Below are positions 1 through 64,000 of a DNA stretch of 64,000 nucleotides, in pieces; position 1 is the first letter of the stretch; every line of letters begins with the position of its first letter. Position numbers and translations under genes: made by a program. The notes beneath the pieces were generated by a model. That model saw nothing but the letters and a program-made list of their open reading frames with translations, was not told where the DNA came from and searched no databases. Source of the stretch: Planctomonas psychrotolerans (GTDB lineage Bacteria > Actinomycetota > Actinomycetes > Actinomycetales > Microbacteriaceae); contig NZ_SJEV01000002.1 of the NCBI RefSeq assembly GCF_008642235.1, positions 186,001 to 250,000 of the forward strand. The letters are read 5' to 3'.

Positions 1-31
1 TGATGGGCCAGTTGTCGGCGGTGAGGGCCAT
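1..31 (-). CDS. 5' end of an unidentified gene (partial)
   Basis: Ten N-terminal codons (MALTADNWPI) are visible before the gene runs off the left edge of the window. The ATG is preceded by a good ribosome binding site, GAAGGAGTTCCC, on the minus strand, so this is a real start. Too little is present to identify the product. It lies downstream of ggt on the same strand, separated by a repeat-rich gap of about 240 bp. Confidence 0.6.
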   Translation of the reverse strand, partial: MALTADNWPI

Positions 32-138
32 GGGAACTCCTTCGTCGATGGCGGTATTTCCTATAGGATATGGCATTCGCGGCGAATGAGGGAGTGTTCG
101 GCGCATTCCGGTTCGGCTTGCATTCCCTCGACGCACAC

Positions 139-252
139 GGTCGCTGAGCCTGTCGAAGCGACGTTCGCGCCTCCTGTCCCTTCCACGGACACGGTCGCTG
201 AGCCTGTCGAAGCGACGTTCGCGCCTCGTGTCCCTTCGACAAGCTCAGGGAC
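139..252. repeat. Intergenic GTCCCT-type repeats, three copies
   Basis: Three copies of the dispersed repeat (ends GTCCCT/AGGGAC or GGTCGC/GCGAC around a core TCGACAGGCTC or its complement) lie at about 139-162, 193-216 and 230-252. The first two are part of a 54-bp tandem duplication and point opposite to the third. Copies two and three can therefore fold into a hairpin. The element fills most of the gap between ggt and the next gene on the same strand. Confidence 0.8.
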
Positions 253-270
253 CGTGGGCCGGACGGGCCG

Positions 271-2109
271 TCAGCGGGCGTCGCGCACCACGAGACCGGC
301 GCCTCCCCCGCGGCGCACGGGCTCCGCCGCGGCGATCATCCGTCCCGACGGCTCGACCTCGATGGCGGCCGCCGCACCGATCTGGGCGGCCGACGTGAAG
401 GTGTCGCCCGACGGAACCAGCACCTGGCCGAAGGGCTCGAGCACTTCCGCGTACTCGTCGATGAACTCGGGCTCGGCCGGGGTGGCGGCGGCGTTGCGCT
501 GCGACGCCCGCGGAGCCGCCACCGCCTCGGGCAGCGTCATACCGAGGTCGATGCGGTTGATGAGGATCTGCAACACGGTCGTGATGATCGTCGCGCCTCC
601 GGGTGACCCGAGCACGAAACGCACCTCGCCGTCGTCGAGCACGATGGTCGGCGCCATGGAGGAACGCGGACGCTTGCCCGCTTCGATCCGGTTGGGGTCG
701 TCCTCGTTGTACACGGTGCTGAAGTCGGTGAGCTCGTTGTTCAGCAGGAAGCCGCGGTTCGGCACGGTCATGCCCGATCCGCCGGTCTGCTCGATGGTCA
801 GCGTGTACGCCACCGCGTTGCCCTCGGCGTCCACCACGGACAGGTGAGTGGTCGACACATTCTCCGTGTCCTCGCGCTCCGGGAACGACACCGTCGAACA
901 TCCGGAGCCGTCGAGCGCACCGGCGGCGACCGGCCGCTCGGATGCCTCATTCGGGTCGATCGTGCAGTCGCGAGCGTCGGCGAAGGCCTGGCTCAGCAGC
1001 GTCTCCGTGGGCACGTCGACGAAGGCCGGGTCGCCCACGTAGGCGCCCCGGTCGGCGAAGGCACGTGCCGACGCCTCGAGGAAGAAGTGCAGACTTGATC
1101 CGAGGTGCTCGCCGCTCCCGAGCTCGTGATTCTCGAGGATGTTGAGGGCCTCACCCACGGTCGTGCCGCCGGAGGACGAGGGTGCCATTCCGTATACGTC
1201 GAGGCCGCGGTAGGACACTCGCGTCGGCGCCTGCTCGGTCACCGAATAGCCCGCGAGGTCGTCGATGCTGAGCGTTCCGGCGGGCACCGGCAGGGACGAG
1301 TCGGGATCCTTCCGCGGATTCTGCACCACGTCCGCGATCTCACCGGCGAGACGGCCCTCGTAGAAGTACTCCGGACCGTTCAGCGCGATGAGAGCCAGCG
1401 TGTGCGCGAGGTCGCGGTTGCGGAAGGTCGTACCCACCTCGGGCGCGTCCCCGCCCGGCAGGAAGAGTTCGGCGGTGCCCGGGAATGCGGCGAATCGCTC
1501 GGCGTTGTCGAGGGTCTGGTTGCGGAAGGTCGCGTCCACCTCGAAGCCGCGGTTGGCGAGGCGGATGGCGGGTGCCAGCACCCGCGCGAGGGGCAGGCTG
1601 CCGAAGCGCTCGAGAGCCGTGTCCCAGGTGGCGAGCGTGCCGGGCACGCCCACTGCCACGCCCGACGACACCAGTTCGGGAGAGAAGGGATACGGTGCCC
1701 CGGTCGCGGGATCGAGGAAAGCGTCCGGCGTGATGCCGGCCGGTGCGGTCTCGCGCCCGTCGAGGGTGGTCACCTCCCCCGTGTCGGCGTCGAAGTAGAC
1801 GAAGTATCCGCCCCCGCCGATTCCCGCACTGTAGGGCTCGGTCACGCCGAGCGCCGCGGCGGTGGCCACGGCGGCATCCACGGCGTTGCCGCCGCGCTTC
1901 AACACCTGGATCCCGACCTCGCTGGCCGAGCGATCGACCGACGACACGGCGCCTCCTGAGCCGTAGGACGTGGACACCGACCGGTCCACCGCCACCCGTG
2001 GGTGGGCGCTGCCGGCCACAGCCGGAGTGCCCGTGAGCACCCCGCCGACCACCAGAACCGCTGCCATTCCGATCGCGACTCGACGCTCCCGATTGCCGGT
2101 GATGATCAT
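271..2109 (-). CDS. ggt: Gamma-glutamyltranspeptidase (secreted)
   Basis: Gamma-glutamyl hydrolase/transferase of the N-terminal-nucleophile family, which splits glutathione and other gamma-glutamyl compounds outside the membrane. The 612-residue precursor starts at the ATG preceded by GAGGGG; the frame stays open upstream but has no comparable start. Residues 1-33 are a signal peptide ending near AVAG. The autoprocessing motif TTHLSVVD places the nucleophilic Thr at about residue 420, followed by LLNNE and GSPGG, all in the usual order. Length matches the family (about 580-620). It stands alone, divergent from the lipoprotein gene. A gamma-glutamyl ligase operon lies 10 kb away, but no regulatory link is visible. 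Confidence 0.93.
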   Translation of the reverse strand: MIITGNRERRVAIGMAAVLVVGGVLTGTPAVAGSAHPRVAVDRSVSTSYGSGGAVSSVDRSASEVGIQVLKRGGNAVDAAVATAAALGVTEPYSAGIGGGGYFVYFDADTGEVTTLDGRETAPAGITPDAFLDPATGAPYPFSPELVSSGVAVGVPGTLATWDTALERFGSLPLARVLAPAIRLANRGFEVDATFRNQTLDNAERFAAFPGTAELFLPGGDAPEVGTTFRNRDLAHTLALIALNGPEYFYEGRLAGEIADVVQNPRKDPDSSLPVPAGTLSIDDLAGYSVTEQAPTRVSYRGLDVYGMAPSSSGGTTVGEALNILENHELGSGEHLGSSLHFFLEASARAFADRGAYVGDPAFVDVPTETLLSQAFADARDCTIDPNEASERPVAAGALDGSGCSTVSFPEREDTENVSTTHLSVVDAEGNAVAYTLTIEQTGGSGMTVPNRGFLLNNELTDFSTVYNEDDPNRIEAGKRPRSSMAPTIVLDDGEVRFVLGSPGGATIITTVLQILINRIDLGMTLPEAVAAPRASQRNAAATPAEPEFIDEYAEVLEPFGQVLVPSGDTFTSAAQIGAAAAIEVEPSGRMIAAAEPVRRGGGAGLVVRDAR

Positions 2110-2340
2110 GATTACCCCTCGATCGAGATGCCGCGTGCGTGCGTGCGTTCCCCGACAGTACTGCGGCACTTGCCAGTGGGCAATGACTCGGACGGGATAC
2201 CTTCCGGGGGCGCGGAAATGCGGGACGCGGGGGCGTGGTGGGAAGAGTGCAGCAATCGTTATGCCGCCGCTCCGGAGGACGCGTCGACGCACTGCTAGCC
2301 TCCAGGCATTCCGACACCCGAGAATTGGATGTGCTCCGTC

Positions 2341-3030
2341 ATGACGCTCCCCCCGCTGGTCCACCCGCTCCGCCGCACCGGAGTGGGCTTCCTCATGCTC
2401 GCCGCCCTCGCCGTGACCGGCTGCACCTCCGCATTCCCCGGATCAGGTGCCGGATCCGGCACCGGGACGGAACCGACACCGACGACCAGCTCGAGCACCC
2501 CGACGGAGGCACCGACGCCCGCACCGACCACCACGGGAACGTCGGCCAGCATCCCCGCGGACTGCCGCGGCCTGGTGGAACCTGAGGTGTACACCGCCGT
2601 CTTCGGGAACGTTCCGCTGAACGACCCCGCCGTCATCGGAAAGGCCGCCGACCCCGCGACCGGATTGCGACCGTCTTCCGGAACGGACGACCCGCCGCCT
2701 GCCGACACCGACGCCGGCCTCGCCGGTGAGGAGCGACTGCTCTGCGCCTGGCGGGAACCGAGCGCAGACATCACTGGGCTCTTCGCCCAGATCACGATGG
2801 TCGATGTGGTCGAGGCTGAGGCATTCTTCGCCTCCCTGCCCACGGAGGGCTACACCTGCGACGAGGTGCACGACGGCGACCGGTGCTACCTGATCCGACC
2901 GAACGAGCAGTACCCCGTCGACGAGGGCTACACGCACTTCCTCCGTGACGACGTCTACATCTATGTCGCCCAGGCGAACTTCCCCACCGACGATCTGCTG
3001 GGCGATTTCGTCTCGACCATGTGGGGCTGA
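2341..3030 (+). CDS. Putative lipoprotein of unknown function
   Basis: Product of 229 residues with a classic lipoprotein signal: RR near residue 11, a hydrophobic stretch, and lipobox LAVTGC with the lipidated Cys at residue 28. A Ser/Thr/Pro-rich spacer (about 30-65) precedes a globular domain with several Cys (around CRGL, LCAWREP, TCDEV, RCYLI) that could form disulfides outside the cell. Its overall pattern recalls actinobacterial DUF3558-like lipoproteins, but I cannot confirm this. An in-frame ATG 12 bp upstream (2329) is an alternative start; neither has a clear ribosome binding site. It is convergent with the alpha/beta hydrolase 24 bp downstream. Confidence 0.75.
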   Translation: MTLPPLVHPLRRTGVGFLMLAALAVTGCTSAFPGSGAGSGTGTEPTPTTSSSTPTEAPTPAPTTTGTSASIPADCRGLVEPEVYTAVFGNVPLNDPAVIGKAADPATGLRPSSGTDDPPPADTDAGLAGEERLLCAWREPSADITGLFAQITMVDVVEAEAFFASLPTEGYTCDEVHDGDRCYLIRPNEQYPVDEGYTHFLRDDVYIYVAQANFPTDDLLGDFVSTMWG

Positions 3031-3054
3031 TTCCTCCAGTCGACCAGTCGCTGA

Positions 3055-3900
3055 TCAGCTGTCGCCGGAGTGCGCCCGCAGCCAGTCGAGTGCCAGCCCG
3101 CACGTGTCGAGGATCGAGATGTGTCCGGCGTTCGGGCGCAACCACAGCTCCCCATCGCGGCACGCACCCAGCAGCCAGTAGGCATGCGCGGGAGGCACCA
3201 CCCGGTCGCGCCCGCCCTGCACGATGAGCACGGGTACCCGGATGTCGCCCACGTCGAAACCCCACGGCCGCACATAGGCGAGGTCGTCGTCGATGAGTCC
3301 GTCGGGACCATCGGCGCTGGCTTCACCGACGTCCGCTCCCAGCGCGGACCAGGGTCCCTCGAGCGCCGCGTAGTCCTCGACGGTGAAGCTCGTGGGGTCG
3401 AAGTCCGCGGTCTCCTCGAAGCGTCGTCGATCCGCCGGTCCGCGTAACGCGGACCGGAGCGAGGCACCGTCTGCAGCCATCCCCGCGAACCAGTCGAGCC
3501 CGCCGTCGGTCAGCGGGGCCAGCCCGGCGACACTCGCGGCCGCGGTGACCCGCCCGGGGAGCAACGCCGCACAGGCGAGGGCGTGCGGTCCTCCGCCCGA
3601 TGCGCCCATCACGGCGAACCGGGCGATGCCGAGCGCCTCCACGATCGTTCCGACGTCGGACGCTGCGCCGGACACGTCCCTGCCCTGCTGCGGACTCGAC
3701 CCGCCGTAACTCGGACGACCGTAGGAGAGCAGGCGGATACCCCGTTGCGCGGCTTGCGACACGAGCGGCCGAAGCGGGGCGCCGGTCTGCGGCGATCCGT
3801 GATGCCAGAGCACGGTGAAGGCGTCCGCGGAGCTCGACCCGCTGTCGTGAACCCGGAGGATCCGGCCATCGTCGGCGCGAACGTCGTGAGAGGTGACCAC
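3055..3900 (-). CDS. Alpha/beta hydrolase
   Basis: Serine hydrolase of the alpha/beta-hydrolase fold, 281 residues, cytoplasmic (no signal). The oxyanion segment is WHHGSP near residue 28, the nucleophile elbow is GASGGG, and the acid and base lie in GGRDRVVP and NAGHISI near the C terminus, so the triad is complete. I place the start at GTG 3900 because a -10-like TACGAT sits exactly 6 nt upstream (3907-3912), the leaderless arrangement seen repeatedly in this window; GTG 3906 is an alternative. Substrate unknown. Epoxide hydrolases and proline iminopeptidase-like enzymes share these features. Confidence 0.8.
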   Translation of the reverse strand: MVTSHDVRADDGRILRVHDSGSSSADAFTVLWHHGSPQTGAPLRPLVSQAAQRGIRLLSYGRPSYGGSSPQQGRDVSGAASDVGTIVEALGIARFAVMGASGGGPHALACAALLPGRVTAAASVAGLAPLTDGGLDWFAGMAADGASLRSALRGPADRRRFEETADFDPTSFTVEDYAALEGPWSALGADVGEASADGPDGLIDDDLAYVRPWGFDVGDIRVPVLIVQGGRDRVVPPAHAYWLLGACRDGELWLRPNAGHISILDTCGLALDWLRAHSGDS

Positions 3901-4110
3901 GGGCACATCGTAGGGTCGCCGAGGTGCGCGAGTCGAGATCCGGCCACTACGCGCGCAACATGCACGGGTCAAGGGGCGGTGCGGGATTCGCCACGCTCCG
4001 ACGATGCGCCTACCGTTGACGTGCGACGAGACGTGCGCCGGCGCCCTTCGGGTGGCTCGGGTGTCGTCCAGCGCGAGCATCTGTCCCCGAAGCAGAAGGA
4101 TCGGCACGCC

Positions 4111-4539
4111 ATGACCAAGAGCACGAACGTCACCGGCTCGGAGGCAGGGTTCGGCGCATCCGCCGCCGAGGATTCCGTCGGAATGATCCGCTCGGAGGAG
4201 CGCCTCGCCCTGGGCACCGAGGTGGTGGCCAGCGAGCGGGTTCGGGTGGAGAAGTACATCGTCACCGAGGAGCGCACCTTCACCGTCACTGTTCGTCGTG
4301 AGGAAGTGCGTCTTGTACGCGAGCCCCTCGACGGCACGTCGGTCGGAGGCACCGGTACGGGCGCTCTCGAGTCCGATGGGGACCTCGAGCTGACGCTCTC
4401 GGAAGAACAGGTCGTCGTGACCAAGCAGATCGTTCCGGTCGAGCGCGTGCGCGTGCGCAAGGAGTGGCACACCGGTCAGCAGGACGTGTCGGCGACCGTC
4501 CGTTCGGAGCGGATCGAGTTCACCGCGCCGGAGGCGTGA
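4111..4539 (+). CDS. DUF2382 domain protein
   Basis: Product of 142 residues with the charged, repetitive beta pattern of DUF2382. Two related segments, EERLALGTEVVASERVRV and EEQVVVTKQIVPVERVRV, each lead into a V/R/E-rich strand. The ATG is preceded by AGAAGGA at a suitable distance. Family members are often paired with PRC-barrel domains and associated with stress responses. Here a PRC-barrel-type gene lies 2 kb away (6368-6697), separated only by the UbiB-type kinase. Molecular function unknown. It is convergent with the UbiB-type gene, with a GC-rich imperfect hairpin in the 54-bp gap. Confidence 0.8.
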   Translation: MTKSTNVTGSEAGFGASAAEDSVGMIRSEERLALGTEVVASERVRVEKYIVTEERTFTVTVRREEVRLVREPLDGTSVGGTGTGALESDGDLELTLSEEQVVVTKQIVPVERVRVRKEWHTGQQDVSATVRSERIEFTAPEA

Positions 4540-4593
4540 CCTCCGACGCCGCCGCGCGCGTGACGTCAGCGCGGCCTCGGCGGCGGTCCACCC

Positions 4594-6261
4594 TCAGCGG
4601 CCGCGTCGCCCGAGCTTCGGCCGCGCGGTCCAGGCGAGGTATCCGCTGAGAGCGGTCGCGGCGCCGAAACCGACGCGGAACAGCGGCACGACCCACATCC
4701 GGTTCCGGCCGGAACTGTGCGAGGCCAGTTCGCCGACGCCGCGAATGAAGGCCGACGCGATCATGCCCGCGACCAGGCGATGCCCGATCCGTTCGACCCG
4801 GCCGACAATTGGATCGAGTTCGGCGGCGCGCAGGTGCACCTCGACGCCGTTCGTGTCGATCAGGTCGAAGATGCGGCGCAGCTTGTCGGGCAGTTCGATG
4901 CTCAACTCCGCCGCCGCAAGGCTGGCCTTCGCGGCTCGCTTCGCCATCTGCGCCGGCGAGAACCGCTCCTCGGCCATCCTGCGCGCGTAGGGCTCGAGCG
5001 CGGTGCCGAGGCTGAACTGCGGGTCCAACCGGACCCCGAGCCCCTCCACCATGAGCAGCATGCGCAGCAGAAGGATGACCTGCGGCTGCAGCTGGATGTG
5101 GTGGTCGCGCAGGATGCCGAACGCGCGGGTGACGAGCGGGCCGATCCGCACCTCGCCGAGTTCGCGGCCACGGTACAGGGCCATGAAACGCACGAGGTCG
5201 GAACGGAGACCGTCACGGTCGGGAGTGACCCGGGTGACCGACAGTCCGATGAGCGCGAAGCCGATGCGGTCGGCGTCGTTGCTCGCCAGCGCGACGAAGA
5301 GCTTGGAGATACCTGCGCGGAGGTCGTCGTCGATCTCGCCGACCATGCCGAAGTCGATCAGCCCGATGCGGCGGTCCGACTCCACGAACAGGTTGCCGGG
5401 ATGCGGGTCGGCGTGGAAGAACCCGTGGGTGAATACCATCTCGGCGATGAGGTCGACGGCGAGCGTGACGATAGCGGTGCGGTTCGCGCCCTGCGCGTCC
5501 AACGCCTCGACATCGTCGACCCGCGTGCCCGTGATGCGCTCGAGCGTGAGGACCCGGGAGGTGGTCGTGTCCCAGAAAACGCGGGGAATGTGCAGCGAGT
5601 CGGTGGTGCGGAAGTCCTCGGCGAAACGCTCGGCGTTCCGACCCTCCTGCAGGTAGTCCAACTCTGCCCGCAACGTGTGGGCGAACTCCGACGCAAGACC
5701 GACCACGTCGTACCGGTGCGCCAACTCCGAGCGACGACTGGCCTGCGCGGCCAGGTTCTGCAGGATTTCGAGATCCTGGTTGATGAGGGAGACCGCGCCC
5801 GGTCGCCGCACCTTCACCACCACCGCTGTCCCGTTCAGGGTGACAGCGGCGTGCGCCTGGCCGATGGACGCGCTGGCGAGCGGTTCACGATCGAAGGACG
5901 CGAAGAGCTCGTCGACCGGCGCGCCCAACTCCTCGGCGATCACCTGCAGCACGGTCGCGGAGTCGATCGGCACGGCGTTCGACTGGAGCTTCGACAGCTC
6001 GGTGAGATAGTCGGGCGGCAGGAGGTCGGACCGTGTCGACAGCACCTGCCCCAACTTGATGAAGGTGGGGCCGAGATCTTCGAGAGCGAGCCGGAAGCGT
6101 TGCGCATTCGTCAGATGGCCGCGCACGGTCCCGCCGCGGATGCGGAGCGGTCCCGGCAGCCAGTTGCCGATACCCAGCGCGTCGGCGAGCGTGCCCAGTC
6201 CGTGACGGGCGAGGACGGTGCCGATCTGCCGGTAACGATCCACATTGTTGGTCGGTTGCAC
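4594..6261 (-). CDS. UbiB/ABC1/AarF-family atypical kinase
   Basis: Product of 555 residues. The family signature FIKLGQ (KxGQ at 69-72) is followed by the Ala-rich nucleotide loop (ASIGQAHAA), the catalytic segment FHADPHPGN and the metal-binding LIDFGMVG. A hydrophobic C-terminal segment (about 515-545) suggests membrane association. UbiB proteins support quinone or other lipid biosynthesis and transport through ATPase activity; in actinobacteria, which use menaquinone, the role is unclear. The start is supported by GAGGAGACACC directly upstream. Confidence 0.9.
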   Translation of the reverse strand: MQPTNNVDRYRQIGTVLARHGLGTLADALGIGNWLPGPLRIRGGTVRGHLTNAQRFRLALEDLGPTFIKLGQVLSTRSDLLPPDYLTELSKLQSNAVPIDSATVLQVIAEELGAPVDELFASFDREPLASASIGQAHAAVTLNGTAVVVKVRRPGAVSLINQDLEILQNLAAQASRRSELAHRYDVVGLASEFAHTLRAELDYLQEGRNAERFAEDFRTTDSLHIPRVFWDTTTSRVLTLERITGTRVDDVEALDAQGANRTAIVTLAVDLIAEMVFTHGFFHADPHPGNLFVESDRRIGLIDFGMVGEIDDDLRAGISKLFVALASNDADRIGFALIGLSVTRVTPDRDGLRSDLVRFMALYRGRELGEVRIGPLVTRAFGILRDHHIQLQPQVILLLRMLLMVEGLGVRLDPQFSLGTALEPYARRMAEERFSPAQMAKRAAKASLAAAELSIELPDKLRRIFDLIDTNGVEVHLRAAELDPIVGRVERIGHRLVAGMIASAFIRGVGELASHSSGRNRMWVVPLFRVGFGAATALSGYLAWTARPKLGRRGR

Positions 6262-6367
6262 GGTGTCTCCTCGATCGCCCTGTCCGCCCAGTCTTCAGGC
6301 GCACGGGGCCCCGCGCAAACGCCTCGACGGCTCGCCCCCATTCCCGGCGGCATATTGCCGCCCCGGG

Positions 6368-6697
6368 TTATCCCGTGGACTTGATCCAGAGCACGTCGTC
6401 CTCCACCCGGTCGAGCTCGTCGGCGCCGAGGTAGGCGTGTCGGCCGAAGATCGCGCCGCGCTTCACCTTGACGTATCCGATGCGCTGCAGCCGTTCGGCC
6501 TCGTGGTGCGACAGACCCGACGACTCTTCGAACGAGCGGATGCCGTCGTCCGCGATACCGTCGGTCTCCGGATCGACTTGGCCGTCGGCCGTCACCGCCT
6601 CGGGATCCCCGATCTTGAGGTCCTCGACCGTGCCGAACTTCGAGCCATCCGAGCCGACGACGCGCATTCCCTCGCGTACCGAAAGCATGGTGTCCAT
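6368..6697 (-). CDS. PRC-barrel / DUF2171-like protein
   Basis: Product of 109 residues. The N-terminal half (VREGMRVVGSDGSKFGTVEDLKIGD) has the beta-barrel pattern of PRC-barrel/DUF2171 proteins. The C-terminal half again has short strands (YVKVKRGAIFGRHAYLGADELDRV). A strong ribosome binding site, GGAGGAGGAG, precedes the ATG. It lies about 100 bp upstream of the UbiB-type gene on the same strand and near the DUF2382 gene, a common pairing in stress-related actinobacterial loci. Biochemical role unknown. Confidence 0.75.
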   Translation of the reverse strand: MDTMLSVREGMRVVGSDGSKFGTVEDLKIGDPEAVTADGQVDPETDGIADDGIRSFEESSGLSHHEAERLQRIGYVKVKRGAIFGRHAYLGADELDRVEDDVLWIKSTG

Positions 6698-6863
6698 GGT
6701 TCTCCTCCTCCGTAACGACCATCGGATCGCTCGAGTCGGTTCACGCATGCCCTCGTCGGCATCCACCTTCCCTGCGTACCGGTGGTGAGACCATGGTAGA
6801 CCCGCGATGAGGGGCACCGAAAGCCCCGTGGCGGCAGGTCAGCGGGGCATTTTGCCGAGGTGC

Positions 6864-7706
6864 TCAGCCCTTCCGGCCCGCACCCGCCTTGGCGGACTTC
6901 CGCAGGGACTTCGCGTGGTCGGGTACGAAGCGCTGGGAGTCGAGCGGCGGCCGCACGTAGTCCATCGCCTCAGGACGGCTCGGGATCGTCACCTCATTGG
7001 GTTCGAGGGTCTCGTAGGGCACCGAGGAGAGCAGGTGCTTGATGGTGTTCAGCCGCGAGGCTCTCTTGTCGTCGCTCTCGATCGTCCACCACGGCGCCTC
7101 GGGAATGTCCGTCGCCTCGAACATGGCATCCTTGGCGCGGGAGTAGTCCTCCCACTTCGTGATCGACTGCACGTCGGTGTCGGACAGCTTCCATCGGCGC
7201 ATCGGATCGTTGAGCCGGGAGTGGAAGCGCGCCTCCTGATGGGTGTCGGAGACCGAGTACCAGTACTTGAGCAGGATGATGCCGTCCTCGACGAGGAGGC
7301 GCTCGAAGATCGGGGTCTGCCGGAGGAAGCGGAAGTACTGCTCCTCGGTGCAGTACTCCATCACGCGCTCGACGCCCGCCCGGTTGTACCAGGAGCGGTC
7401 CATCAGCACCATCTCCCCGGCGGTGGGCAGCCGTTCGATATAGCGCTGGAAGTACCACTGGCCGCGCTCCCGCTCGCTGGGCGTGGGGAGGGCGACCACG
7501 CGAGCCGAGCGCGGATTGAGGTACTGCATGACCCGCTTGATGGCGCCGCCCTTGCCCGCAGCATCCCGGCCCTCGAAGATGACCACAATGCGGGCACCGG
7601 TGGCCGTCACCCACTGCTGCATGCTGACGAGTTCGATCTGCAACCGCTTCAGCTCGGCCTCGTACAGCTTCTTCGGCATCCGCTTGGTGCTCTTGGCCTT
7701 CGCCAT
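6864..7706 (-). CDS. ppk2: Polyphosphate kinase 2
   Basis: PPK2-family enzyme of 280 residues, single-domain, which transfers phosphate between polyphosphate and nucleoside di- or monophosphates. Walker A is FEGRDAAGKGG (about 45-55). The second conserved block is LMDRSWYNRAGVERVM (about 105-120). Other family signatures include KYWYSVSD and WKLSDTDVQSI. The Lys-rich N-terminal extension (AKAKSTKRMPKK) is common in this family. Which class (NDP- or NMP-phosphorylating) it belongs to cannot be decided by eye. The ATG is preceded by CAGGGAT. Confidence 0.92.
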   Translation of the reverse strand: MAKAKSTKRMPKKLYEAELKRLQIELVSMQQWVTATGARIVVIFEGRDAAGKGGAIKRVMQYLNPRSARVVALPTPSERERGQWYFQRYIERLPTAGEMVLMDRSWYNRAGVERVMEYCTEEQYFRFLRQTPIFERLLVEDGIILLKYWYSVSDTHQEARFHSRLNDPMRRWKLSDTDVQSITKWEDYSRAKDAMFEATDIPEAPWWTIESDDKRASRLNTIKHLLSSVPYETLEPNEVTIPSRPEAMDYVRPPLDSQRFVPDHAKSLRKSAKAGAGRKG

Positions 7707-7898
7707 GTCGTATCCCTGCGATCGATGGCGAACCCGCAGTTCGGGCGCCCGATCAAGTTGTACACCCGGCGGGCCGTCAACGCCGTACCCACCGCGCGTT
7801 CCGGGGCGCCTGCCGCCCGTGCGCATGCCGCCGAGGCGTGCCGCGTGCCGCCGGCAACGTGCCGCCGGGAACGCGCTGCCGGAGACGCTGCCGGAAGG

Positions 7899-8756
7899 TC
7901 AGGCGTCGCGGCGCTTCAGCAATAACGCGGCGAGGAGCAGCAGGGCGGTGACCCATGCCGAGAGCACAAGGAGACCTTGCCACGGCTCGAGCACCAGCAC
8001 GCCGGCCGGAGCCGCCTGCGCCTCGGTCACGTAGGCGAACATCCGCCCGCCCGCAGAGTCCGGCAGGAAGGTGCCCACGTTGCGCGCCCACTCGGCACCG
8101 GTGATGGCGACGAGAATCTGCAGCACCGTGGGGAGCACGAGCAGCAGACCGAGCACGGCGGCGATCCCACCCGCGCTGTTGCGCACGATCGTGCCGATCG
8201 CCAACGCGAGCGTGGACAGCAGTGCGAGGTAGCCGGCACCGCCGAGGAAGGCCCACCATGCCGCCGGGTCGCCGAGGTCGGGTTGTACCCCCGAGGATGC
8301 CAGCAGACCAAGTGGCAGGAACGCCGCGGCGAGAATCGACGCCAGCGCCACCAGGAAGGTGACCGCACCGATGACCAGCGCTTTGGCCAGCAAAGCCGGT
8401 ATGCGCCGCGGCACGGCCACGAGCGTGGAGCGGATCATGCCGGTGCTGTACTCACCGGTGATCACGAGCACTCCGAGCACGGCGACGACCAGTTGGCTGA
8501 AGCCGATGCCGAGCGTGGCGCTCTGCACCCAGATGCTCTGCTGCGCATCCTGGGGGATCCCGACGGTGTCGCCGACCGTGCCGGCGAGCAGGAAGGCGAG
8601 TCCGATGGGCACGACGAAGATGATCGCCAGGCACCAGATGGTCGACCGCAGCGAGAACAACTTGATGGCTTCGGAGCGCAGGATTCCGCCGAAGGAGACT
8701 GCGGATCCTCCCGGGGATGCGGCCCGGGCGGGGATTGCGGTGGATGCGGTGCTCAT
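7899..8756 (-). CDS. ABC-2 type transporter permease
   Basis: Product of 285 residues with about six membrane segments (including SLRSTIWCLAIIFVVPIGLAF, VVAVLGVLVITGEY and the C-terminal GLLVLSAWVTALLLLAALLL), ending in KRRDA. The motif GEYSTGMIRSTL is typical of ABC-2 exporters of the bacitracin/lantibiotic-immunity or Nod type. Its ATG overlaps the stop of the ATPase gene (ATGA), with GAAGGAA upstream, so translation is probably coupled. Substrate unknown. Confidence 0.88.
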   Translation of the reverse strand: MSTASTAIPARAASPGGSAVSFGGILRSEAIKLFSLRSTIWCLAIIFVVPIGLAFLLAGTVGDTVGIPQDAQQSIWVQSATLGIGFSQLVVAVLGVLVITGEYSTGMIRSTLVAVPRRIPALLAKALVIGAVTFLVALASILAAAFLPLGLLASSGVQPDLGDPAAWWAFLGGAGYLALLSTLALAIGTIVRNSAGGIAAVLGLLLVLPTVLQILVAITGAEWARNVGTFLPDSAGGRMFAYVTEAQAAPAGVLVLEPWQGLLVLSAWVTALLLLAALLLKRRDA

Positions 8757-9697
8757 GAGGGCGTTCCTTCGGGCGAGGCGGGCGAACCGGTGGTTCCTCC
8801 GGCGTGGTACTGCACTTCGTCGGCGGTGAGGGCGAGGTAGGCGTCCTCCAGTGATCCGGAGGCGGGCGTCAGTTCGTGCAGCACGACGGCGGCGCCGGCG
8901 GCGAGCTCGCCGATCTGCGGCGCGGTGCGCCCGGTCACGTCGAGCCGGTCCGCGTCGGTCCTCGTCACCACGACGTCGGGGCCGGCGAGGAGGCCGGCCA
9001 GCCGGTCAGCGTCGGGCGTGCGAACACGCACGATGGTTCCGGTGGACATCGCGAGGATGTCCCCGACCGGCGCATCCGCGATCACCCGGCCGCGGCCGAG
9101 CACGATGATGTGATCGGCCGTCTGCGCCATCTCCGACATGAGGTGCGAGGAGAGGAACACGGTGCGCCCCTCGGCGGCGAGGTGCCGCGCGAGCGTGCGC
9201 ACCCAGATCACCCCCTCCGGGTCGAGACCGTTCACCGGTTCGTCGAGGATGAGGGTGGCGGGGTCGCCGAGCAGTGCGGCCGCGATGCCGAGGCGCTGGC
9301 CCATGCCGAGCGAGAAACCGCCCACTCGCTTCGAGGCGACGGTCTCCAGCCCGGTGAGGGCGATGACCTCGTCGACCCGCGATCGGCGGATGCCGTGCGT
9401 CGCGGCGAGCGCGCGGAGATGGTTCGTGGCGCTCCGCCCGGTGTGCACCGCCTTCGCGTCGAGCAGCACGCCGACTTCGCGAAGTGGCGCGCGGTGCTCG
9501 GCGTACGGCCTGCCGTTCACGGTGGCGGTACCGGCCGACGCCGCATCCAGTCCGACGATGAGGCGCATCGTGGTGGACTTTCCCGCGCCGTTCGGGCCGA
9601 GGAATCCGGTCACCCTCCCGGGCCTCACATCGAAGGTGATGTCGTCGACGGCGGCCGTCGCTCCATAGTGTTTGCTGAGTCCTCGGACCTCGATCAC
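8753..9697 (-). CDS. ABC transporter ATP-binding protein
   Basis: Product of 314 residues. Walker A is GPNGAGKST (about 34-42), followed by the signature FSLGMGQRLGIAAALLGDP, Walker B TLILDEP and switch SSHLMSE. About 80 residues after the ATPase core form the C-terminal domain common in ABC-2 ATPases. Start is GTG (9695-9697) with GGAGCG upstream. It forms a two-gene exporter operon with the overlapping permease. The nearest relatives I recognise by pattern are the BcrA/CcmA-like ATPases used for drug, peptide or antibiotic export. Confidence 0.9.
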   Translation of the reverse strand: MIEVRGLSKHYGATAAVDDITFDVRPGRVTGFLGPNGAGKSTTMRLIVGLDAASAGTATVNGRPYAEHRAPLREVGVLLDAKAVHTGRSATNHLRALAATHGIRRSRVDEVIALTGLETVASKRVGGFSLGMGQRLGIAAALLGDPATLILDEPVNGLDPEGVIWVRTLARHLAAEGRTVFLSSHLMSEMAQTADHIIVLGRGRVIADAPVGDILAMSTGTIVRVRTPDADRLAGLLAGPDVVVTRTDADRLDVTGRTAPQIGELAAGAAVVLHELTPASGSLEDAYLALTADEVQYHAGGTTGSPASPEGTPS

Positions 9698-10067
9698 GAA
9701 ATTCGCTCCATGCCGAAAACCCTATCGGCGCGCCGTGGGCATCTGGCATCGGGGTAACCCCCGGGACGCCCGCGGCCACCCCACGATCCCCGCGCCGCTC
9801 CCCGACGCCCGCACCCCACCGTCGCTGAGCCCGCCCCACGGTCCCTGAGCCCGTCGAAGGGACGCACCGCTCTCTGCCGCCCACACCCCACGGTCCCTGA
9901 GCCTGTCGAAGGGACGCGCCGCTCCCCGACGCCCGCACCCCACCGTCGCCGAGCCTGTCGAAGGGACGCACCGCTCCCCGACACGCACCCCACGGTCCCT
10001 GAGCCTGTCGAAGGGACGCAGCCGAATGCACGTCGCCGGCAACACGACCAACCGATTCCCCGAGCGG
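9698..10067. repeat. Repeat-filled intergenic region between divergent genes
   Basis: This 370-bp gap holds four full copies of the GTCCCT...AGGGAC repeat, all in the minus orientation, at about 9841-9863, 9893-9915, 9945-9967 and 9995-10017. A truncated copy lies near 9831. Spacers are CRCCGCTCYCC-like, giving irregular direct repeats with a period of about 51 bp. Unlike most clusters in this window it lies between divergent genes, upstream of both the ABC ATPase and PHP genes. I see no ORF with coding character here. Confidence 0.8.
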
Positions 10068-10079
10068 CACAATGGACGC
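10068..10079 (+). promoter_or_regulatory. -10-like element for a leaderless PHP transcript
   Basis: CACAAT (10068-10073) is followed by exactly 6 nt before the ATG at 10080, and there is no Shine-Dalgarno sequence. This is the same spacing found at other putative leaderless starts in the window. No convincing -35 is visible. Confidence 0.45.
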
Positions 10080-11099
10080 ATGGACCCCGTCGACGCCCTG
10101 GCCGAAATCGCCTTCTGGTTGGAGCGCGAGCTCGCCCCGACGTTCAAGGTGCAGGCGTTCCGGAAAGCCGCGGCGACCGTCGGCGACCTCGACCGGGATG
10201 AGCTGGCGGCGCAGGCCCGGGACGGCCGGTTGAAGAACCGCAAGGGCATCGGCGCGCGCACCTACGAGGTGATCCGCCAGTCGGCGGATGGAGCGGTGCC
10301 GGACTACCTCGCCGCCCTGCGGGAGCGCGGAGCCGAGCCGCTCGCCACGGGCGGCGCCGAGTTGCGCGCGGTCCTGCGCGGCGACCTGCACAGCCACAGC
10401 GACTGGTCGGACGGCGGCTCGCCCATCCCGCTCATGGTCGACGCCGCACGCATGCTCGGCCGCGAGTACCTGGCCCTCACCGATCACTCCCCCAACCTCA
10501 CCGTCGCGAACGGGCTGACCGCCGAGCGCCTGGGAACGCAGCTCGACGTGGTGGCGGACATCAACGCGCAGCACGCGAACTTCCGGCTGCTGCGCGGCAT
10601 CGAGGTCGACATCCTCGAAGACGGCACCCTCGACCAGACTCCCGCCATGCTCGGGAAGCTCGATGTGGTCGTCGCGAGCGTGCACTCGAAGCTCCGGTCG
10701 GATCGTGACACGATGACGCGCCGCATGCTCGGCGGCATCCGCGACCCGCACACCAACGTGCTCGGGCACTGCACGGGCCGACTCGTGACGGGATCTCGAG
10801 GCACCCGTCCTCAGTCGGAGTTCGATGCCGAGCGCGTGTTCGCGGCGTGCGCGGAGAATGACGTGGCGGTCGAGATCAACTCGAGGCCGGAGCGGCAGGA
10901 CCCGCCGAACGAGCTCATCGAGCTGGCCCTCAGCGCCGGATGCCTCTTCAGCATCGACAGTGACGCGCACGCCCCCGGGCAGCTCGACTTTCTCGCGTAC
11001 GGTGCCGAGCGGGCTGCCGCGTGCGGCGTTCCGGCCGAACGGATCGTCACGACCTGGCCGCTCGATCGCCTGCTCGAATGGTCGACCGCCCGGAGGTAG
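10080..11099 (+). CDS. PHP domain phosphoesterase, PolX C-terminal-like
   Basis: Product of 339 residues. Residues 1-90 are a helix-hairpin-helix region like that of PolX (AFRKAAATV, NRKGIGARTYEVI). A PHP phosphoesterase domain follows, with metal ligands in DLHSHSDWSDGG, LTDHSP, GIEVDILEDG, ASVHSK, LGHCTGR and SIDSDAH. The catalytic Pol beta-like domain of full PolX is missing, so this looks like a stand-alone HhH-PHP protein, a common actinobacterial form thought to act in DNA repair or as a phosphatase. The start is set by the -10-like CACAAT 6 nt upstream. Confidence 0.85.
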   Translation: MDPVDALAEIAFWLERELAPTFKVQAFRKAAATVGDLDRDELAAQARDGRLKNRKGIGARTYEVIRQSADGAVPDYLAALRERGAEPLATGGAELRAVLRGDLHSHSDWSDGGSPIPLMVDAARMLGREYLALTDHSPNLTVANGLTAERLGTQLDVVADINAQHANFRLLRGIEVDILEDGTLDQTPAMLGKLDVVVASVHSKLRSDRDTMTRRMLGGIRDPHTNVLGHCTGRLVTGSRGTRPQSEFDAERVFAACAENDVAVEINSRPERQDPPNELIELALSAGCLFSIDSDAHAPGQLDFLAYGAERAAACGVPAERIVTTWPLDRLLEWSTARR

Positions 11100-11116
11100 G
11101 CGGACCTCGCCCCTGG

Positions 11117-11176
11117 CGCCGCCCTTTCGGTCAATCGCCCGGGTATCTGCGGCGGCGATCGACGAAAGCGACGGCG
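11117..11176. repeat. Dispersed hairpin element (23-14-23), copy 1
   Basis: Left arm 11117-11139 and right arm 11154-11176 are imperfect inverted repeats of 23 nt separated by 14 nt. The left arm contains TTTCGGTCAATCGCC. The same arm length, loop length and core sequence recur at 38637-38696, in both cases directly beside a cluster of GTCCCT-type repeats between convergent genes. Confidence 0.75.
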
Positions 11177-11228
11177 CGGCTGAGCGCATCCGGGGCGCGT
11201 GACGGAAATCGCGGCGGTGAGGGTCTGC

Positions 11229-11321
11229 GTCCCTTCGACAGGCTCAGGGACCGCCCTTCGACGGGGCTCAGGGACCGCCCTTCGACAGGCTCAGGGACCG
11301 CCCTTCGACGGGCTCAGGGAC
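11229..11321. repeat. Intergenic GTCCCT-type repeats, four direct copies
   Basis: Four plus-oriented copies lie nearly back to back, at about 11229-11251, 11254-11275, 11278-11298 and 11301-11321, joined by CGC. They lie between the convergent PHP and GntR genes, just after hairpin element copy 1. Confidence 0.85.
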
Positions 11322-11341
11322 CGCCGGCCGGGCGGGCGGGA

Positions 11342-12217
11342 CTAGGCGAGGAAGCCGCGGAGGAGCGCCGCCGAACCCTCGAGGTGCTCCCGCATGGCGT
11401 CGGCGGCCGCATCGACGTTGCCGGTCAGGATGGCGAGCACGACGCGCTCGTGCTGCTCGTTGGAGTGCACGATGTTCGGCTCGAGCAGGGGGATCGCGTC
11501 GAGCAGCGCGTTGACGCGCATCCGATTCTCGGCGAGCAGCGGCACGAGCGACGGCGCACCGGCCGATTCCGCAATGGTGAGATGCAGCCGCGAGTCGAGT
11601 CGACGGTAGTCCCCCGCCGGCGCGCTCTCCGCGTCGCGGAGGCGTCTCCACAGCGCGTCGCGCTCGGACGCGGGCAGCGATCGACCGGCTGCGGCCCGCG
11701 CCGCTCCGGTCTCGAGCGCATCCCGCAGGATGAGGATGTCCTCGATCTCCGCCGCCGTCACCTCCCCGACCCCGGTCGGGTCCTCGACGGCGTTCGCGAC
11801 TCCGCGCGGGGGCAGGGTCGACTGCACGAACGTTCCGCCGTACCGGCCCCGGCGGGACACCACGAAACCCGCGTCGGCGAGCGACTTGAGGGCGTCGCGC
11901 ACGGTGTCACGGCTCACCGCGAAGCGCACGGCGAGGTCACGCTCCGCGGGAAGCGCGTCACCCGGGGCGACGATGCCGAGACGAATGGTCTGCAGCAACC
12001 GCGCCACCGTCTCCTCGAAGGCGTTTCCGGCCCGCACGGGGCGGAACAGGGCCTCGTCCGCGAGGGCGAGCGTCTCCCCGGCGGCAGCCGATGGGGCTCC
12101 GGGCGACGGAATGGCGGGCACCGTCCGGGCGTCCGGCGCTTCCGAAACCACAGCCGCTACCGGCGCATCGGGCGCACCAGGCGACCCCGGTGCATCGGAC
12201 CCTCCCGTCACGGCCAT
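11342..12217 (-). CDS. FadR-type GntR transcriptional regulator of the amine operon
   Basis: Product of 291 residues. An Ala/Pro/Gly-rich N-terminal extension of about 65 residues precedes a winged helix (ERDLAVRFAVSRDTVRDAL, then GGTFV as the wing) and an all-helical FCD ligand-binding domain with candidate metal/ligand residues in RLHLTIAES and NEQHERVVLAI. It is the last gene of the glutamine-synthetase-like operon. The start I chose (ATG 12217) has GGAG at ideal spacing and overlaps the SDR stop region; GTG 12223 would give a GTGA overlap. Probably a local repressor responding to the pathway substrate. Confidence 0.85.
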   Translation of the reverse strand: MAVTGGSDAPGSPGAPDAPVAAVVSEAPDARTVPAIPSPGAPSAAAGETLALADEALFRPVRAGNAFEETVARLLQTIRLGIVAPGDALPAERDLAVRFAVSRDTVRDALKSLADAGFVVSRRGRYGGTFVQSTLPPRGVANAVEDPTGVGEVTAAEIEDILILRDALETGAARAAAGRSLPASERDALWRRLRDAESAPAGDYRRLDSRLHLTIAESAGAPSLVPLLAENRMRVNALLDAIPLLEPNIVHSNEQHERVVLAILTGNVDAAADAMREHLEGSAALLRGFLA

Positions 12218-12219
12218 CG

Positions 12220-13008
12220 TCACTCCGGCGTGACGTAGGCGGCGCTGATGCCGCCGTCGACCAGGAAGGTCGATCCGGTGATGAAGGATGCGTCGTCGCT
12301 CGCGAGGAACGCAACCGAGGCCGCGAGCTCCTGCGGCTTGGCGAACCTGCCGATCGGCACGTGCACGAGGCGCCGCTGGGCACGAGCGGTGTCGCTTGCG
12401 AACAATTCCTGCAGCAGCGGGGTGTCGACCGGCCCCGGGCACAGCGCGTTCACGCGGATGCCCTGGCGCGCGAACTGCACTCCGAGCTCCCGGCTCATGG
12501 CGAGCACCCCGCCCTTCGAGGCCGTGTAGGAGATCTGGCTCGTGGCCGACCCGAGCACCGCGACGAAGGATGCGGTGTTGATGATCGACCCACTGCCCTG
12601 AGTCACCATGTAGCGGAGCGCGGCCCGACAGCACAGGTACACCGACTTGAGGTTCACGTCCTGTACCTTCTGCCACGCGGGCAGCTCGGTGGTGACGATC
12701 GAGTCGTCGTCGGGGGGCGAGATGCCCGCGTTGTTGAAGGCGATGTCGACCGACCCGTAGGTGTCGTTCGCTGCCGCGAAGAGGGCGTCCACCTGCTCCT
12801 CGTCCGTGACGTCGACCCGCACGAACAGGCCGTCCACCGACTGCGCGGCGGCTCGACCCGTGGTCTCGTCGACATCGCCGATCACCACCGTTGCACCCTC
12901 GGCCGCGAACCGTTGGGCGGTGGCGAGGCCGATGCCGCTCGCGCCGCCGGTGATGACGGCGACCTTGCCGGCGAGCCGCTGCGTCAGATCGAGGGGCGTA
13001 ACGGTCAT
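12220..13008 (-). CDS. Short-chain dehydrogenase, probable gamma-glutamyl amino-alcohol dehydrogenase
   Basis: Classical SDR of 262 residues: NAD(P) loop TGGASGIG (about 20-27), NNAG, and catalytic Ser with YTASKGG (Tyr/Lys). Asp in GDVDE after the second strand suggests NAD(H) preference. The ATG has AGGAGG upstream. It is encoded with a glutamine synthetase-like ligase, ALDH and amidase, so an alcohol-to-aldehyde step on a gamma-glutamylated substrate is the economical reading. That substrate assignment is inference. Confidence 0.8.
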   Translation of the reverse strand: MTVTPLDLTQRLAGKVAVITGGASGIGLATAQRFAAEGATVVIGDVDETTGRAAAQSVDGLFVRVDVTDEEQVDALFAAANDTYGSVDIAFNNAGISPPDDDSIVTTELPAWQKVQDVNLKSVYLCCRAALRYMVTQGSGSIINTASFVAVLGSATSQISYTASKGGVLAMSRELGVQFARQGIRVNALCPGPVDTPLLQELFASDTARAQRRLVHVPIGRFAKPQELAASVAFLASDDASFITGSTFLVDGGISAAYVTPE

Positions 13009-13046
13009 GGGTTTCCTCCTGGAATCGTGCGGGAAAGCGTCGTGCT

Positions 13047-13078
13047 CGGTATAGGTGGGCGTCGGTATAGGTGGGCGT
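13047..13078. repeat. 16-bp perfect tandem duplication
   Basis: CGGTATAGGTGGGCGT occurs twice head to tail (13047-13062 and 13063-13078) in the 108-bp gap between the ALDH and SDR genes of one operon. It may affect mRNA structure; no known signal. Confidence 0.7.
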
Positions 13079-13116
13079 CGGTCGGGCAGTGCTGTCGAAC
13101 GGCGAGCGCAGCGCGG

Positions 13117-14481
13117 TCAGGCGTCGGTGCTGAGGAACACGTTCTTGGTCTCGGTGAAGGCGGCGGCGGCATCCGGGCCGAGCTCACGGCCGAGCCCGCT
13201 CTGCTTGAAGCCGCCGAACGGGGTGGAGTAGCGCACCGAGGAGTGCGAGTTCACGGAGAGGTTGCCGCTCTCGATGCCGCGGGACACGCGGAGTGCGCGT
13301 CCGAGGTCGCGGGTGAAGATGGATCCGGAGAGGCCGTAGACGCTGTCGTTGGCGAGGGCGATCGCGTCGGCCTCGTCGTCGAACGGAAGCACCGCCACCA
13401 CCGGCCCGAAGATCTCCTCCGTCACGGAGCGGTCGCTGCGGGATGCGGGGAGCAGCACCGTGGGCGGAAACCAGAACCCGGGGCCCGTCGGCGCCGTGCC
13501 GCGAAACGCGACTCGGGCGTCATCGGTCACGAAGCTCGCGACGCGGTCGTGGTGAGCGCGGGAGACCAGCGGACCCATCTCGGTCGCCTCGTCCCCCGGG
13601 GCGCCCACCACCACGCCCCGCACGGCCGGCTCGAGCAGTTCGAGGAAGCGGTCGAATACCGACCGCTGCACGAGGATGCGACTGCGCGCGCAGCAGTCCT
13701 GGCCCGCGTTCTCGAACACCCCGTAGGGTGCGGTCGCGGCGGCCTTCTCGAGGTCCGCGTCGGCGAACACGACGTTCGCGCTCTTGCCGCCGAGTTCGAG
13801 GGTCACCGCCTTCACCGAGTCGGCGCAGCCCGCCATCACGCGCTTGCCCACCTCGGTGGACCCGGTGAAGACGATCTTGCGCACGTCCGGGTGGCTCACG
13901 AATCGCTCGCCGACCACCGATCCGCGCCCGGGCAGCACGGTGAACACGCCGTCGGGGAGCCCGGACTCGCGAGCGAGCTCGCCGAGCCGCACGGCGGTGA
14001 GCGGGGTCCACTCGGCCGGTTTCAGCACCACGGCGTTCCCGGCGGCGAGCGCGGGAGCGAAGCCCCAGCTCGCGATCGTCATCGGGAAGTTCCACGGCAC
14101 GATCACGCCGACCACGCCGATCGGCTCGAGGAAGGTGATGTCGATCCCGCCGGCGACCGGGATCTGGCTGCCCAGCATCCGTTCCGGCGCCGCGGAGTAG
14201 TAGGTGAGCACGTCGCGCACATGCTCCGCCTCCCACCGCGCCTGCGTGATGGGGTGCCCGGAGTTGCGGACCTCGAGCCGAGCGAGTTCGTCGACCGCGC
14301 CGTCCACGGCCGCGGCGAAGCGGCGCAGGGCGGCGGCACGCTCCGCGGGCGCGAGTGCGGCCCACCGGCGCTGGGCGACGACGGCGCGCGCGACCGCGTC
14401 ATCCACCTCGGCGATCGTGGCGTGCTCGATGGTGCCGAGGACGCTCTCGTCGGCGGGGTTGATCAATGTCGTGGACGTCAT
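13117..14481 (-). CDS. Aldehyde dehydrogenase of the gamma-glutamylation operon
   Basis: NAD(P)-dependent ALDH of 454 residues, a little shorter than the usual 480-500. Conserved blocks are PWNFPM, GNAVVLKPAEWTPLTA, FTGSTEVGKRV, ELGGKS (general-base Glu) and GQDCCARSR (nucleophilic Cys), ending with PFGGFKQSGLGRELG. The ATG overlaps the stop of the upstream amidase gene (ATGA), so expression is coupled. By context it should oxidise a gamma-glutamyl-aminoaldehyde to the acid, as PuuC does in the putrescine route. Confidence 0.88.
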   Translation of the reverse strand: MTSTTLINPADESVLGTIEHATIAEVDDAVARAVVAQRRWAALAPAERAAALRRFAAAVDGAVDELARLEVRNSGHPITQARWEAEHVRDVLTYYSAAPERMLGSQIPVAGGIDITFLEPIGVVGVIVPWNFPMTIASWGFAPALAAGNAVVLKPAEWTPLTAVRLGELARESGLPDGVFTVLPGRGSVVGERFVSHPDVRKIVFTGSTEVGKRVMAGCADSVKAVTLELGGKSANVVFADADLEKAAATAPYGVFENAGQDCCARSRILVQRSVFDRFLELLEPAVRGVVVGAPGDEATEMGPLVSRAHHDRVASFVTDDARVAFRGTAPTGPGFWFPPTVLLPASRSDRSVTEEIFGPVVAVLPFDDEADAIALANDSVYGLSGSIFTRDLGRALRVSRGIESGNLSVNSHSSVRYSTPFGGFKQSGLGRELGPDAAAAFTETKNVFLSTDA

Positions 14482-15212
14482 CGTGCCGCCTTCACCAGTC
14501 CCTCGAACAGCCGTCGGTCGACGGCATCCTGCTCCGGATGCCACTGCACCCCGATCCCGAACGGGGAATCCGCCAGTTCCACCGCCTGGATGACACCGTC
14601 GTCGTCGGCTCGGGCGCTCACGGTGAGGCCGTCGGCCACGCGATCGAGCGCCTGGTGGTGGTAGCACTGCACGCTGAGATTCGCGGCGGTACCGCCGAGC
14701 ACCCGGCCGAGTCGGCTCGACCACTCCACGGACACGTCGATCTCGCCGAACCGAGCCGGGCCCGGCTGGTAGCGCTCGGTGCCCACGACGTCGGGGAGGT
14801 GCTGGTGCAGCGTGCCACCGAGGGCCACGTTCAGCAGTTGCGCCCCGCGGCAGATGGCGAGGAACGGCTTGCCGGTTTCTACGGCTCGACGGATGAGGGC
14901 CACCTCCCAGGTGTCGCGGTCGGTGCGCGGGGCGCTGGTGCGCTCGTGCGCGGGGTGTCCGTACAGCGCCGGATCGACATCCGCACCGCCGCTCAGCACC
15001 AAGCCGTCGAGCGAGTCGAGGATGCGGTCGATCACGCCGTCGGAGACCGGTTGCGGAGGGAGCAGCACGGCGATGCCGCCGGCATCGGTCACCGACTGCA
15101 GGTACACCTCCGGCAGGAACGCTGCGCGAACATCCCACACGCCCGTCTGGGCCTGTTCGAGGTAGGTGGTGATGCCGATCAGCGGCCGGAAATCAGAGTC
15201 GCTCGAAACCAC
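14478..15212 (-). CDS. Class I glutamine amidotransferase-like gamma-glutamyl hydrolase (PuuD-like)
   Basis: Peptidase C26 family, 244 residues. The nucleophile is in FLAICRGAQLLN and the His/Glu pair is in GVQWHPEQD, with the family GITTY start and SGGADVDP loop. These enzymes hydrolyse gamma-glutamyl-amide bonds, for example gamma-glutamyl-GABA in the Puu pathway. Start is GTG (15210-15212), read with GGGAG upstream, and overlaps the end of the glutamine synthetase-like gene by 20 bp. In this operon it would release glutamate and the final amino acid. Confidence 0.87.
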   Translation of the reverse strand: MVSSDSDFRPLIGITTYLEQAQTGVWDVRAAFLPEVYLQSVTDAGGIAVLLPPQPVSDGVIDRILDSLDGLVLSGGADVDPALYGHPAHERTSAPRTDRDTWEVALIRRAVETGKPFLAICRGAQLLNVALGGTLHQHLPDVVGTERYQPGPARFGEIDVSVEWSSRLGRVLGGTAANLSVQCYHHQALDRVADGLTVSARADDDGVIQAVELADSPFGIGVQWHPEQDAVDRRLFEGLVKAAR

Positions 15213-16560
15213 GCACGCGCTCCCAGTCCGTCACCGCGGCATCGAACGCGGCGAGCTCCACACGCGCGTTGTTCAGGTAGTGCTCCACCACGTCATCGCC
15301 GAACGCCTCCCGCGCCAGCGCGGAGTCCGCGAACAGGTCGGCGGCTTCGCGCAGGGAGGTCGGCACCCGGGCCGCCGCGCTGCCGTAGGCGTTGCCCTCG
15401 AGCATCGGCTCGAGTTCGAGGTCGTTCTCGATGCCGTAGAGGCCGCCGGCGATGAGCGCGGCCACCGCGAGGTACTGGTTGACGTCTCCGCCGGGCACCC
15501 GGTTCTCCACCCGCATGCCGGCACCGGTGCCGACCACTCGCAGCGAGCAGGTGCGGTTGTCGAGGCCCCACGCGACCGCCGTCGGCGCGAACGAGCCCTC
15601 GACGAATCGCTTGTAGGAATTGATGTTCGGCGCGAACAGGAGGGTGAGTTCCCGCATCGCGGTGAGCTGGCCGGCGAGGAACGACCGGAAGAGCGGCGAC
15701 ATCCCGTGCTCCGCGCTCTCGTCGGCGAACACCGCGGATCCGTCGGTGCCCCGGAGGCTGATGTGGATGTGGCAACTGTTGCCCTCGCGCTCGTTGAACT
15801 TGGCCATGAAGGTGAGCGACTTGCCGTGCCGGTCGGCGATCTCCTTCGCCCCGTTCTTGTAGATCGAGTGGTTGTCGCACGTGACCAGCGCCTCGTCGTA
15901 CCGGAAGGCGATCTCCTGCTGCCCGAGGTTGCACTCCCCCTTGACGCCCTCGCAATACATACCGGCGCCCTCCATGCCGCGCCGGATGTCGCGGAGCAAC
16001 GGCTCCATCCGGGTGGAGGCGAGCACGGCGTAGTCGATGTTGTAGTCGCTGGAGGGCGTGAGTCCGGTGTAGCCCTTGCTCCAGGCATCCCGGTAGGAAT
16101 CCTCGAAGACCAGGAACTCGAGTTCGGTTCCCACGTGCGCCTCGAGCCCGCGCTCGGCGAGCCGGGCCAGCTGGGTCTTCAGCACCTCGCGCGGTGACGG
16201 TCGGACCGGCGTGCGGTCGACCCAGGTCAAGTCGGCGAGCACGAGGGCGGTTCCCGGGATCCAGGGGACGAGCCGGAGCGTCGACAGGTCGGGGACCATC
16301 GCCATGTCGCCGTAGCCCTTCTCCCACGAGGAGATGCGGTAACCGTCGACGGTGTTCATCTCGACGTCCACGGCGAGCAGATAGTTGCAGCATTCCGCGC
16401 CGTGCCCGGAAACCTCGTCGCGGAAGAAGCGCGCTGCGACCCGCTTGCCGAGCAAGCGGCCCTGCATGTCGGTGAAGACGACGAGGACTGTGTCGATGTC
16501 GCCGGAGTCGATGAGTCCGTTCAGCGTGCTCGTGCTGAGCATGCCCAGGCGTTCTGCCAT
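15193..16560 (-). CDS. Glutamine synthetase family gamma-glutamyl-amine ligase
   Basis: Product of 455 residues. The beta-grasp N domain (DTVLVVFTDMQGRLLGKRV) is followed by catalytic-barrel motifs VGTELEFLVFE, GECNLGQQEIAFRYDEAL, FMAKFNEREGNSCHIHISL, and ENRVPGGDVNQYLAVAALIAGG. The pattern is that of PuuA/GlnA3/GlnA4-type ligases, which join glutamate to an amine, rather than housekeeping GlnA. First gene of a five-gene operon, with GGAGG upstream of its ATG, and divergent from an amine-type permease. Substrate inferred: ethanolamine or a similar amino alcohol; putrescine is less likely because no PuuB-like oxidase is present. Confidence 0.88.
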   Translation of the reverse strand: MAERLGMLSTSTLNGLIDSGDIDTVLVVFTDMQGRLLGKRVAARFFRDEVSGHGAECCNYLLAVDVEMNTVDGYRISSWEKGYGDMAMVPDLSTLRLVPWIPGTALVLADLTWVDRTPVRPSPREVLKTQLARLAERGLEAHVGTELEFLVFEDSYRDAWSKGYTGLTPSSDYNIDYAVLASTRMEPLLRDIRRGMEGAGMYCEGVKGECNLGQQEIAFRYDEALVTCDNHSIYKNGAKEIADRHGKSLTFMAKFNEREGNSCHIHISLRGTDGSAVFADESAEHGMSPLFRSFLAGQLTAMRELTLLFAPNINSYKRFVEGSFAPTAVAWGLDNRTCSLRVVGTGAGMRVENRVPGGDVNQYLAVAALIAGGLYGIENDLELEPMLEGNAYGSAAARVPTSLREAADLFADSALAREAFGDDVVEHYLNNARVELAAFDAAVTDWERVRGFERL

Positions 16561-16846
16561 GGTCGTACGCCTCCTGCTTGCGGTCTGCCATTTCCTGCGG
16601 CGCACCCTCGCACCGCGTCCTCGGCACCTCTCCGACTCCACTGCTTCGGGGAAGCGGCGTGCGCGGTCACCGGCACCGGACGCCCGACCATTGAATCACA
16701 GCGGGACCCGTTATTTCGGCACGGTGACACAAACTTGTTGCCCGCAAAGGTAGACACGACCCACCATTGCGCCACTACGCTCTAGTCACCCGAGCGCGAC
16801 CCTGGTCGCGCGCTGCATCGGTGATCCACTGCCCGGGAGAATACGA
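16561..16846. promoter_or_regulatory. Divergent control region of the amine ligase operon and permease
   Basis: This 286-bp gap must carry both promoters. ACAA-AC-TTGT at 16729-16738 is a short inverted repeat in an A/T-richer patch and is a possible binding site for the operon's FadR-type regulator. No other strong signal is visible. The assignment is tentative. Confidence 0.35.
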
Positions 16847-18388
16847 ATGAGTGCGACAGGCAATCGACGCGCGTCCGGTGTCACCTACACGCCGGCTGCG
16901 GACGGCTACTTCGAGAAGCGGAGCCTCAAGCGCTCCGCGGGGATCTGGGGCCTCTGGGGGCTCGCCGTCGCCGCGGTCATCTCCGGCGATTTCTCCGGCT
17001 GGAACTTCGGTATCGACTTCGCGGGCTTCGGCGGCATGCTGATCGCCTTCGCGGTGCTCGTCGTCATGTACTACGGCATGATCTTCAGCATCGGCGAGAT
17101 GGCGGCGGCCATGCCGCACACGGGTGGTGCGTACTCCTTCGCCCGATCCGCCATGGGGCCGTGGGGTGGTCTTGTCACCGGCCTCGCCGAGACCATCGAG
17201 TACGTGGCGACGACCGCGGTCATCGTCTTCTTCTCCGCCCAGTACGCCAATGGCATCACGAGCGAACTGCTCGGCTTCTCCCTCGAGGGGAGCATGTGGA
17301 TCTGGTGGCTCGTGCTCTACGCGGCGTTCATCGCACTGAACTCGGCAGGAGCGAATATCTCCTTCACCTTCGCCATCGTGGTCTCGATCATCTCGATCGG
17401 CATCCTGCTCGTGTTCTCGGCCATGGCGGCGTTCTCCGGCCTGTTCAGCTGGGACAACCTCTTCAACATCGCACCCGACCCCGGCCAGACCGCGTTCCTC
17501 CCGCACGGCGTGCTGCCGATCCTGTTCGCCCTGCCCTTCGCCATGTGGTTCTTCCTCGGGATCGAGGAGCTGCCGCTCGCCGCGGAGGAAGCGCACAACC
17601 CGGCCCGTGACATCCCGAAGGCCGGATTCTGGGCTCGCGGCACCCTCATCGTGACCGGCCTCCTCGTGCTCGTCCTCAACACCGGGGTGCTCGGCGCCGA
17701 GGCGACCGCGGTCTCTCTCGAACCGCTTCTCGACGGCTTCCGCGCGATGGTTGGGGATGGCGCCGCCGCCGTGCTGGCCCTGTTCGCTCTCGTCGGTCTG
17801 CTCGCGTCACTGCAGGGGATCATGTTCGCCTACGGCCGCAACATGTACTCGCTCTCGCGGGCCGGCTACTACCCGAAGTTCTTCTCCCTCACCGGAAAGC
17901 GGCAGACGCCCTGGGTGGCACTCGTCGCGGGAGCGGTACTCGGCTTCGTCGCGCTCGTGCTGCTCGACATCCTCAGCCGCGTCGACGAGGAGGGAGCGGG
18001 CGCTGTGGCCGGCGCGATCATCCTCAACATCGCCGTCTGGGGCGCGGTGCTCGCCTACCTGCTGCAGATGATCTCGTTCGTGCTGCTGCGCAGGAAGTTC
18101 CCGAACGCCGACCGGCCCTATCGCAGTCCGTGGGGGGTGCCCGGCGCCGTGATCGCCGCCGTCATTTCCGGTCTGATCTTCCTCGGCTTCCTGCTCAACG
18201 TGACCTTCCAGCCGGCGATCATCGCGATCGTCATCGTCTACGCCGTGATCCTTCTCGGCTTCGCCGTCTACGGTCGTCACCGCCTCGTGCTCTCGCCGGA
18301 GGAGGAGTACGCACTGAGCGGCGGTCTGCACCGCGATCCTCAGGTCGAGGGGTACGACGCGATGGACGACGAGGTGTTCCGGAAGTAG
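16847..18388 (+). CDS. APC-family permease, ethanolamine-type
   Basis: Integral membrane protein of 513 residues with about 12 hydrophobic segments. The stretch GLAVAAVISGDFSGWNF (about 40-56), then GGMLIAFAVLVVMYYGMIFSIGEMAAAMPHTGG and YSFARSAMGPWGG, closely follows the ethanolamine permease/APC pattern. The ATG has GGGAGA upstream. It is divergent from the gamma-glutamyl ligase operon and almost certainly imports that pathway's substrate. APC amino acid permeases in general are the alternative. Confidence 0.87.
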   Translation: MSATGNRRASGVTYTPAADGYFEKRSLKRSAGIWGLWGLAVAAVISGDFSGWNFGIDFAGFGGMLIAFAVLVVMYYGMIFSIGEMAAAMPHTGGAYSFARSAMGPWGGLVTGLAETIEYVATTAVIVFFSAQYANGITSELLGFSLEGSMWIWWLVLYAAFIALNSAGANISFTFAIVVSIISIGILLVFSAMAAFSGLFSWDNLFNIAPDPGQTAFLPHGVLPILFALPFAMWFFLGIEELPLAAEEAHNPARDIPKAGFWARGTLIVTGLLVLVLNTGVLGAEATAVSLEPLLDGFRAMVGDGAAAVLALFALVGLLASLQGIMFAYGRNMYSLSRAGYYPKFFSLTGKRQTPWVALVAGAVLGFVALVLLDILSRVDEEGAGAVAGAIILNIAVWGAVLAYLLQMISFVLLRRKFPNADRPYRSPWGVPGAVIAAVISGLIFLGFLLNVTFQPAIIAIVIVYAVILLGFAVYGRHRLVLSPEEEYALSGGLHRDPQVEGYDAMDDEVFRK

Positions 18389-18397
18389 GGGCGTCGC

Positions 18398-18550
18398 GTC
18401 CCTTCGACAGGCTCAGGGACCGTAAGGCGCGCGCGCCCCTCCGACAGGCTCAGGGACCGTACGGCGCTCATATCCTTTCGACAGGCTCAGGGACCGTACG
18501 GCGCTCGCGTCCCTTCGACAGGCTCAGGGACCGTCGGGCTCAGGGACCGT
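18398..18550. repeat. Intergenic GTCCCT-type repeats, four copies plus fragments
   Basis: Plus-oriented copies lie at about 18398-18420, 18436-18457, 18473-18493 and 18509-18531, followed by truncated GGCTCAGGGACCGT and CTCAGGGGCCGT pieces near 18536-18563. They lie between the convergent permease and apionate genes. Copies are spaced about 37 bp apart and linked by ACGGCGC-like spacers. Confidence 0.85.
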
Positions 18551-18615
18551 ACTCAGGGGCCGTCTCCCGTGCCGGGCAACCGAGTAGCGGCGGCCCGGCA
18601 CGGGAACGCGGCGGA

Positions 18616-19482
18616 TCAGCGCTTGACGGCGTCGATCTTGAGCATCTTCGCGATCACGTAGTCGAGCTGCTCGGGCTCGAAGATCTTCTTCCAGTCGTCC
18701 TTGACGATGCTCTCGCGGCCGTAGTCCATGGCGATGAGGCACGCCTCGGAGAACGGGTTCGAGCCGCGCAGGGAGTTGGTCATCGCGATGGACGCGTGAC
18801 CCCAGAGCATCGCTCGTGCGGCCTCGTAGGGTACGCCAGCCGTGTTGACGGTCTCGTCGAGGGCCTCCTTGAGCAGCGCACCGATCATGCAGGCGATGGT
18901 CTCGACGAGCGTGGGCTCGAGCACCGCGAGCTGGCGCACGGTCACCCAGTGCACCGCGATCACGGGCGAGTAGATCACGGTGATGATCTCCTCGGCGATC
19001 GCGCGCTTCTCCAGGTTGTCGGACTCCATCGCCGCGACGACCTCCTGCGGGGCGGCGATGCCGCCGAAGGTGTCGGCGTACTCCTCGTCGGTGCGACGCT
19101 CGAGGAAGAGCGACGGGTGGCAGGGATGCGCCACGGCGAACTCCACGTCGTCGCGCTTCGCGAGCAGGCCGGCATAGGCGGCGGCGGGGTCGAGCGTCAG
19201 CACGATGGCACCAGACTTGAGCTGGGGTACGACGCCTTCGGAGACCTTGCCCAGCACCACGTCGGGTACGGCGAGGATGACGACGTCAGCGTCGGCGATG
19301 GCATCGGCGGTCTCCGTGACCTCCCGGCCCGCCTCACGCACGCGCTCCTGCCCGGCGGGCGACGCCTCGCTGTAGTAGACGGTGTGGGCGCTCTTCACGA
19401 GGTTGTTGGACACGCGCATGCCCATTTTCCCGCCCGCCCCGATGACGGCGACGGTGAAGGGTCCGGTCGAAAGGTCAGTCAT
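18616..19482 (-). CDS. apnO: D-apionate oxidoisomerase-like dehydrogenase
   Basis: Product of 288 residues. Rossmann loop VIGAGGKMGMRV (about 13-24) is followed by an NAD-binding domain (ADVVILAVPDVVLG). A helical C-terminal domain of the phosphogluconate-dehydrogenase C-terminal type contains HPCHPSLF and PFSEACLIAMDYG. This combination matches ApnO, which converts D-apionate to 3-oxo-isoapionate. The neighbours fit: an OiaC-like gene overlaps it by 8 bp upstream, and an ApnL-like gene lies 2 kb away. AGGAGC precedes the ATG. The family assignment is by pattern and context; a generic 6-phosphogluconate dehydrogenase-like enzyme is the alternative. Confidence 0.75.
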   Translation of the reverse strand: MTDLSTGPFTVAVIGAGGKMGMRVSNNLVKSAHTVYYSEASPAGQERVREAGREVTETADAIADADVVILAVPDVVLGKVSEGVVPQLKSGAIVLTLDPAAAYAGLLAKRDDVEFAVAHPCHPSLFLERRTDEEYADTFGGIAAPQEVVAAMESDNLEKRAIAEEIITVIYSPVIAVHWVTVRQLAVLEPTLVETIACMIGALLKEALDETVNTAGVPYEAARAMLWGHASIAMTNSLRGSNPFSEACLIAMDYGRESIVKDDWKKIFEPEQLDYVIAKMLKIDAVKR

Positions 19483-20275
19483 TTCTGCTCCTGAGATAGT
19501 CGATGGTGATGGCGGTCCACTCGGCTTCCCGCCGCGTGGTGGTCTCTTCGTCCTGCTGCCAGGGCAGCCAGAATTCGATGATCTGCGAGATCCCCCGTTC
19601 CTCGGGGCGGATGGCCTCGCGCATGGCGTCGTAGTCGAGGCGACCGTGTCCGAGCGCCGTGCCCGCGAGTGCGAAGCCGACCCAACCGGGTGCGCGAGAG
19701 AAGTCGAAGTCCTTCACGTGCCAGTTCACGACGAAGGGGGCGCATCGCTCGGTCACCTGAGCCGGCAGCTCCAGATTCGCCACGGTGTTCGCGGGGTCGA
19801 GGCAGATGCCCACCGAAGCGGAATCGATGCTGCGGACGAGCTCGACCAGAGCGTCGGTTCGCACTTGCTCGTACGTTTCGAGGGCGAGGGTGACGCCAGC
19901 GGCCTCGAGGTCGGGAAGCACCTCGCGCACGCGCCGCTCCGCCTCCGCCGGTGCGGGACGGTCGTCGCCGGCGGTCCACATGCTGCGGAGCAGCGTCGCG
20001 CCGAGTGCCGTCGCGATAGCGATCTGCCGACGGAGGTGGTCCGGGTCGAGACCCCGCGTGCCGAGTTCCAGCCGCACCCGGAGGGACGACGCGAGCTCCC
20101 GGATTCCCGCGAGCTCCCTGTCGTCCATGGTGTCCAAGGCGGGCCAGTCGCAGATTTGGAAGAGCCCGAGTCCGAGCGCGGCGGTGTCCCGGATCATGTC
20201 GGACAGATCCATCGGCCGAGCGACGCGCTCCGACCCTCGCCAGAAGTAGGCGTACGTGCTGAGACCGATGCTCAC
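19475..20275 (-). CDS. oiaC: 3-oxo-isoapionate decarboxylase-like TIM-barrel protein
   Basis: Xylose isomerase-like TIM barrel of 266 residues. It has LALETYEQV (metal-ligand Glu), ICLDPANTVANLE (Asp), NWHVKDFDF (His/Lys/Asp) and IIEFWLP (final Glu), the usual metal site of the family. OiaC enzymes of this fold decarboxylate 3-oxo-isoapionate to L-erythrulose, and the overlap with the ApnO-like gene supports that role. Start taken as GTG 20275; GTG 20284 is possible, and neither has a good ribosome binding site. Without the context, a generic sugar phosphate isomerase/epimerase would be the call. Confidence 0.7.
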   Translation of the reverse strand: MSIGLSTYAYFWRGSERVARPMDLSDMIRDTAALGLGLFQICDWPALDTMDDRELAGIRELASSLRVRLELGTRGLDPDHLRRQIAIATALGATLLRSMWTAGDDRPAPAEAERRVREVLPDLEAAGVTLALETYEQVRTDALVELVRSIDSASVGICLDPANTVANLELPAQVTERCAPFVVNWHVKDFDFSRAPGWVGFALAGTALGHGRLDYDAMREAIRPEERGISQIIEFWLPWQQDEETTTRREAEWTAITIDYLRSRND

Positions 20276-20392
20276 GCTCCGCACCGTCGATTCGGGCCGG
20301 TCTGTCGGATCACGAGCACTCGCTTCATTGGGATGGAACGTCGGGCGGCCAGTCGCGGCCTCCCCCAGAGTGCCTGTTTCGTCGCAACATGT

Positions 20393-20407
20393 CAACCGGT
20401 TGTCCGA
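20393..20407. promoter_or_regulatory. Probable GntR operator, site 1
   Basis: The perfect palindrome CAACCGGTTG (20393-20402), extended as CAACCGGTTGTCCGA, lies between the divergent oiaC and gntR genes. The identical palindrome with a 14/15 match recurs at 23993-24007, between the other two divergent genes of the cluster. It has the TNGT/ACNA-like symmetry of FadR-subfamily operators. Confidence 0.65.
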
Positions 20408-20443
20408 ATTAGGGCCATACCGGTCGGCACAGAGTCCACGCGG

Positions 20444-20455
20444 TACTGTTTTGAC
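20444..20455 (+). promoter_or_regulatory. -10-like element for a leaderless gntR transcript
   Basis: TACTGT (20444-20449) is followed by 6 nt before the ATG at 20456, with no Shine-Dalgarno sequence. Operator site 1 lies about 40 bp upstream, near the expected -35 region, suggesting autoregulation. Confidence 0.5.
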
Positions 20456-21199
20456 ATGCCCGCCTTCCGGAACGACGACCCGTCGCTCGTGCGCCTCGAG
20501 CTGCAGTCGGTGCCGAGGGGAACGGCGGTGGGCGAGGTGGTGCGGCAGCTCACCGACCTTCTCACCACGGGTGAGCTGGTACCCGGGTCGCGACTCCCGC
20601 CCGAAAGGCAACTCTCCGAGGCGCTCGGGGTGGGTCGGTCCGCGGTGCGCGAGGCGCTCGCAGCCCTGGAGATTCTCGGCATCGTGACGGTCCGGCCGGG
20701 CTCGGGCACCTACATGCGGGAAAGCACCTCCGAGTTGCTGCCCACCACGCTCAGCTGGGGCCTCATGCTGTCGGCGAACCGCACAGCCGAGCTCCTGGAG
20801 CTTCGCAGCGGGCTCGAGGTGCAGGCCGCCACTCTGGCGGCGGAGCGCGTCAGCGACGCGGACCTCGAACTGCTGGCCGGCTACGTGGCGGCCATGGGCG
20901 ACAGCCTCGATGACATGACCGCCTTCATCGAGGCGGATGCCCGCTTCCATCTGCAGATCGCCACCAGTTCGGGCAACATCGTGCTGCGCGACCTGCTGCA
21001 GTCGGTGCGCTCGCTGTTGCGCCTGTGGGTGGAGCGTGCCCTCCGCGACACCGATCAGGCGGTGATCGCCTACCGGGAGCACCAGTCCGTGCTCGAGGCG
21101 CTCGCCGCTCGGGACCCCGACGCGGTCGCCGCGGCCATGCGCGAGCACATGCGCACCGCCTCCGACCGCATCGAGCACACCGTCCCGGCAACGGACTGA
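20456..21199 (+). CDS. FadR-type GntR regulator of the apionate cluster
   Basis: Product of 247 residues. Winged helix with LPPERQLSEALGVGRSAVREALAALEILGIV and wing RPGSGTYM (about 40-90), then an FCD effector domain with ADARFHLQIA and YREHQSVLEAL as candidate metal/ligand residues. It is divergent from oiaC and apnO, with the CAACCGGTTG site in the shared promoter region. It probably represses the cluster until a pathway intermediate binds. Confidence 0.87.
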   Translation: MPAFRNDDPSLVRLELQSVPRGTAVGEVVRQLTDLLTTGELVPGSRLPPERQLSEALGVGRSAVREALAALEILGIVTVRPGSGTYMRESTSELLPTTLSWGLMLSANRTAELLELRSGLEVQAATLAAERVSDADLELLAGYVAAMGDSLDDMTAFIEADARFHLQIATSSGNIVLRDLLQSVRSLLRLWVERALRDTDQAVIAYREHQSVLEALAARDPDAVAAAMREHMRTASDRIEHTVPATD

Positions 21200-21245
21200 G
21201 CCGACGCCGCGACGGTCAGCGTCGGGCGAACGGAGCGATCGAGGA

Positions 21246-23162
21246 TTACCCGTCCCGACCGATCCAGCGGGCGATTCCCCCCGGTACGACGCGGATGCGG
21301 AGCACCCCGCCGCGAGCGGCGGAATCCTCCACGACCGGGTCGTCCGCTCCCGGACTCAGCCGTTCGAGTCGACCCGAGGCCGACTCGCCCACGGCCAGGT
21401 CGAACTCATGCGCCTCGGACGATGCGTTCGCGACGAGCAGCACCGTCGAGCCGTCGGCCTCCGCACCGAGCACCGCGGTCGACGGCGGTATGGGCCCGGT
21501 CACCGCGACGCGCGGTCGTCCGCCCAGGGCGGTGAGCCACTCGATCGCCCATGACGCCGGGAAGCGTCCCGCTGCATCGAGGAAGCCGCGCGGTCCCCAC
21601 GATTCGGCGAACGTCAGGGACACCACGCCGTCGACCGACAGTGCGGAGGCGGAAGCGATCACCCACGCCGCGTACCCCCAGCCGCGCTGCCGCGGATCCG
21701 TCGCTCCTGCCACGAGGTGCGCGCCGTAACCGTTCTGCAGATCCGGAATGCGGATGCCCTCCGGCGGCGTGGTCGCCACGGCGTTGTAGCGGGAACGCAG
21801 GGTTATCGGTCCCACGTGCACCGGTCGACCGGCCGCGATGCGCACGGCCTGCTCGACGACGAGCCGCTGCATCCCGAGCGACTCGACGACCTGCGTGCGG
21901 CCCACGTCGTGCATCTGCGGGGTGATGCTGAAGGTGAGGGCGGGGACGTCCTCGGGAAGCGCCTCGTGCCGACGGTTCAGCTCGGTGAAGTGCGAGCGGG
22001 CCCCGCCCACCAGCTCTGCCGAGAGCGATGACGCCGCCATCCCGTCGACGAGGGCCCGCCAGAGGGCGGGTTCAGTGACGCTCCCCTCGAGGGCGTACAC
22101 CCCGAGCCTGTCGATGCGTCGGGCTCCGCCGGGGGTCAGCGCGGAGAGCACGGTGTCGACCTCGCGGGCGTCGGACGCGACGATGCGCACGTCGAGGACA
22201 CCGGCACCGGCTTCCCGTTCCGCCCGCTCGAGCACCGCCCGCCAGTTGTCGTCGGTGGCCCGGAGTTCCACGAGCACGCCGCAGCCGAGCCAGTCGGGCC
22301 GACCCACGCCGTCCGTGCCCGCCGCATCCGGAGCGGTGGACGCACCGACGAGGATCGCGGGCATCCGGCCGTCGGAACGCGCCAGTCGGAGCACGGTGCG
22401 GGACCGGCCATCAGCCGCCGCGGAGGAGCCTTCGTCCTCCGTGTCGTTGTCAACCGCCGCGGTGTCCGCTGCGGCGCAGGTGATCGTCACCGCGTGGTCG
22501 ATCCGACCGCCGGGCCCGACCTCCACCGGGAACGGCACCGACAGCGGTGTGCCGTAGGTCTTGAAGGAGGCGTCCGTCCAGTTGCGCTGATCCTCCATCT
22601 CGAACACGTCGCCCTCGAGGTCGACGCGGGTGCGGACGCCGGCGCTCGCCCACTCCAGGCCGACGATGTCGACGGCCGGCTGATGGGGCGATATCCCGAC
22701 GGGGAAGCGCGTCCGGGTCTCCCCCTCCGTGTGCCGCACCGTCAGGGCGGCACCGGCGCACGACGGCGGATGCAACAGCACGATGCCGATCCGGTTGCGC
22801 CGGAACGGTCGGAGCACCACGGCGGACGCCGAGACGTGCAGCCGATCGCCGTCCACCTCGACGCGCGCCGTCCATTCGAGCTCGGGCCCGTCTCCCGCTT
22901 GCGCGCGGATGCCGAGCCGGAGCCCGGCATCCGGCCGGTGCGGGTCGGACTCCACGTCCACGGCGACCACCTCGGCGGGCACGGTGGACCAGTCGTGATC
23001 CCGCACGACGAAACGGATGGCGGTGAGCACGGCTCGGCCGTCGAACCGGATATCGGACAGGGAGTCGCCGACGAGAGTCGCCGAGAAGCGCCCGGCACGG
23101 ATGCCGAGCGCCCCCGGCTCGTCGTCGAGCCAGACGCGGCGGAGCTCCGCAGGCGAGGTCAC
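21246..23162 (-). CDS. apnL: D-apionolactonase-like protein
   Basis: Product of 638 residues, no signal peptide. The N-terminal beta-rich region includes the strongly patterned FEMEDQRNWTDASFKTYGTPL (about 212-232) and PFRRNRIGIVLLHPP. A middle TIM-barrel-like region and a C-terminal beta region (LLVANASSEAHEFDLAVG) follow. Length and motifs match ApnL, the lactonase that opens D-apionolactone to D-apionate. Start is GTG (23160-23162), 10 bp after the SDR stop, so the two genes form an operon. Recognised from memory of the family pattern; a domain search should confirm it. Confidence 0.7.
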   Translation of the reverse strand: MTSPAELRRVWLDDEPGALGIRAGRFSATLVGDSLSDIRFDGRAVLTAIRFVVRDHDWSTVPAEVVAVDVESDPHRPDAGLRLGIRAQAGDGPELEWTARVEVDGDRLHVSASAVVLRPFRRNRIGIVLLHPPSCAGAALTVRHTEGETRTRFPVGISPHQPAVDIVGLEWASAGVRTRVDLEGDVFEMEDQRNWTDASFKTYGTPLSVPFPVEVGPGGRIDHAVTITCAAADTAAVDNDTEDEGSSAAADGRSRTVLRLARSDGRMPAILVGASTAPDAAGTDGVGRPDWLGCGVLVELRATDDNWRAVLERAEREAGAGVLDVRIVASDAREVDTVLSALTPGGARRIDRLGVYALEGSVTEPALWRALVDGMAASSLSAELVGGARSHFTELNRRHEALPEDVPALTFSITPQMHDVGRTQVVESLGMQRLVVEQAVRIAAGRPVHVGPITLRSRYNAVATTPPEGIRIPDLQNGYGAHLVAGATDPRQRGWGYAAWVIASASALSVDGVVSLTFAESWGPRGFLDAAGRFPASWAIEWLTALGGRPRVAVTGPIPPSTAVLGAEADGSTVLLVANASSEAHEFDLAVGESASGRLERLSPGADDPVVEDSAARGGVLRIRVVPGGIARWIGRDG

Positions 23163-23172
23163 GATCGCTCGA

Positions 23173-23940
23173 TCACAGCGTCGTCATACCGCCGTCGACG
23201 CGGAAGAGGCTCCCGGTGGCGTACGACGCGTCGTCGCTGGCGAGGAACACCATGACACCCTCCACGTCGGCCGGCGTGCCCGGACGGCCGAGGGGGATGC
23301 GCGACACGATGGCCGCACGCGCCGCGTCATCGCTCGAGATGGTGGTCACGAGCGGTGTCTCCGTGTACCCCGGTACGACGGTGTTCACCCGGATGTTCTC
23401 GGTCGCGTAGGCGGCCGCCACGGTGCGGGCGAGGCCGTGAATGCCCGCCTTCGACGTGCTGTAGGCGGTGAAGTCGGCGCCTTCGCCGTTCAGCCCGGTC
23501 GGGCTGCCGGTGAGGATGATCGACCCTCCCCGCCCCCGCATGGCGCGGACCGCGTGCTTGACCGTGAGGAAGGTGCCGGTGAGGTTCACGTCGATCGTGC
23601 GTCGCCAGGTGTCGAGGTCGAGGTCGGCGATGCGGGCGTCCGCCCCGAACAGCTGCACGGCGGCGTTGGCGACCACCACGTCGAGGGTGTGGCCCTCGGC
23701 TGATGCGCGCTCGAACGCGGCGCGAACGCTCGACTCGTCGGTGATGTCGATGGTCAAGGCGACCGCGCCGTCCCCGGTCTCGGCCGCGGCGCGCGCCGCA
23801 CCCTCGGCGTCCCTGTCGGCGAACAGCACCGTTGCGCCCTCGGCCACGAAGCGCTTGGCCACGGCGAAGCCGATGCCCGACGCCGCTCCGGTCACGAGTG
23901 CGGTCTTGCCAGAGAGCCTCTGAGACATACGAGAATCCAT
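23173..23940 (-). CDS. Short-chain dehydrogenase, possible D-apiose dehydrogenase
   Basis: Classical SDR of 255 residues: TGAASGIG (about 17-24), NAAV in the NNAG position, catalytic Ser with YSTSKAG, and a C-terminal SDDASYATGSLFRVDGG. It is the first gene of the operon with apnL. By position it could oxidise D-apiose to apionolactone, the step done in characterised pathways by ApsD of the Gfo/Idh/MocA family. Substitution by an SDR is inference. The second Met (23928) is an alternative start. Confidence 0.75.
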   Translation of the reverse strand: MDSRMSQRLSGKTALVTGAASGIGFAVAKRFVAEGATVLFADRDAEGAARAAAETGDGAVALTIDITDESSVRAAFERASAEGHTLDVVVANAAVQLFGADARIADLDLDTWRRTIDVNLTGTFLTVKHAVRAMRGRGGSIILTGSPTGLNGEGADFTAYSTSKAGIHGLARTVAAAYATENIRVNTVVPGYTETPLVTTISSDDAARAAIVSRIPLGRPGTPADVEGVMVFLASDDASYATGSLFRVDGGMTTL

Positions 23941-23992
23941 TCGTCCGGGGCGGGCGCACGCGGCCCGCCGAGCATCCGCGAGTCTATCCGGC

Positions 23993-24007
23993 CAACCGGT
24001 TGTGCGA
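23993..24007. promoter_or_regulatory. Probable GntR operator, site 2
   Basis: The palindrome CAACCGGTTG (23993-24002), extended as CAACCGGTTGTGCGA, lies in the middle of the 110-bp gap between the divergent SDR and nucleoside-hydrolase genes, about 50 bp from each start. It matches operator site 1 at 20393 in 14 of 15 positions. Confidence 0.65.
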
Positions 24008-24050
24008 TAGGTCGACCGTGCATACTGGGACGCGACGATCCGGAGGACCC

Positions 24051-25001
24051 ATGGCCTTTCCCCACATCGCCCACCGTGCCCGGGTGATCATCGACAACGA
24101 CTTCTCCGGCGATCCGGACGGGCTGGTCCAGCTGGCTCACTCCCTTCTCTCGCCATCGGTGGACATCCGTGCCGTGATCGGGTCGCATCTTCGCCCGGGC
24201 GACCCGTTCGACCCGAGCGATCGCACCGCCGACAACGCGGCCGCCGCAGCAACGGAGGTGATCGAGACGCTGGGGATCGGAACCGCCGCGCCGGTCATCG
24301 CCGGGTCCAACGTGGCGCTTCCCGACGCCCGCACGCCGCACCGGTCCGCCGGAGCGCTCGCGATCGTGGCCGAGGCGATGCGGGACAGCGACCTCCCGCT
24401 CTACGTCGCGTGCGGTGCCGGTCTCACCGAGGTGGCGAGCGCCTGCCTGATCGAGCCGCGGATCGCCGACCGGATGACGGTGGTATGGATCGGCGGGCAG
24501 GAGGATCCCGCACTCGCGACTCCCCCGCCCAACGCCTCGGCGGTGGAGTACAACCTGGCCATTGACATCGCTGCCGCGCGGATGGTGTTCTCGGACTCGA
24601 CGGTGCCGATCTGGCAGGTCCCGAGGAACGCCTACCGGCAGACGCTGCTCTCGTCCGCCGAATTGACGGTGCGGGTGCGCCCGCACGGCCCGATCGGCAC
24701 GCTCCTCGCCGACCGGATCGATGCGGTCGGCGACATGGCGAGCGCTCACGGGGTGGAGCTCGGCGAGACCTACATCATGGGCGACAGCCCGCTGGTGCTG
24801 CTCACCGCACTGCAGTCGGCGTTCGAGGCCGACCCGTCGTCGAGCGCGTATGCGATCCGCCCGGCGCCGCGCATCCTCGCCGATGGCACGGCCGAGTTCG
24901 ACGGCACGGGCCGGCCGATCCGCGTCTACACCCGGCTCGACCTGCGTCTCATGTTCGAGGACTTCTTCGCGAAGCTGGTACTGCACTCCGCCCGCGCCTG
25001 A
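24051..25001 (+). CDS. Nucleoside hydrolase family protein in the apionate regulon
   Basis: Inosine/uridine-preferring nucleoside hydrolase-like protein of 316 residues. The N-terminal metal-binding motif is DNDFSGDPDG instead of the usual DTDPGxDDA. NLAIDIAAARMVFSDS and ADG near the C terminus match later family blocks. CGGAGG precedes the ATG. It shares a putative operator with the apionate genes, so it may cleave an N- or O-linked glycoside of a related pentose rather than a nucleoside. That is inference. Confidence 0.75.
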   Translation: MAFPHIAHRARVIIDNDFSGDPDGLVQLAHSLLSPSVDIRAVIGSHLRPGDPFDPSDRTADNAAAAATEVIETLGIGTAAPVIAGSNVALPDARTPHRSAGALAIVAEAMRDSDLPLYVACGAGLTEVASACLIEPRIADRMTVVWIGGQEDPALATPPPNASAVEYNLAIDIAAARMVFSDSTVPIWQVPRNAYRQTLLSSAELTVRVRPHGPIGTLLADRIDAVGDMASAHGVELGETYIMGDSPLVLLTALQSAFEADPSSSAYAIRPAPRILADGTAEFDGTGRPIRVYTRLDLRLMFEDFFAKLVLHSARA

Positions 25002-25043
25002 TCCTCGACGTGTCACCGCAGGTCGGCGGGGCGAACCGGCGCC

Positions 25044-25055
25044 TAGACTCGGCCG
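25044..25055 (+). promoter_or_regulatory. -10-like element for a leaderless glutathione peroxidase transcript
   Basis: TAGACT (25044-25049) is followed by exactly 6 nt before the ATG at 25056; there is no Shine-Dalgarno sequence. Confidence 0.5.
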
Positions 25056-25538
25056 ATGGACCTCAGCGCGTTCGACCTCGTCACCGTGCACGGCACTCGC
25101 ACGACTCTCGCCGATTTCACCGGCAAGGTCCTGCTCGTGGTCAACGTCGCATCGCGCTGCGGCTTCACGCCCCAGTACGAGAAGCTGGAGCAACTGCAGC
25201 GTCGTTACGGAGACCGCGGATTCAGCGTGATCGGCTTCCCGAGCAACCAGTTCCTGCAGGAGCTCGGCAGCGACGATGCCATCGCCGAGTACTGCTCCAC
25301 GACGTGGGGCGTGACGTTCCCGATGTCCGAGCGAGTCCGCGTGAACGGGTCGTCCCGCCACCCGCTCTTCGCGGAGCTCACGAAGACACCGGATGCGACC
25401 GGTCGCGCGGGCAAGGTGCGGTGGAACTTCGAGAAGTTCCTGCTCACGCCCACGGGCGACGTCTTCCGATTCCGGTCGTCGACCGAACCCGATGCGCCGG
25501 AGATCGTCGAGCGGATCGAGGCCGCACTACCCTCCTAG
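25056..25538 (+). CDS. Glutathione peroxidase-family thiol peroxidase
   Basis: Product of 160 residues. The peroxidatic Cys is in NVASRCGFT (Cys35), where animal enzymes have selenocysteine. FPSNQF supplies the Gln and VRWNFEKFL the Trp/Asn of the active-site tetrad. Bacterial members usually take electrons from thioredoxin; actinobacteria lack glutathione and use mycothiol. The start is set by a -10-like TAGACT 6 nt upstream. It stands alone between the apionate cluster and the monooxygenase-fold gene. Confidence 0.92.
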   Translation: MDLSAFDLVTVHGTRTTLADFTGKVLLVVNVASRCGFTPQYEKLEQLQRRYGDRGFSVIGFPSNQFLQELGSDDAIAEYCSTTWGVTFPMSERVRVNGSSRHPLFAELTKTPDATGRAGKVRWNFEKFLLTPTGDVFRFRSSTEPDAPEIVERIEAALPS

Positions 25539-25622
25539 GCAGCTCTCCGCTCGCAGGCGGTCAACGCGTCCGGATTCCCAGGCTGCTTGCGCTCGGGCAT
25601 TGCCCCCCGGTGAATCGATCAG

Positions 25623-25634
25623 CACAATGAGCCC
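25623..25634 (+). promoter_or_regulatory. -10-like element for a leaderless transcript
   Basis: CACAAT (25623-25628) is followed by 6 nt before the ATG at 25635, with the same sequence and spacing as upstream of the PHP gene at 10068. Confidence 0.45.
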
Positions 25635-25937
25635 ATGACCTTCGCGAATGTGGGCACCCTCGGCGCACTACCCGGGCGGCGCGACGACCTCGTAGCCATC
25701 CTTCTCGGGCCGATGCCGGAGCTCCGGACTTCCGGATGCCTGCTCTACGAGGTGGGCATCGACGACGGGTCACCCGACACGGTGTTCGTCGCCGAACTGT
25801 GGGAGTCGGAGGACGCCCATCGGTCGTCGCTCCAGCTCGACAGTGTGCGCGCCTCGATCGAGAAAGCCATGCCGCTGCTCTCGGGCGAGATGGGCGGCTT
25901 CTCGTTCGACGTCGTAGGATCGCCCCTTCGCGACTGA
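25635..25937 (+). CDS. Antibiotic biosynthesis monooxygenase-fold protein
   Basis: Product of 100 residues with the ferredoxin-like ABM pattern: strand MTFANVGTLGALPGRRDDL, then SGCLLYEVGI, VFVAELWESEDAHRSSLQ and a final strand after a helix. Such small dimeric proteins act as cofactor-free monooxygenases, haem-degrading enzymes or quinol-modifying enzymes. Substrate not predictable here. It ends 8 bp before the convergent signal peptidase fusion gene. Confidence 0.75.
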   Translation: MTFANVGTLGALPGRRDDLVAILLGPMPELRTSGCLLYEVGIDDGSPDTVFVAELWESEDAHRSSLQLDSVRASIEKAMPLLSGEMGGFSFDVVGSPLRD

Positions 25938-25944
25938 CCGGCCC

Positions 25945-27306
25945 TCAGTCGGCCGGCGTCAGCACCGACACCGAGGTGTGGACGGACCCGTTGAAGGACA
26001 CCACCCGCCCGGACAGGGAGACGCCGCGCAGCCGTGCGTCGCCGGAGACCAGATACGACCCTGCGGCGATGGTGTCCGTCGACGATGTGGTCGAACCGAG
26101 GGTCGCGGTCGTGCCGACCACCCACCACACGTTCTCGGCCCGGGCGCCGTTGACCAGCACGATCTGTGCTCGCGCGGCCATCGTCAGCGTCGACGCCGGG
26201 CGGAAGACGAACTGGGCCCCGGGGTCTCCCCGGGCGTCGAGCACGAGCCTGCCGGGCACGGAGAATGCGCCGGTGCTCGATGCATACACGCCGGCCGACA
26301 GGGTCCCGGAGAGGGTCGGAGCGATCGTCGCGGTGATGGCGCGGGTGTGCAGCGCCGATCGTGCCGCAGTTGCTGCCGCCATGGCGTTCCGTGCCGCCGC
26401 ATTGGCGAGGTCGATGCGTCCGTCGATCTCGCGGGCCTTGTACCCGATGACGGTCGTGCCGGGCGTCGTGGCCACCGAGCCTCGAACGAAGCTGCCGTTG
26501 CCGAACCCGTTGTTGCTGTCATCCGTGATCGCGCTCGCCGCGATGATCCCGTATCCGGCCATGGATCCCACGGTCACCGGCGCCTGTGACCGCACCGACC
26601 ATGAGGCGGACGCCCGGGTCTGTCCCGAGAACGCGGCATCGGCCGAGCCGTGCGGCAGCATGGGCAGAGCCATCGCGGCGACCACTGCGACGGTGGTCCC
26701 GAGGGCTATCCGGCCGACCCGCGACCGACGCGGCCACCACGGCCGTCCCGATCGGCCACCGGGTGCACGTCGAGCACCTGGAGCGTTCGACCTGCTCCCG
26801 CCCAGGGAGGAGCCGACGACGAGAAGCGCGATCGCCGTGGCCGAGGCCCAGATGGCGAACGCGAACAGGTTCCCCGTGCCGATCCACAAGCTCGGCAGTC
26901 CGATCGCGGGCACCAGTATTCGTGCCTGACCGGTGATGTCCTCCCGCGCGGGCGACCACGGGTCGACCTCCGGATTGGCGTCCCCCGCCGTGACGATGGT
27001 GTTGTCGTCTCCCACCGTGACCAGCCGGTGCACCACCTGGGTGTCGTCCACCAGGAAGGTGATGACCCGGCCGAGGGGAAGCGGAGCAGTGTCGGCCAGC
27101 TTCGACGTCAGGACGACGTCTCCCGCCGACATGTTCGGCTCCATCGACCCGGACTGCACCACCGAGCCGCTCCAGCCGAGCAGCCCAGGCAGGATCGCCA
27201 TCGCGGTGAGCGTGGCGAGGAACATCAGGTACGACCTCGCGGACGACACGACGAGAAGCCCCGCCCAGCCGTCCCGCCAGAGGGAACGGCCGGACGGAGC
27301 GGTCAC
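25945..27306 (-). CDS. SipW-type signal peptidase fused to a DUF3494 ice-binding-like domain
   Basis: One continuous reading frame of about 453 residues. Residues 25-45 are a membrane segment, followed by an outside catalytic domain: SGSMEPNM (Ser54), DDTQVVHRL (His93) and TAGDANPEVD, the Ser-His arrangement of SipW/ER-type signal peptidases. A second membrane segment (146-168), an Arg/Gly/Pro-rich linker (170-199) and a third hydrophobic segment (200-217) lead to ADAAFSGQTR. Residues about 255-450 form a DUF3494 domain (VLDARGDPGAQFVFRPAST, VWWVVGTTATLG, FNGSVH). The positive-inside rule puts the linker in the cytoplasm and DUF3494 outside. Start taken as GTG 27306 with GGAAG upstream; GTG 27321 is possible. 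It follows the TasA-like gene by 23 bp. Confidence 0.85.
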   Translation of the reverse strand: MTAPSGRSLWRDGWAGLLVVSSARSYLMFLATLTAMAILPGLLGWSGSVVQSGSMEPNMSAGDVVLTSKLADTAPLPLGRVITFLVDDTQVVHRLVTVGDDNTIVTAGDANPEVDPWSPAREDITGQARILVPAIGLPSLWIGTGNLFAFAIWASATAIALLVVGSSLGGSRSNAPGARRAPGGRSGRPWWPRRSRVGRIALGTTVAVVAAMALPMLPHGSADAAFSGQTRASASWSVRSQAPVTVGSMAGYGIIAASAITDDSNNGFGNGSFVRGSVATTPGTTVIGYKAREIDGRIDLANAAARNAMAAATAARSALHTRAITATIAPTLSGTLSAGVYASSTGAFSVPGRLVLDARGDPGAQFVFRPASTLTMAARAQIVLVNGARAENVWWVVGTTATLGSTTSSTDTIAAGSYLVSGDARLRGVSLSGRVVSFNGSVHTSVSVLTPAD

Positions 27307-27329
27307 GGGCGGCTTCCGCACGGGTGCCG

Positions 27330-27959
27330 TTACTGGGCCGGGGTGGTGTTGCGGAACTCCCACACGAGGTCCGCGGTCATCGACGACCCCTGCAGGGCAT
27401 CGATCTGCTGCTGCGTCATGCCCGTGGTGTCGAAAGTCCACGTCCCGCGGTACGAACGCGATTCGCCGCCCGCCTTACCGGTCGTGATCCAGGAGTGACC
27501 GCCGGACGCATAGTCATGCCGGGCCGCGGCGACCACGGAAACCGGGTACGCCGTCTCCTGCACTCCGGCATCGGGGACGAAGCCGGTGCAGTCGTTGAAC
27601 GAACCGCCGGTGCCGGCTTCCAGCTTGTAGGTGATCCTCTCGGCGAGGCCGATCGCGGAGGGGGCGAGGTTCGTCACGTAGGACCGCACCTCGCCGGGCA
27701 CGGTTGCGGTCGACGTGACGACGAGGCATTTCGTGCCGGTCTGTCCGGGAACCAGATTGGTGACGGAGTAGGCCGCGACGCCCCGGTCGTCATCGGTCAG
27801 AGTGACCGACCCGGTGGACCAGGAGTTGCCCGCGTTACGGGTGGTGGCGGTGAAGGCGGCGGATGACGCCTGCCAGACCATACCTCCGGCGAGGAGGATG
27901 GCCACCGGTGCGGCGGACAGACCGAGGACGGTGCGGATGCGAGCCGAGGGCTTCTTCAT
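27330..27959 (-). CDS. TasA/camelysin-like SipW-dependent exported protein
   Basis: Product of 209 residues. A KKPSARIR start and hydrophobic segment (11-30) lead to SSAAFTATTRNAGNSWSTGSV, the alternate signal-peptide form cut by SipW-type peptidases. The mature part has the beta-sandwich pattern of TasA/CalY-type surface or fibre proteins (GVAAYSVTNLVPGQTGTKCLVV, a paired Cys at NDCTGF, RGTWTFDTTGM). GGAAAG precedes the ATG. It is first in an operon with the signal peptidase fusion, its probable processing enzyme. Expected location: cell surface or extracellular fibre. Confidence 0.8.
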   Translation of the reverse strand: MKKPSARIRTVLGLSAAPVAILLAGGMVWQASSAAFTATTRNAGNSWSTGSVTLTDDDRGVAAYSVTNLVPGQTGTKCLVVTSTATVPGEVRSYVTNLAPSAIGLAERITYKLEAGTGGSFNDCTGFVPDAGVQETAYPVSVVAAARHDYASGGHSWITTGKAGGESRSYRGTWTFDTTGMTQQQIDALQGSSMTADLVWEFRNTTPAQ

Positions 27960-28414
27960 GAGTCACTTTCCGCACACCGGGGGTCGAACCGGTGTGCACG
28001 CGGTGGAAGCGCAGAGCATCGGTCGTGCGCGGTCATCCCGCACCACCGGTGCGGCGTCGCCGTCCTCGTGGCGCGATGACCAACCGTTACGTGACTCGAC
28101 GAGCCGACGATCGGAAAGCATCCCCCGATGCGACTTCCGCTCTGTCGTGAGCGTCCGACGCATCCCCCGCCACACACGTTACGGATTCGTGAACCCGGTC
28201 GGCACCCCCAGTACGGGAGCGTGCCTTCGGGGGCGCGCGCCGCCCCCGCCGTCCATCAGCACAGCCCCCGGGGTTCCAGGCCCACTCATCACCCCGGTCA
28301 CTCTTCCGCCCGGCGCGTCGGTGGTCGAGACTACGACTGAACCACGTCGCCTCCCTCAGCGGATGATTGCCCGAGTCGCGATGTGGGCGCACGATGACGA
28401 GGAAGGAGATTCCC
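27960..28414. other. Intergenic region without recognisable genes
   Basis: This 455-bp divergent gap lies between the TasA-like and SRPBCC genes. It must hold both promoters. It is slightly less G+C-rich near 28080-28120 (CCAACCGTTACGTGACTCG, GATCGGAAAGCATCCCCCGAT as a loose inverted repeat). Short open frames in it lack ribosome binding sites and coding character. I see no riboswitch, RNA gene or repeat that I can support. Confidence 0.5.
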
Positions 28415-28924
28415 ATGACACCGTTACCCACCGGACGGATCGAGAACACGCCCGATGGTCCTGTACTGGCGCTCGATCGCCGATTCGTCGCGGCCCCGGA
28501 CGACGTGTGGACGAGCCTCACCCACCCCGACTGGACCGCTCGCTGGGCGGGAAGGTGGTCGGGCGATCCCGCGTCCGGTTCGATCGAGATGAGCTGGACC
28601 GCCGAGGACGGCGCACCGACCGAGACCGTCCGTGTGCTGGAGTGCGCTCCACCCACCCGGCTGGCGGTGATCACCGGGAGTGAGGACGCCGGCCTGTGGC
28701 GGGTGACGGTGAACCTCACCGAGGAGGCCGGGACCACCACGCTCACCCTCCGTCATCTGCTCCGCAACGGCGTGATGCCGTCGACCGTGGGGGCGGGCTG
28801 GGAGTTCTACCTCGACCGGCTCGAGGCGGCGAGACAGCAGCGGGAGCCCGCGCCCTTCAGCGCATACGACGAACCGATGCTCGAGTACTACGTCGCGTTG
28901 GATGCGACCCTTCCGTCCGACTGA
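28415..28924 (+). CDS. SRPBCC / AHSA1-type domain protein
   Basis: Product of 169 residues with the helix-grip fold pattern: LALDRRFVAAPDDVWTSLTHPDWTARWAGRW, GSIEMSWTAEDG, TVRVLECAPPTRLAVIT, then WRVTVNLTEEAGTTTLTLRHLL and a long C-terminal helix. The family binds hydrophobic ligands or acts as activator-type proteins, often regulated with ArsR-type repressors; no such repressor is adjacent here. A strong ribosome binding site (GGAAGGAG) precedes the ATG. Confidence 0.85.
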   Translation: MTPLPTGRIENTPDGPVLALDRRFVAAPDDVWTSLTHPDWTARWAGRWSGDPASGSIEMSWTAEDGAPTETVRVLECAPPTRLAVITGSEDAGLWRVTVNLTEEAGTTTLTLRHLLRNGVMPSTVGAGWEFYLDRLEAARQQREPAPFSAYDEPMLEYYVALDATLPSD

Positions 28925-29055
28925 GGGGCGCAGTGCGCCGAGGGAACGGAGCGTTCGGCAGCCGAACGGTCGGGCGACGACCGCCGCTTCTTCGACGGCG
29001 CAGCGCCGAGCCCCAGGTCCGCCCGATGCTCGGGCCGCTCAGTCCGTCGGCCGGC

Positions 29056-29991
29056 TCAGATCCACCACTCGGCGGGAGACGTGGCCTCCGCGCTCAGCGA
29101 GTCCTGCGCCTCGCCGAGGGTCGGAAACGTGCCCACGAACTTGCCGTGCCTGCTGGTGGCGGAGTAGTTGCCCGCGATCTCCTCGACCATTCCGGCGAAC
29201 TCGCCGTCCTGGCGACCGACCCACAGATCGCGTCGCACCGCCCCCCACGTCACCGCCGGCACCGCGGGCGGGGCGTCTTCGCCGGCGTCCTCCGCCGCGT
29301 TGACAGAGGACGCGTCGGCGTGCGAGCCCTCCGGGGTGGTCGTCGTGTCGTACTGCACGTCGAGGAAGCCCGCGTCGGGCAGACAGCCGTCGAACCAGTC
29401 GACGTCGGTGTGAGTCAGTTCCCGCGGAAGATCGTGCGAGCGGTGGCGGGCGATCAGGTCGCGCGCCATCTCCTTCGCCCGCGCCGCGGCGTCGCGGTCC
29501 CCTTCGACGGCGTTGACGATCGAGCCTTTCATCAGGATGTGCATGGAAAGCGCGAAGTCGTCGGCGTCCCGCAACTGCGCTTCGTCGGCCAGCGTCGCCA
29601 CGAGACGGCGGATGGTGAGCAGGTGTCCGGCACTCGCCGCCCCCAGCGGGTGATCCTTCCCCATCTCGAGCAGCACACTGACGAAGGTGCACGCCTCGTA
29701 GTCGTCCCGGTGGAACCACTCCTCGAAGACGTCGAAGATCGCGAGGAGCCGTCCCTCCGGCGTGGTGCCCCGCGAGCGGGCACCCGCCACGACGACGCCG
29801 ATGGTCCACTCCCGCTCCCGAAGCTCGAGGCATTCGGTTGCCAACGCATCTCTCGACGCGAACTCGCGCGAAAACTCCGACGAACTCACCCCCGCCGCGC
29901 GCTGCACGTCATCGATGGAGACGTCGCGGATGCCCCGGGAGACGAAGAGCGGATACGCGGCGGAAAGAATGCGATCGTGAAGGTCGGTCAC
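29056..29991 (-). CDS. TetR-type regulator with an extra C-terminal domain
   Basis: Product of 311 residues, where ordinary TetR proteins have about 190-220. The N-terminal helix-turn-helix is ISIDDVQRAAGVSSSEFSREFASRDAL-like (about 8-50), followed by an all-helical ligand-binding region to about 200. An acidic Ala/Asp/Glu/Pro linker (about 225-250) and a small C-terminal domain (WGAVRRDLWVGRQ, EEIAGNYSATSRHGKFVGTFPTLGEAQ) follow. That tail resembles short stand-alone actinobacterial proteins of unknown role. Start is GTG 29991 with GAGGA upstream. Target genes not evident. Confidence 0.78.
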   Translation of the reverse strand: MTDLHDRILSAAYPLFVSRGIRDVSIDDVQRAAGVSSSEFSREFASRDALATECLELREREWTIGVVVAGARSRGTTPEGRLLAIFDVFEEWFHRDDYEACTFVSVLLEMGKDHPLGAASAGHLLTIRRLVATLADEAQLRDADDFALSMHILMKGSIVNAVEGDRDAAARAKEMARDLIARHRSHDLPRELTHTDVDWFDGCLPDAGFLDVQYDTTTTPEGSHADASSVNAAEDAGEDAPPAVPAVTWGAVRRDLWVGRQDGEFAGMVEEIAGNYSATSRHGKFVGTFPTLGEAQDSLSAEATSPAEWWI

Positions 29992-30226
29992 GGTGGGGTC
30001 CTCGTGGTTGCGGGAGTCGCGAGCGGAGCGGGTCGATTGCTCGGAAAGGCGGGGACGAATGTTCGACATTCGTGTCGGCGCCGCACGGAGTGCGCGGCCC
30101 TCGAGGGTGGGCGTCGGAGCTGCTGTGCGTCGACGTCGGACACCCATGGTAGCAAGCGCTTCGCGGAAGTCGCCGGACCTGTGGACTATTCGAGCCCGCA
30201 ATGGGACGGGAAGGACGGCGGGGTGG

Positions 30227-30805
30227 TCAGAGCGCATGTCCGTCAGCCCGTTCATTCCGGACGTCACCCTCGGGTCGCCCGCCTCGTTCCCGCCGCTCGT
30301 GCCGCTCATGCCGCTCGTGCCGCTCGTGCAGGATCAGCACCGGGCAGCGGGCGTACTGGGAGCAGGCGGAACTGACGGAACCGAGCATGAGGCCGACGAA
30401 ACCTCCGTGCCCTCGACTGCCCACGATGAGGAGGTCGGCCCCCTCACTGGCGGTGATCAGCGCCTTCGCCGCGGGCCCCGACGCCACGGTGGACGACACC
30501 CACGCCGGCGGGGCTCCCCCGAACACCGTGTCCACGGCGGTCGCGATGATCTCCTCCGCGTCCTCCTCGGGAGTCCACGCCACCGTGGGGAACGCGTCCA
30601 TCACCACTGGTGGATACTGCCAGGCGCTCACGACTTCGACTGTCGCGGCGAACGCGGGGGCCAGCAGGGCGGCTTGCCGGAGCGCATCGATGGAGGCGTC
30701 CGACCCGTCCACCCCGACCACGAATCGCCGGGTGAGCGGGCCGTCGAGCACCGCCGAGGCCGAGGGCACCAGCAGGGTTCCGGGGAAGGACGGCGCGACA
30801 TCCAT
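30227..30805 (-). CDS. Universal stress protein with a HER-repeat tail
   Basis: UspA-fold protein of 192 residues. It has VVGVDGSDASIDAL at the start of the domain and the ATP-binding motif GSRGHGGFVGLMLGSVS (G-2x-G-9x-GS), so it is probably a nucleotide-binding Usp. After the domain ends (CPVLILHE) come four tandem His-Glu-Arg repeats and a basic, Gly-rich tail of about 25 residues, encoded by a 9-bp DNA repeat. Single-domain Usps normally stop near residue 150, so the tail is extra. Role: stress or dormancy adaptation. Confidence 0.85.
   Translation of the reverse strand: MDVAPSFPGTLLVPSASAVLDGPLTRRFVVGVDGSDASIDALRQAALLAPAFAATVEVVSAWQYPPVVMDAFPTVAWTPEEDAEEIIATAVDTVFGGAPPAWVSSTVASGPAAKALITASEGADLLIVGSRGHGGFVGLMLGSVSSACSQYARCPVLILHERHERHERHERRERGGRPEGDVRNERADGHAL
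30292..30327. repeat. 9-bp tandem repeat in the usp 3' end
   Basis: Four head-to-tail copies of GCCGCTCGT (one with CAT) encode the HER repeats on the minus strand. An array in multiples of three can expand or contract without changing the frame. Confidence 0.85.
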
Positions 30806-30893
30806 GCTTCCACCCTGCCGAGTGCACGTGCGCGAGGACAGGGCCGAAAGTCACATGCCGGAGCGTCGACTCGCGGCACGACTCACCGGCGAG

Positions 30894-30905
30894 TACGGTC
30901 GGCCC
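30894..30905 (+). promoter_or_regulatory. -10-like element for a leaderless esterase transcript
   Basis: TACGGT (30894-30899) is followed by 6 nt before the ATG at 30906; no Shine-Dalgarno sequence is present. Confidence 0.45.
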
Positions 30906-31901
30906 ATGGAGTCGGGGCGGAACGGGCGGAGTCCGGCCCTCGTGGTGATCGCCATCGTCTCGGCACTGGTGGTTCTCGTCGGCGCGGCCGTGCTCCTGAC
31001 GGGGCGTGGCGTCGAATCGCCGATTCCCCTCCCCGGCACGCCGACCGCGTCGCCGACCACGTCACCCACACCGACGGGTGCTCCCCTCCCCCTTCGCTAT
31101 GGTGCGCTGGGCGATTCCTTCGCCGCCGGCCAGGGCGGAGGCGGGTCGACCGGTGTGTGCTACCGAAGCGATGCGGGATACCCGGCGCAACTCGATGGGT
31201 CCCGCGCCGGAACCGACGCGGGCGAAGGGTCCGCCGAGCCGGCCATCGACCTCGTGGTCGACGCCAGCTGTTCCGGTGCCACCACCGTCGACGTGCGGGC
31301 GGAGCAGGTGCCTCGACTGCCCGACGACACCGGCCTCGTCACCATCACCGTCGGGGGAAATGACCTGAATGCCGTCGGGGTAGCCGTCCTCTGCGCCGAA
31401 GCCCCGGCATCCCCAGAGTGCGATGCGTCGCTGGCCGCCGTGCGCGAACTGCTGAACTCCGGTGAGCTCACGGAGCGTCTCTCGGCCACGTTCGCCGACA
31501 TCGCGATCGCTACCCCGGATGCGGCACTGGTGGTGACGGGATACCCGCTCCTGTTCGAGGCCCCGGCCCCCGATGATCCGTCCTTCGACGCCGTCGCCGC
31601 GCTGAACGAGACGACGGTGGCGCTGAATGACGCCATCCGCGCCGCGGTGGCACCGGCCGTCGCGTCCGGTCGTGCCGTGTGTTTCGTCGACGTGATCGGC
31701 GCCTTCACCGGCCACGGCATCGGCTCGGCTCAGCCGTTCGTGCTGGCCGATGGTCCCGACGCCTTCCATCCGAATGCAGCGGGTAACCGCGCCTACGCCG
31801 AAGTCATCCGCACGTCGCTTCCCTGCGCGGCCGCGGGTCAACGCCGAAGCGGCGGCCCCCTCGGGGGGCCGCCGCTGACGGAGGAGACGGGTGTCGACTA
31901 G
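30906..31901 (+). CDS. Membrane-anchored SGNH-hydrolase esterase
   Basis: Product of 331 residues. An N-terminal hydrophobic anchor or signal (about 12-35) and a Pro/Thr/Ser-rich spacer (40-60) precede an SGNH domain: GALGDSFAAGQG (Ser), TVGGNDLNAVG (Gly/Asn) and ADGPDAFHPNAAGN (Asp/His). Paired Cys (GVCYRS, DASCSG, LCAEAP...EC, RAVCFV) suggest disulfides, as in Streptomyces scabies-type esterases and actinobacterial lipases. It acts outside the membrane on an ester or acylated glycan. The last 18 codons overlap a perfect hairpin, so the C-terminal tail may be dispensable. Confidence 0.85.
   Translation: MESGRNGRSPALVVIAIVSALVVLVGAAVLLTGRGVESPIPLPGTPTASPTTSPTPTGAPLPLRYGALGDSFAAGQGGGGSTGVCYRSDAGYPAQLDGSRAGTDAGEGSAEPAIDLVVDASCSGATTVDVRAEQVPRLPDDTGLVTITVGGNDLNAVGVAVLCAEAPASPECDASLAAVRELLNSGELTERLSATFADIAIATPDAALVVTGYPLLFEAPAPDDPSFDAVAALNETTVALNDAIRAAVAPAVASGRAVCFVDVIGAFTGHGIGSAQPFVLADGPDAFHPNAAGNRAYAEVIRTSLPCAAAGQRRSGGPLGGPPLTEETGVD
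31849..31875. terminator. Hairpin at the convergent esterase / membrane-protein junction
   Basis: A perfect 12-bp inverted repeat (31849-31860 and 31864-31875) with a 3-nt loop, all G+C, lies inside the last codons of the esterase gene. No T-run follows. It could terminate in either direction for these convergent genes, whose stop codons overlap by 4 bp. Confidence 0.55.
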
Positions 31902-32572
31902 GCGCCGAGACCGGCCTTGTCGACCTTGCGGTGGAAGCGCATGCCGGCCAGACCACCGAGGACCGCGCCGATGAGCGCCGCGGCAGCGACGATGACGGCG
32001 GTGATGATGCTCGCGGTGGTGAGGTCGCCCTCGTTAATTGGGATGCGCGGGAAGCTGTTCAGGTTCGCCAGGACGTTGAGGTTGCTTCCGGCGATGGCAC
32101 CGACGATCGCGAAGATGATCGCGATGACGATGGCCCACAGCCACACGGCGAAGCCCTGCTTCGCTCCGTCGAATCGGGCCATGCGGCCGGCCACGTACCC
32201 ACCGCAGTAGTAGGCGACGAACAGGATGACGATGAGCGCGATCGCGCCGATGAGGCTGACGGTTTCCGCGTTGGCGGCGGCGACGTCCGCGGCAGCGTCC
32301 GCGTCCTCGACGGCTCCGAGACCGATGGCGGCTCCGGCTCCGGCGACGAGTGCGGTCAGGATGACGGCGGTACCGGTGGCGGCCAGCCAGCCGAAGAACG
32401 CGGAACCGAACTTGATGCCGCCGAACTGCTCCTTCTCGCGCGCGACCACCGAGTGACGGTCATGCGCGGCGCCGGTCGTCTGCGGGGTGCCGACATCGCC
32501 GCGGCCCACGGGACGCGCGACGGAGTCGTCGGGGCGACCGACATTCCGGTCGTTGTTCTGGGGGGTGCTCAT
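31898..32572 (-). CDS. Four-helix membrane protein of unknown function (YrzE-like)
   Basis: Product of 224 residues. A polar N-terminal region (1-50, with RPVGRGDVGTPQTT and a basic/acidic segment) precedes four hydrophobic segments: FGWLAATGTAVILTALVAGAGAAIGLG, SLIGAIALIVILFVAYYCGGYVAGRMARF, AVWLWAIVIAIIFAIVGAIAG and IITAVIVAAAALIGAVLGGLAGMRFHRKV. The CGGYVAGRMARFDGAKQG loop is characteristic of YrzE/TIGR04086-like actinobacterial membrane proteins. GGAAGG precedes the ATG. Function unknown; no enzyme motif. Confidence 0.75.
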   Translation of the reverse strand: MSTPQNNDRNVGRPDDSVARPVGRGDVGTPQTTGAAHDRHSVVAREKEQFGGIKFGSAFFGWLAATGTAVILTALVAGAGAAIGLGAVEDADAAADVAAANAETVSLIGAIALIVILFVAYYCGGYVAGRMARFDGAKQGFAVWLWAIVIAIIFAIVGAIAGSNLNVLANLNSFPRIPINEGDLTTASIITAVIVAAAALIGAVLGGLAGMRFHRKVDKAGLGA

Positions 32573-32678
32573 GGTGTGCCTTCCGTAGGAGCTGCTGTGG
32601 TGCTCCCCAGTCAAAGACCGCGCGCAGAGCGCGCCTAGGGGCTTGCATTCCGTTCGAAATCCGGTTGAGTGTCGGCTC

Positions 32679-33524
32679 TCATGCCGCGGTGACGAAGTCG
32701 ATGAGCTCCTCCACGCGACCGAGCAGTGCCGGTTCGAGGTCCGCATAGGTCGACACGCGACCGAGGATGCGCTGCCATGCGCGAGCGATATCCGCCTGCG
32801 TGCCGTGCGGCCAGCCCAGCGCCTCGCAGATGCCGTGCTTCCACTCGATCGACCGGGGAACCACCGGCCACGCCGCGATTCCGAGCCGCTCCGGACGCAC
32901 GGCCTGCCACACGTCCACGAACGGGTGCCCGACGACGAGCACGTTCGCGCCGTGGGGTCCGGAGCGGACGCGCTCGGCGATGCGACTCTCCTTCGACCCG
33001 GGCACCAGATGATCGACGAGCACACCGACCCGCCTCGTGGGAGTCGGGCCGAAGTCGGCGAGAAGCGACGCGAGATCGTCCACGCCGTCGAGGTACTCGA
33101 CCACCACTCCCTCGATACGGAGGTCGTCTCCCCACACCTTCTCCACGAGTTCGGCGTCGTGCCGACCCTCCACGAAGATCCTGCTGGCGCGCGCCACCCG
33201 GGCGCGGGCCTCCGGAACGGCGAGCGACCCGGATGCCGTCCGCCCGGGCATCGCGCCCGCCGATGGCCGCCGGGTCGGCGCCACGAGGTCCACCGGCACG
33301 CCGTCGAGGAGGAAGCCGAGGCCGAGGGGGAACGCGCGAACGCGACCGTGCCGGTCCTCGAGGTGCACGGCGGAGTTCTCGACGTGCAGTACCGCTCCGC
33401 AGAAGCCCGTTCCCGCATCCTCGATCACGAGGTCCCGTTCCGCCTCGACCCGCTCGGCGGGCTTCCGGCGCGAGTTCTTCCAGTCGGTGGCCAGCACATC
33501 GGAGCCGTAGCGGTCGTCGTTCAC
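32679..33524 (-). CDS. DUF3097 family protein
   Basis: Product of 281 residues matching the actinobacterial DUF3097 pattern: RYGSDVL at the N terminus, RDLVIEDAGTGFCGAVLHVE, FVEGRHDAELVEKVWGDDLRIEGVVVEYLDG (Toprim-like), VLVDHLVPGSKESRI and VLVVGHPFVDVWQAV. The Toprim-like core suggests a nucleic-acid or phosphate-transfer role, but none is established. Start is GTG 33524: TAACTT lies 7 nt upstream (33532-33537), consistent with a leaderless transcript. Confidence 0.85.
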   Translation of the reverse strand: MNDDRYGSDVLATDWKNSRRKPAERVEAERDLVIEDAGTGFCGAVLHVENSAVHLEDRHGRVRAFPLGLGFLLDGVPVDLVAPTRRPSAGAMPGRTASGSLAVPEARARVARASRIFVEGRHDAELVEKVWGDDLRIEGVVVEYLDGVDDLASLLADFGPTPTRRVGVLVDHLVPGSKESRIAERVRSGPHGANVLVVGHPFVDVWQAVRPERLGIAAWPVVPRSIEWKHGICEALGWPHGTQADIARAWQRILGRVSTYADLEPALLGRVEELIDFVTAA

Positions 33525-33610
33525 CGGACCGAAGTTACCCGCTCGGGAAGGGATGGCGAGGCAGGCGCGCAGTGCAGCCGCACCGCACCGTCGGCCGCTC
33601 GCCCACGCGC

Positions 33611-34978
33611 TCAGACGAAGGGCACACTGCCGACGAGTCGCGACCGCGCGGCGAACACCTCGTCCCGGCTTCCCCGTTCGACCTCCGGGAGGCCCGAGCC
33701 GAGAACCGCCGCCAGCCGGGAACGGGCGACCAGGAACGCGGGAAGCGATCCGCCGCGCACCAGGCGGGCTCCCGACGCGCCGCCCGGGTCGCGGTCCACC
33801 ACGAGCACGATCGCGGCGACGTCGGCTCCGAGCGCGCGCCCCAGGGTCCGGGCGCGCTTCTTCACCGCGTCGGCGACATGCTCCGCGGCGAGCCCCTCGG
33901 CCGTCCAGTCGCTCGCTCCGCCCGCCGAGCCCGAATCCACCACGAACAGACCCTGGAACCCGAGGACGAGATGATCGACCTTCTCGGCAGTGCCGGGCAC
34001 GGCCACGTCGCTCCACACCGTGAAATCCGGTCCGAGGCTCAGCAGTTCACGGGCGGTCGCCTCCTCGGCACGGGCCCGCTCGAGCCAGAGGCGGATGTCG
34101 GCCGGCACGTCGCCCTGCGTCTCGTCGGCATAGGGTGCGGCGAGCACGCGCTCCCGCACGGGCCGGATGCGCGCGACATGCTCCTCGTACTGGCGCTGCA
34201 GCCCGGGATAGTCACGGAGGCGCTGTTCGTGCCGGAGAGCGTCCTCGGCCGATCGAGTCACCCGGGTCCGGCGGCCGGACTGCGCCGTGAAGGCGAGCAT
34301 GCCGAGCGGCCAGGCGAGAGCCACCCCGACGACCGCGGCGATGCCCGCGATCAAGAGGGCGGACATCAGTGCGCCACCGTCGATCGACCCGGAAGCGAGA
34401 GCGGTGATCACCCACCAGCCGAACCCGAGAACGGCGGCCGCAGCCGGCACGAGCCAGAAGGCGCGCCGCACGTAGGGAGCGGGGCTCCAGCCCAGGGGCG
34501 GCGGTCCGTCGTAGACGAACGACCGCGCCGGAGGAGTCGGCGGCACCGGATCGGACAACCGTGTCCGCAGCAGATCGAGGTAGTGCTGACGTGCGCTGCC
34601 TCCCGGGTGCCCGAAGCTCCGCGCCGGCGTCGAGCGCGCCCGGGAGCGCGCGTCCCGCGCGGCGTCGTCCGAACTCGTCCACCCTCCCGACGACGACGGC
34701 GGCGGTGTGCGGCGGGGCGGCGCGGTGCCGGCCGCCCAGGCCGGATGCGGTGCTTCGGCGGATGACGCCAGGCCCGCGTCGTAGTCGGCGCGGGCGCTCG
34801 GGGCACCGATGTGCTCCCACGCCAGCTGCACCCGGTGGAACTGTTCCGCTGTCCCGCCGACATCGGGATGAGCCCGCCGGGCCAGCCGACGATAGGCGGT
34901 TCGGATATCGGCCGCCGAGGCCGTTCTCGGTACCCCCAGCACCTCGTATGCGGTCGGTTCGGGAGGGCGTTCAGGCAC
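33611..34978 (-). CDS. J-domain membrane protein with a NERD-like C-terminal domain
   Basis: Product of 455 residues. Residues 9-70 are a J domain with the essential HPD (37-39). A Pro/Ser/Arg-rich linker (80-165) leads to two membrane segments (about 177-195 and 207-230), so the J domain and C terminus face the cytoplasm. Residues about 300-455 resemble a NERD nuclease-like domain (FTVWSDVAVPGTAEKVDHLVLGFQGLFVVDSG), but the usual acidic/Lys catalytic pair after the last strand is not evident. Start is GTG 34978. It could recruit DnaK to a membrane site; the combined architecture is unusual. Confidence 0.75.
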   Translation of the reverse strand: MPERPPEPTAYEVLGVPRTASAADIRTAYRRLARRAHPDVGGTAEQFHRVQLAWEHIGAPSARADYDAGLASSAEAPHPAWAAGTAPPRRTPPPSSSGGWTSSDDAARDARSRARSTPARSFGHPGGSARQHYLDLLRTRLSDPVPPTPPARSFVYDGPPPLGWSPAPYVRRAFWLVPAAAAVLGFGWWVITALASGSIDGGALMSALLIAGIAAVVGVALAWPLGMLAFTAQSGRRTRVTRSAEDALRHEQRLRDYPGLQRQYEEHVARIRPVRERVLAAPYADETQGDVPADIRLWLERARAEEATARELLSLGPDFTVWSDVAVPGTAEKVDHLVLGFQGLFVVDSGSAGGASDWTAEGLAAEHVADAVKKRARTLGRALGADVAAIVLVVDRDPGGASGARLVRGGSLPAFLVARSRLAAVLGSGLPEVERGSRDEVFAARSRLVGSVPFV

Positions 34979-34991
34979 GTCGCGAGCCTAT

Positions 34992-35080
34992 CGGCCGCCG
35001 CTGGACACCCGCTTCGCGCCCCGGCCGCCGCTCGGCACCCGCTTCGCGCCCCGGCCGCCGCTCGCCACCCGCTTCGCGCC
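34992..35080. repeat. 30-bp tandem repeat, three copies
   Basis: Three near-identical 30-bp units start at 34992, 35022 and 35052; each contains CGGCCGCCGCT and ends in ACCCGCTTCGCGCC. They fill the gap between the J-domain gene and the 3' end of the MSMEG_6728-type gene. Confidence 0.85.
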
Positions 35081-35085
35081 TGGGC

Positions 35086-35928
35086 CTACGACTCGACGCG
35101 CACCGGGAACAGCACGCGGGGGTCCTGCAGCATCGCGGGGTACGGCATCGCGGATCGGGCGAGCACGCCGTCGAAGTCCACGGCGCGCGCCACGAACGGC
35201 GGTGTCTCATCGCCCGTCGACACGTCCCGGGGGTAGCCCGTGACGACCCCGGTGTGCAGTTCGGTGCCGGGCCCGGTGAGCACCGCGACACGATCACCCC
35301 GACGTATGCCGCTCGCGAAGTCGTCCAACTGGCCGCGCCACTTGCGCGAGACGGTTCCGCGCGGAGAGACCACCCCGAGACGCACCTCCCCCGTCGCCCG
35401 CCACTCGTCCATCTCGGCCTCGTCCCTCGCGCGCAGGATCCACAGCGTCGCGCCGGGCACCTCGTCGTCCTCGGCCGGCGACGGGTCCGGCCCGGGCCAC
35501 AGGTAGGGCAGGTCGTCCGGCACGCCGGGGAACACCGGCCCGTAGATCTGCGGAGCTTTGCGCACCAGGTTGGACCGGTGACTCAGGTGCAGGTCCTCCC
35601 GCCCGATCCAGGAGGGCAGCCGCCCGGCGTTCCCGAGATCCCTCTGCGAGAGTCCGGCGACCTCCGGCGCGAACTCGAGCATCTGCGGGGCGGTGGAGTC
35701 CGCGTGGCCGCGATCGGTCCAGGCCTCGACCATGTCCAGGCCGTACCGGGTCAACGCCGGCACGTAGCCGCGCCACATCTGCACGGCGGGGTGCGCCTGC
35801 CACCCGTAGCCGGGGAGCACGAGGGCGCGCAGCACCTGCAGCGTCTCGACGCGCTGCTTGCCGAGTCGCGGGGAATCGAGCGCCTCGGCACTGCGCGAGA
35901 AACTCTCGAAGGGCAGGAAAGTCTGCAT
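35086..35928 (-). CDS. MSMEG_6728 family protein (pyrimidine-dimer glycosylase-like)
   Basis: Product of 280 residues. The N-terminal half has the family pattern TFLPFESFSRSAEALDSPRLGKQRVETLQVLRAL, then HPAVQMWRGYVPAL and SHRSNLVRK. This resembles the small pyrimidine-dimer DNA glycosylase (DenV-like) fold and suggests a DNA repair role. The C-terminal half is a separate beta-rich domain (IRRGDRVAVLTGPGTELHTGVVTG) of the SH3-like kind. Not experimentally defined as far as I know. Confidence 0.78.
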   Translation of the reverse strand: MQTFLPFESFSRSAEALDSPRLGKQRVETLQVLRALVLPGYGWQAHPAVQMWRGYVPALTRYGLDMVEAWTDRGHADSTAPQMLEFAPEVAGLSQRDLGNAGRLPSWIGREDLHLSHRSNLVRKAPQIYGPVFPGVPDDLPYLWPGPDPSPAEDDEVPGATLWILRARDEAEMDEWRATGEVRLGVVSPRGTVSRKWRGQLDDFASGIRRGDRVAVLTGPGTELHTGVVTGYPRDVSTGDETPPFVARAVDFDGVLARSAMPYPAMLQDPRVLFPVRVES

Positions 35929-35990
35929 GCCTCAACCCTCGCAGACGATGGGGCGTTTCGCAGTCGGCCCCGGTTCCGGAGTCGACGGGG

Positions 35991-37862
35991 TCAGCCGGCC
36001 ATCCAGCGCCGGAGCTGGTCGATCCTCGCCTGCAACTGGGTCACGGTCGCCTGGGCGACGGCGGGCCCGCCGCAGATGCGCCGCAGTTCGGCGTGCACCA
36101 TGCCATGGGGCTCCCCCGCCACTTTCGCTCGCATCCCGACGAGACGGTTGAGCAACGCACGCTGCTCCTTGAGGGTGCGGTAGAGCGGAACGTCCTTGGG
36201 CGCTTCCCCGCTCGCGGCCGCCGACCGCTCCCGCTCCGACGCGTGCCGGGACTGGCGTGCGGATCGCTGCCGCAGCAGCTCGCGCACCTGGTCGGGTTCG
36301 AGGATTCCCGGAAGACCGATGAATTCCTGCTCCTCGAGACTGCCAACGTCGGCCACCGATCCGAACTCCGCCCCGTCGAAGAGCACGTGATCGAACGTCG
36401 CCTGCGACCCGAGAGGTTCGAACGTGAACTCGCTGAGCAGCGCGTCCGATCCCTTGTCGTCACGATTGGCCTCCGCCATCATCGCATCCTCGGGGGCGAA
36501 CAAGCCGTCCTCGCCCGTGCTCTCCCGGTCGAGGATGTGGTCGCGTTCGCGTTCGAGCTCGCTCGCGAGCAGGAGCAGGTTGGGCACGCTCGGCAGGAAG
36601 ATCGATGCGGTCTCGCCGCGACGTCGCGCGCGCACGAAGCGTCCGATGGCCTGCGCGAAGAACAGCGGCGTCGACGCCGACGTCGCATACACGCCGACGG
36701 CGAGACGCGGCACGTCGACGCCCTCGGACACCATCCGCACGGCGACCATCCATCGGCTCGTGCCGTGCGAGAACGACTCGATGCGGTCGCTCGCCTCCTT
36801 GTCGTCGGACAGCACGAGGGTGACGGGTGCGCCGGTCAGCCGCTGCAGGATGGCGGCGTAGGCCCGGGCGGTGGTGTGGTCGGTGGCGATCACGAGACCG
36901 CCCGCATCCGGGATGGCGTGCCTCACCTCGGTGAGGCGCCGGTCGGCGGCGGCGAGCACCTGCGGGATCCACTCGCCCTCGGGGTCGAGGGCGGTGCGCC
37001 ACGCCTGGGACGTCACATCTTTGGTGTTGCCCTCGGCGAGTTGCGCCTCCATCTCGTCGCCCATCTTGTTGCGCCACCGCATGTTGCCGGCGTAAGCGAG
37101 GAAGAGCACGGGGCGCACGACGCCATCGGACAGGGCACGGCCGTAGCCGTAGTTGTAGTCGGTGAGGCTCACCCGCACCCCGCGATGGTCCGGCGCGTAG
37201 GTGACGAACGGGATGGGCGCCGTGTCGGTGCGGAACGGCGTTCCGGTGAGTGAGAGCCGTCGGGTCGCCGGTTGGAACGCCTCGCGGATGGCGTCGCCCC
37301 AGCTGAGTGCGTCGCCTCCGTGGTGCACCTCATCGAGGATGACCAGGGTGCGGCCCGACTCGGTGATGCTGCGGTGCAGGCCCGCGCGCACGGCGACCTG
37401 CGCGTATGTGACCGCCGCGCCGTGGAAGTGGCGTGCCTGCCAGCCGTCGCTGTTGCGGAAGTTGGGGTCGAGGCGGATGCCGATGCGGGCAGCGGCGTCG
37501 GCCCACTGACGCTTCAGGTGCTCGGTGGGCGCCACCACGGTGACGCGGTCGATCTCACGACGAGCGATCAGCTCGGAGGCGAGCCGCAGGGCGAACGTGG
37601 TCTTGCCCGCGCCCGGCGTGGCCGCGGCGAGGAAGTCGCGCGGCTCGCGATCGAAGTAGGCGGTGAGCGCCTCCTCCTGCCAGGCGCGCAGCTTGGTGAC
37701 CGTGCCCCACGCCGCGCGCTCCGGAAATGCCGGCGACAGGTGTTCGGCGGCGGATCGGCCGAGGTGACTGGTGTCCCGATGCGGGCCCTCGGGGTGCGTG
37801 GCGCTCATCCGATCCGGTCGGGAGTCCTCGGGGTGCGGGGAGTCGATTGCCGGGGTGCTCAC
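35991..37862 (-). CDS. Superfamily 2 DEAD/DEAH-box helicase
   Basis: Product of about 623 residues. It has Walker A AATPGAGKTT (about 80-89), VVAPTEHLKRQW (motif Ia), LDEVHHGGD (motif II, DEVH), SLTGTPFR (motif III), VSEGVDVPRLAVGVY and QAIGRFVRARR (motif VI). Its size and layout match the actinobacterial XPB/ERCC3-like helicases of unknown target. A charged C-terminal 150 residues include coiled-coil-like EELRELLRQR segments. Start is GTG 37862 (TATCGT 8 nt upstream, no Shine-Dalgarno); ATG 37808 is an alternative that removes 18 residues. Confidence 0.85.
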   Translation of the reverse strand: MSTPAIDSPHPEDSRPDRMSATHPEGPHRDTSHLGRSAAEHLSPAFPERAAWGTVTKLRAWQEEALTAYFDREPRDFLAAATPGAGKTTFALRLASELIARREIDRVTVVAPTEHLKRQWADAAARIGIRLDPNFRNSDGWQARHFHGAAVTYAQVAVRAGLHRSITESGRTLVILDEVHHGGDALSWGDAIREAFQPATRRLSLTGTPFRTDTAPIPFVTYAPDHRGVRVSLTDYNYGYGRALSDGVVRPVLFLAYAGNMRWRNKMGDEMEAQLAEGNTKDVTSQAWRTALDPEGEWIPQVLAAADRRLTEVRHAIPDAGGLVIATDHTTARAYAAILQRLTGAPVTLVLSDDKEASDRIESFSHGTSRWMVAVRMVSEGVDVPRLAVGVYATSASTPLFFAQAIGRFVRARRRGETASIFLPSVPNLLLLASELERERDHILDRESTGEDGLFAPEDAMMAEANRDDKGSDALLSEFTFEPLGSQATFDHVLFDGAEFGSVADVGSLEEQEFIGLPGILEPDQVRELLRQRSARQSRHASERERSAAASGEAPKDVPLYRTLKEQRALLNRLVGMRAKVAGEPHGMVHAELRRICGGPAVAQATVTQLQARIDQLRRWMAG

Positions 37863-38030
37863 TTGACTACACGATACCGTTCCGCACCGACGGTTCCGTC
37901 GCCGCTGCGTCGTCGGTGGCTGCCGTCGGCGGTGTGCCATCGGTGATCCGTTGTCGGTGGTGCGTTCCCGCTCCGGGAAGAAATGCGCACTTCCCCGGCG
38001 TTGGCCACAAGGAACGCGAAGGAGAACGAC

Positions 38031-38582
38031 GTGACCGTGAACTGGCTGAAACTGCAACACCGATCCCATGAGGAGTTCGGATCCCGACTCGCCTCGGTCA
38101 CCGACTGGGACGCGCCCACGCCCGACGACGGCTGGAGCGTCGGCGACCTGGTGCGCCACGTGATCGACGGCCAGCGCGCCGTGCCGATGCTCCTCGCCGG
38201 GAGCCCGGCACCCGCCAGCGTCGGCCCGGAGGCGGATCTGCCCGCCGAGTGGGCGCACGCCTCGAGGGCCGCGCTCGCGGCGTGGCTGTCCGTGCCGTCC
38301 GGCACCACCGTGCGCCTCTCCACCGATGTGGTGTCCGCGGAGGACTACCTGACCGAACAGGTGGCTGACGTCACCATCCACGCCTGGGACCTCGCCCGCG
38401 CGACCGGCACGGATGACACGCTCGACGCCGAGCTCGTGGCGGCGACGTGGACGATCTACGAGCCGCAGCAGGACACCCTGTCGTTGAGCGGGTTGTTCGC
38501 CCCCGCGGTGCCGCTTCCCGACGATGCGCCGTTGCAGTCCCGCCTGCTCGCCGTCACGGGTCGCGACGTCCGCAGGCACTGA
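38031..38582 (+). CDS. DinB-like / mycothiol-dependent maleylpyruvate isomerase-type protein
   Basis: Product of 183 residues, TIGR03086-like. The metal-binding His residues of the four-helix DinB fold are visible as HRSHEEFG near residue 10, VGDLVRHVIDGQ (about 40-52) and DVTIHAWDLARATG (about 125-138). Such proteins bind a divalent metal and may use mycothiol as cofactor; the substrate is unknown. Start is GTG 38031, with a textbook AAGGAGAACGAC just upstream. Confidence 0.82.
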   Translation: MTVNWLKLQHRSHEEFGSRLASVTDWDAPTPDDGWSVGDLVRHVIDGQRAVPMLLAGSPAPASVGPEADLPAEWAHASRAALAAWLSVPSGTTVRLSTDVVSAEDYLTEQVADVTIHAWDLARATGTDDTLDAELVAATWTIYEPQQDTLSLSGLFAPAVPLPDDAPLQSRLLAVTGRDVRRH

Positions 38583-38636
38583 CGCCACGCGGTCGGAGCG
38601 GCCGCTGTGGTCGATCGCCGCGCTTTCGCTCACCGC

Positions 38637-38696
38637 CGCCGCCGTTTCCGTCAATCGCCGCCGCTGCTTCGCTGGCGATTGACCGAAACCGCGGCG
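38637..38696. repeat. Dispersed hairpin element (23-14-23), copy 2
   Basis: Left arm 38637-38659 and right arm 38674-38696 are inverted repeats of 23 nt with about two mismatches and a 14-nt loop. The arms contain TCAATCGCC and GGCGATTGACCGAAACC. Same geometry and core as copy 1 at 11117-11176. Confidence 0.8.
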
Positions 38697-38708
38697 CGTC
38701 CGCTCCGA

Positions 38709-38811
38709 CACACGGGCCCGTCACGTTCCTTCGACAGGCTCAGCGACCGTGGGGTGCGACACACGGGCCCGTCACGTCCCTTCGACAGGCTCAGGGACCG
38801 TGGGGTGCGAC
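38709..38811. repeat. Intergenic GTCCCT-type repeats within a 51-bp tandem duplication
   Basis: Two plus-oriented copies (about 38724-38748 and 38775-38799), each inside a duplicated CACACGGGCCCGTCACG...CCGTGGGGTGCGA unit, lie between the convergent DinB-like and acyl-CoA dehydrogenase genes. Confidence 0.85.
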
Positions 38812-38826
38812 ACACGGTCGCCCGGG

Positions 38827-39990
38827 TCAGGCGCCGCGACCGGTGACGGGGCCGAGGAGGGACGCCGCCATCGCCCGCCGGGCGGCCCGCTCGCTCGACG
38901 GATGGAACTGGCCGGCCAGCACGTCACGGGCGAGGCGCGACAGCTCGGAGTCCGCCCGGTACGACGCGCCCCCGGCTACCGCCACGCAGCGGTCGACCAC
39001 CTCACGCGCCGTGCGGGTCACCCGCACCTTCGCCCCGGACAGCCGCGGAAACCACTCCGCGCCCGCGGCCACCCCGGAGTCCACATCGCGGGCGAGAGCC
39101 GTCAGCTGGGCGTACTGGCCGTCCTGGGCGATACCCGCATCGGCGAGGGCCGAACGCACGTCCAGATCGTCGGCGAGCGGGGCACCCCCTGCCCGGAGCG
39201 ACGTGCGCGACCGCACCGACTCCACCGCGAGAGCGAGGGCGCGCTCGCCGATCCCCACGTACACCGCCGAGATCAGCAGCTCGAAGCCGGCGAAGATAGC
39301 GAAGACGAACGGATCGGCGGATGGGCCGACCGGCAGCACCCGCACCACCCGCTCCGCAGGCACGAACGCCCCCTCGAGAATGGTCGTGTGGCTCTGCGTC
39401 GCCCTCATCCCGAGCGCGTTCCAGTCCTCGAGGATGCGGTAGCCGGCTGCGTCCCGCTCGATGAAGCCGTGCACGAGCACCGGTGCGCCGGGGTCGGAGT
39501 CGTCCCGCCCGAAGACGCTGAGGCGGGTCCAGGCCGGGGACAGCGAGCCGAAGATCTTCGTGCCGAAGAATCGGTAGCCGCCGTCCGGCTGCGGTTCGGC
39601 CCGCGTGAGCGAGTCGGAGAGCACCTCGTCATTGCCGGGCTCGCTCACTCCGAATGCGAACACCTGCCCGTCGGCCGCTTCCCGCAGCACCCAGTCGAGG
39701 CTCGGGTCGCCCCATTCGGCCAGCATGCGTGCGACCGCAGTCCACAGCAGGTGCATGTTGAGGGCGAGGGCCGTCGCGGGAGCCGCCGTGGCGAGCCGGA
39801 TCTGCTCGTGCAGCACGTGCTCCAGCGACGCACCCGAACCGCCGAGCGCCACCGGCACGCACTGGCGCAGGTACCCGGCATCCTTCAGTTCGTCGAGGTC
39901 CTCCGCGAAGAACGCGTTGTCGCGGTCGTACCGCGCCGCACGTCCGCGGATCCGCTCGAGCTGGGCGTCGTCGAGCAGCGAGCGTGTCAT
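38827..39990 (-). CDS. Acyl-CoA dehydrogenase-family flavoprotein
   Basis: Product of 387 residues with the ACAD layout: N-terminal helices, LHEQIRLATAAPATALALNMHL, a beta domain with FAFGVSEPGNDEVLSD and RFFGTKIFGSLSPAWTRLSVFG, and a C-terminal helical domain. The usual catalytic Glu region is replaced by VDRCVAVAGGASYRADSELSRLARD, closer to ACAD relatives that act as monooxygenases or on nitrogen or sulfur compounds (DszC-like) than to fatty acyl-CoA enzymes. A GGAGGG sequence directly abuts the ATG. Substrate unknown. Confidence 0.83.
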   Translation of the reverse strand: MTRSLLDDAQLERIRGRAARYDRDNAFFAEDLDELKDAGYLRQCVPVALGGSGASLEHVLHEQIRLATAAPATALALNMHLLWTAVARMLAEWGDPSLDWVLREAADGQVFAFGVSEPGNDEVLSDSLTRAEPQPDGGYRFFGTKIFGSLSPAWTRLSVFGRDDSDPGAPVLVHGFIERDAAGYRILEDWNALGMRATQSHTTILEGAFVPAERVVRVLPVGPSADPFVFAIFAGFELLISAVYVGIGERALALAVESVRSRTSLRAGGAPLADDLDVRSALADAGIAQDGQYAQLTALARDVDSGVAAGAEWFPRLSGAKVRVTRTAREVVDRCVAVAGGASYRADSELSRLARDVLAGQFHPSSERAARRAMAASLLGPVTGRGA

Positions 39991-40141
39991 CCCTCCAGTC
40001 TGCCTCGCCCCGACGCGATCCCCAGCCCCTCCGGCACCGACACGAAGGGTCGGAAGCCGGAAGCGGGTCCGTCGGAAGGCGGATGCAGGGCGCGCTCGCG
40101 GGGGCGGATAATGGGGGGCGCGATCATCGAGAGGGGCGACC

Positions 40142-40918
40142 GTGTCAGAACTGCATCCGTGGCGGCGCTACGTCGCCATCGGCGACTCATTCACCGAAGG
40201 CGTCGGCGACCCGGAACCGAGCAGCCCCGGCGGGCACCGGGGATGGTCCGACCGGGTGGCCGAGGTCCTCGCCGCCAGCCCCGACGACTTCGCCTACGCC
40301 AACCTCGCCATCCGGGGGCGGCTGCTGCAGCAGATCATCGACGAACAGGTGGAGCAGGCGGTCGCGCTCAAGCCGGATCTCGTGTCGGCGAACGGCGGGG
40401 GCAACGACATTCTCCGGCCCGGTGGAGACCCGGACGACATCGCCGCGCGCTTCGAAGGCATGGTTGAGCGGCTCGGCAGCACCGGCGCAACGGTCGTGAT
40501 CTTCGCCGGCATGGACGTGGGCTGGGCACCGGTCTTCTCGAGGCTGCGCGGCAGAGTCGCGGTCCTCAACGAGCATCTGCGGGCCATCGCCGCCCGCCAC
40601 GACTGCGTGGTCGTCGACCTGTGGGCCATGCGCGAGCTGCAGGACACCCGGATGTGGGATGTCGACCGCCTGCACCTCGCACCGCTCGGCCACCATACGG
40701 TGGCTCGGGCGATGCTGGCCGCGCTCCACGTGGAGAACGAGCTCGAGCCCCGCCAGCCGGATGCGCTGCCGGTCGGCACGTGGCGACAGGCGCGGGCCGA
40801 GGACCTCGTCTGGGCGCGCGAGTATTTCGTGCCGTGGGTGCTCCGTCGGGTGCGGAACCAGTCGTCCGGCGACGGGCGGACCGCGAAGCGACCCGAAGCC
40901 GGGCCCTACGCGTCCTGA
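40142..40918 (+). CDS. Cytoplasmic SGNH/GDSL hydrolase
   Basis: Product of 258 residues without a signal peptide. It has IGDSFTEGVGD (block I Ser), NLAIRGRLL (block II Gly), ANGGGNDIL (block III Asn) and WDVDRLHLAPLGHH (block V Asp/His), so the active site is complete. Start is GTG with GAGGGG upstream. This cytosolic actinobacterial GDSL family probably hydrolyses small esters. It is convergent with the desaturase gene, with a perfect terminator hairpin in between. Confidence 0.87.
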   Translation: MSELHPWRRYVAIGDSFTEGVGDPEPSSPGGHRGWSDRVAEVLAASPDDFAYANLAIRGRLLQQIIDEQVEQAVALKPDLVSANGGGNDILRPGGDPDDIAARFEGMVERLGSTGATVVIFAGMDVGWAPVFSRLRGRVAVLNEHLRAIAARHDCVVVDLWAMRELQDTRMWDVDRLHLAPLGHHTVARAMLAALHVENELEPRQPDALPVGTWRQARAEDLVWAREYFVPWVLRRVRNQSSGDGRTAKRPEAGPYAS

Positions 40919-40991
40919 CCCGCCGCGTACGCGCCGCCCCTGTCGCGCAGGCGAAAAGGGGGGCTCCTATCGCGCAAGCGGAAGGCCCATG

Positions 40992-41049
40992 CCCCGTAAT
41001 GCCGAAGGCCCGCCCCGAGCTAACGGGGCGGGCCTTCGGCATTACGGGG
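40992..41049. terminator. Bidirectional terminator: 26-bp perfect hairpin
   Basis: Left arm 40992-41017 and right arm 41024-41049 are perfectly complementary over 26 bp around the loop AGCTAA. It lies between convergent genes and ends 5 bp before the desaturase stop. There is no long T-run, but stem strength and position support termination in both directions. Confidence 0.8.
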
Positions 41050-41053
41050 GTGG

Positions 41054-42163
41054 TTATCGCGTGCGGAACTGCGAGGTCATCGGGCAGTCGAACGGATCGC
41101 GCGCCGCGAGACCGACCCGGTTCAGGTAGGCGACCACGATGCTGTAGGACTCCATCAGCGACGTCTCGGTGTACGGGATGTTGTGCTTCGCGCAGTACTC
41201 CCGCGTGATCTGCTGGGCCTTCCGCAGGTTCGGTCGCGCCATGTTCGGGAAGAGGTGGTGCTCGACCTGGTAGTTGAGGCCGCCCATGAAGCTGTCCATC
41301 ACGACACCGCCGCGGATGTTGCGCGAGGTGAGCACCTGGCGGCGAAGGAAGTCGACCTTGCTGTCCTTCGGCAGCTGCGGCATTCCCTTGTGGTTCGGGG
41401 CGAACGACGCACCCATGTAGAGACCGAAGACGGCGAGCTGCACGCCGACGAAGGCGAACGCCATGCCGAGGGGCAGGAAGTAGAACACCACGGCGAGGTA
41501 GCCGATGATCCGCACGCTGAGCATGGAGATCTCGAGGGCGCGCTTGTCGACCTTGCCGCGGCCGAACACGGTGCGGAGGCTCGTGACGTGGAGATTGAGG
41601 CCTTCCAGCAGCAGGAGCGGGAAGAAGAGGTAGCCCTGTCGACGCGTCACCCAGGTGCGGAACTTGCTGAGGCCGGTGGCGTCCTCCTCGCGAAAGACGA
41701 TGAAGTCGGGCTCGATGTCGGGGTCCTTGCCGACCACGTTCGGGTTGGCGTGGTGACGGCTGTGCTTCGTCATCCACCAGGAGTAGCTGATGCCGACGAA
41801 GATGTTGGCGAGCAGTCGGCCCGACGTGTCGTTGACCTTGCCCGACGCGAACACCTGACGGTGCGACGCCTCGTGAGCGAGGAACGCGAACTGGGTGAAG
41901 AGGATGCCGAGGCCGGCCGCGACGATCAGCTGGTACCAGCTGTCACCCAGCAGGGCGAACGCGGTCCAGGCGCCCGCGGTGAGCAGGCAGATGATGCTGA
42001 ACATGGTGATGTAGAACGCCTTGCGACGCCCCAGGAGTCCGGCCTCCCGCACGGTGTGCAGGAGCGCGGAGTATTCGGATGCGACGTTCTTACCGCTGCC
42101 GCCACCGCCGGGCTTCGTGCGCACAATGCGCACGGCGGGCGTCGAAATCGTTGAGCTGCTCAT
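41054..42163 (-). CDS. Membrane fatty acid desaturase
   Basis: Acyl-lipid/acyl-CoA desaturase of 369 residues. It has three His boxes, HEASH (97-101), KHSRHH (about 133-138) and QVEHH (299-303), and about four membrane spans around them. The QxxHH third box groups it with front-end/linoleoyl-type and DesA3-like desaturases. It introduces double bonds into membrane fatty acids and may help fluidity in the cold. The ATG is preceded by AGAGGTTTC. Dedicated electron-transfer partners are not adjacent. Confidence 0.92.
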   Translation of the reverse strand: MSSSTISTPAVRIVRTKPGGGGSGKNVASEYSALLHTVREAGLLGRRKAFYITMFSIICLLTAGAWTAFALLGDSWYQLIVAAGLGILFTQFAFLAHEASHRQVFASGKVNDTSGRLLANIFVGISYSWWMTKHSRHHANPNVVGKDPDIEPDFIVFREEDATGLSKFRTWVTRRQGYLFFPLLLLEGLNLHVTSLRTVFGRGKVDKRALEISMLSVRIIGYLAVVFYFLPLGMAFAFVGVQLAVFGLYMGASFAPNHKGMPQLPKDSKVDFLRRQVLTSRNIRGGVVMDSFMGGLNYQVEHHLFPNMARPNLRKAQQITREYCAKHNIPYTETSLMESYSIVVAYLNRVGLAARDPFDCPMTSQFRTR

Positions 42164-42350
42164 GAAACCTCTGGTTTTCATCGACTCGCCAGTCGGTGTA
42201 CTGAGCAATCGCTCGCGTTGATTCTTTTCTACACTACGGTCCGACCCTGTGAAGAGGGTGCCAACCCGCGCGGAAGTCTGATATGCAATCGGCGTCGGCC
42301 GGGCGCGATACCGGCAGCGGCGTCGGCCGGGCGTGGCGCCGGGAGCGGCG

Positions 42351-43598
42351 TCAGCCGAATACGGCACCGGGATGGGTGAGCCGCCACCAGGCACCCGCGG
42401 GTTCCAGTTCACCGGAGAGACGGAGGGGCACCTCGACGGTTCTCGCCCCCGCGACCTGCCCGCCCGTGACGGTGTACGCGACGTCCCCGGCGGCGGCTTC
42501 CGGCGTGCCGACGGGAACGGTCGTCGGCGAGACCGTCGCCGCGACGACGCCGTCGGACCAGACGAGAACGGATGCGTCGTCCGCGGTCACCACGTCGGCG
42601 GTGCTGCCCCACGCGGTGCTCACCGTGCCGACCGACTGCCCTTCCGTGCTGAGCGACACGTCGGAGAACCCCGCTCGCACTCCACCGGCCAGCGCCTGCA
42701 CATCCCCCGCAACCTGGGTGTGGTCCGCCCCGCCGAGCACGACGCCCACCACGGTCACCGTCTCGTCGTCCACCGGCACGTCGATCGCCCACAGCAGGCA
42801 CTTCCCCGCCGCGTCGAGCGTCCCGGTCTTGATTCCCCGGAAACCCGGTGAACCGATTAGCAGGTTGCGGTTCGAGAGCGCGCCGATCCCCGCGATCTCC
42901 AGCCGGTCGGCGGCCACGATGGTCGACACGACCGGGTTCTCGAGGGCGATCTTCGCGAGGTCGACGAGTTCGGCGGGCGTGCTCGCCGTATCGGGTGACA
43001 GACCCATCGCATCCGCGACGACCGTGTCGGAGAGCCCGTTCTCGTCGAGCCAGGCGTCCGCCGCCGCCAGGAAGGCCGCTTCGCTCCCGAACGCCCATCG
43101 CGCGAGCACCGCGGCGTAGTTGTTGGCCGAGGCGAGCAGCATGCCCTCCAGAAGGTCTCGCTGCGACAGCGCGGTGCCGACCTCAGCGGGCTGCACCAAC
43201 CCCAGTTGCGCCAGGATGTCGATGCGGGCGGCCTCGTCCTCCGCCGTGAAGGTGATGCTCGGACCCTCCTCGCCCGTCCCGAGCGGTCGCTCGTCGAGCA
43301 CCACCAGTGCCGTGATCACCTTGGTGAGGCTGGCCATGGGCATGCGCCCCTGCTCCCCCGACGCCGCGAGCACACCGTCGAAGCCGACCGCGCCGACAGC
43401 GCTGCCGCCGTAGTCGGGCCAGTCGAGGTCGACGGCTGCTGACGGGGTCGGTACCGGGGCCGCGAGGACCGACTCCGCCGCCGGGAGCGGTGCGAGCAGC
43501 ACCGCGGGCGTGTACACCCCGGCGGTGAGCAGCATGGTGCCGAGGACACCAGCCCACACCCGCCGACGGCGGGGGTTTCTGCGGCGGGTCCGTGGCAC
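42351..43598 (-). CDS. D-alanyl-D-alanine carboxypeptidase (S11, PBP5-like)
   Basis: Product of 415 residues. A basic N terminus and hydrophobic anchor (14-36) place the enzyme outside the membrane. It has SxxK ASLTK (Ser90/Lys93), SxN ASANN (about 155) and KTG IKTGT (about 245). The C-terminal beta region (about 300-415) resembles the PBP5 stalk. It trims pentapeptide stems in peptidoglycan. Start is GTG (43596-43598), 9 bp from the stop of the methyltransferase gene upstream, so both probably share a transcript. Confidence 0.9.
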   Translation of the reverse strand: MPRTRRRNPRRRRVWAGVLGTMLLTAGVYTPAVLLAPLPAAESVLAAPVPTPSAAVDLDWPDYGGSAVGAVGFDGVLAASGEQGRMPMASLTKVITALVVLDERPLGTGEEGPSITFTAEDEAARIDILAQLGLVQPAEVGTALSQRDLLEGMLLASANNYAAVLARWAFGSEAAFLAAADAWLDENGLSDTVVADAMGLSPDTASTPAELVDLAKIALENPVVSTIVAADRLEIAGIGALSNRNLLIGSPGFRGIKTGTLDAAGKCLLWAIDVPVDDETVTVVGVVLGGADHTQVAGDVQALAGGVRAGFSDVSLSTEGQSVGTVSTAWGSTADVVTADDASVLVWSDGVVAATVSPTTVPVGTPEAAAGDVAYTVTGGQVAGARTVEVPLRLSGELEPAGAWWRLTHPGAVFG

Positions 43599-43607
43599 CT
43601 CGGCAGT

Positions 43608-44423
43608 CTAGCCAGCGGCCGGAACGCGGAGGGTGTACAGCGCGACCGCGCTCGCGGCCGCCACGTTGAGCGAGTCCACACCGTGCAGCATCGGGATCAC
43701 GACGGTGGTGTCGGCCACCTCAAGGGCGGTTCTACTCAGCCCGTCGCCCTCCGTACCGAGCACCAGCGCGATGCGCTCGGGGGCGTTGGTTGCGAAGTCG
43801 TCGAGCGTCACGGCGTTCTCGGCGAGCGCGAGGGCCGCCAGGGTGAAGCCGAGGTCGTGCAGCAGCGGCGCCGCAATCGGCCACTCGGGCAGTCGTGTCC
43901 ACGGCACCTGCAGCACGGTTCCCATGCTCACCCGCACGCTCCGGCGGTAGAGCGGATCGGCGCACCTCGGGGTGATGAGCACCGCATCCGCCCCGATGCC
44001 GGCCACCGCTCGGAAGATGGCGCCGACGTTGGTGTGGTCGACGATGTCCTCGAGGATGACGATGCGGCGGGCACCGGCGACCACGTCCTCCACCGGCGGG
44101 AGCGGGGGGCGGTGCATGGCCGCGAGCGCTCCCCGGTGCAGGTTGTAGCCGGTGAGCGACTCGAGCACGGCCGCCTCCCCCACGTACACCGGGACGTCCG
44201 GGTGGTCCGCCAGCAGCGGCTCCACGTCGGGAAGCCACTGCTCCTGGAGGAGAACCGAACGCGGTCGGTGACCTGCGGAGAGGGCGCGGGTGATCACCTT
44301 GGTGGACTCCGCGATGTAGAGACCGCCCTCGGGCTCGCGCACCCGGCGGAGCGCCACGTCGGTCAGGCGGGAGTAGTCGGCGAGATCGGGAGCGTCGAGG
44401 TCCGTGATCCGACATACGTGCAT
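43608..44423 (-). CDS. SpoU/TrmH-family RNA 2'-O-methyltransferase
   Basis: Product of 271 residues. The N-terminal substrate-binding domain (GGLYIAESTKVITRAL) is followed by a SPOUT domain with motif I DHTNVGAIFR, motif II LVLGTEGDGLS and motif III IPMLHGVDSLNVAAASAVALY, which forms the AdoMet-binding knot. It methylates ribose in 23S rRNA or tRNA; the exact site cannot be read from sequence. ACGGAAC precedes the ATG. Confidence 0.9.
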   Translation of the reverse strand: MHVCRITDLDAPDLADYSRLTDVALRRVREPEGGLYIAESTKVITRALSAGHRPRSVLLQEQWLPDVEPLLADHPDVPVYVGEAAVLESLTGYNLHRGALAAMHRPPLPPVEDVVAGARRIVILEDIVDHTNVGAIFRAVAGIGADAVLITPRCADPLYRRSVRVSMGTVLQVPWTRLPEWPIAAPLLHDLGFTLAALALAENAVTLDDFATNAPERIALVLGTEGDGLSRTALEVADTTVVIPMLHGVDSLNVAAASAVALYTLRVPAAG

Positions 44424-44525
44424 GACTGTTCCGTTTCTCGCGTCGCGCGCATCCGCCCGGGAACACTCCGCTCTCCGCCGCTGTTTAGACTCAGAGAACA
44501 GTAACGCCTGCACTCGGGAGGGAAC

Positions 44526-45386
44526 ATGGTCACGGTGGTCACGGTTGCGCCGACCGGACGTGCCGCTCCGTCCACCGGCACGGTGGAGGATCTCGCGGAC
44601 GTCATGCGCGACCGGATCACCGCGGTGCTCACGGGGGCGGGCATGAGCACGGACTCCGGTATCCCGGACTACCGCGGTGAGGGCGCCCCGCGCCGCACCC
44701 CGATGACGTTCCAGCAGTTCCGCGACGACACGGCGTACCGCCGGCGCTACTGGGCGGGCAGCCACGTCGGATGGCGGCGGTTCGATGCCGCCCAGCCCAA
44801 CGACGGCCACCGCGCACTCGCCGACCTCGAGGGCGCGGGGATCGTCAACGGGGTGATCACCCAGAACGTCGACGGCCTGCACCTGAAGGCCGGTTCAGGC
44901 CGGGTCGTCGACCTGCACGGGTCGATGCACCGGGTGATCTGCCTCACCTGCGGTCAGGCGTTCGCCCGGTCCAGCATCGCGGACCGGATCGCGGCCGAGA
45001 ACCCGTGGCTCGAGCAGCCCGAGTCGGTGGTGCTGAACCCCGACGGCGATGCCGAGATCGCGCGGGCCGACGAATTCGTCATCCCCGACTGCACGGTGTG
45101 CGGCGGCATGTTGAAGCCCGACATCGTCTACTTCGGCGAGTTCATCCCCGTCGAGAAGTTCGCGGAGGCGTCGGCGATGGTGCAGAGCGCGGACGCACTG
45201 TTGATCGCCGGATCGTCCCTCGTCGTCAACTCGGGCATCCGACTGCTCGAACAGGCGACCCGTCGCCGCCTACCCGTGCTGATCATCAACCGCGGCGTGA
45301 CCAAGGGGGACGGACGTGCTGCCATGCGACTGAACGGCGGGACGTCGGAGACGCTCCGCTCGCTCGCCACCCTGCTCGCATCGTGA
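44526..45386 (+). CDS. Sir2-type NAD-dependent protein deacylase
   Basis: Sirtuin of 286 residues. It has GAGMSTDSGIPDYRG (NAD site), TQNVDGLHLKAG (catalytic core) and the general-base His in DLHGSMHRV. Zn-binding Cys pairs are CLTCGQ and CTVCGG. PDIVYFGEFIP and AGSSLVVNSG follow. It removes acyl groups from lysines using NAD. GGGAGGG precedes the ATG. The next gene overlaps by 4 bp. Confidence 0.93.
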   Translation: MVTVVTVAPTGRAAPSTGTVEDLADVMRDRITAVLTGAGMSTDSGIPDYRGEGAPRRTPMTFQQFRDDTAYRRRYWAGSHVGWRRFDAAQPNDGHRALADLEGAGIVNGVITQNVDGLHLKAGSGRVVDLHGSMHRVICLTCGQAFARSSIADRIAAENPWLEQPESVVLNPDGDAEIARADEFVIPDCTVCGGMLKPDIVYFGEFIPVEKFAEASAMVQSADALLIAGSSLVVNSGIRLLEQATRRRLPVLIINRGVTKGDGRAAMRLNGGTSETLRSLATLLAS

Positions 45387-45988
45387 CGCGCATCGTGCTC
45401 GTGCGACACGGGCAGACCGACTGGAACTTCGCGCGCCGCATTCAGGGCTCCAGCGACATCGCCCTCAATGACGTGGGGCGACGCCAGGCGCGGACTGCGG
45501 CGGATGCCCTGGCCGACCGCACCTGGAGCCGGGTGTACACCAGTCCCCTCTCCCGCGCCGCGGAGACCGCGGCGATCCTCGCCGAATGCCTGGGCCTGCC
45601 GGAACCGGTGGCCGTTCCCGACCTGGCCGAGCGGGCGTACGGCGCGGCGGAGGGCCTCACCGGCGACGAGGCGCACGAGCGCTACCCCGACGGCATCGTT
45701 CCCGGCAAGGAGTCGACCGACGCCCTCACCGAGCGTGCGCTCCGGGCCATCTCCCGGCTCGCCGAGCACGCGGGTGACGAGCCGGTTCTCGCCGTCACGC
45801 ACGGCGGGGTGATCGGCGCACTCGTGCGCTCCGTCGAGGGCGACCTGCTCCCGGAGGGCAGCGGGCGGCACCGGATCGGGAACGGTTCGGCGCACGCCTT
45901 CGATTTCTCCGGTGGTGCGCTGACGCTCGTCGAGCTGGCCGGCACCGCGGAGGACCTCGATCTCGTCGCCGAGCGCACCGTCGACTAG
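45383..45988 (+). CDS. Histidine phosphatase superfamily protein
   Basis: Product of 201 residues. The phosphohistidine motif is LVRHGQTDWN at the N terminus and the second catalytic His is in AVTHGGVIGAL. Phosphate pocket residues include TSPLSRAAET. The family covers cofactor-dependent phosphoglycerate mutase-like phosphatases; the substrate here is probably a small phospho-metabolite. Start is GTG overlapping the sirtuin stop (GTGA). Its 3' end overlaps the convergent glycosyltransferase by 4 bp. Confidence 0.88.
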   Translation: MTRIVLVRHGQTDWNFARRIQGSSDIALNDVGRRQARTAADALADRTWSRVYTSPLSRAAETAAILAECLGLPEPVAVPDLAERAYGAAEGLTGDEAHERYPDGIVPGKESTDALTERALRAISRLAEHAGDEPVLAVTHGGVIGALVRSVEGDLLPEGSGRHRIGNGSAHAFDFSGGALTLVELAGTAEDLDLVAERTVD

Positions 45989-47073
45989 GTCGTCGCCGTT
46001 CCGCGTTCGTCGTCGTCCGCCACCCGGAGCAGCAGGTCGAGCAGGGCGTCGGCCGAGCGCTCCCAGCTGAACAGGTCCGCCTGCCGCAGCGCCTCCGCGG
46101 ATCGCCGCTGCCACTGGTCCGACCCCTCGAGGGATCGCACCGCATCGGCGAAGCTCCGAGCGTTCCTCGCCTCGAAATAGAGCGCCGCATCCCCGCCGAT
46201 CTCCCGGAAGATGGGGATGTCGCTGACCACGACGGGGGTGCCGAGACTCATCGCCTCGACGAGCGGGATGCCGAATCCCTCGTCACGGGACGCGGTCACG
46301 AGGGCGGTCGCCCGTCCGAGCAGCGTCGCGTACTCCTCGTCGCTCGCGCCGTCGTGGAACACGACCCGGGCGTCCGGCGCGACCCGGGTGAGGCGCGCCC
46401 GGTCGGCGGCGCTGATGCCGCTCATGAGATGCAACTCGTAGTCGGGCAGGTGCCGCATCCCCGCGACCAGCGTCTCGACGTTCTTATAGGGCATGAACGA
46501 GCCCATGTAGACGAGCACCCGCTCCCGCGTCCCATCCGCCGGCGGGGCCATTCCGGCGAGGGTGGCGGCGTTCCGCACCACCGTGATCGGGCGGCGGGTG
46601 AGGCGGTGCTCGCGCATGAGCCGCTCCGTGGTCTCCGAGACCGTCACCACCGCATCGGCACGGTTGAGCAGTGCGCGCTGCGGCGCCCAGGAGAGGTGGT
46701 AGAGCCGCCAGAGCAGTCGGATGGCGGTGGGCAGGTCGCGCGGCGGAGTGCGATGGGTGTAGTAGATGGCGTCATGCATCGTGAGCACCACCCGGTAGCG
46801 GCGACCCAGGGTGCCCATGGTCTGCATCGGGCTGTAGACGACGTCGGGGCGGATGCGGTTGACGCGGAGGGCGAGCAGCGGTTCCCTGGCGCTCGTGGGC
46901 GGTGGAACCAGCTCCCACGGCAGGTCGGGCAGCATCTCGAGTTGGCGGTGATCGCTGATCAGCATGGTCAGGTCGTGGCGCCGCGCCACGGCCGCCACCA
47001 ACCCGGCCGTGTACCGGCTGATGCCATCGTGCCGCCCCACCCGGGTGTACCGGCAGTCGAACACGAGCCTCAC
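45985..47073 (-). CDS. GT4-family glycosyltransferase
   Basis: Product of 362 residues. The N-terminal Rossmann domain (MRLVFDCRY, GISRYTAGL) is followed by a C-terminal nucleotide-sugar domain with VLVYMGSFMPYKNVETLVAGM, ARVVFHDGASDEEYATLL, SRDEGFGIPLVEAMSLGTPVVVSDIP (the EX7E-type motif) and FREIGGDAALYF. The resemblance is to mannosyltransferases of cell-wall or extracellular polysaccharide pathways. Start is GTG overlapping the hydrolase stop (GTGA), so the two genes are coupled. Acceptor unknown. Confidence 0.88.
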   Translation of the reverse strand: MRLVFDCRYTRVGRHDGISRYTAGLVAAVARRHDLTMLISDHRQLEMLPDLPWELVPPPTSAREPLLALRVNRIRPDVVYSPMQTMGTLGRRYRVVLTMHDAIYYTHRTPPRDLPTAIRLLWRLYHLSWAPQRALLNRADAVVTVSETTERLMREHRLTRRPITVVRNAATLAGMAPPADGTRERVLVYMGSFMPYKNVETLVAGMRHLPDYELHLMSGISAADRARLTRVAPDARVVFHDGASDEEYATLLGRATALVTASRDEGFGIPLVEAMSLGTPVVVSDIPIFREIGGDAALYFEARNARSFADAVRSLEGSDQWQRRSAEALRQADLFSWERSADALLDLLLRVADDDERGTATT

Positions 47074-47969
47074 GAGCGCTGCCCCCGCGCCACGAAGCGC
47101 GTGATGTGCGCCGCCGCGGTGTGCGGCGTCTCGTAGTGGATGAGGTGGCCGACGCCGCGGATGACGTGCAGCTCGGCGGACGGGAAGAGGTCCCGCAGGC
47201 GCTGCTGCTGAGCCACGGTGGTGATGTCGTCCCGCTCGGCCGCGACCAGCAGCGTGGGCTGGTCGATCCCCGGGGCGAACTCGCTCACGTCGCTGCCGAC
47301 CGAGGCCCGGAACGCCTCGAGCACCACACGCCGGTCGGCGAACGCGCTGAAGTACCGGTCGTGCTGTTCGTGCACCCACCGCCGCAGCGCAGGCCTGCGC
47401 GTCTTCACCATGGCGAGGCTCATGCCCCGGACGATGATGCGGTTGCGCAGCAGGGCGAATCCCGCGCCCTCGGGCAGCACGGCTGCGAGCCAGTAGTAGA
47501 AGACGGCGAAACGGGTCAGGACGCCGCGAGGACCGGACAGAGCGGGCGCGGCGATGGGGTTGATCAGCACCATCCGAGGCGTCGGCACGCCGTCGGCGAC
47601 CGCCGCGGCCACCACGATCGATCCGAAGGAGTGACCGACCAGCACGGCGTCGTGCAGGTCGAGAGCGTCGAGGAACCCGCGCAGCCAACGGCCGTACCCG
47701 TCGATGTCGTGCGCCGCACCGGTCAGCGGCGACGACGCCCCGAACCCCGGCAGGTCGGGAGAGAGGATGCGGAACCCGGACAGCTGCGCGATGACCGGTT
47801 CCAGCCCGTGGTGGTCTCCTCGGAAGCCGTGCACCACCACCAGGGTCGTCGCACTGTTCGCCTCCCCGTACTCCCAGTACCGGGTGGTACTCCCGAGCAC
47901 CTCCACCTCGTTCTCGGTGACGGGGACACGGGCGAGCTCGGCTGCGTAGGGTGAGGGAACGACAGTCAT
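47070..47969 (-). CDS. Alpha/beta hydrolase coupled to the glycosyltransferase
   Basis: Product of 299 residues. The oxyanion region is VVHGFRGDHHG, the nucleophile elbow is VGHSFGS (Ser), the acid is near LVAAERDDI and the base is in IRGVGHLIHYE. A complete catalytic triad is therefore present, with a helical lid around 170-215. The coupling with a GT4 enzyme suggests a lipid or glycan acyl substrate, but this is inference. TAGACT lies 9 nt before the ATG with no ribosome binding site, so the leader is very short. Confidence 0.85.
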   Translation of the reverse strand: MTVVPSPYAAELARVPVTENEVEVLGSTTRYWEYGEANSATTLVVVHGFRGDHHGLEPVIAQLSGFRILSPDLPGFGASSPLTGAAHDIDGYGRWLRGFLDALDLHDAVLVGHSFGSIVVAAAVADGVPTPRMVLINPIAAPALSGPRGVLTRFAVFYYWLAAVLPEGAGFALLRNRIIVRGMSLAMVKTRRPALRRWVHEQHDRYFSAFADRRVVLEAFRASVGSDVSEFAPGIDQPTLLVAAERDDITTVAQQQRLRDLFPSAELHVIRGVGHLIHYETPHTAAAHITRFVARGQRS

Positions 47970-48110
47970 TTGCCGACAAGTCTAGGTACTGGGGACGAGC
48001 GAAGCCGCCGTGAACTGCCGCAGCGCGTGCGGGCCGAGTCGTTCCCGGCACCTCTAGACTTTTACCCACGTCTGCCAATACGGACCCTCGCGGGTCAGAA
48101 GGAGCACTCT

Positions 48111-49823
<1,713 letters not shown>

Positions 49824-49826
<3 letters not shown>

Positions 49827-49835
49827 ACTGCCCGC
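49824..49835 (+). promoter_or_regulatory. -10-like element overlapping the treS stop codon
   Basis: TAGACT (49824-49829) begins with the TAG stop of treS and is followed by 6 nt before the GTG start of the exonuclease gene. The same bases thus appear to end one gene and promote the next. Confidence 0.5.
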
Positions 49836-50531
49836 GTGAGCAGCAGATGGTTTGAGCAACTGGCGGTATTCGACCTCGAGACCACGGGGATAGACGTCGA
49901 GACGGCGCGCATCGTCACGGCGAGCATCGGCGTGCTCGACGTGACGGGTGCCTGCGTGGAGCGCTGGGACTGGCTGGCGGATCCCGGTATCGACATTCCG
50001 GCGCAGGCGTCAGCCGTGCACGGCGTCAGCACGTCGCGGGCGCGCACCGAGGGCAGGCCGACGGCCGACGTGGTGACGGAGATCATCGCCACCCTGCGCA
50101 TGCTCCTCGAGCGCGGTCTGCCGCTGACCATCTACAACGCGCCGTACGACCTCACGCTGCTGAACCGCGAGGCCCTGCGGAACGGCATCCGGCCGTTGGA
50201 GAACCCGCTGCCGGTTATCGATCCGCTGGTGATCGACCGCGCGGTGGATCGGTACCGCAAGGGCAAGCGCACGTTGGCGGTCGCCGCCCAACACTACGGC
50301 GTGCGTCTCACCGATGCCCATGAGGCGAGTGCGGATGCCGTGGCCGCCGGCCGGGTGGCGCAGGCGCTCGCCCGCGCGTTCGCGGAGGAGCTCGACGTGG
50401 CACCGGAGTCACTGCATGCGATGCAGGTGGGCTGGTGCCGCCAGCAGTCCGAGAACTTCCAGGACTACATGCGCCGCACGCGCGATCCCCTGTTCACGTC
50501 GTCGGGCGCCTGGCCGGAGCGCGGGGTCTAA
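49836..50531 (+). CDS. DnaQ-like DEDDh exonuclease
   Basis: 3'-5' exonuclease domain protein of 231 residues. It has VFDLETTGID (ExoI Asp/Glu), YNAPYDLTLLNREAL (ExoII Asp) and THEASADAVAAGR (ExoIII His/Asp), so all catalytic residues are present. It is not fused to other domains. Roles in the family include proofreading, RNA trimming and repair. Start is GTG, placed by the -10-like hexamer 6 nt upstream. Confidence 0.88.
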   Translation: MSSRWFEQLAVFDLETTGIDVETARIVTASIGVLDVTGACVERWDWLADPGIDIPAQASAVHGVSTSRARTEGRPTADVVTEIIATLRMLLERGLPLTIYNAPYDLTLLNREALRNGIRPLENPLPVIDPLVIDRAVDRYRKGKRTLAVAAQHYGVRLTDAHEASADAVAAGRVAQALARAFAEELDVAPESLHAMQVGWCRQQSENFQDYMRRTRDPLFTSSGAWPERGV

Positions 50532-50669
50532 GCGAACCCGTCTTGGGGCGTCTCCCCGCCCACCCGATGCTCCCCCGCCCGGTACAGTGACCTGACCGCA
50601 TCGTTCCGGATCGATGTATTCACGCGCACGGGGGTGCCGCGGGGTGCGGAATGAGGCCTTGGGGGGCAC

Positions 50670-52625
50670 GTGTCCGCGTTGCGCACAATAACCGCGATCA
50701 CCACCACGGTGGTCGCACTTCTGACCGGTTCCGTGGTCGCCTCACCGGCGACCGCGTCGACCGCGTCGACCGCGACGACTACGACGACCACGTCGACCAC
50801 GACCGAGGAGCGCTCGGTCCGCTTCACAGCCGCGGGGGACTACTCGTCCAGCTACGGCGCCCGGAAGGTGCTGGAGGGTATCGGCGCGGCCGATCCCGAC
50901 GTGCACTTCGCGCTCGGTGACTTCTCCTACGGTGTGACCGGTGAGGAGCAGGCCTGGTGCGACCTCGTGACCAGTCGCGTCGGCACCGATCTCCCGTTCG
51001 AGCTCCTCGCGGGCAACCACGAGAGCAACGGGCGCAACGGACACATCGACAGCTTCGCCGGCTGCCTGCCCAACCGGCTGCCCGGACTCGTCGGAAGCTA
51101 CGGTCGCGAGTACTACGTGGACGTCCCGGCCGAGGACCCGCTGGTGCGCTACGTCATGATCTCCCCCGGCATGCCGTTCGACGACGGCGTGTGGACCTAC
51201 CCGGCGGGTAGCGCCCGCTACGAGTGGACCGCCGACGCCATCGACGGAGCCCGGGATGCCGAGATCCCGTGGGTGGTCGTCGGCATGCACAATCCGTGTC
51301 TCACCATCGGTCGCTACCCGTGCGGCGCCGGCGAGGACATGATGAACCTACTCGTCGACAAGAAGGTCGACCTCGTGCTCGGCGGTCACGAGCACATCTA
51401 CCAGCGTTCCCAGCAACTGGCCACGGGCACGAACTGCAGCCGCCTCTCGGCGGGAACGGTGAACGAGGCGTGCATCGCCGACCGCGACCCCGACGTGACC
51501 GCGGGGGCGGGCACCGTCTTCACCACCATCGGCACGGGAGGAGTGGAGTTCCGGGACATCAACCTGGCCGACAGCGAGATCGGGTACTTCGCCGCCTGGT
51601 CCGGACGGAACGTGAACCCCACGTTCGGCTTCCTCGACATGACGGCCACGGAGGATGCACTGACCGGGGCATTCACACGCACGTCGGGTGGCACCTTCAC
51701 GGATCGCTTCTCGGTAACACGAGAGAAGCCAAATTCCCCTCCCGTTGCCGGGTACACGTCGAGCTGCCCGCTGCTCAGCTGCACCTTCTACGCCTCGCCC
51801 TCCACCGACACCGACGGGTACATCGCCCGGTACGAGTGGGAGTTCGGCGACGGCAGCACGGCCGTCGGGCGCAATGTCGCCCACCGGTACACCGCGGGCA
51901 GCCACGAGGTGACCCTCACGGTCACCGACAACGAAGGAGCGGTCGCCTCGAACACCCGACGCATCACCGCCCCGACGAGCTGGCTCACCCCGGTGGCGGC
52001 CGACGACTTCTCGCGGGAGCTGACGGGCACCTGGGGCGCGGCCGCGACCGGCGGTCGGTGGACGAGCGGGTCGAGCGCGTCGTACTTCGCGACATCGAAC
52101 GGATCCGGGCGCCTCATCGTGCCAGCGAGTCGCGGACCGGAGGTGCGGCTCGCCGACGCTTCCACCGCATCCCTCGCGGTGAGCACCTCGCTGACCTTCG
52201 ACGAGCTGGATCCGGGCAGCCGGCTGTACTCGTCGATCTCCCCGAGAACGGTCCCCGGCGTCGGTGCGTACGGGGCGAAGGTGCGGGTGACGCCCGAGGA
52301 GGGTGCGTCTGTTCAACTGGTGCGCACGGACCCGTCGGGCGCCCAGTCGACGCTGGGGGCGGCGATCCCGCTGGGCCCGACCCGGTACGAGGTCGGTACG
52401 GAACTGCAGCTCCGCGTGGATGCGGTGGGCGCGCACCCGACCGTGCTGCGCGCCAAGCTGTGGCCGAGTGGAAGCGTCGAACCGAGCTGGCAGACCACCG
52501 TCACCGATGCGACTCCCGGACTGCAGGTCAGCGGGTTCCCGACGGTCAACGCCTACCTGTCGGCGGGTGCCACGGGAGGACCGAAGCAGGTCGGGTTCGG
52601 GGACTTCATCGCCCGCAGGCCGTGA
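50670..52625 (+). CDS. Secreted metallophosphoesterase with PKD domain
   Basis: Product of 651 residues with a signal peptide (1-30, ending near ATA). A calcineurin-like phosphoesterase domain has AAGDYSS, ALGDFSYG, AGNHESNG, VGMHNP and GGHEHIYQR as metal ligands (about 45-260). A PKD domain follows (about 350-425; YEWEFGDGSTAVG). A C-terminal beta-sandwich of concanavalin-like type ends the protein (about 430-650; DDFSRELTGTWG). The protein probably hydrolyses extracellular phosphoesters and binds polymer or cell wall through its tail. Start is GTG with GGGGGG upstream. Confidence 0.88.
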   Translation: MSALRTITAITTTVVALLTGSVVASPATASTASTATTTTTTSTTTEERSVRFTAAGDYSSSYGARKVLEGIGAADPDVHFALGDFSYGVTGEEQAWCDLVTSRVGTDLPFELLAGNHESNGRNGHIDSFAGCLPNRLPGLVGSYGREYYVDVPAEDPLVRYVMISPGMPFDDGVWTYPAGSARYEWTADAIDGARDAEIPWVVVGMHNPCLTIGRYPCGAGEDMMNLLVDKKVDLVLGGHEHIYQRSQQLATGTNCSRLSAGTVNEACIADRDPDVTAGAGTVFTTIGTGGVEFRDINLADSEIGYFAAWSGRNVNPTFGFLDMTATEDALTGAFTRTSGGTFTDRFSVTREKPNSPPVAGYTSSCPLLSCTFYASPSTDTDGYIARYEWEFGDGSTAVGRNVAHRYTAGSHEVTLTVTDNEGAVASNTRRITAPTSWLTPVAADDFSRELTGTWGAAATGGRWTSGSSASYFATSNGSGRLIVPASRGPEVRLADASTASLAVSTSLTFDELDPGSRLYSSISPRTVPGVGAYGAKVRVTPEEGASVQLVRTDPSGAQSTLGAAIPLGPTRYEVGTELQLRVDAVGAHPTVLRAKLWPSGSVEPSWQTTVTDATPGLQVSGFPTVNAYLSAGATGGPKQVGFGDFIARRP

Positions 52626-52681
52626 CGAGAGGGTCGGCACCGGCGCACTACCGCGCACCGGTGCCAACCCTGTGAACGCAT

Positions 52682-52715
52682 AACAGGGCGACCGGCCGAG
52701 GCCGGTCGCCCTGTT
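52682..52715. terminator. Bidirectional terminator hairpin
   Basis: A 15-bp perfect stem (52682-52696 and 52701-52715) with loop CGAG is flanked by TAAC and a TTG tract. It lies between the convergent metallophosphoesterase and rpmE2 genes. Confidence 0.8.
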
Positions 52716-52746
52716 GTCGCTGACGGTTGCTGTTTGGAGTGGTTGC

Positions 52747-52998
52747 TTAGGAGCCGAAGCCCTTGTAGCGGGTGTTGAACTTCTCCACGCGGCCGGCGGA
52801 GTCGAGGATGCGCTGCTTGCCCGTGTAGAACGGGTGCGACTCGGACGAGATCTCGACGTCGATGACCGGGTAGGTGTTGCCGTCTTCCCACTCGATGGTC
52901 TTCGCGCTGCCCACCGTCGAGCGGGTCAGGAACGTCGCGCCGGAGGCGAGGTCGCGAAAGACCACTGCTTCGTACTTGGGGTGGATGTCAGTCTTCAT
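52747..52998 (-). CDS. rpmE2: 50S ribosomal protein L31, type B
   Basis: Product of 83 residues: [20 protein letters not shown] and [23 protein letters not shown] are diagnostic of L31. It lacks the Cys pairs that bind zinc in the type A protein, so it is the zinc-independent form. Such paralogues are often Zur-controlled, but I see no clear Zur box upstream. AGGAAAG precedes the ATG. Confidence 0.95.
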
Positions 52999-53086
52999 CG
53001 GTTACTTTCCTCAGGGAATTGCGGTCGAGTGGTGGGTGATGCTCAATCCGTGGGCCCGCGGGCCAACTAGAGAGTTTAGCAGACCG

Positions 53087-53869
53087 CTACGCTGCCCGGG
53101 CGAGGAAACGCCCGTCCGAGTTCTGCACATCGAGGCGCAGACCGAACACGTCCGAGAGCGTGTCCGACACCAGCACCTCGTCGATGGGACCGGCGGCCGC
53201 GACGCCACCGTTGGCCAGGAGCAGCGCGTGAGTGAAGCCCACCGGGATCTCCTCCACGTGATGGGTGACCATGACGATGCCGGGTGCCTCCGGTGCGCTG
53301 GCGTACCCGCCCAACAGCCCGAGGAGTTCCTCGCGCGCGCCGAGGTCGAGGCTCGCAGCCGGCTCATCGAGCAGGAGCAGCTCGGGATCGGTCATGACCG
53401 ACCGTGCGATCTGCACCCGCTTCTGCTCGCCGTCGCTCAGGTCGCCGAATCGGCGGGACTCCAGGTGGTCGAGCTTCCAGTCGCCCAGCACCTCACGGGC
53501 GCGCTCGAGGTCGTAGCCCTCGTAGTCCTCGTTCCAGCGACCCGTCACCGAGTACGCCGCCGTCATGACGACGTCGAGCACCTTCTCCTGCGGCGGGATG
53601 CGCCGCGCCATCGCGGTGGACGCGAAGCCGATTCGGGGTCGAAGCTCGAACACGTCGACCCGCCCGAGCGTGTCGTCGAGCACGCGGGCGGTCCCGCTCG
53701 AGGGGTGGAGGAAGGCGGCGGCCACCTGCAGGAGACTCGTCTTACCGGCACCGTTCGGTCCGAGGATGACCCAGCGGTCGTCGCTGTCCACCGTCCAACT
53801 GACCGAGTCGAGGATCCTGGTGCCGTTTCGGACGAGGGAGACATCGGTCAGTTCAAGCACGGTGGTCAT
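53087..53869 (-). CDS. ABC transporter ATP-binding protein (orphan)
   Basis: Product of 260 residues. It has Walker [10 protein letters not shown] (about 37-45), signature [13 protein letters not shown], Walker B LLLLDEP and His switch MVTHHVEE. No permease gene is next to it. The pattern resembles the ModF/YlmA-like stand-alone ATPases common in actinobacteria. Substrate or role unknown. It lies 22 bp downstream of glgA on the same strand and may be cotranscribed. Confidence 0.87.
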
Positions 53870-53891
53870 GCTGCGAGCCTACCGGGAGCGA

Positions 53892-55076
53892 TCAGCCGGT
53901 GAGCGCCGCGTAGATCCCGCGCGTCTGCTCCGCGATCGTGGTCCAGCTGAACTGCGTCTCGGCTCGTTTACGCCCTGCCTCGCCCATCCTTCGCGCGCTG
54001 TCGGGGTCGGCCACGACCTCGGTCAGTGTGCGGGCGAGATCGGCCACGAACTTCTCCGGGTCGAGCGGAGTACCGGTGCCGTCGGTGGCCTGGTCGATGG
54101 GAACCAGTCGACCGGTCACACCGTCGTCGATGACCTCCGGAATGCCGCCCGTCGCGGTGCCGACCACGGCCGCGCCGCACGCCATCGCCTCGAGGTTCAC
54201 GATTCCGAGCGGCTCGTACACCGACGGGCAGACGAACACGGTCGCCGCGCTGAGTGCGCCGGAGAGCTCCTCCAAACTGAGGAGGCGATCGAGCCACACC
54301 ACGCCGTCCCGCTGCTCCTGCAGCTCGCGCACGAGCGCGGTGACCTCGGCCAGGATGCCCGGGGTGTCCGGGGCGCCGGCCGCGAGCACGAGCTGGACGT
54401 CCTTGGGGAGCATCGCCGCGGCGCGCAACAGGTACGGCAGGCCCTTCTGGCGGGTGATTCGTCCGACGAACACGACGGATGGGCGGTTCGGGTCGATGCC
54501 GAGCGATCGCACGAGGGCCTCGTCGTGGAGCGGCTTCCACCGCTCCAGGTCGATGCCGTTGTACACGGTCGTCACCCGGCTCTCGTCGAGGAACGGGTAG
54601 GAGCGCAGGATGTCGCGGCGCATCCCGTCGCTCACGGCGATGATGGCGTCGGCGTCGGCGAAGGCGTTGCGTTCGATCCAGCTGGAGATACGGTACCCGC
54701 CGCCGAGCTGCTCGGCCTTCCAGGGGCGCAGGGGCTCGAGGCTGTGCGCGGTCACGACGTGCGGGATGCCGTGCAGCATCTGCGCGAGGTGCCCCGCACC
54801 GTTCGCATACCAGGTGTGGGAGTGCACGAGGTCGGCACCGCGGGCGTCCTCGGCGATCTGCAGATCGACGCCGAGCGTGGAGAGGCTGCCGTTCGCCCCC
54901 TCGAGCTGCGCCGGCACGGCGTAGGAGAAGGTGCCGGGCTCGTCCCGCGGCTTTCCGAAAGCGCGGACGACGACCTCCGTGTCGCGGCGCAGTGCGCGGA
55001 CGAGCTCGGTGACGTGGACGCCGGCACCGCCGTAAACCTCCGGCGGATACTCCTTGGTGATCAGATCTACTCGCAC
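53892..55076 (-). CDS. glgA: Actinobacterial-type glycogen synthase / ADP-glucose glucosyltransferase
   Basis: GT4 enzyme of 394 residues. It has [18 protein letters not shown] (donor-binding loop), [31 protein letters not shown] and [28 protein letters not shown] (the EX7E nucleotide-sugar motif). It is shorter than the GT5 GlgA and matches the Corynebacterium/Mycobacterium family, which includes GlgM-type enzymes making maltose 1-phosphate. Divergent from glgC. Start is GTG 55076 with TAGCGT 7 nt upstream (55084-55089), suggesting a leaderless mRNA. Confidence 0.9.
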
Positions 55077-55124
55077 GGTACGAACGCTAGTACACGTGCT
55101 TCGTTTCCCTCTACGCTGGGTCGC
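55077..55124. promoter_or_regulatory. 48-bp divergent glgA/glgC promoter region
   Basis: TAGCGT for glgA (minus strand, 55084-55089) and TACGCT for glgC (plus strand, 55112-55117) each lie 7 nt before their start codons. The two -10-like boxes face away from each other and are only 22 bp apart, so each promoter's -35 overlaps the other's -10 and the two must compete or be coregulated. Confidence 0.55.
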
Positions 55125-56366
55125 ATGGCATCAAAGAAGATCTTCGCAATCGTCCTCGCGGGCGGTGAGGGCAAGCGGCTCATGCCGTTGACCGCCGACC
55201 GGGCCAAGCCCGGAGTGCCATTCGGTGGCCAGTACCGCCTCATCGACTTCGCGCTGTCCAACCTCATCAACTCGGGTCTTCGCCAGGTCGTGGTGCTCAC
55301 CCAGTACAAGTCGCACTCGCTCGACCGCCACGTGTCGCAGACCTGGCGGCTCTCCGGGATGCTGAACGCGTACATCGCATCCGTACCCGCGCAGCAGCGT
55401 CTGGGCAAGCGGTGGTTCAGCGGGTCGGCCGACGCCATCCTGCAGAGCCTCAATCTCATCCGCGACGAGAAGCCCGACATCGTCGTCGTGGTCGGCGCCG
55501 ATCACGTGTACCGCATGGACTTCAGTCAGATGATCGAGGCGCACATCGCCTCCGGCCTCGGCGTAACGGTGGCCGCGATCCGGCAGCCGATCTCCCTCGC
55601 CGATCAGTTCGGCGTCATCGACGTCGAGCCGTCGAATCCCACCAAGATTCGCGAGTTCCTCGAGAAGCCGAAGAACCCGCAGGGGCTCGACGACTCGCCG
55701 AACGAGGTGCTCGCGTCGATGGGCAACTACGTCTTCAACGCCGACCAGCTCATCGACGCGGTCATCCGCGACGGTGAACTGGCCGACTCCAACCACGACA
55801 TGGGCGGCGACATCGTGCCGTGGTTCGTGTCGCAGGGGAACGCGGCGGTGTACGACCTCAACCGCAACGAGGTGCCCGGCGCCACGGATCGTGACCGCTA
55901 CTACTGGCGCGACGTGGGAACGATCGACTCGTTCTTCGACGCCCACCAGGACCTGATCGCGGCGTTGCCGGTGTTCAACCTGTACAACCAGGACTGGCCG
56001 ATCTTCAGTCAGGCGCTCAACTCCCCGCCGGCGAAGTTCGTGCGCGACGCGCACGGCAACAACGGCACCATGAACGACTCGATCGTCTCCCTCGGCTCGC
56101 TCATCTCCGGAGCGCACATCGAGCGGAGCGTGCTCGGGCCGTGGGCCGTCATCCAGTCGGGTGCCCGGGTCGTCGATTCGATCATCTTCGACAAGGCGCA
56201 CATCGGGCCGAACGCCGTGGTTTCGCGCGCCATCCTCGACAAGGATGTCGTGGTCGAGGCGGGTGCGAACATCGGCATCGATCACGAACGCGACCGCGCT
56301 CGGGGATATACGGTGACCGACAGCGGCATCACCGTCGTGGGTAAGGGAGTACGCGTCGTTCCATGA
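55125..56366 (+). CDS. glgC: Glucose-1-phosphate adenylyltransferase
   Basis: ADP-glucose pyrophosphorylase of 413 residues, the committed step to glycogen. N-terminal nucleotidyltransferase: [14 protein letters not shown] with [10 protein letters not shown] (about 10-33), [11 protein letters not shown] and [12 protein letters not shown]. Sugar-phosphate binding: FLEKP and [14 protein letters not shown]-terminal left-handed beta helix from about residue 300 ([24 protein letters not shown]). The start lacks a Shine-Dalgarno sequence. Its stop overlaps serB by 4 bp. Confidence 0.95.
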
Positions 56367-57031
56367 TTAGCGGCGCCATGACACCCCGTGCCGAAGCGCC
56401 ATTCCTCATCCTCCTCGATGTCGACTCGACACTGATCGAGAACGAGGCCGTCGAGCTGCTCGCCGAGGCGGCGGGCAGCCTCGACGAAGTCGCGCGCCTG
56501 ACCGACTTGGCCATGGCCGGTGCCCTCGACTTCGAGGCGAGCCTGCGCGCGCGGGTGGGCACGCTGAAGGATCTCCCGGTCTCCGTCTTCGCGGAGGTGT
56601 CGGCGAAGATCGAGCTCACGCGCGGCGCGCGACGCCTCGTCGCCGAGGCACACACGGCCGGGTGCGTGGTCGCGGTCGTCTCCGGCGGGTTCCACGAACT
56701 GCTCGACCCGATCGCCGCGGACCTCGACCTCGACCACTGGCGCGCCAACCGGCTGGAGGTCGTGGACGGCGTGCTGACCGGTAGTCTCGTGGGACCGATC
56801 ATCGACGCCGCGGCGAAGCGCGAGGCGCTCGTCGAGTGGGCGGCGGAGCACTCGGTGCCGCATGCGCGGGTGGTGGTCGTCGGTGACGGTGCCAACGATC
56901 TCGCGATGATGGACGCGGGCGGTCTGTCCGTGGCGTTCGACGCCAAGCCGCTGGTGCGGGCGCAGGCCGATGTCATCGTCGACCGGCGGGACCTCGGGTC
57001 GGTCCTCGCGCTCGTCGGCCTCAGCGGCTGA
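56363..57031 (+). CDS. serB: Phosphoserine phosphatase
   Basis: HAD-family enzyme of 222 residues that releases serine from phosphoserine. Motif I is [12 protein letters not shown] (the nucleophile is the first Asp of DxD), motif [12 protein letters not shown] (Ser), the Lys is in AAKREAL, and motif III is [17 protein letters not shown]. It lacks the ACT domains of longer SerB forms. ATG 56363 overlaps the glgC stop (ATGA); ATG 56378 is an alternative start. Part of the glgC transcript. Confidence 0.92.
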
Positions 57032-57077
57032 CCGGCTCGACGACCGCATCGCCGGAGGGCCTCGACGGACGGATTTG

Positions 57078-57992
57078 TTACAGCGCCCGGGCGAACGCCG
57101 CAAGCTGCGCGACGTTCCCCGCCATGGTCGCACGCTCCCCCGCCACCTTCGACAGGTGCGCCACGTTGTCGAGGTACGCGAGGAACAGGAACGTGCCGAA
57201 GGTCGCCTTTTCCACCCGCGCGGGGCCGCCGGCGTCGGCATAGGCCTCGTGGAAGCGGATGCGCTGGCGCGGCAACAGGTAGAGGATGGCCGACGCCACG
57301 TCCATCGCGGCGGGGCCGAGGCCGCAGCGGTCGAAGTCGATCACCGCTGCTCGGCCGTTCCCCAGAATGAGGTTGCCGGGGTGATAGTCGCCGTGCACCA
57401 TGATGGCGTCCCCGGATTCGCGGAGCGCGGCCTCCAGCGCCGATGCACCGTTCGACAGATCCTGGCGTGTGCTTCCCCGGGCGAGCTCCTCCGGACAGGA
57501 ACGCTCGAGCACCGCGAGGCGGCGACGCACGTAGTCCATGTCGTAGGCGCGCCGCGACCGGCCGAGCCCGGCCGCATCCGGGTCGGAGCCCCGGCGGTGC
57601 AGCGCCGCGAGCGCTCGGGCGAAGGGCTGCACGTCGGCGGTCGGGGGCAGAGCGCTCAACATCGTGCCGTCGATCCAGCGCAGCAACGACATGCTGCGCC
57701 GCACCCCGTTCTCCTCGGTGTCCGCGGTCCAGCCCCCGCCCCGGGGACGCACGGGCCCTGGCACCGCGACCTCACCGAACGCCGTCAGCAGTTCGAGCCA
57801 GGCGAGTTCAGCGTCGATCTCGGCGGACAGGCGATGCGAGACATGGATGCGCAGGAGGTAGCGGCGACCATCCGCCGCGTCGACGCGGTAGGCGTGATTC
57901 TGGGTCGCGCCGAGCCGTTCGAGGGAGTGCGGGCCGATGTCCCAGGCGCTCAGTAGTTCAGTGTCCGACGCGCGGTCAGCCTTCGGCAACAC
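57078..57992 (-). CDS. Aminoglycoside phosphotransferase-family kinase
   Basis: Protein-kinase-like APH fold, 304 residues. It has AYRVDAADGRRYLLRIH (ATP-binding strand), IMVHGDYHPGNLILG (catalytic loop) and AAVIDFDRCGLGPAAMDVA (metal-binding Asp). The family phosphorylates antibiotics, homoserine, choline or other metabolites; the substrate is not predictable here. Start is GTG (57990-57992), 13 bp from the fabG stop, so it is probably cotranscribed behind fabG. Confidence 0.87.
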   Translation of the reverse strand: MLPKADRASDTELLSAWDIGPHSLERLGATQNHAYRVDAADGRRYLLRIHVSHRLSAEIDAELAWLELLTAFGEVAVPGPVRPRGGGWTADTEENGVRRSMSLLRWIDGTMLSALPPTADVQPFARALAALHRRGSDPDAAGLGRSRRAYDMDYVRRRLAVLERSCPEELARGSTRQDLSNGASALEAALRESGDAIMVHGDYHPGNLILGNGRAAVIDFDRCGLGPAAMDVASAILYLLPRQRIRFHEAYADAGGPARVEKATFGTFLFLAYLDNVAHLSKVAGERATMAGNVAQLAAFARAL

Positions 57993-58004
57993 GGAACGCC
58001 ACGC

Positions 58005-58715
58005 TCAATGTCCCATTCCGAGCCCACCGTCGACCGGGATGACAGCACCGGAGATGTATGCGGCGGAATCCCCCGCTATCCACTCGACCACTTCCGCCAC
58101 CTCGCTCGCGGTGCCGTACCGACCCGCGGGAATGGCCTTGCGGTATTCGGCCGTGACCGCCTCCGACAGTTCCGCCGTCATGTCGGTCTCGATGAACCCC
58201 GGCGCTACGACGTTGGCCGTGATGCCGCGCGCGCCGAGCTCCCGGGTGACCGAGCGGGCGAGGCCTACCAGCGCGCTCTTCGATGCAGCGTAGTTCACCT
58301 GACCGGCGGAGCCGTACAGGCCCACCACGCTGGAGATGAGCACGATGCGGCCGAAGCGGGCCTTCAGCATGCCCTTCGACGCGCGCTTGACCACCCGGAA
58401 CGCTCCACCGAGGTTCGTGTCCACGACCGAGGTGAAGTCGTCCTCCGTCATGCGCATGAGCAGCGTGTCGCGGGTGATGCCCGCATTGGCGATGAGCACC
58501 TCGACCGGTCCGAGTTCCGCCTCGACCTCGCTGAATGCCCGGTCGACGGACTCGGAGTCGGTCACGTCGGCGCGCACGGTGAGACTGCCGGCCGGTCCCT
58601 CGCCCGATCGCGCGGTCACCGCCACGCGGTGGCCCGAGGCGATGAATGCCTCGGCGATGGCGTAGCCGATGCCGCGGTTCCCACCGGTGATGAGAACGGT
58701 CCGTGTGGTCGTCAT
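58005..58715 (-). CDS. fabG: 3-oxoacyl-ACP reductase-type SDR
   Basis: Product of 236 residues. It has TGGNRGIG near the N terminus, NAGITRDTLLMRM (the FabG-typical stretch), ISSVVGLYGSAGQVNYAASKSAL (Ser/Tyr/Lys) and a C-terminal GAVIPVDGGLGMGH. These match FabG1/MabA-like reductases that reduce 3-oxoacyl-ACP in fatty acid synthesis. The ATG at 58715 has GGGAGAACGG upstream; an in-frame upstream start is less likely. Confidence 0.88.
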   Translation of the reverse strand: MTTTRTVLITGGNRGIGYAIAEAFIASGHRVAVTARSGEGPAGSLTVRADVTDSESVDRAFSEVEAELGPVEVLIANAGITRDTLLMRMTEDDFTSVVDTNLGGAFRVVKRASKGMLKARFGRIVLISSVVGLYGSAGQVNYAASKSALVGLARSVTRELGARGITANVVAPGFIETDMTAELSEAVTAEYRKAIPAGRYGTASEVAEVVEWIAGDSAAYISGAVIPVDGGLGMGH

Positions 58716-58831
58716 GCGTTCCGTTCTCCCTCGGCGCACTCGTCATGTGAGCCGGCTGATAAAGCGAGTACAAGCCTAGTCGTAGGCTTATACGGAGCAG
58801 GGCATCCGACCCCCTGCAAGACGGTGTCCCA

Positions 58832-59167
58832 GTGAAAAATTCGTCAATTACCTCCCTGCCCATGGCTCCGGCCGATGACCGCCGGGCGCGCATGCTCAAG
58901 TACACCTTGGCCATGAGCATCCGTATGGTGTGCATCGTGCTCCTGCTCTTCGTTCAGGGCTGGTGGTTGTTCGTCGTCGCCGTAGGGGCGATCGCGCTCC
59001 CCTACCTCGCCGTCGTGCTCGCGAACGTGGGCGCGCGACCCGCGGGCCACGTCGAGCGGCCCGGTGGCGTGGTGGCGGTGCGGGCTCAGCCGGTTCCGAC
59101 CCAGGCCATGCCGGCGCGGGACACCGGCGGCACCGACCCGAGGTCGTCCTCCGGCTCTGCGGCGTGA
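58832..59167 (+). CDS. DUF3099 membrane protein
   Basis: Product of 111 residues with two adjacent hydrophobic segments (about 22-45, MLKYTLAMSIRMVCIVLLLF, and 47-68, FVVAVGAIALPYLAVVLANV). This is the DUF3099 pattern (RRARMLKYTLAMSIR) of actinobacteria. The polar C-terminal tail (70-111) is Pro/Ala/Arg-rich. Start is GTG. It begins a run of three genes joined by GTGA overlaps that ends in SURF1. Function unknown. Confidence 0.85.
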   Translation: MKNSSITSLPMAPADDRRARMLKYTLAMSIRMVCIVLLLFVQGWWLFVVAVGAIALPYLAVVLANVGARPAGHVERPGGVVAVRAQPVPTQAMPARDTGGTDPRSSSGSAA

Positions 59168-59397
59168 TCCCCGGTACGACGGCGGGCGACCTCACCTGCT
59201 CGCGTGCCGGCTGCCGCACGAAGGCTGATTTCCGCATCGAGTGGCGCAATCCGCGCCTGCACTCGCCCGACCGGGTGAAGGCGTGGCTCGCGTGCGACGA
59301 CCACGTCGACTACCTGCGGGAGTTCCTCGGCGCGCGGGAGTTCCCGCTGCGGGTTGTGGGTGCCGATGCACCGACCGCGACGGAGCCGCTGCCGTGA
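59164..59397 (+). CDS. Small Cys-containing protein between DUF3099 and SURF1
   Basis: Product of 77 residues. It has LTCSRAGCRTKADFRIEWRNPRLHSPDRVKAWLACDDHVDYL: Cys, Cys, His, Cys and His spaced as a possible zinc site. It starts at GTG overlapping the DUF3099 stop, and its own stop overlaps SURF1 (GTGA both times), so all three are translationally coupled. I recognise it only as a conserved actinobacterial neighbour of SURF1; the function is unknown. Confidence 0.78.
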   Translation: MIPGTTAGDLTCSRAGCRTKADFRIEWRNPRLHSPDRVKAWLACDDHVDYLREFLGAREFPLRVVGADAPTATEPLP

Positions 59398-60233
59398 AGG
59401 GCTGGCGCTTCGTCGTCAATCTGCGCTGGGCGGCGTATCTGGCGGTGACGGTCCTGTTCGCCGTGGCGTGCGGACTGCTCAGCAACTGGCAGTTCGACCG
59501 CCGGGAGCAGGCGCTGGCGGAGATCCGCAAGGTGACGGAGAACTGGGACCGCGAGCCTGTTCCCCTGGAGCAGGTGCTGCCGACCGTCGACTCGTTCGAC
59601 GACGATCAGAAGTGGACGCCGGTCGAACTTCGCGGCAGTTACCTCACGGACGAGCAGGTGCTCGCTCGCAACCGGCCGTTCAACGGGCGGCCCGGGTTCG
59701 AGGTTCTGACTCCCCTGCAGCTCGACGACGGCAGCGTGTTCGTGGTCGACCGAGGCTGGCTGCCGGTCGGTAACGAGCAGGATTATCCTGACGACGTGCC
59801 CGCACCGCCCGTCGGCGAGGTGGACGTGGTGGTGCGACTGAAGCCCGGCGAGCCGGTGCTGCCCGGGCGGCTCGCGCCCGACGGCCAGATCGCCACGGTG
59901 CACCTTCCGAAGATCGCCGAGACCCTCGACGCGCCTCTGTACAGCGAAGCATACGGTCTGCTGGTGTCAGAGGACCCGGCGCCCGACACGCGCCCGCTCG
60001 CCGCGCTGCGCCCGGCCGAGGACGAGGGGTCGCACCTCTCCTATGCGTTCCAGTGGATCGTGTTCGGCATCCTCGGCTTCCTCGGTCTCGGCTACGCGAT
60101 CCGCAACGAGTACCGCATCCGCAACGCCGACGAGCCGGAGGAGCAGGAGCGGGCACGCAAGCGCGAGCGCAAGCGGGCCGCGCGTGCGCCGGACGACGCG
60201 GAGATCGAGGACCGCATCCTCGCGGACCGCTAG
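59394..60233 (+). CDS. SURF1-family cytochrome oxidase assembly protein
   Basis: Product of 279 residues with two membrane spans, N-terminal (WAAYLAVTVLFAVACGLLSNWQFDRR, about 12-37) and C-terminal (AFQWIVFGILGFLGLGYAI, about 215-235), around an outside domain. It has VELRGSYLTDEQVLARNRPFNGRPGFEVLTPLQLDDGSVFVVDRGWLPVG, the SURF1 signature. It helps build the haem-aa3 terminal oxidase. The basic cytoplasmic tail (RARKRERKRAARA) is typical of actinobacterial members. Confidence 0.9.
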   Translation: MKGWRFVVNLRWAAYLAVTVLFAVACGLLSNWQFDRREQALAEIRKVTENWDREPVPLEQVLPTVDSFDDDQKWTPVELRGSYLTDEQVLARNRPFNGRPGFEVLTPLQLDDGSVFVVDRGWLPVGNEQDYPDDVPAPPVGEVDVVVRLKPGEPVLPGRLAPDGQIATVHLPKIAETLDAPLYSEAYGLLVSEDPAPDTRPLAALRPAEDEGSHLSYAFQWIVFGILGFLGLGYAIRNEYRIRNADEPEEQERARKRERKRAARAPDDAEIEDRILADR

Positions 60234-60258
60234 CGCCTCTCGCAGGTCGTCCCACACG

Positions 60259-60318
60259 GTCCCTGAGCTTGTCGAAGGGACGCAACTTCACCCACGTCCC
60301 TTCGACAGGCTCAGGGAC
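60259..60318. repeat. Inverted pair of GTCCCT-type repeats
   Basis: One copy in the minus orientation (60259-60281) and one in the plus orientation (60296-60318) face each other across 14 nt. They can form a near-perfect stem of over 20 bp between the convergent SURF1 and ABC-F genes, placed where a terminator would be expected. Confidence 0.85.
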
Positions 60319-60378
60319 CGTATGGTTGGGGAACCGTGTGCGGCTGAGGGACCGGATGGCGCAGGGTCGGGCGACGCG

Positions 60379-61977
<1,599 letters not shown>

Positions 61978-62114
61978 AGTGAAAGTCCTTTTCCTTGGTC
62001 GGGTGTCCACAACAAGCGAAGGAAGGGGCGGCCCATAGGATGAGTTCGGCTACATAGCCCGACGTATCGAATCGGAATCCCTCCGATCAACCTCCCTATT
62101 CTAGGAGATAGCGC

Positions 62115-62732
62115 ATGACAACCGCCGCAGCCCTCGGTTCGCCCACCGTACTGGCCGATCGAATCCTGTCCCGGAGCGTCACCACCGACGTGACCCTGGT
62201 GGTCGCTGGCGCCGCGCTCACCGCGGGCCTCGCCCAGGTGGAGGTGCCGATGTGGCCGGTACCCATCACCGGCCAGACGCTCGCGGTGATGCTCGTCGGC
62301 GCGTCGCTCGGCGCCAAGCGCGGCGCGATGTCGCTGGGACTGTACCTCGTGCTGGGCGTGATCGGCCTGCCGATCTTCGCTGGCTTCACCGGCGGTCCGC
62401 TCGCAGTGCTGAAGCCGAGCTTCGGCTTCATCATCGGCTTCGTCTTCGCCGCGGCCCTCATCGGCTGGCTCGCCGAGCGCAACTGGGACCGGAAGGCCCT
62501 TCCCGCCCTCGCCGGGTTCTTCCTCGCGAGCCTCGTGCCGTTCGCCTTCGGTCTGCCGTACATGGCCATCGTGCTCGGCAACCTCGGCGTGGCCAACGAC
62601 CTCGGCACGGTGCTCGCGTTCGGCGTCTACCCGTTCATCATCGGCGGGATCGCCAAGTGGCTGATCGCGGCGGCCGCGCTCCCCTTGGCCTGGAAGGGCG
62701 TCCGCGCCCTCGACGCCCGCAAGGGCGAGTAG
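62115..62732 (+). CDS. bioY: Biotin transporter BioY (S component)
   Basis: Membrane protein of 205 residues with five to six spans. It has the BioY signature PMWPVPITGQTLAVMLVGASLGAKRGAMSLGLYLVLGVIGLPIFAG (about 45-90) and GGPLAVLKPSFGFIIGFVFAA. BioY binds biotin and works alone or with an ECF ATPase/T module; no bioMN genes are adjacent. AGGAGATAGCGC is the ribosome binding site. A small inverted repeat (ATCGGA/TCCGAT) lies about 40 bp upstream of the start; its role is unknown. Confidence 0.92.
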   Translation: MTTAAALGSPTVLADRILSRSVTTDVTLVVAGAALTAGLAQVEVPMWPVPITGQTLAVMLVGASLGAKRGAMSLGLYLVLGVIGLPIFAGFTGGPLAVLKPSFGFIIGFVFAAALIGWLAERNWDRKALPALAGFFLASLVPFAFGLPYMAIVLGNLGVANDLGTVLAFGVYPFIIGGIAKWLIAAAALPLAWKGVRALDARKGE

Positions 62733-62760
62733 CCGGGCGACGTCTCTACGACGCCCCACG

Positions 62761-62815
62761 GTCCCTGAGCCTGTGGAAGGGACGACGCGCATCTTTTCGA
62801 CGAAGCTCAGGGACC
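62761..62815. repeat. Inverted pair of GTCCCT-type repeats after bioY
   Basis: A minus-oriented copy (62761-62783) faces a diverged plus-oriented copy (about 62793-62815), so they can pair. They lie between the convergent bioY and sufT genes, just before a separate terminator hairpin. Confidence 0.8.
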
Positions 62816-62825
62816 GTATAGCACA

Positions 62826-62862
62826 GAGAAGGGCCGGTCGACATCGTCGACCGGCCCTTCTC
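62826..62862. terminator. Terminator hairpin between bioY and sufT
   Basis: A perfect 16-bp stem (62826-62841 and 62847-62862) with loop CATCG lies 12 bp from the sufT stop. It probably ends the suf transcript on the minus strand and also stops read-through from bioY. Confidence 0.8.
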
Positions 62863-62874
62863 GCTGCGTGTTCG

Positions 62875-63204
62875 TCAGATCGAGAAACCGAGCGCGCGCA
62901 TCATGTCGCGACCGTCTTCGGTGATCTTGTCGGGTCCCCACGGCGGCATCCACACCCAGTTGATGCGGAACGCCTCCACGTGACCGTCGAGCGCCTCGGC
63001 GGTCTGCTCCTCGATCACGTCGGTGAGCGGGCACCCGGCGCTGGTCAGCGTCATGCTCACCACGAGGGCGTCGTGCTCGTCGTCCCAGCCGAGGTCGTAG
63101 ATGAGCCCGAGATCGACGATGTTGATGCCGAGCTCCGGGTCGACGACATCCTTCAGCGCCTCGGAGATCTCGTCGAACCGGTCGGGTGCGAGGGTCGATA
63201 CCAT
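62875..63204 (-). CDS. sufT: MIP18/SufT-family iron-sulfur assembly factor
   Basis: Product of 109 residues. It has VVDPELGINIVDLGLIYDL (DPE motif) and MTLTSAGCPLTDVIEEQ (the conserved Cys), the pattern of DUF59/PaaD-like proteins that help mature Fe-S enzymes. It follows sufC by 10 bp on the same strand, so it belongs to the suf operon. The ATG starts MVSTLAPDRF. Confidence 0.92.
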   Translation of the reverse strand: MVSTLAPDRFDEISEALKDVVDPELGINIVDLGLIYDLGWDDEHDALVVSMTLTSAGCPLTDVIEEQTAEALDGHVEAFRINWVWMPPWGPDKITEDGRDMMRALGFSI

Positions 63205-63214
63205 GTCGTCGGTC

Positions 63215-63979
63215 CTAACTGAGGGGCGCGCCGGCGAGGAAGCGGTCGTAACCCTCGTCCTCGAGCCGGTCGGCCAGTTCGTGCCCGCCCTGCTCGGCCA
63301 CCCGGCCCGCGACGAAGACGTGCACGAAGTCGGGACGGATGTAGCGGAGGATGCGGGTGTAGTGGGTGATGAGCAGCAACCCGAGGCCGGTGTTTTCCTT
63401 GGCGCGGTTGACGCCCTCGGAGACGATCTTGAGCGCGTCGACGTCGAGACCCGAGTCGGTCTCGTCGAGCACCGCGAATTTCGGCTTCAGAAGCTCGAGC
63501 TGCAGGATCTCGTTGCGCTTCTTCTCGCCACCGGAGAAGCCCTCGTTCACGTTGCGCTCGGCGAACGTCGGGTCCATGCGCAGGCGGGTCATCGACTCGC
63601 GCACATCCTTAATCCAGCCGCGGATGGCGGGGGCCTCGCCGTCGAGCGCGGTCTTCGCGGTGCGGAGGAAGTTCGACACGGTGACGCCGGGGATCTCCAC
63701 CGGGTACTGCATGGCGAGGAAGAGACCGGCGCGGGCGCGCTCGTCGACGCTCATGGTGAGCACCTCTTCGCCGTCGAGCTTCACCGATCCGCCTTCGACG
63801 TGGTACTTCGGGTGACCGGCGATCGTGTAGGCCAGGGTCGACTTGCCCGACCCGTTCGGGCCCATGATCGCGTGGATCTCGCCCTCGTTGATGGTGAGGT
63901 CGACGCCGCGCAGGATCTGCTTGGTGCCCTGGTCGGTCTCGACGCTGACGTGCAGGTCGGAAATCTCTAGTACTGACAT
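63215..63979 (-). CDS. sufC: Fe-S cluster assembly ATPase SufC
   Basis: Product of 254 residues. It has Walker A MGPNGSGKST (about 39-48), ARAGLFLAMQYPVEIPGVT (the SufC-type Q-loop region), signature FSGGEKKRNEI, Walker B FAVLDETDSGLDVDAL and the His switch LLITHYTRIL. This is SufC, which partners SufB-SufD in building Fe-S clusters in the cytoplasm. It lies 7 bp downstream of the preceding gene, which is cut by the window edge. Confidence 0.96.
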   Translation of the reverse strand: MSVLEISDLHVSVETDQGTKQILRGVDLTINEGEIHAIMGPNGSGKSTLAYTIAGHPKYHVEGGSVKLDGEEVLTMSVDERARAGLFLAMQYPVEIPGVTVSNFLRTAKTALDGEAPAIRGWIKDVRESMTRLRMDPTFAERNVNEGFSGGEKKRNEILQLELLKPKFAVLDETDSGLDVDALKIVSEGVNRAKENTGLGLLLITHYTRILRYIRPDFVHVFVAGRVAEQGGHELADRLEDEGYDRFLAGAPLS

Positions 63980-63986
63980 GTTCGTC

Positions 63987-64000
63987 CTAGCTGATGGGGG
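63987..64000 (-). CDS. 3' end of the gene upstream of sufC (partial)
   Basis: Only the last codons (reading ...PIS then TAG at 63987-63989) are inside the window. By gene order in actinobacterial suf operons this should be sufD or a small Rieske-type ferredoxin gene. That is inference; the sequence itself is too short to identify. Confidence 0.45.

Follow-up and report, generated by a model that had tools for sequence, protein, structure and literature searches.

The window, a stretch of 64,000 nucleotides from Planctomonas psychrotolerans, holds two adjacent minus-strand genes, separated by 23 bp, whose combined span (25945-27959) lies on the smaller (G000:C2, 414,928 bases) of the two contigs of the genome. 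The first gene of the pair, P0002 (27330..27959, minus), encodes a TasA/camelysin-like exported protein of 209 aa. The second, P0001 (25945..27306, minus), starts with GTG and encodes a protein of 453 aa in which a signal peptidase is fused to a passenger domain; translation of this frame met no inner stop codon. An Rfam scan of the window returned no match.

P0001 is arranged, all on the minus strand, as follows. Hydropathy indicates a first membrane span at about residues 27-43 (27178..27228), followed by the S26 catalytic domain defined by TIGR02228 (about residues 46-140, 26887..27171), a second span at about residues 148-164 (26815..26865), a basic linker predicted to be cytoplasmic (about residues 165-199, 26710..26814) and a third hydrophobic segment at about residues 200-216 (26659..26709), which we read as the h-region of an internal SipW-type signal. 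The sequence and its alignment place the predicted cleavage junction, A222-D223-A224 / A225-F226, at 26629..26643. Beyond it lie a TasA-type mature N-terminus, proposed to be a donor strand (about residues 225-243, including F226 and W236; 26578..26634), and a DUF3494/ice-binding-like passenger (residues 255-442, 25981..26544). The linker contains nine Lys/Arg and no Asp/Glu, and the corresponding linker has a net positive charge in 33 of the 36 fusions that we compared (see below). The original prediction, made from the sequence of this stretch, had described one open frame running from a peptidase through a second span, a basic linker and a third membrane segment into DUF3494, and translation, hydropathy and both domain models bear this out; the predicted topology likewise supports its placement of the C-terminal domain outside the membrane. 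It overlooked the SipW-type junction that ends the third segment (A222-D-A224 / A225-F226 ... W236), as well as the upstream camelysin-like gene with a similar junction.

The two halves of P0001 matched separate models. NCBIfam model TIGR02228 (signal peptidase I) matched the first half at 54 bits, above its cut-off of 51.85; the same model matched 36/36 fusions at E<=0.01, with four of eight other fusions checked falling below the cut-off. The Pfam match to Peptidase_S26 was sub-threshold only. Because the Bacillus SipW model NF046067 gave 38.4 bits, far below its cut-off of 190, we describe the enzyme as SipW-like and not as SipW itself. The best PDB matches of this half were SEC11C/SEC11A, and the enzyme has the Ser-His-Asp set of archaeal/ER-type signal peptidase I (TIGR02228, Sec11), from which it differs in what follows: TIGR02228 covers 158 positions of the peptidase part only, whereas P0001 continues into a signal and then an outside domain. 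Ser54 (27145-27147, in SGSM), His93 (27028-27030, in VVHR) and the motif GDANPEVD were found in the translation where the original prediction had put them. The Ser, the His and two Asp (Asp109, 26980-26982; Asp115, 26962-26964) are invariant in all 36 aligned fusions, those of the window, of locus L002 and of 34 others, and we take them, by established family knowledge, to be the active-site residues. The second half matched PF11999 (DUF3494) in Pfam at 92.8 bits against a cut-off of 28.7 (E 3.1e-26, residues 255-442), and its best PDB matches were the ice-binding proteins 5uyt and 6eio.

P0002 has an export signal of the SipW type that ends in SSA and is followed by AFTATTRNAGNSW. P0002 itself matched neither of the TasA models (PF12389 of Pfam, NF046066 of NCBIfam). 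In its family, represented by 36 aligned partners with a mean column identity of 51%, PF12389 (camelysin/TasA) was found in 20/36 and NF046066 in 6/36 at E<=0.1 (best 3.7e-6 and 1.4e-5, respectively), and the partner from Euzebya reaches the PF12389 cut-off. A partner-family profile gave six weak matches in the PDB up to E 10, none of them TasA. The folds modelled from two-sequence alignments were of poor quality (pLDDT 38.5 and 48.1, the latter for P0002); Foldseek gave no match at E<=0.001, with TasA absent among the 50 matches listed, and we set its list aside. The profile matches suggest that the P0002 family is TasA/camelysin-like and would provide the fibre-type subunit of the cassette proposed below.

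Searching 398 Microbacteriaceae genomes with P0001 gave matches in 203, free DUF3494 proteins and peptidases included. From the places listed we picked 40 regions, of which 34 held fusions; the others were unfused peptidases (L061, L062), a free DUF3494 (L063), regions of the window's own genome (L064, L065) and one that was left out (L073). With the window and L002, these 34 make up the set of 36 fusions, which was selected for resemblance to P0001; in 36/36 of this preselected set a P0002-type gene lies directly upstream on the same strand. Gryllotalpicola ginsengisoli, also of the Microbacteriaceae, carries the same two genes, with a full-length fusion that is 53% identical to P0001. To avoid the bias of a set chosen with P0001, we searched the 398 genomes with P0002 only, which identified 62 places in 46 genomes. 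At every one of the 57 places with E<1e-17 a fused peptidase lies downstream, at 43-509 bases from the partner (measured between profile matches) and with 106-744 residues beyond the third segment. The pairing of fusion and partner is therefore strict in this family: at 57/57 strong places, a peptidase and its predicted second substrate share one gene beside a fibre-type gene. Of the other five places, one adds a second match within L117, where a fusion is present. L141 holds a partner fragment with no adjoining peptidase, and L142 carries a distant peptidase whose tail is short. The partner profile finds nothing in L144 and L145 (E 8.7e-4 and 2.3e-4), L144 having an unfused SipW-type peptidase. 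The cassette is sporadic, and a genome of the same genus (G071) matched neither P0001 nor P0002. Two or three cassettes each are present in G035, G297, G326, G381, G031, G213 and G353, and also in G110, G217, G259, G329 and G356; in some genomes the passengers differ between cassettes, as in L070 versus L074 of G326. Across nine close pairs, dN/dS was 0.10-0.47 for the peptidase, 0.14-0.73 for the passenger and 0.17-1.04 for the linker, and both the peptidase and the passenger halves are under purifying selection.

The domain carried by the fusions varies. In the 36 fusions, Pfam at E<=0.01 found LamG (PF13385) in 19, PF11999 in four and other domains in fewer. The kinds of passenger are DUF3494, LamG, Ig-like and short unnamed domains, for some of which Pfam gave nothing of note, together with GH26 in Pseudarthrobacter. 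P0001 belongs to a modular class of peptidase-passenger fusions that goes with a TasA/camelysin-like partner. Neither a C-terminal hydrophobic span nor an LPXTG motif occurs in any of the 36 fusions. Four minimal forms (L109, L114, L116 and L119) consist of the signal and about 20 residues and nothing else, ending 16-22 residues after the third segment. Mapped onto the peptidase tree, passenger type requires 8 changes over six labels (unfused included; the least possible is 5), the labels being author-assigned: 'FN3like' was given by eye, with only a sub-threshold DUF6476 match in Pfam among five scanned, and 'BigIg' follows weak Pfam matches for L040 and a match over the cut-off for A. alpinus. 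A model of the fimbrial protein TafC (NF052521) matched 8/36 fusions at E<=0.01 and was rejected, its best score being 38 bits versus 410 and its matches lying in the passenger part only; P0001 has no such match.

Fused and free DUF3494 domains can be told apart. The four fused domains cluster in a single clade (100/99) that excludes 19 free domains. Free DUF3494/PF11999 proteins have an ordinary-looking signal and the domain begins soon after: read by eye, 2-12 residues follow the AxA in 17 free proteins (a count that omits two inner repeats of L030), versus about 18-20 in the four fused ones (L081, labelled free in this set by mistake, is the window itself), and the free proteins do not have the TasA-type N-terminal segment of the fused forms. 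Not all DUF3494 proteins are known to bind ice, and because passengers vary, ice binding is unlikely to be the general function of the class.

We also followed the partner beyond the family. At order rank, P0002 matched 27/297 genomes, and we read 20 regions, among them L117, which belongs to the same family as the window. Seven are fused (L101, L102, L103, L111, L115, L117 and L118), four are the minimal forms, five have an unfused peptidase beside the partner (L104, L105, L106, L108 and L110), three have no peptidase beside it (L107, L112 and L113), and L120 is unreadable owing to a run of N. At phylum rank, with matches in 23/296 genomes, four of 10 regions are fused (L154, L155, L156 and L162) and six have unfused peptidases. 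The original prediction had proposed looking for the peptidase-DUF3494 arrangement in other actinobacteria; a fused peptidase beside the partner is present in part of those sampled, with a variable passenger. Since unfused peptidases occur beside the same partner, the partner does not require a fused one. Most fused forms group together on a quick tree, among unfused ones, and the 'fused' state needs 8 changes, of which well-supported branches force 2; these labels were set by tail length alone, so that L120 is wrongly 'fused' and L142, with its distant peptidase, wrongly 'minimal'.

Five plasmid records were matched by P0002. On the plasmids of Arthrobacter alpinus A3 and Arthrobacter sp. TMP15 the fusion is annotated as an Ig-like protein, and on that of Pseudarthrobacter sp. 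BIM B-2242 as a glycosyl hydrolase, its passenger being PF02156 (GH26); the A. sulfonylureivorans record has partner pieces only. Annotations such as 'Ig-like' (WP_239437835.1) and 'glycosyl hydrolase' (WP_191082201.1) can hide an N-terminal peptidase. The annotated start of WP_191082201.1 (L079, 5677-7252) is a Met after the catalytic Ser, with the peptidase match starting further upstream. In Arthrobacter sp. TMP15 (L077, 9500-12328) the cassette is followed by genes for an Hpt-domain protein, an ice-binding family protein and a class F sortase. The Euzebya pacifica plasmid carries a comparable cluster (WP_114594680.1, WP_114594679.1, WP_114594678.1), with a SipW-type peptidase, a P0002-like partner and a surface protein adjoining, but as three separate genes. 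The Euzebya surface protein (L078, 5576-7660) has cell-wall-binding repeats and a C-terminal TasA-like piece (E 5e-5).

We compared the internal junctions of the fusions with those of the free partners. A profile built from the junctions of the 36 free partners only was run against the remaining 4,097 frames of these loci, generating 48 matches. The best 12 were all fusions, matched at the internal junction, with only six at E<0.01; 16/36 fusions were found in all, most at E>0.01. P0001, in which the second aromatic is closer by one residue, was not among these matches. With a profile of the mature side only, the best 5 of 24 matches were fusions at the junction. An aromatic residue follows directly on an AxA-like site in 70/70 fusions (66 with a longer passenger and the 4 minimal), as it does in the free partner. 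The pattern recovered 65 of these and the other five (L060, L066, L122, L130 and L133) were read by eye; because it missed these junctions and gave a wrong first match in L042, L047, L077 and L101, the letter counts are approximate. The AxA-aromatic arrangement alone is weak evidence, since the pattern is permissive and the stretches are Ala-rich. W236 of P0001 lies at +12 from the predicted cut, and a W/F at +11 to +14 occurs in only 31/65 fusions. With dN/dS from 0 to 2.19 in the nine close pairs, the putative donor segment shows no stronger conservation than the passenger, and the likeness of the junctions could reflect inheritance rather than functional constraint. The site found in every fusion, the partner-like junction in part of the set and the lack of any other C-terminal anchor in 36/36 are consistent with the original suggestion that the SipW-type enzyme may cut its own internal signal.

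SipW-TasA fibres are described from Bacillus and some other Firmicutes, and the way in which they start is a question of current interest. The N-terminal donor strand of TasA comprises residues 28-38, with F29, I32 and F39 making contacts, and TapA has an N-terminus similar to that of TasA and may supply the first strand (PMC9674648); TapA truncated to its N-terminal 1-57 gave proper biofilms, and the complete TapA fold limits TapA to the filament start (PMC10151520). The cassette resembles tapA-sipW-tasA of B. subtilis and sipW-tasA/calY of B. cereus in that a SipW-type peptidase is encoded with a TasA/camelysin-type partner. It differs in that peptidase and minor substrate are separate there, whereas here they form one polypeptide with swappable surface domains; sipW and bsaA of Clostridium perfringens are likewise described as separate genes (PMC7395162). 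Among the literature matches listed, from a search that had most subscription papers and all preprints outside it, none concerned a signal peptidase fused to its own substrate, and none brought SipW, or any signal peptidase, together with DUF3494 in one paper.

We propose that the pair forms a compact SipW-TasA system in which a substrate of the peptidase, serving as a TapA-like initiator or tip, is part of the peptidase chain and is cut in cis or in trans, a reading to which we give an even chance of being right. P0001 would be the dedicated SipW-type peptidase of P0002, the putative fibre-type subunit, and its C-terminus would be a second substrate composed of an internal SipW-type signal, a short TasA-like N-terminal segment and a surface domain. 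Besides P0002, the peptidase would cut the internal signal that it carries itself, at the Ala224-Ala225 bond of its own chain or of a neighbouring one, thereby freeing the passenger outside the membrane. The new N-terminus (AF..........W) could then serve as the donor strand with which a P0002 fibre begins or is capped, much as TapA may for TasA, leaving the passenger at the fibre end as an adhesin or tip. We reasoned that the passengers, with TasA-like first residues joined to a complete foreign domain, fit the role of TapA (minor substrate, helping to start the fibre), and hence a place at the fibre start or tip; the likeness to TapA is one of proposed role only. That a single chain serves as enzyme, membrane anchor and fibre-tip precursor, so that the peptidase carries, trims and delivers its own substrate, we hold more tentatively, at somewhat under an even chance. 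If the model is correct, there would be one tip per enzyme, and fibre number would be tied to peptidase number; passenger swaps would re-target the fibre, with the minimal forms carrying the initiating strand alone. The passengers are candidate tip adhesins with known folds, and with the cassette, cis cleavage by a signal peptidase could be tested directly.

The chief rival, which we consider possible but doubtful, is that the internal segment stays uncut as a third span, the peptidase then anchoring a domain outside the membrane that holds the P0002 fibre at its base or attaches to the surroundings. The hydrophobicity of the third segment is close to that of the other spans, no other anchor was found in 36/36 fusions, and in the minimal forms a tethered strand of 20 residues would be more sensible than a released peptide; however, the AxA-like site and aromatic in 70/70 fusions speak against it, as does the resemblance of that site, in part of the set, to the signal of the free partner. 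It is unlikely that the passenger is cut in trans by a separate SipW-type or housekeeping peptidase while the fused enzyme cuts only P0002. The genome does encode a second SipW-type protein above the TIGR02228 cut-off (G000:C1:409861-410283), as well as a weaker third match, but the separate SipW-type gene adjoins three other exported proteins (L064), and the catalytic residues of the fused enzymes are invariant in all 36. The signals of the neighbours of this unfused gene (L033; L064, 7727-8422) end, by eye, in YWS or LW, and the gene with its three exported proteins is perhaps a second, classical system.

Improbable, too, is the version put forward originally, in which the enzyme releases its own C-terminal domain as a free ice-binding or adhesive factor with no fibre link. 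The match of DUF3494 to ice-binding structures and the presence of a single PF11999 gene in the genome agree with it, yet most relatives read carry other passengers (19 LamG versus four PF11999 among the 36) and the TasA/camelysin-like gene is the constant companion at 57/57 places. Because the passengers vary while this companion does not, we favour a tip or initiator linked to the fibre over a free ice-binding factor. The architecture, the outside domain and the possible internal cut of the original prediction are supported, and ice binding is probably not the point of the arrangement. Finally, we reject as extremely improbable an artefact, whether a frameshift, a missed stop or a chance frame, or homologues always encoded as two genes, for which the one interrupted passenger frame, that of L038, might be quoted, given the Gryllotalpicola relative, the invariant residues, the fusion at every strong place in the family and dN/dS below 1 in both halves. 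In L038 (3952-6099) the fusion frame ends early and similar repeats continue in the next frame, the passenger there being either broken or misassembled.
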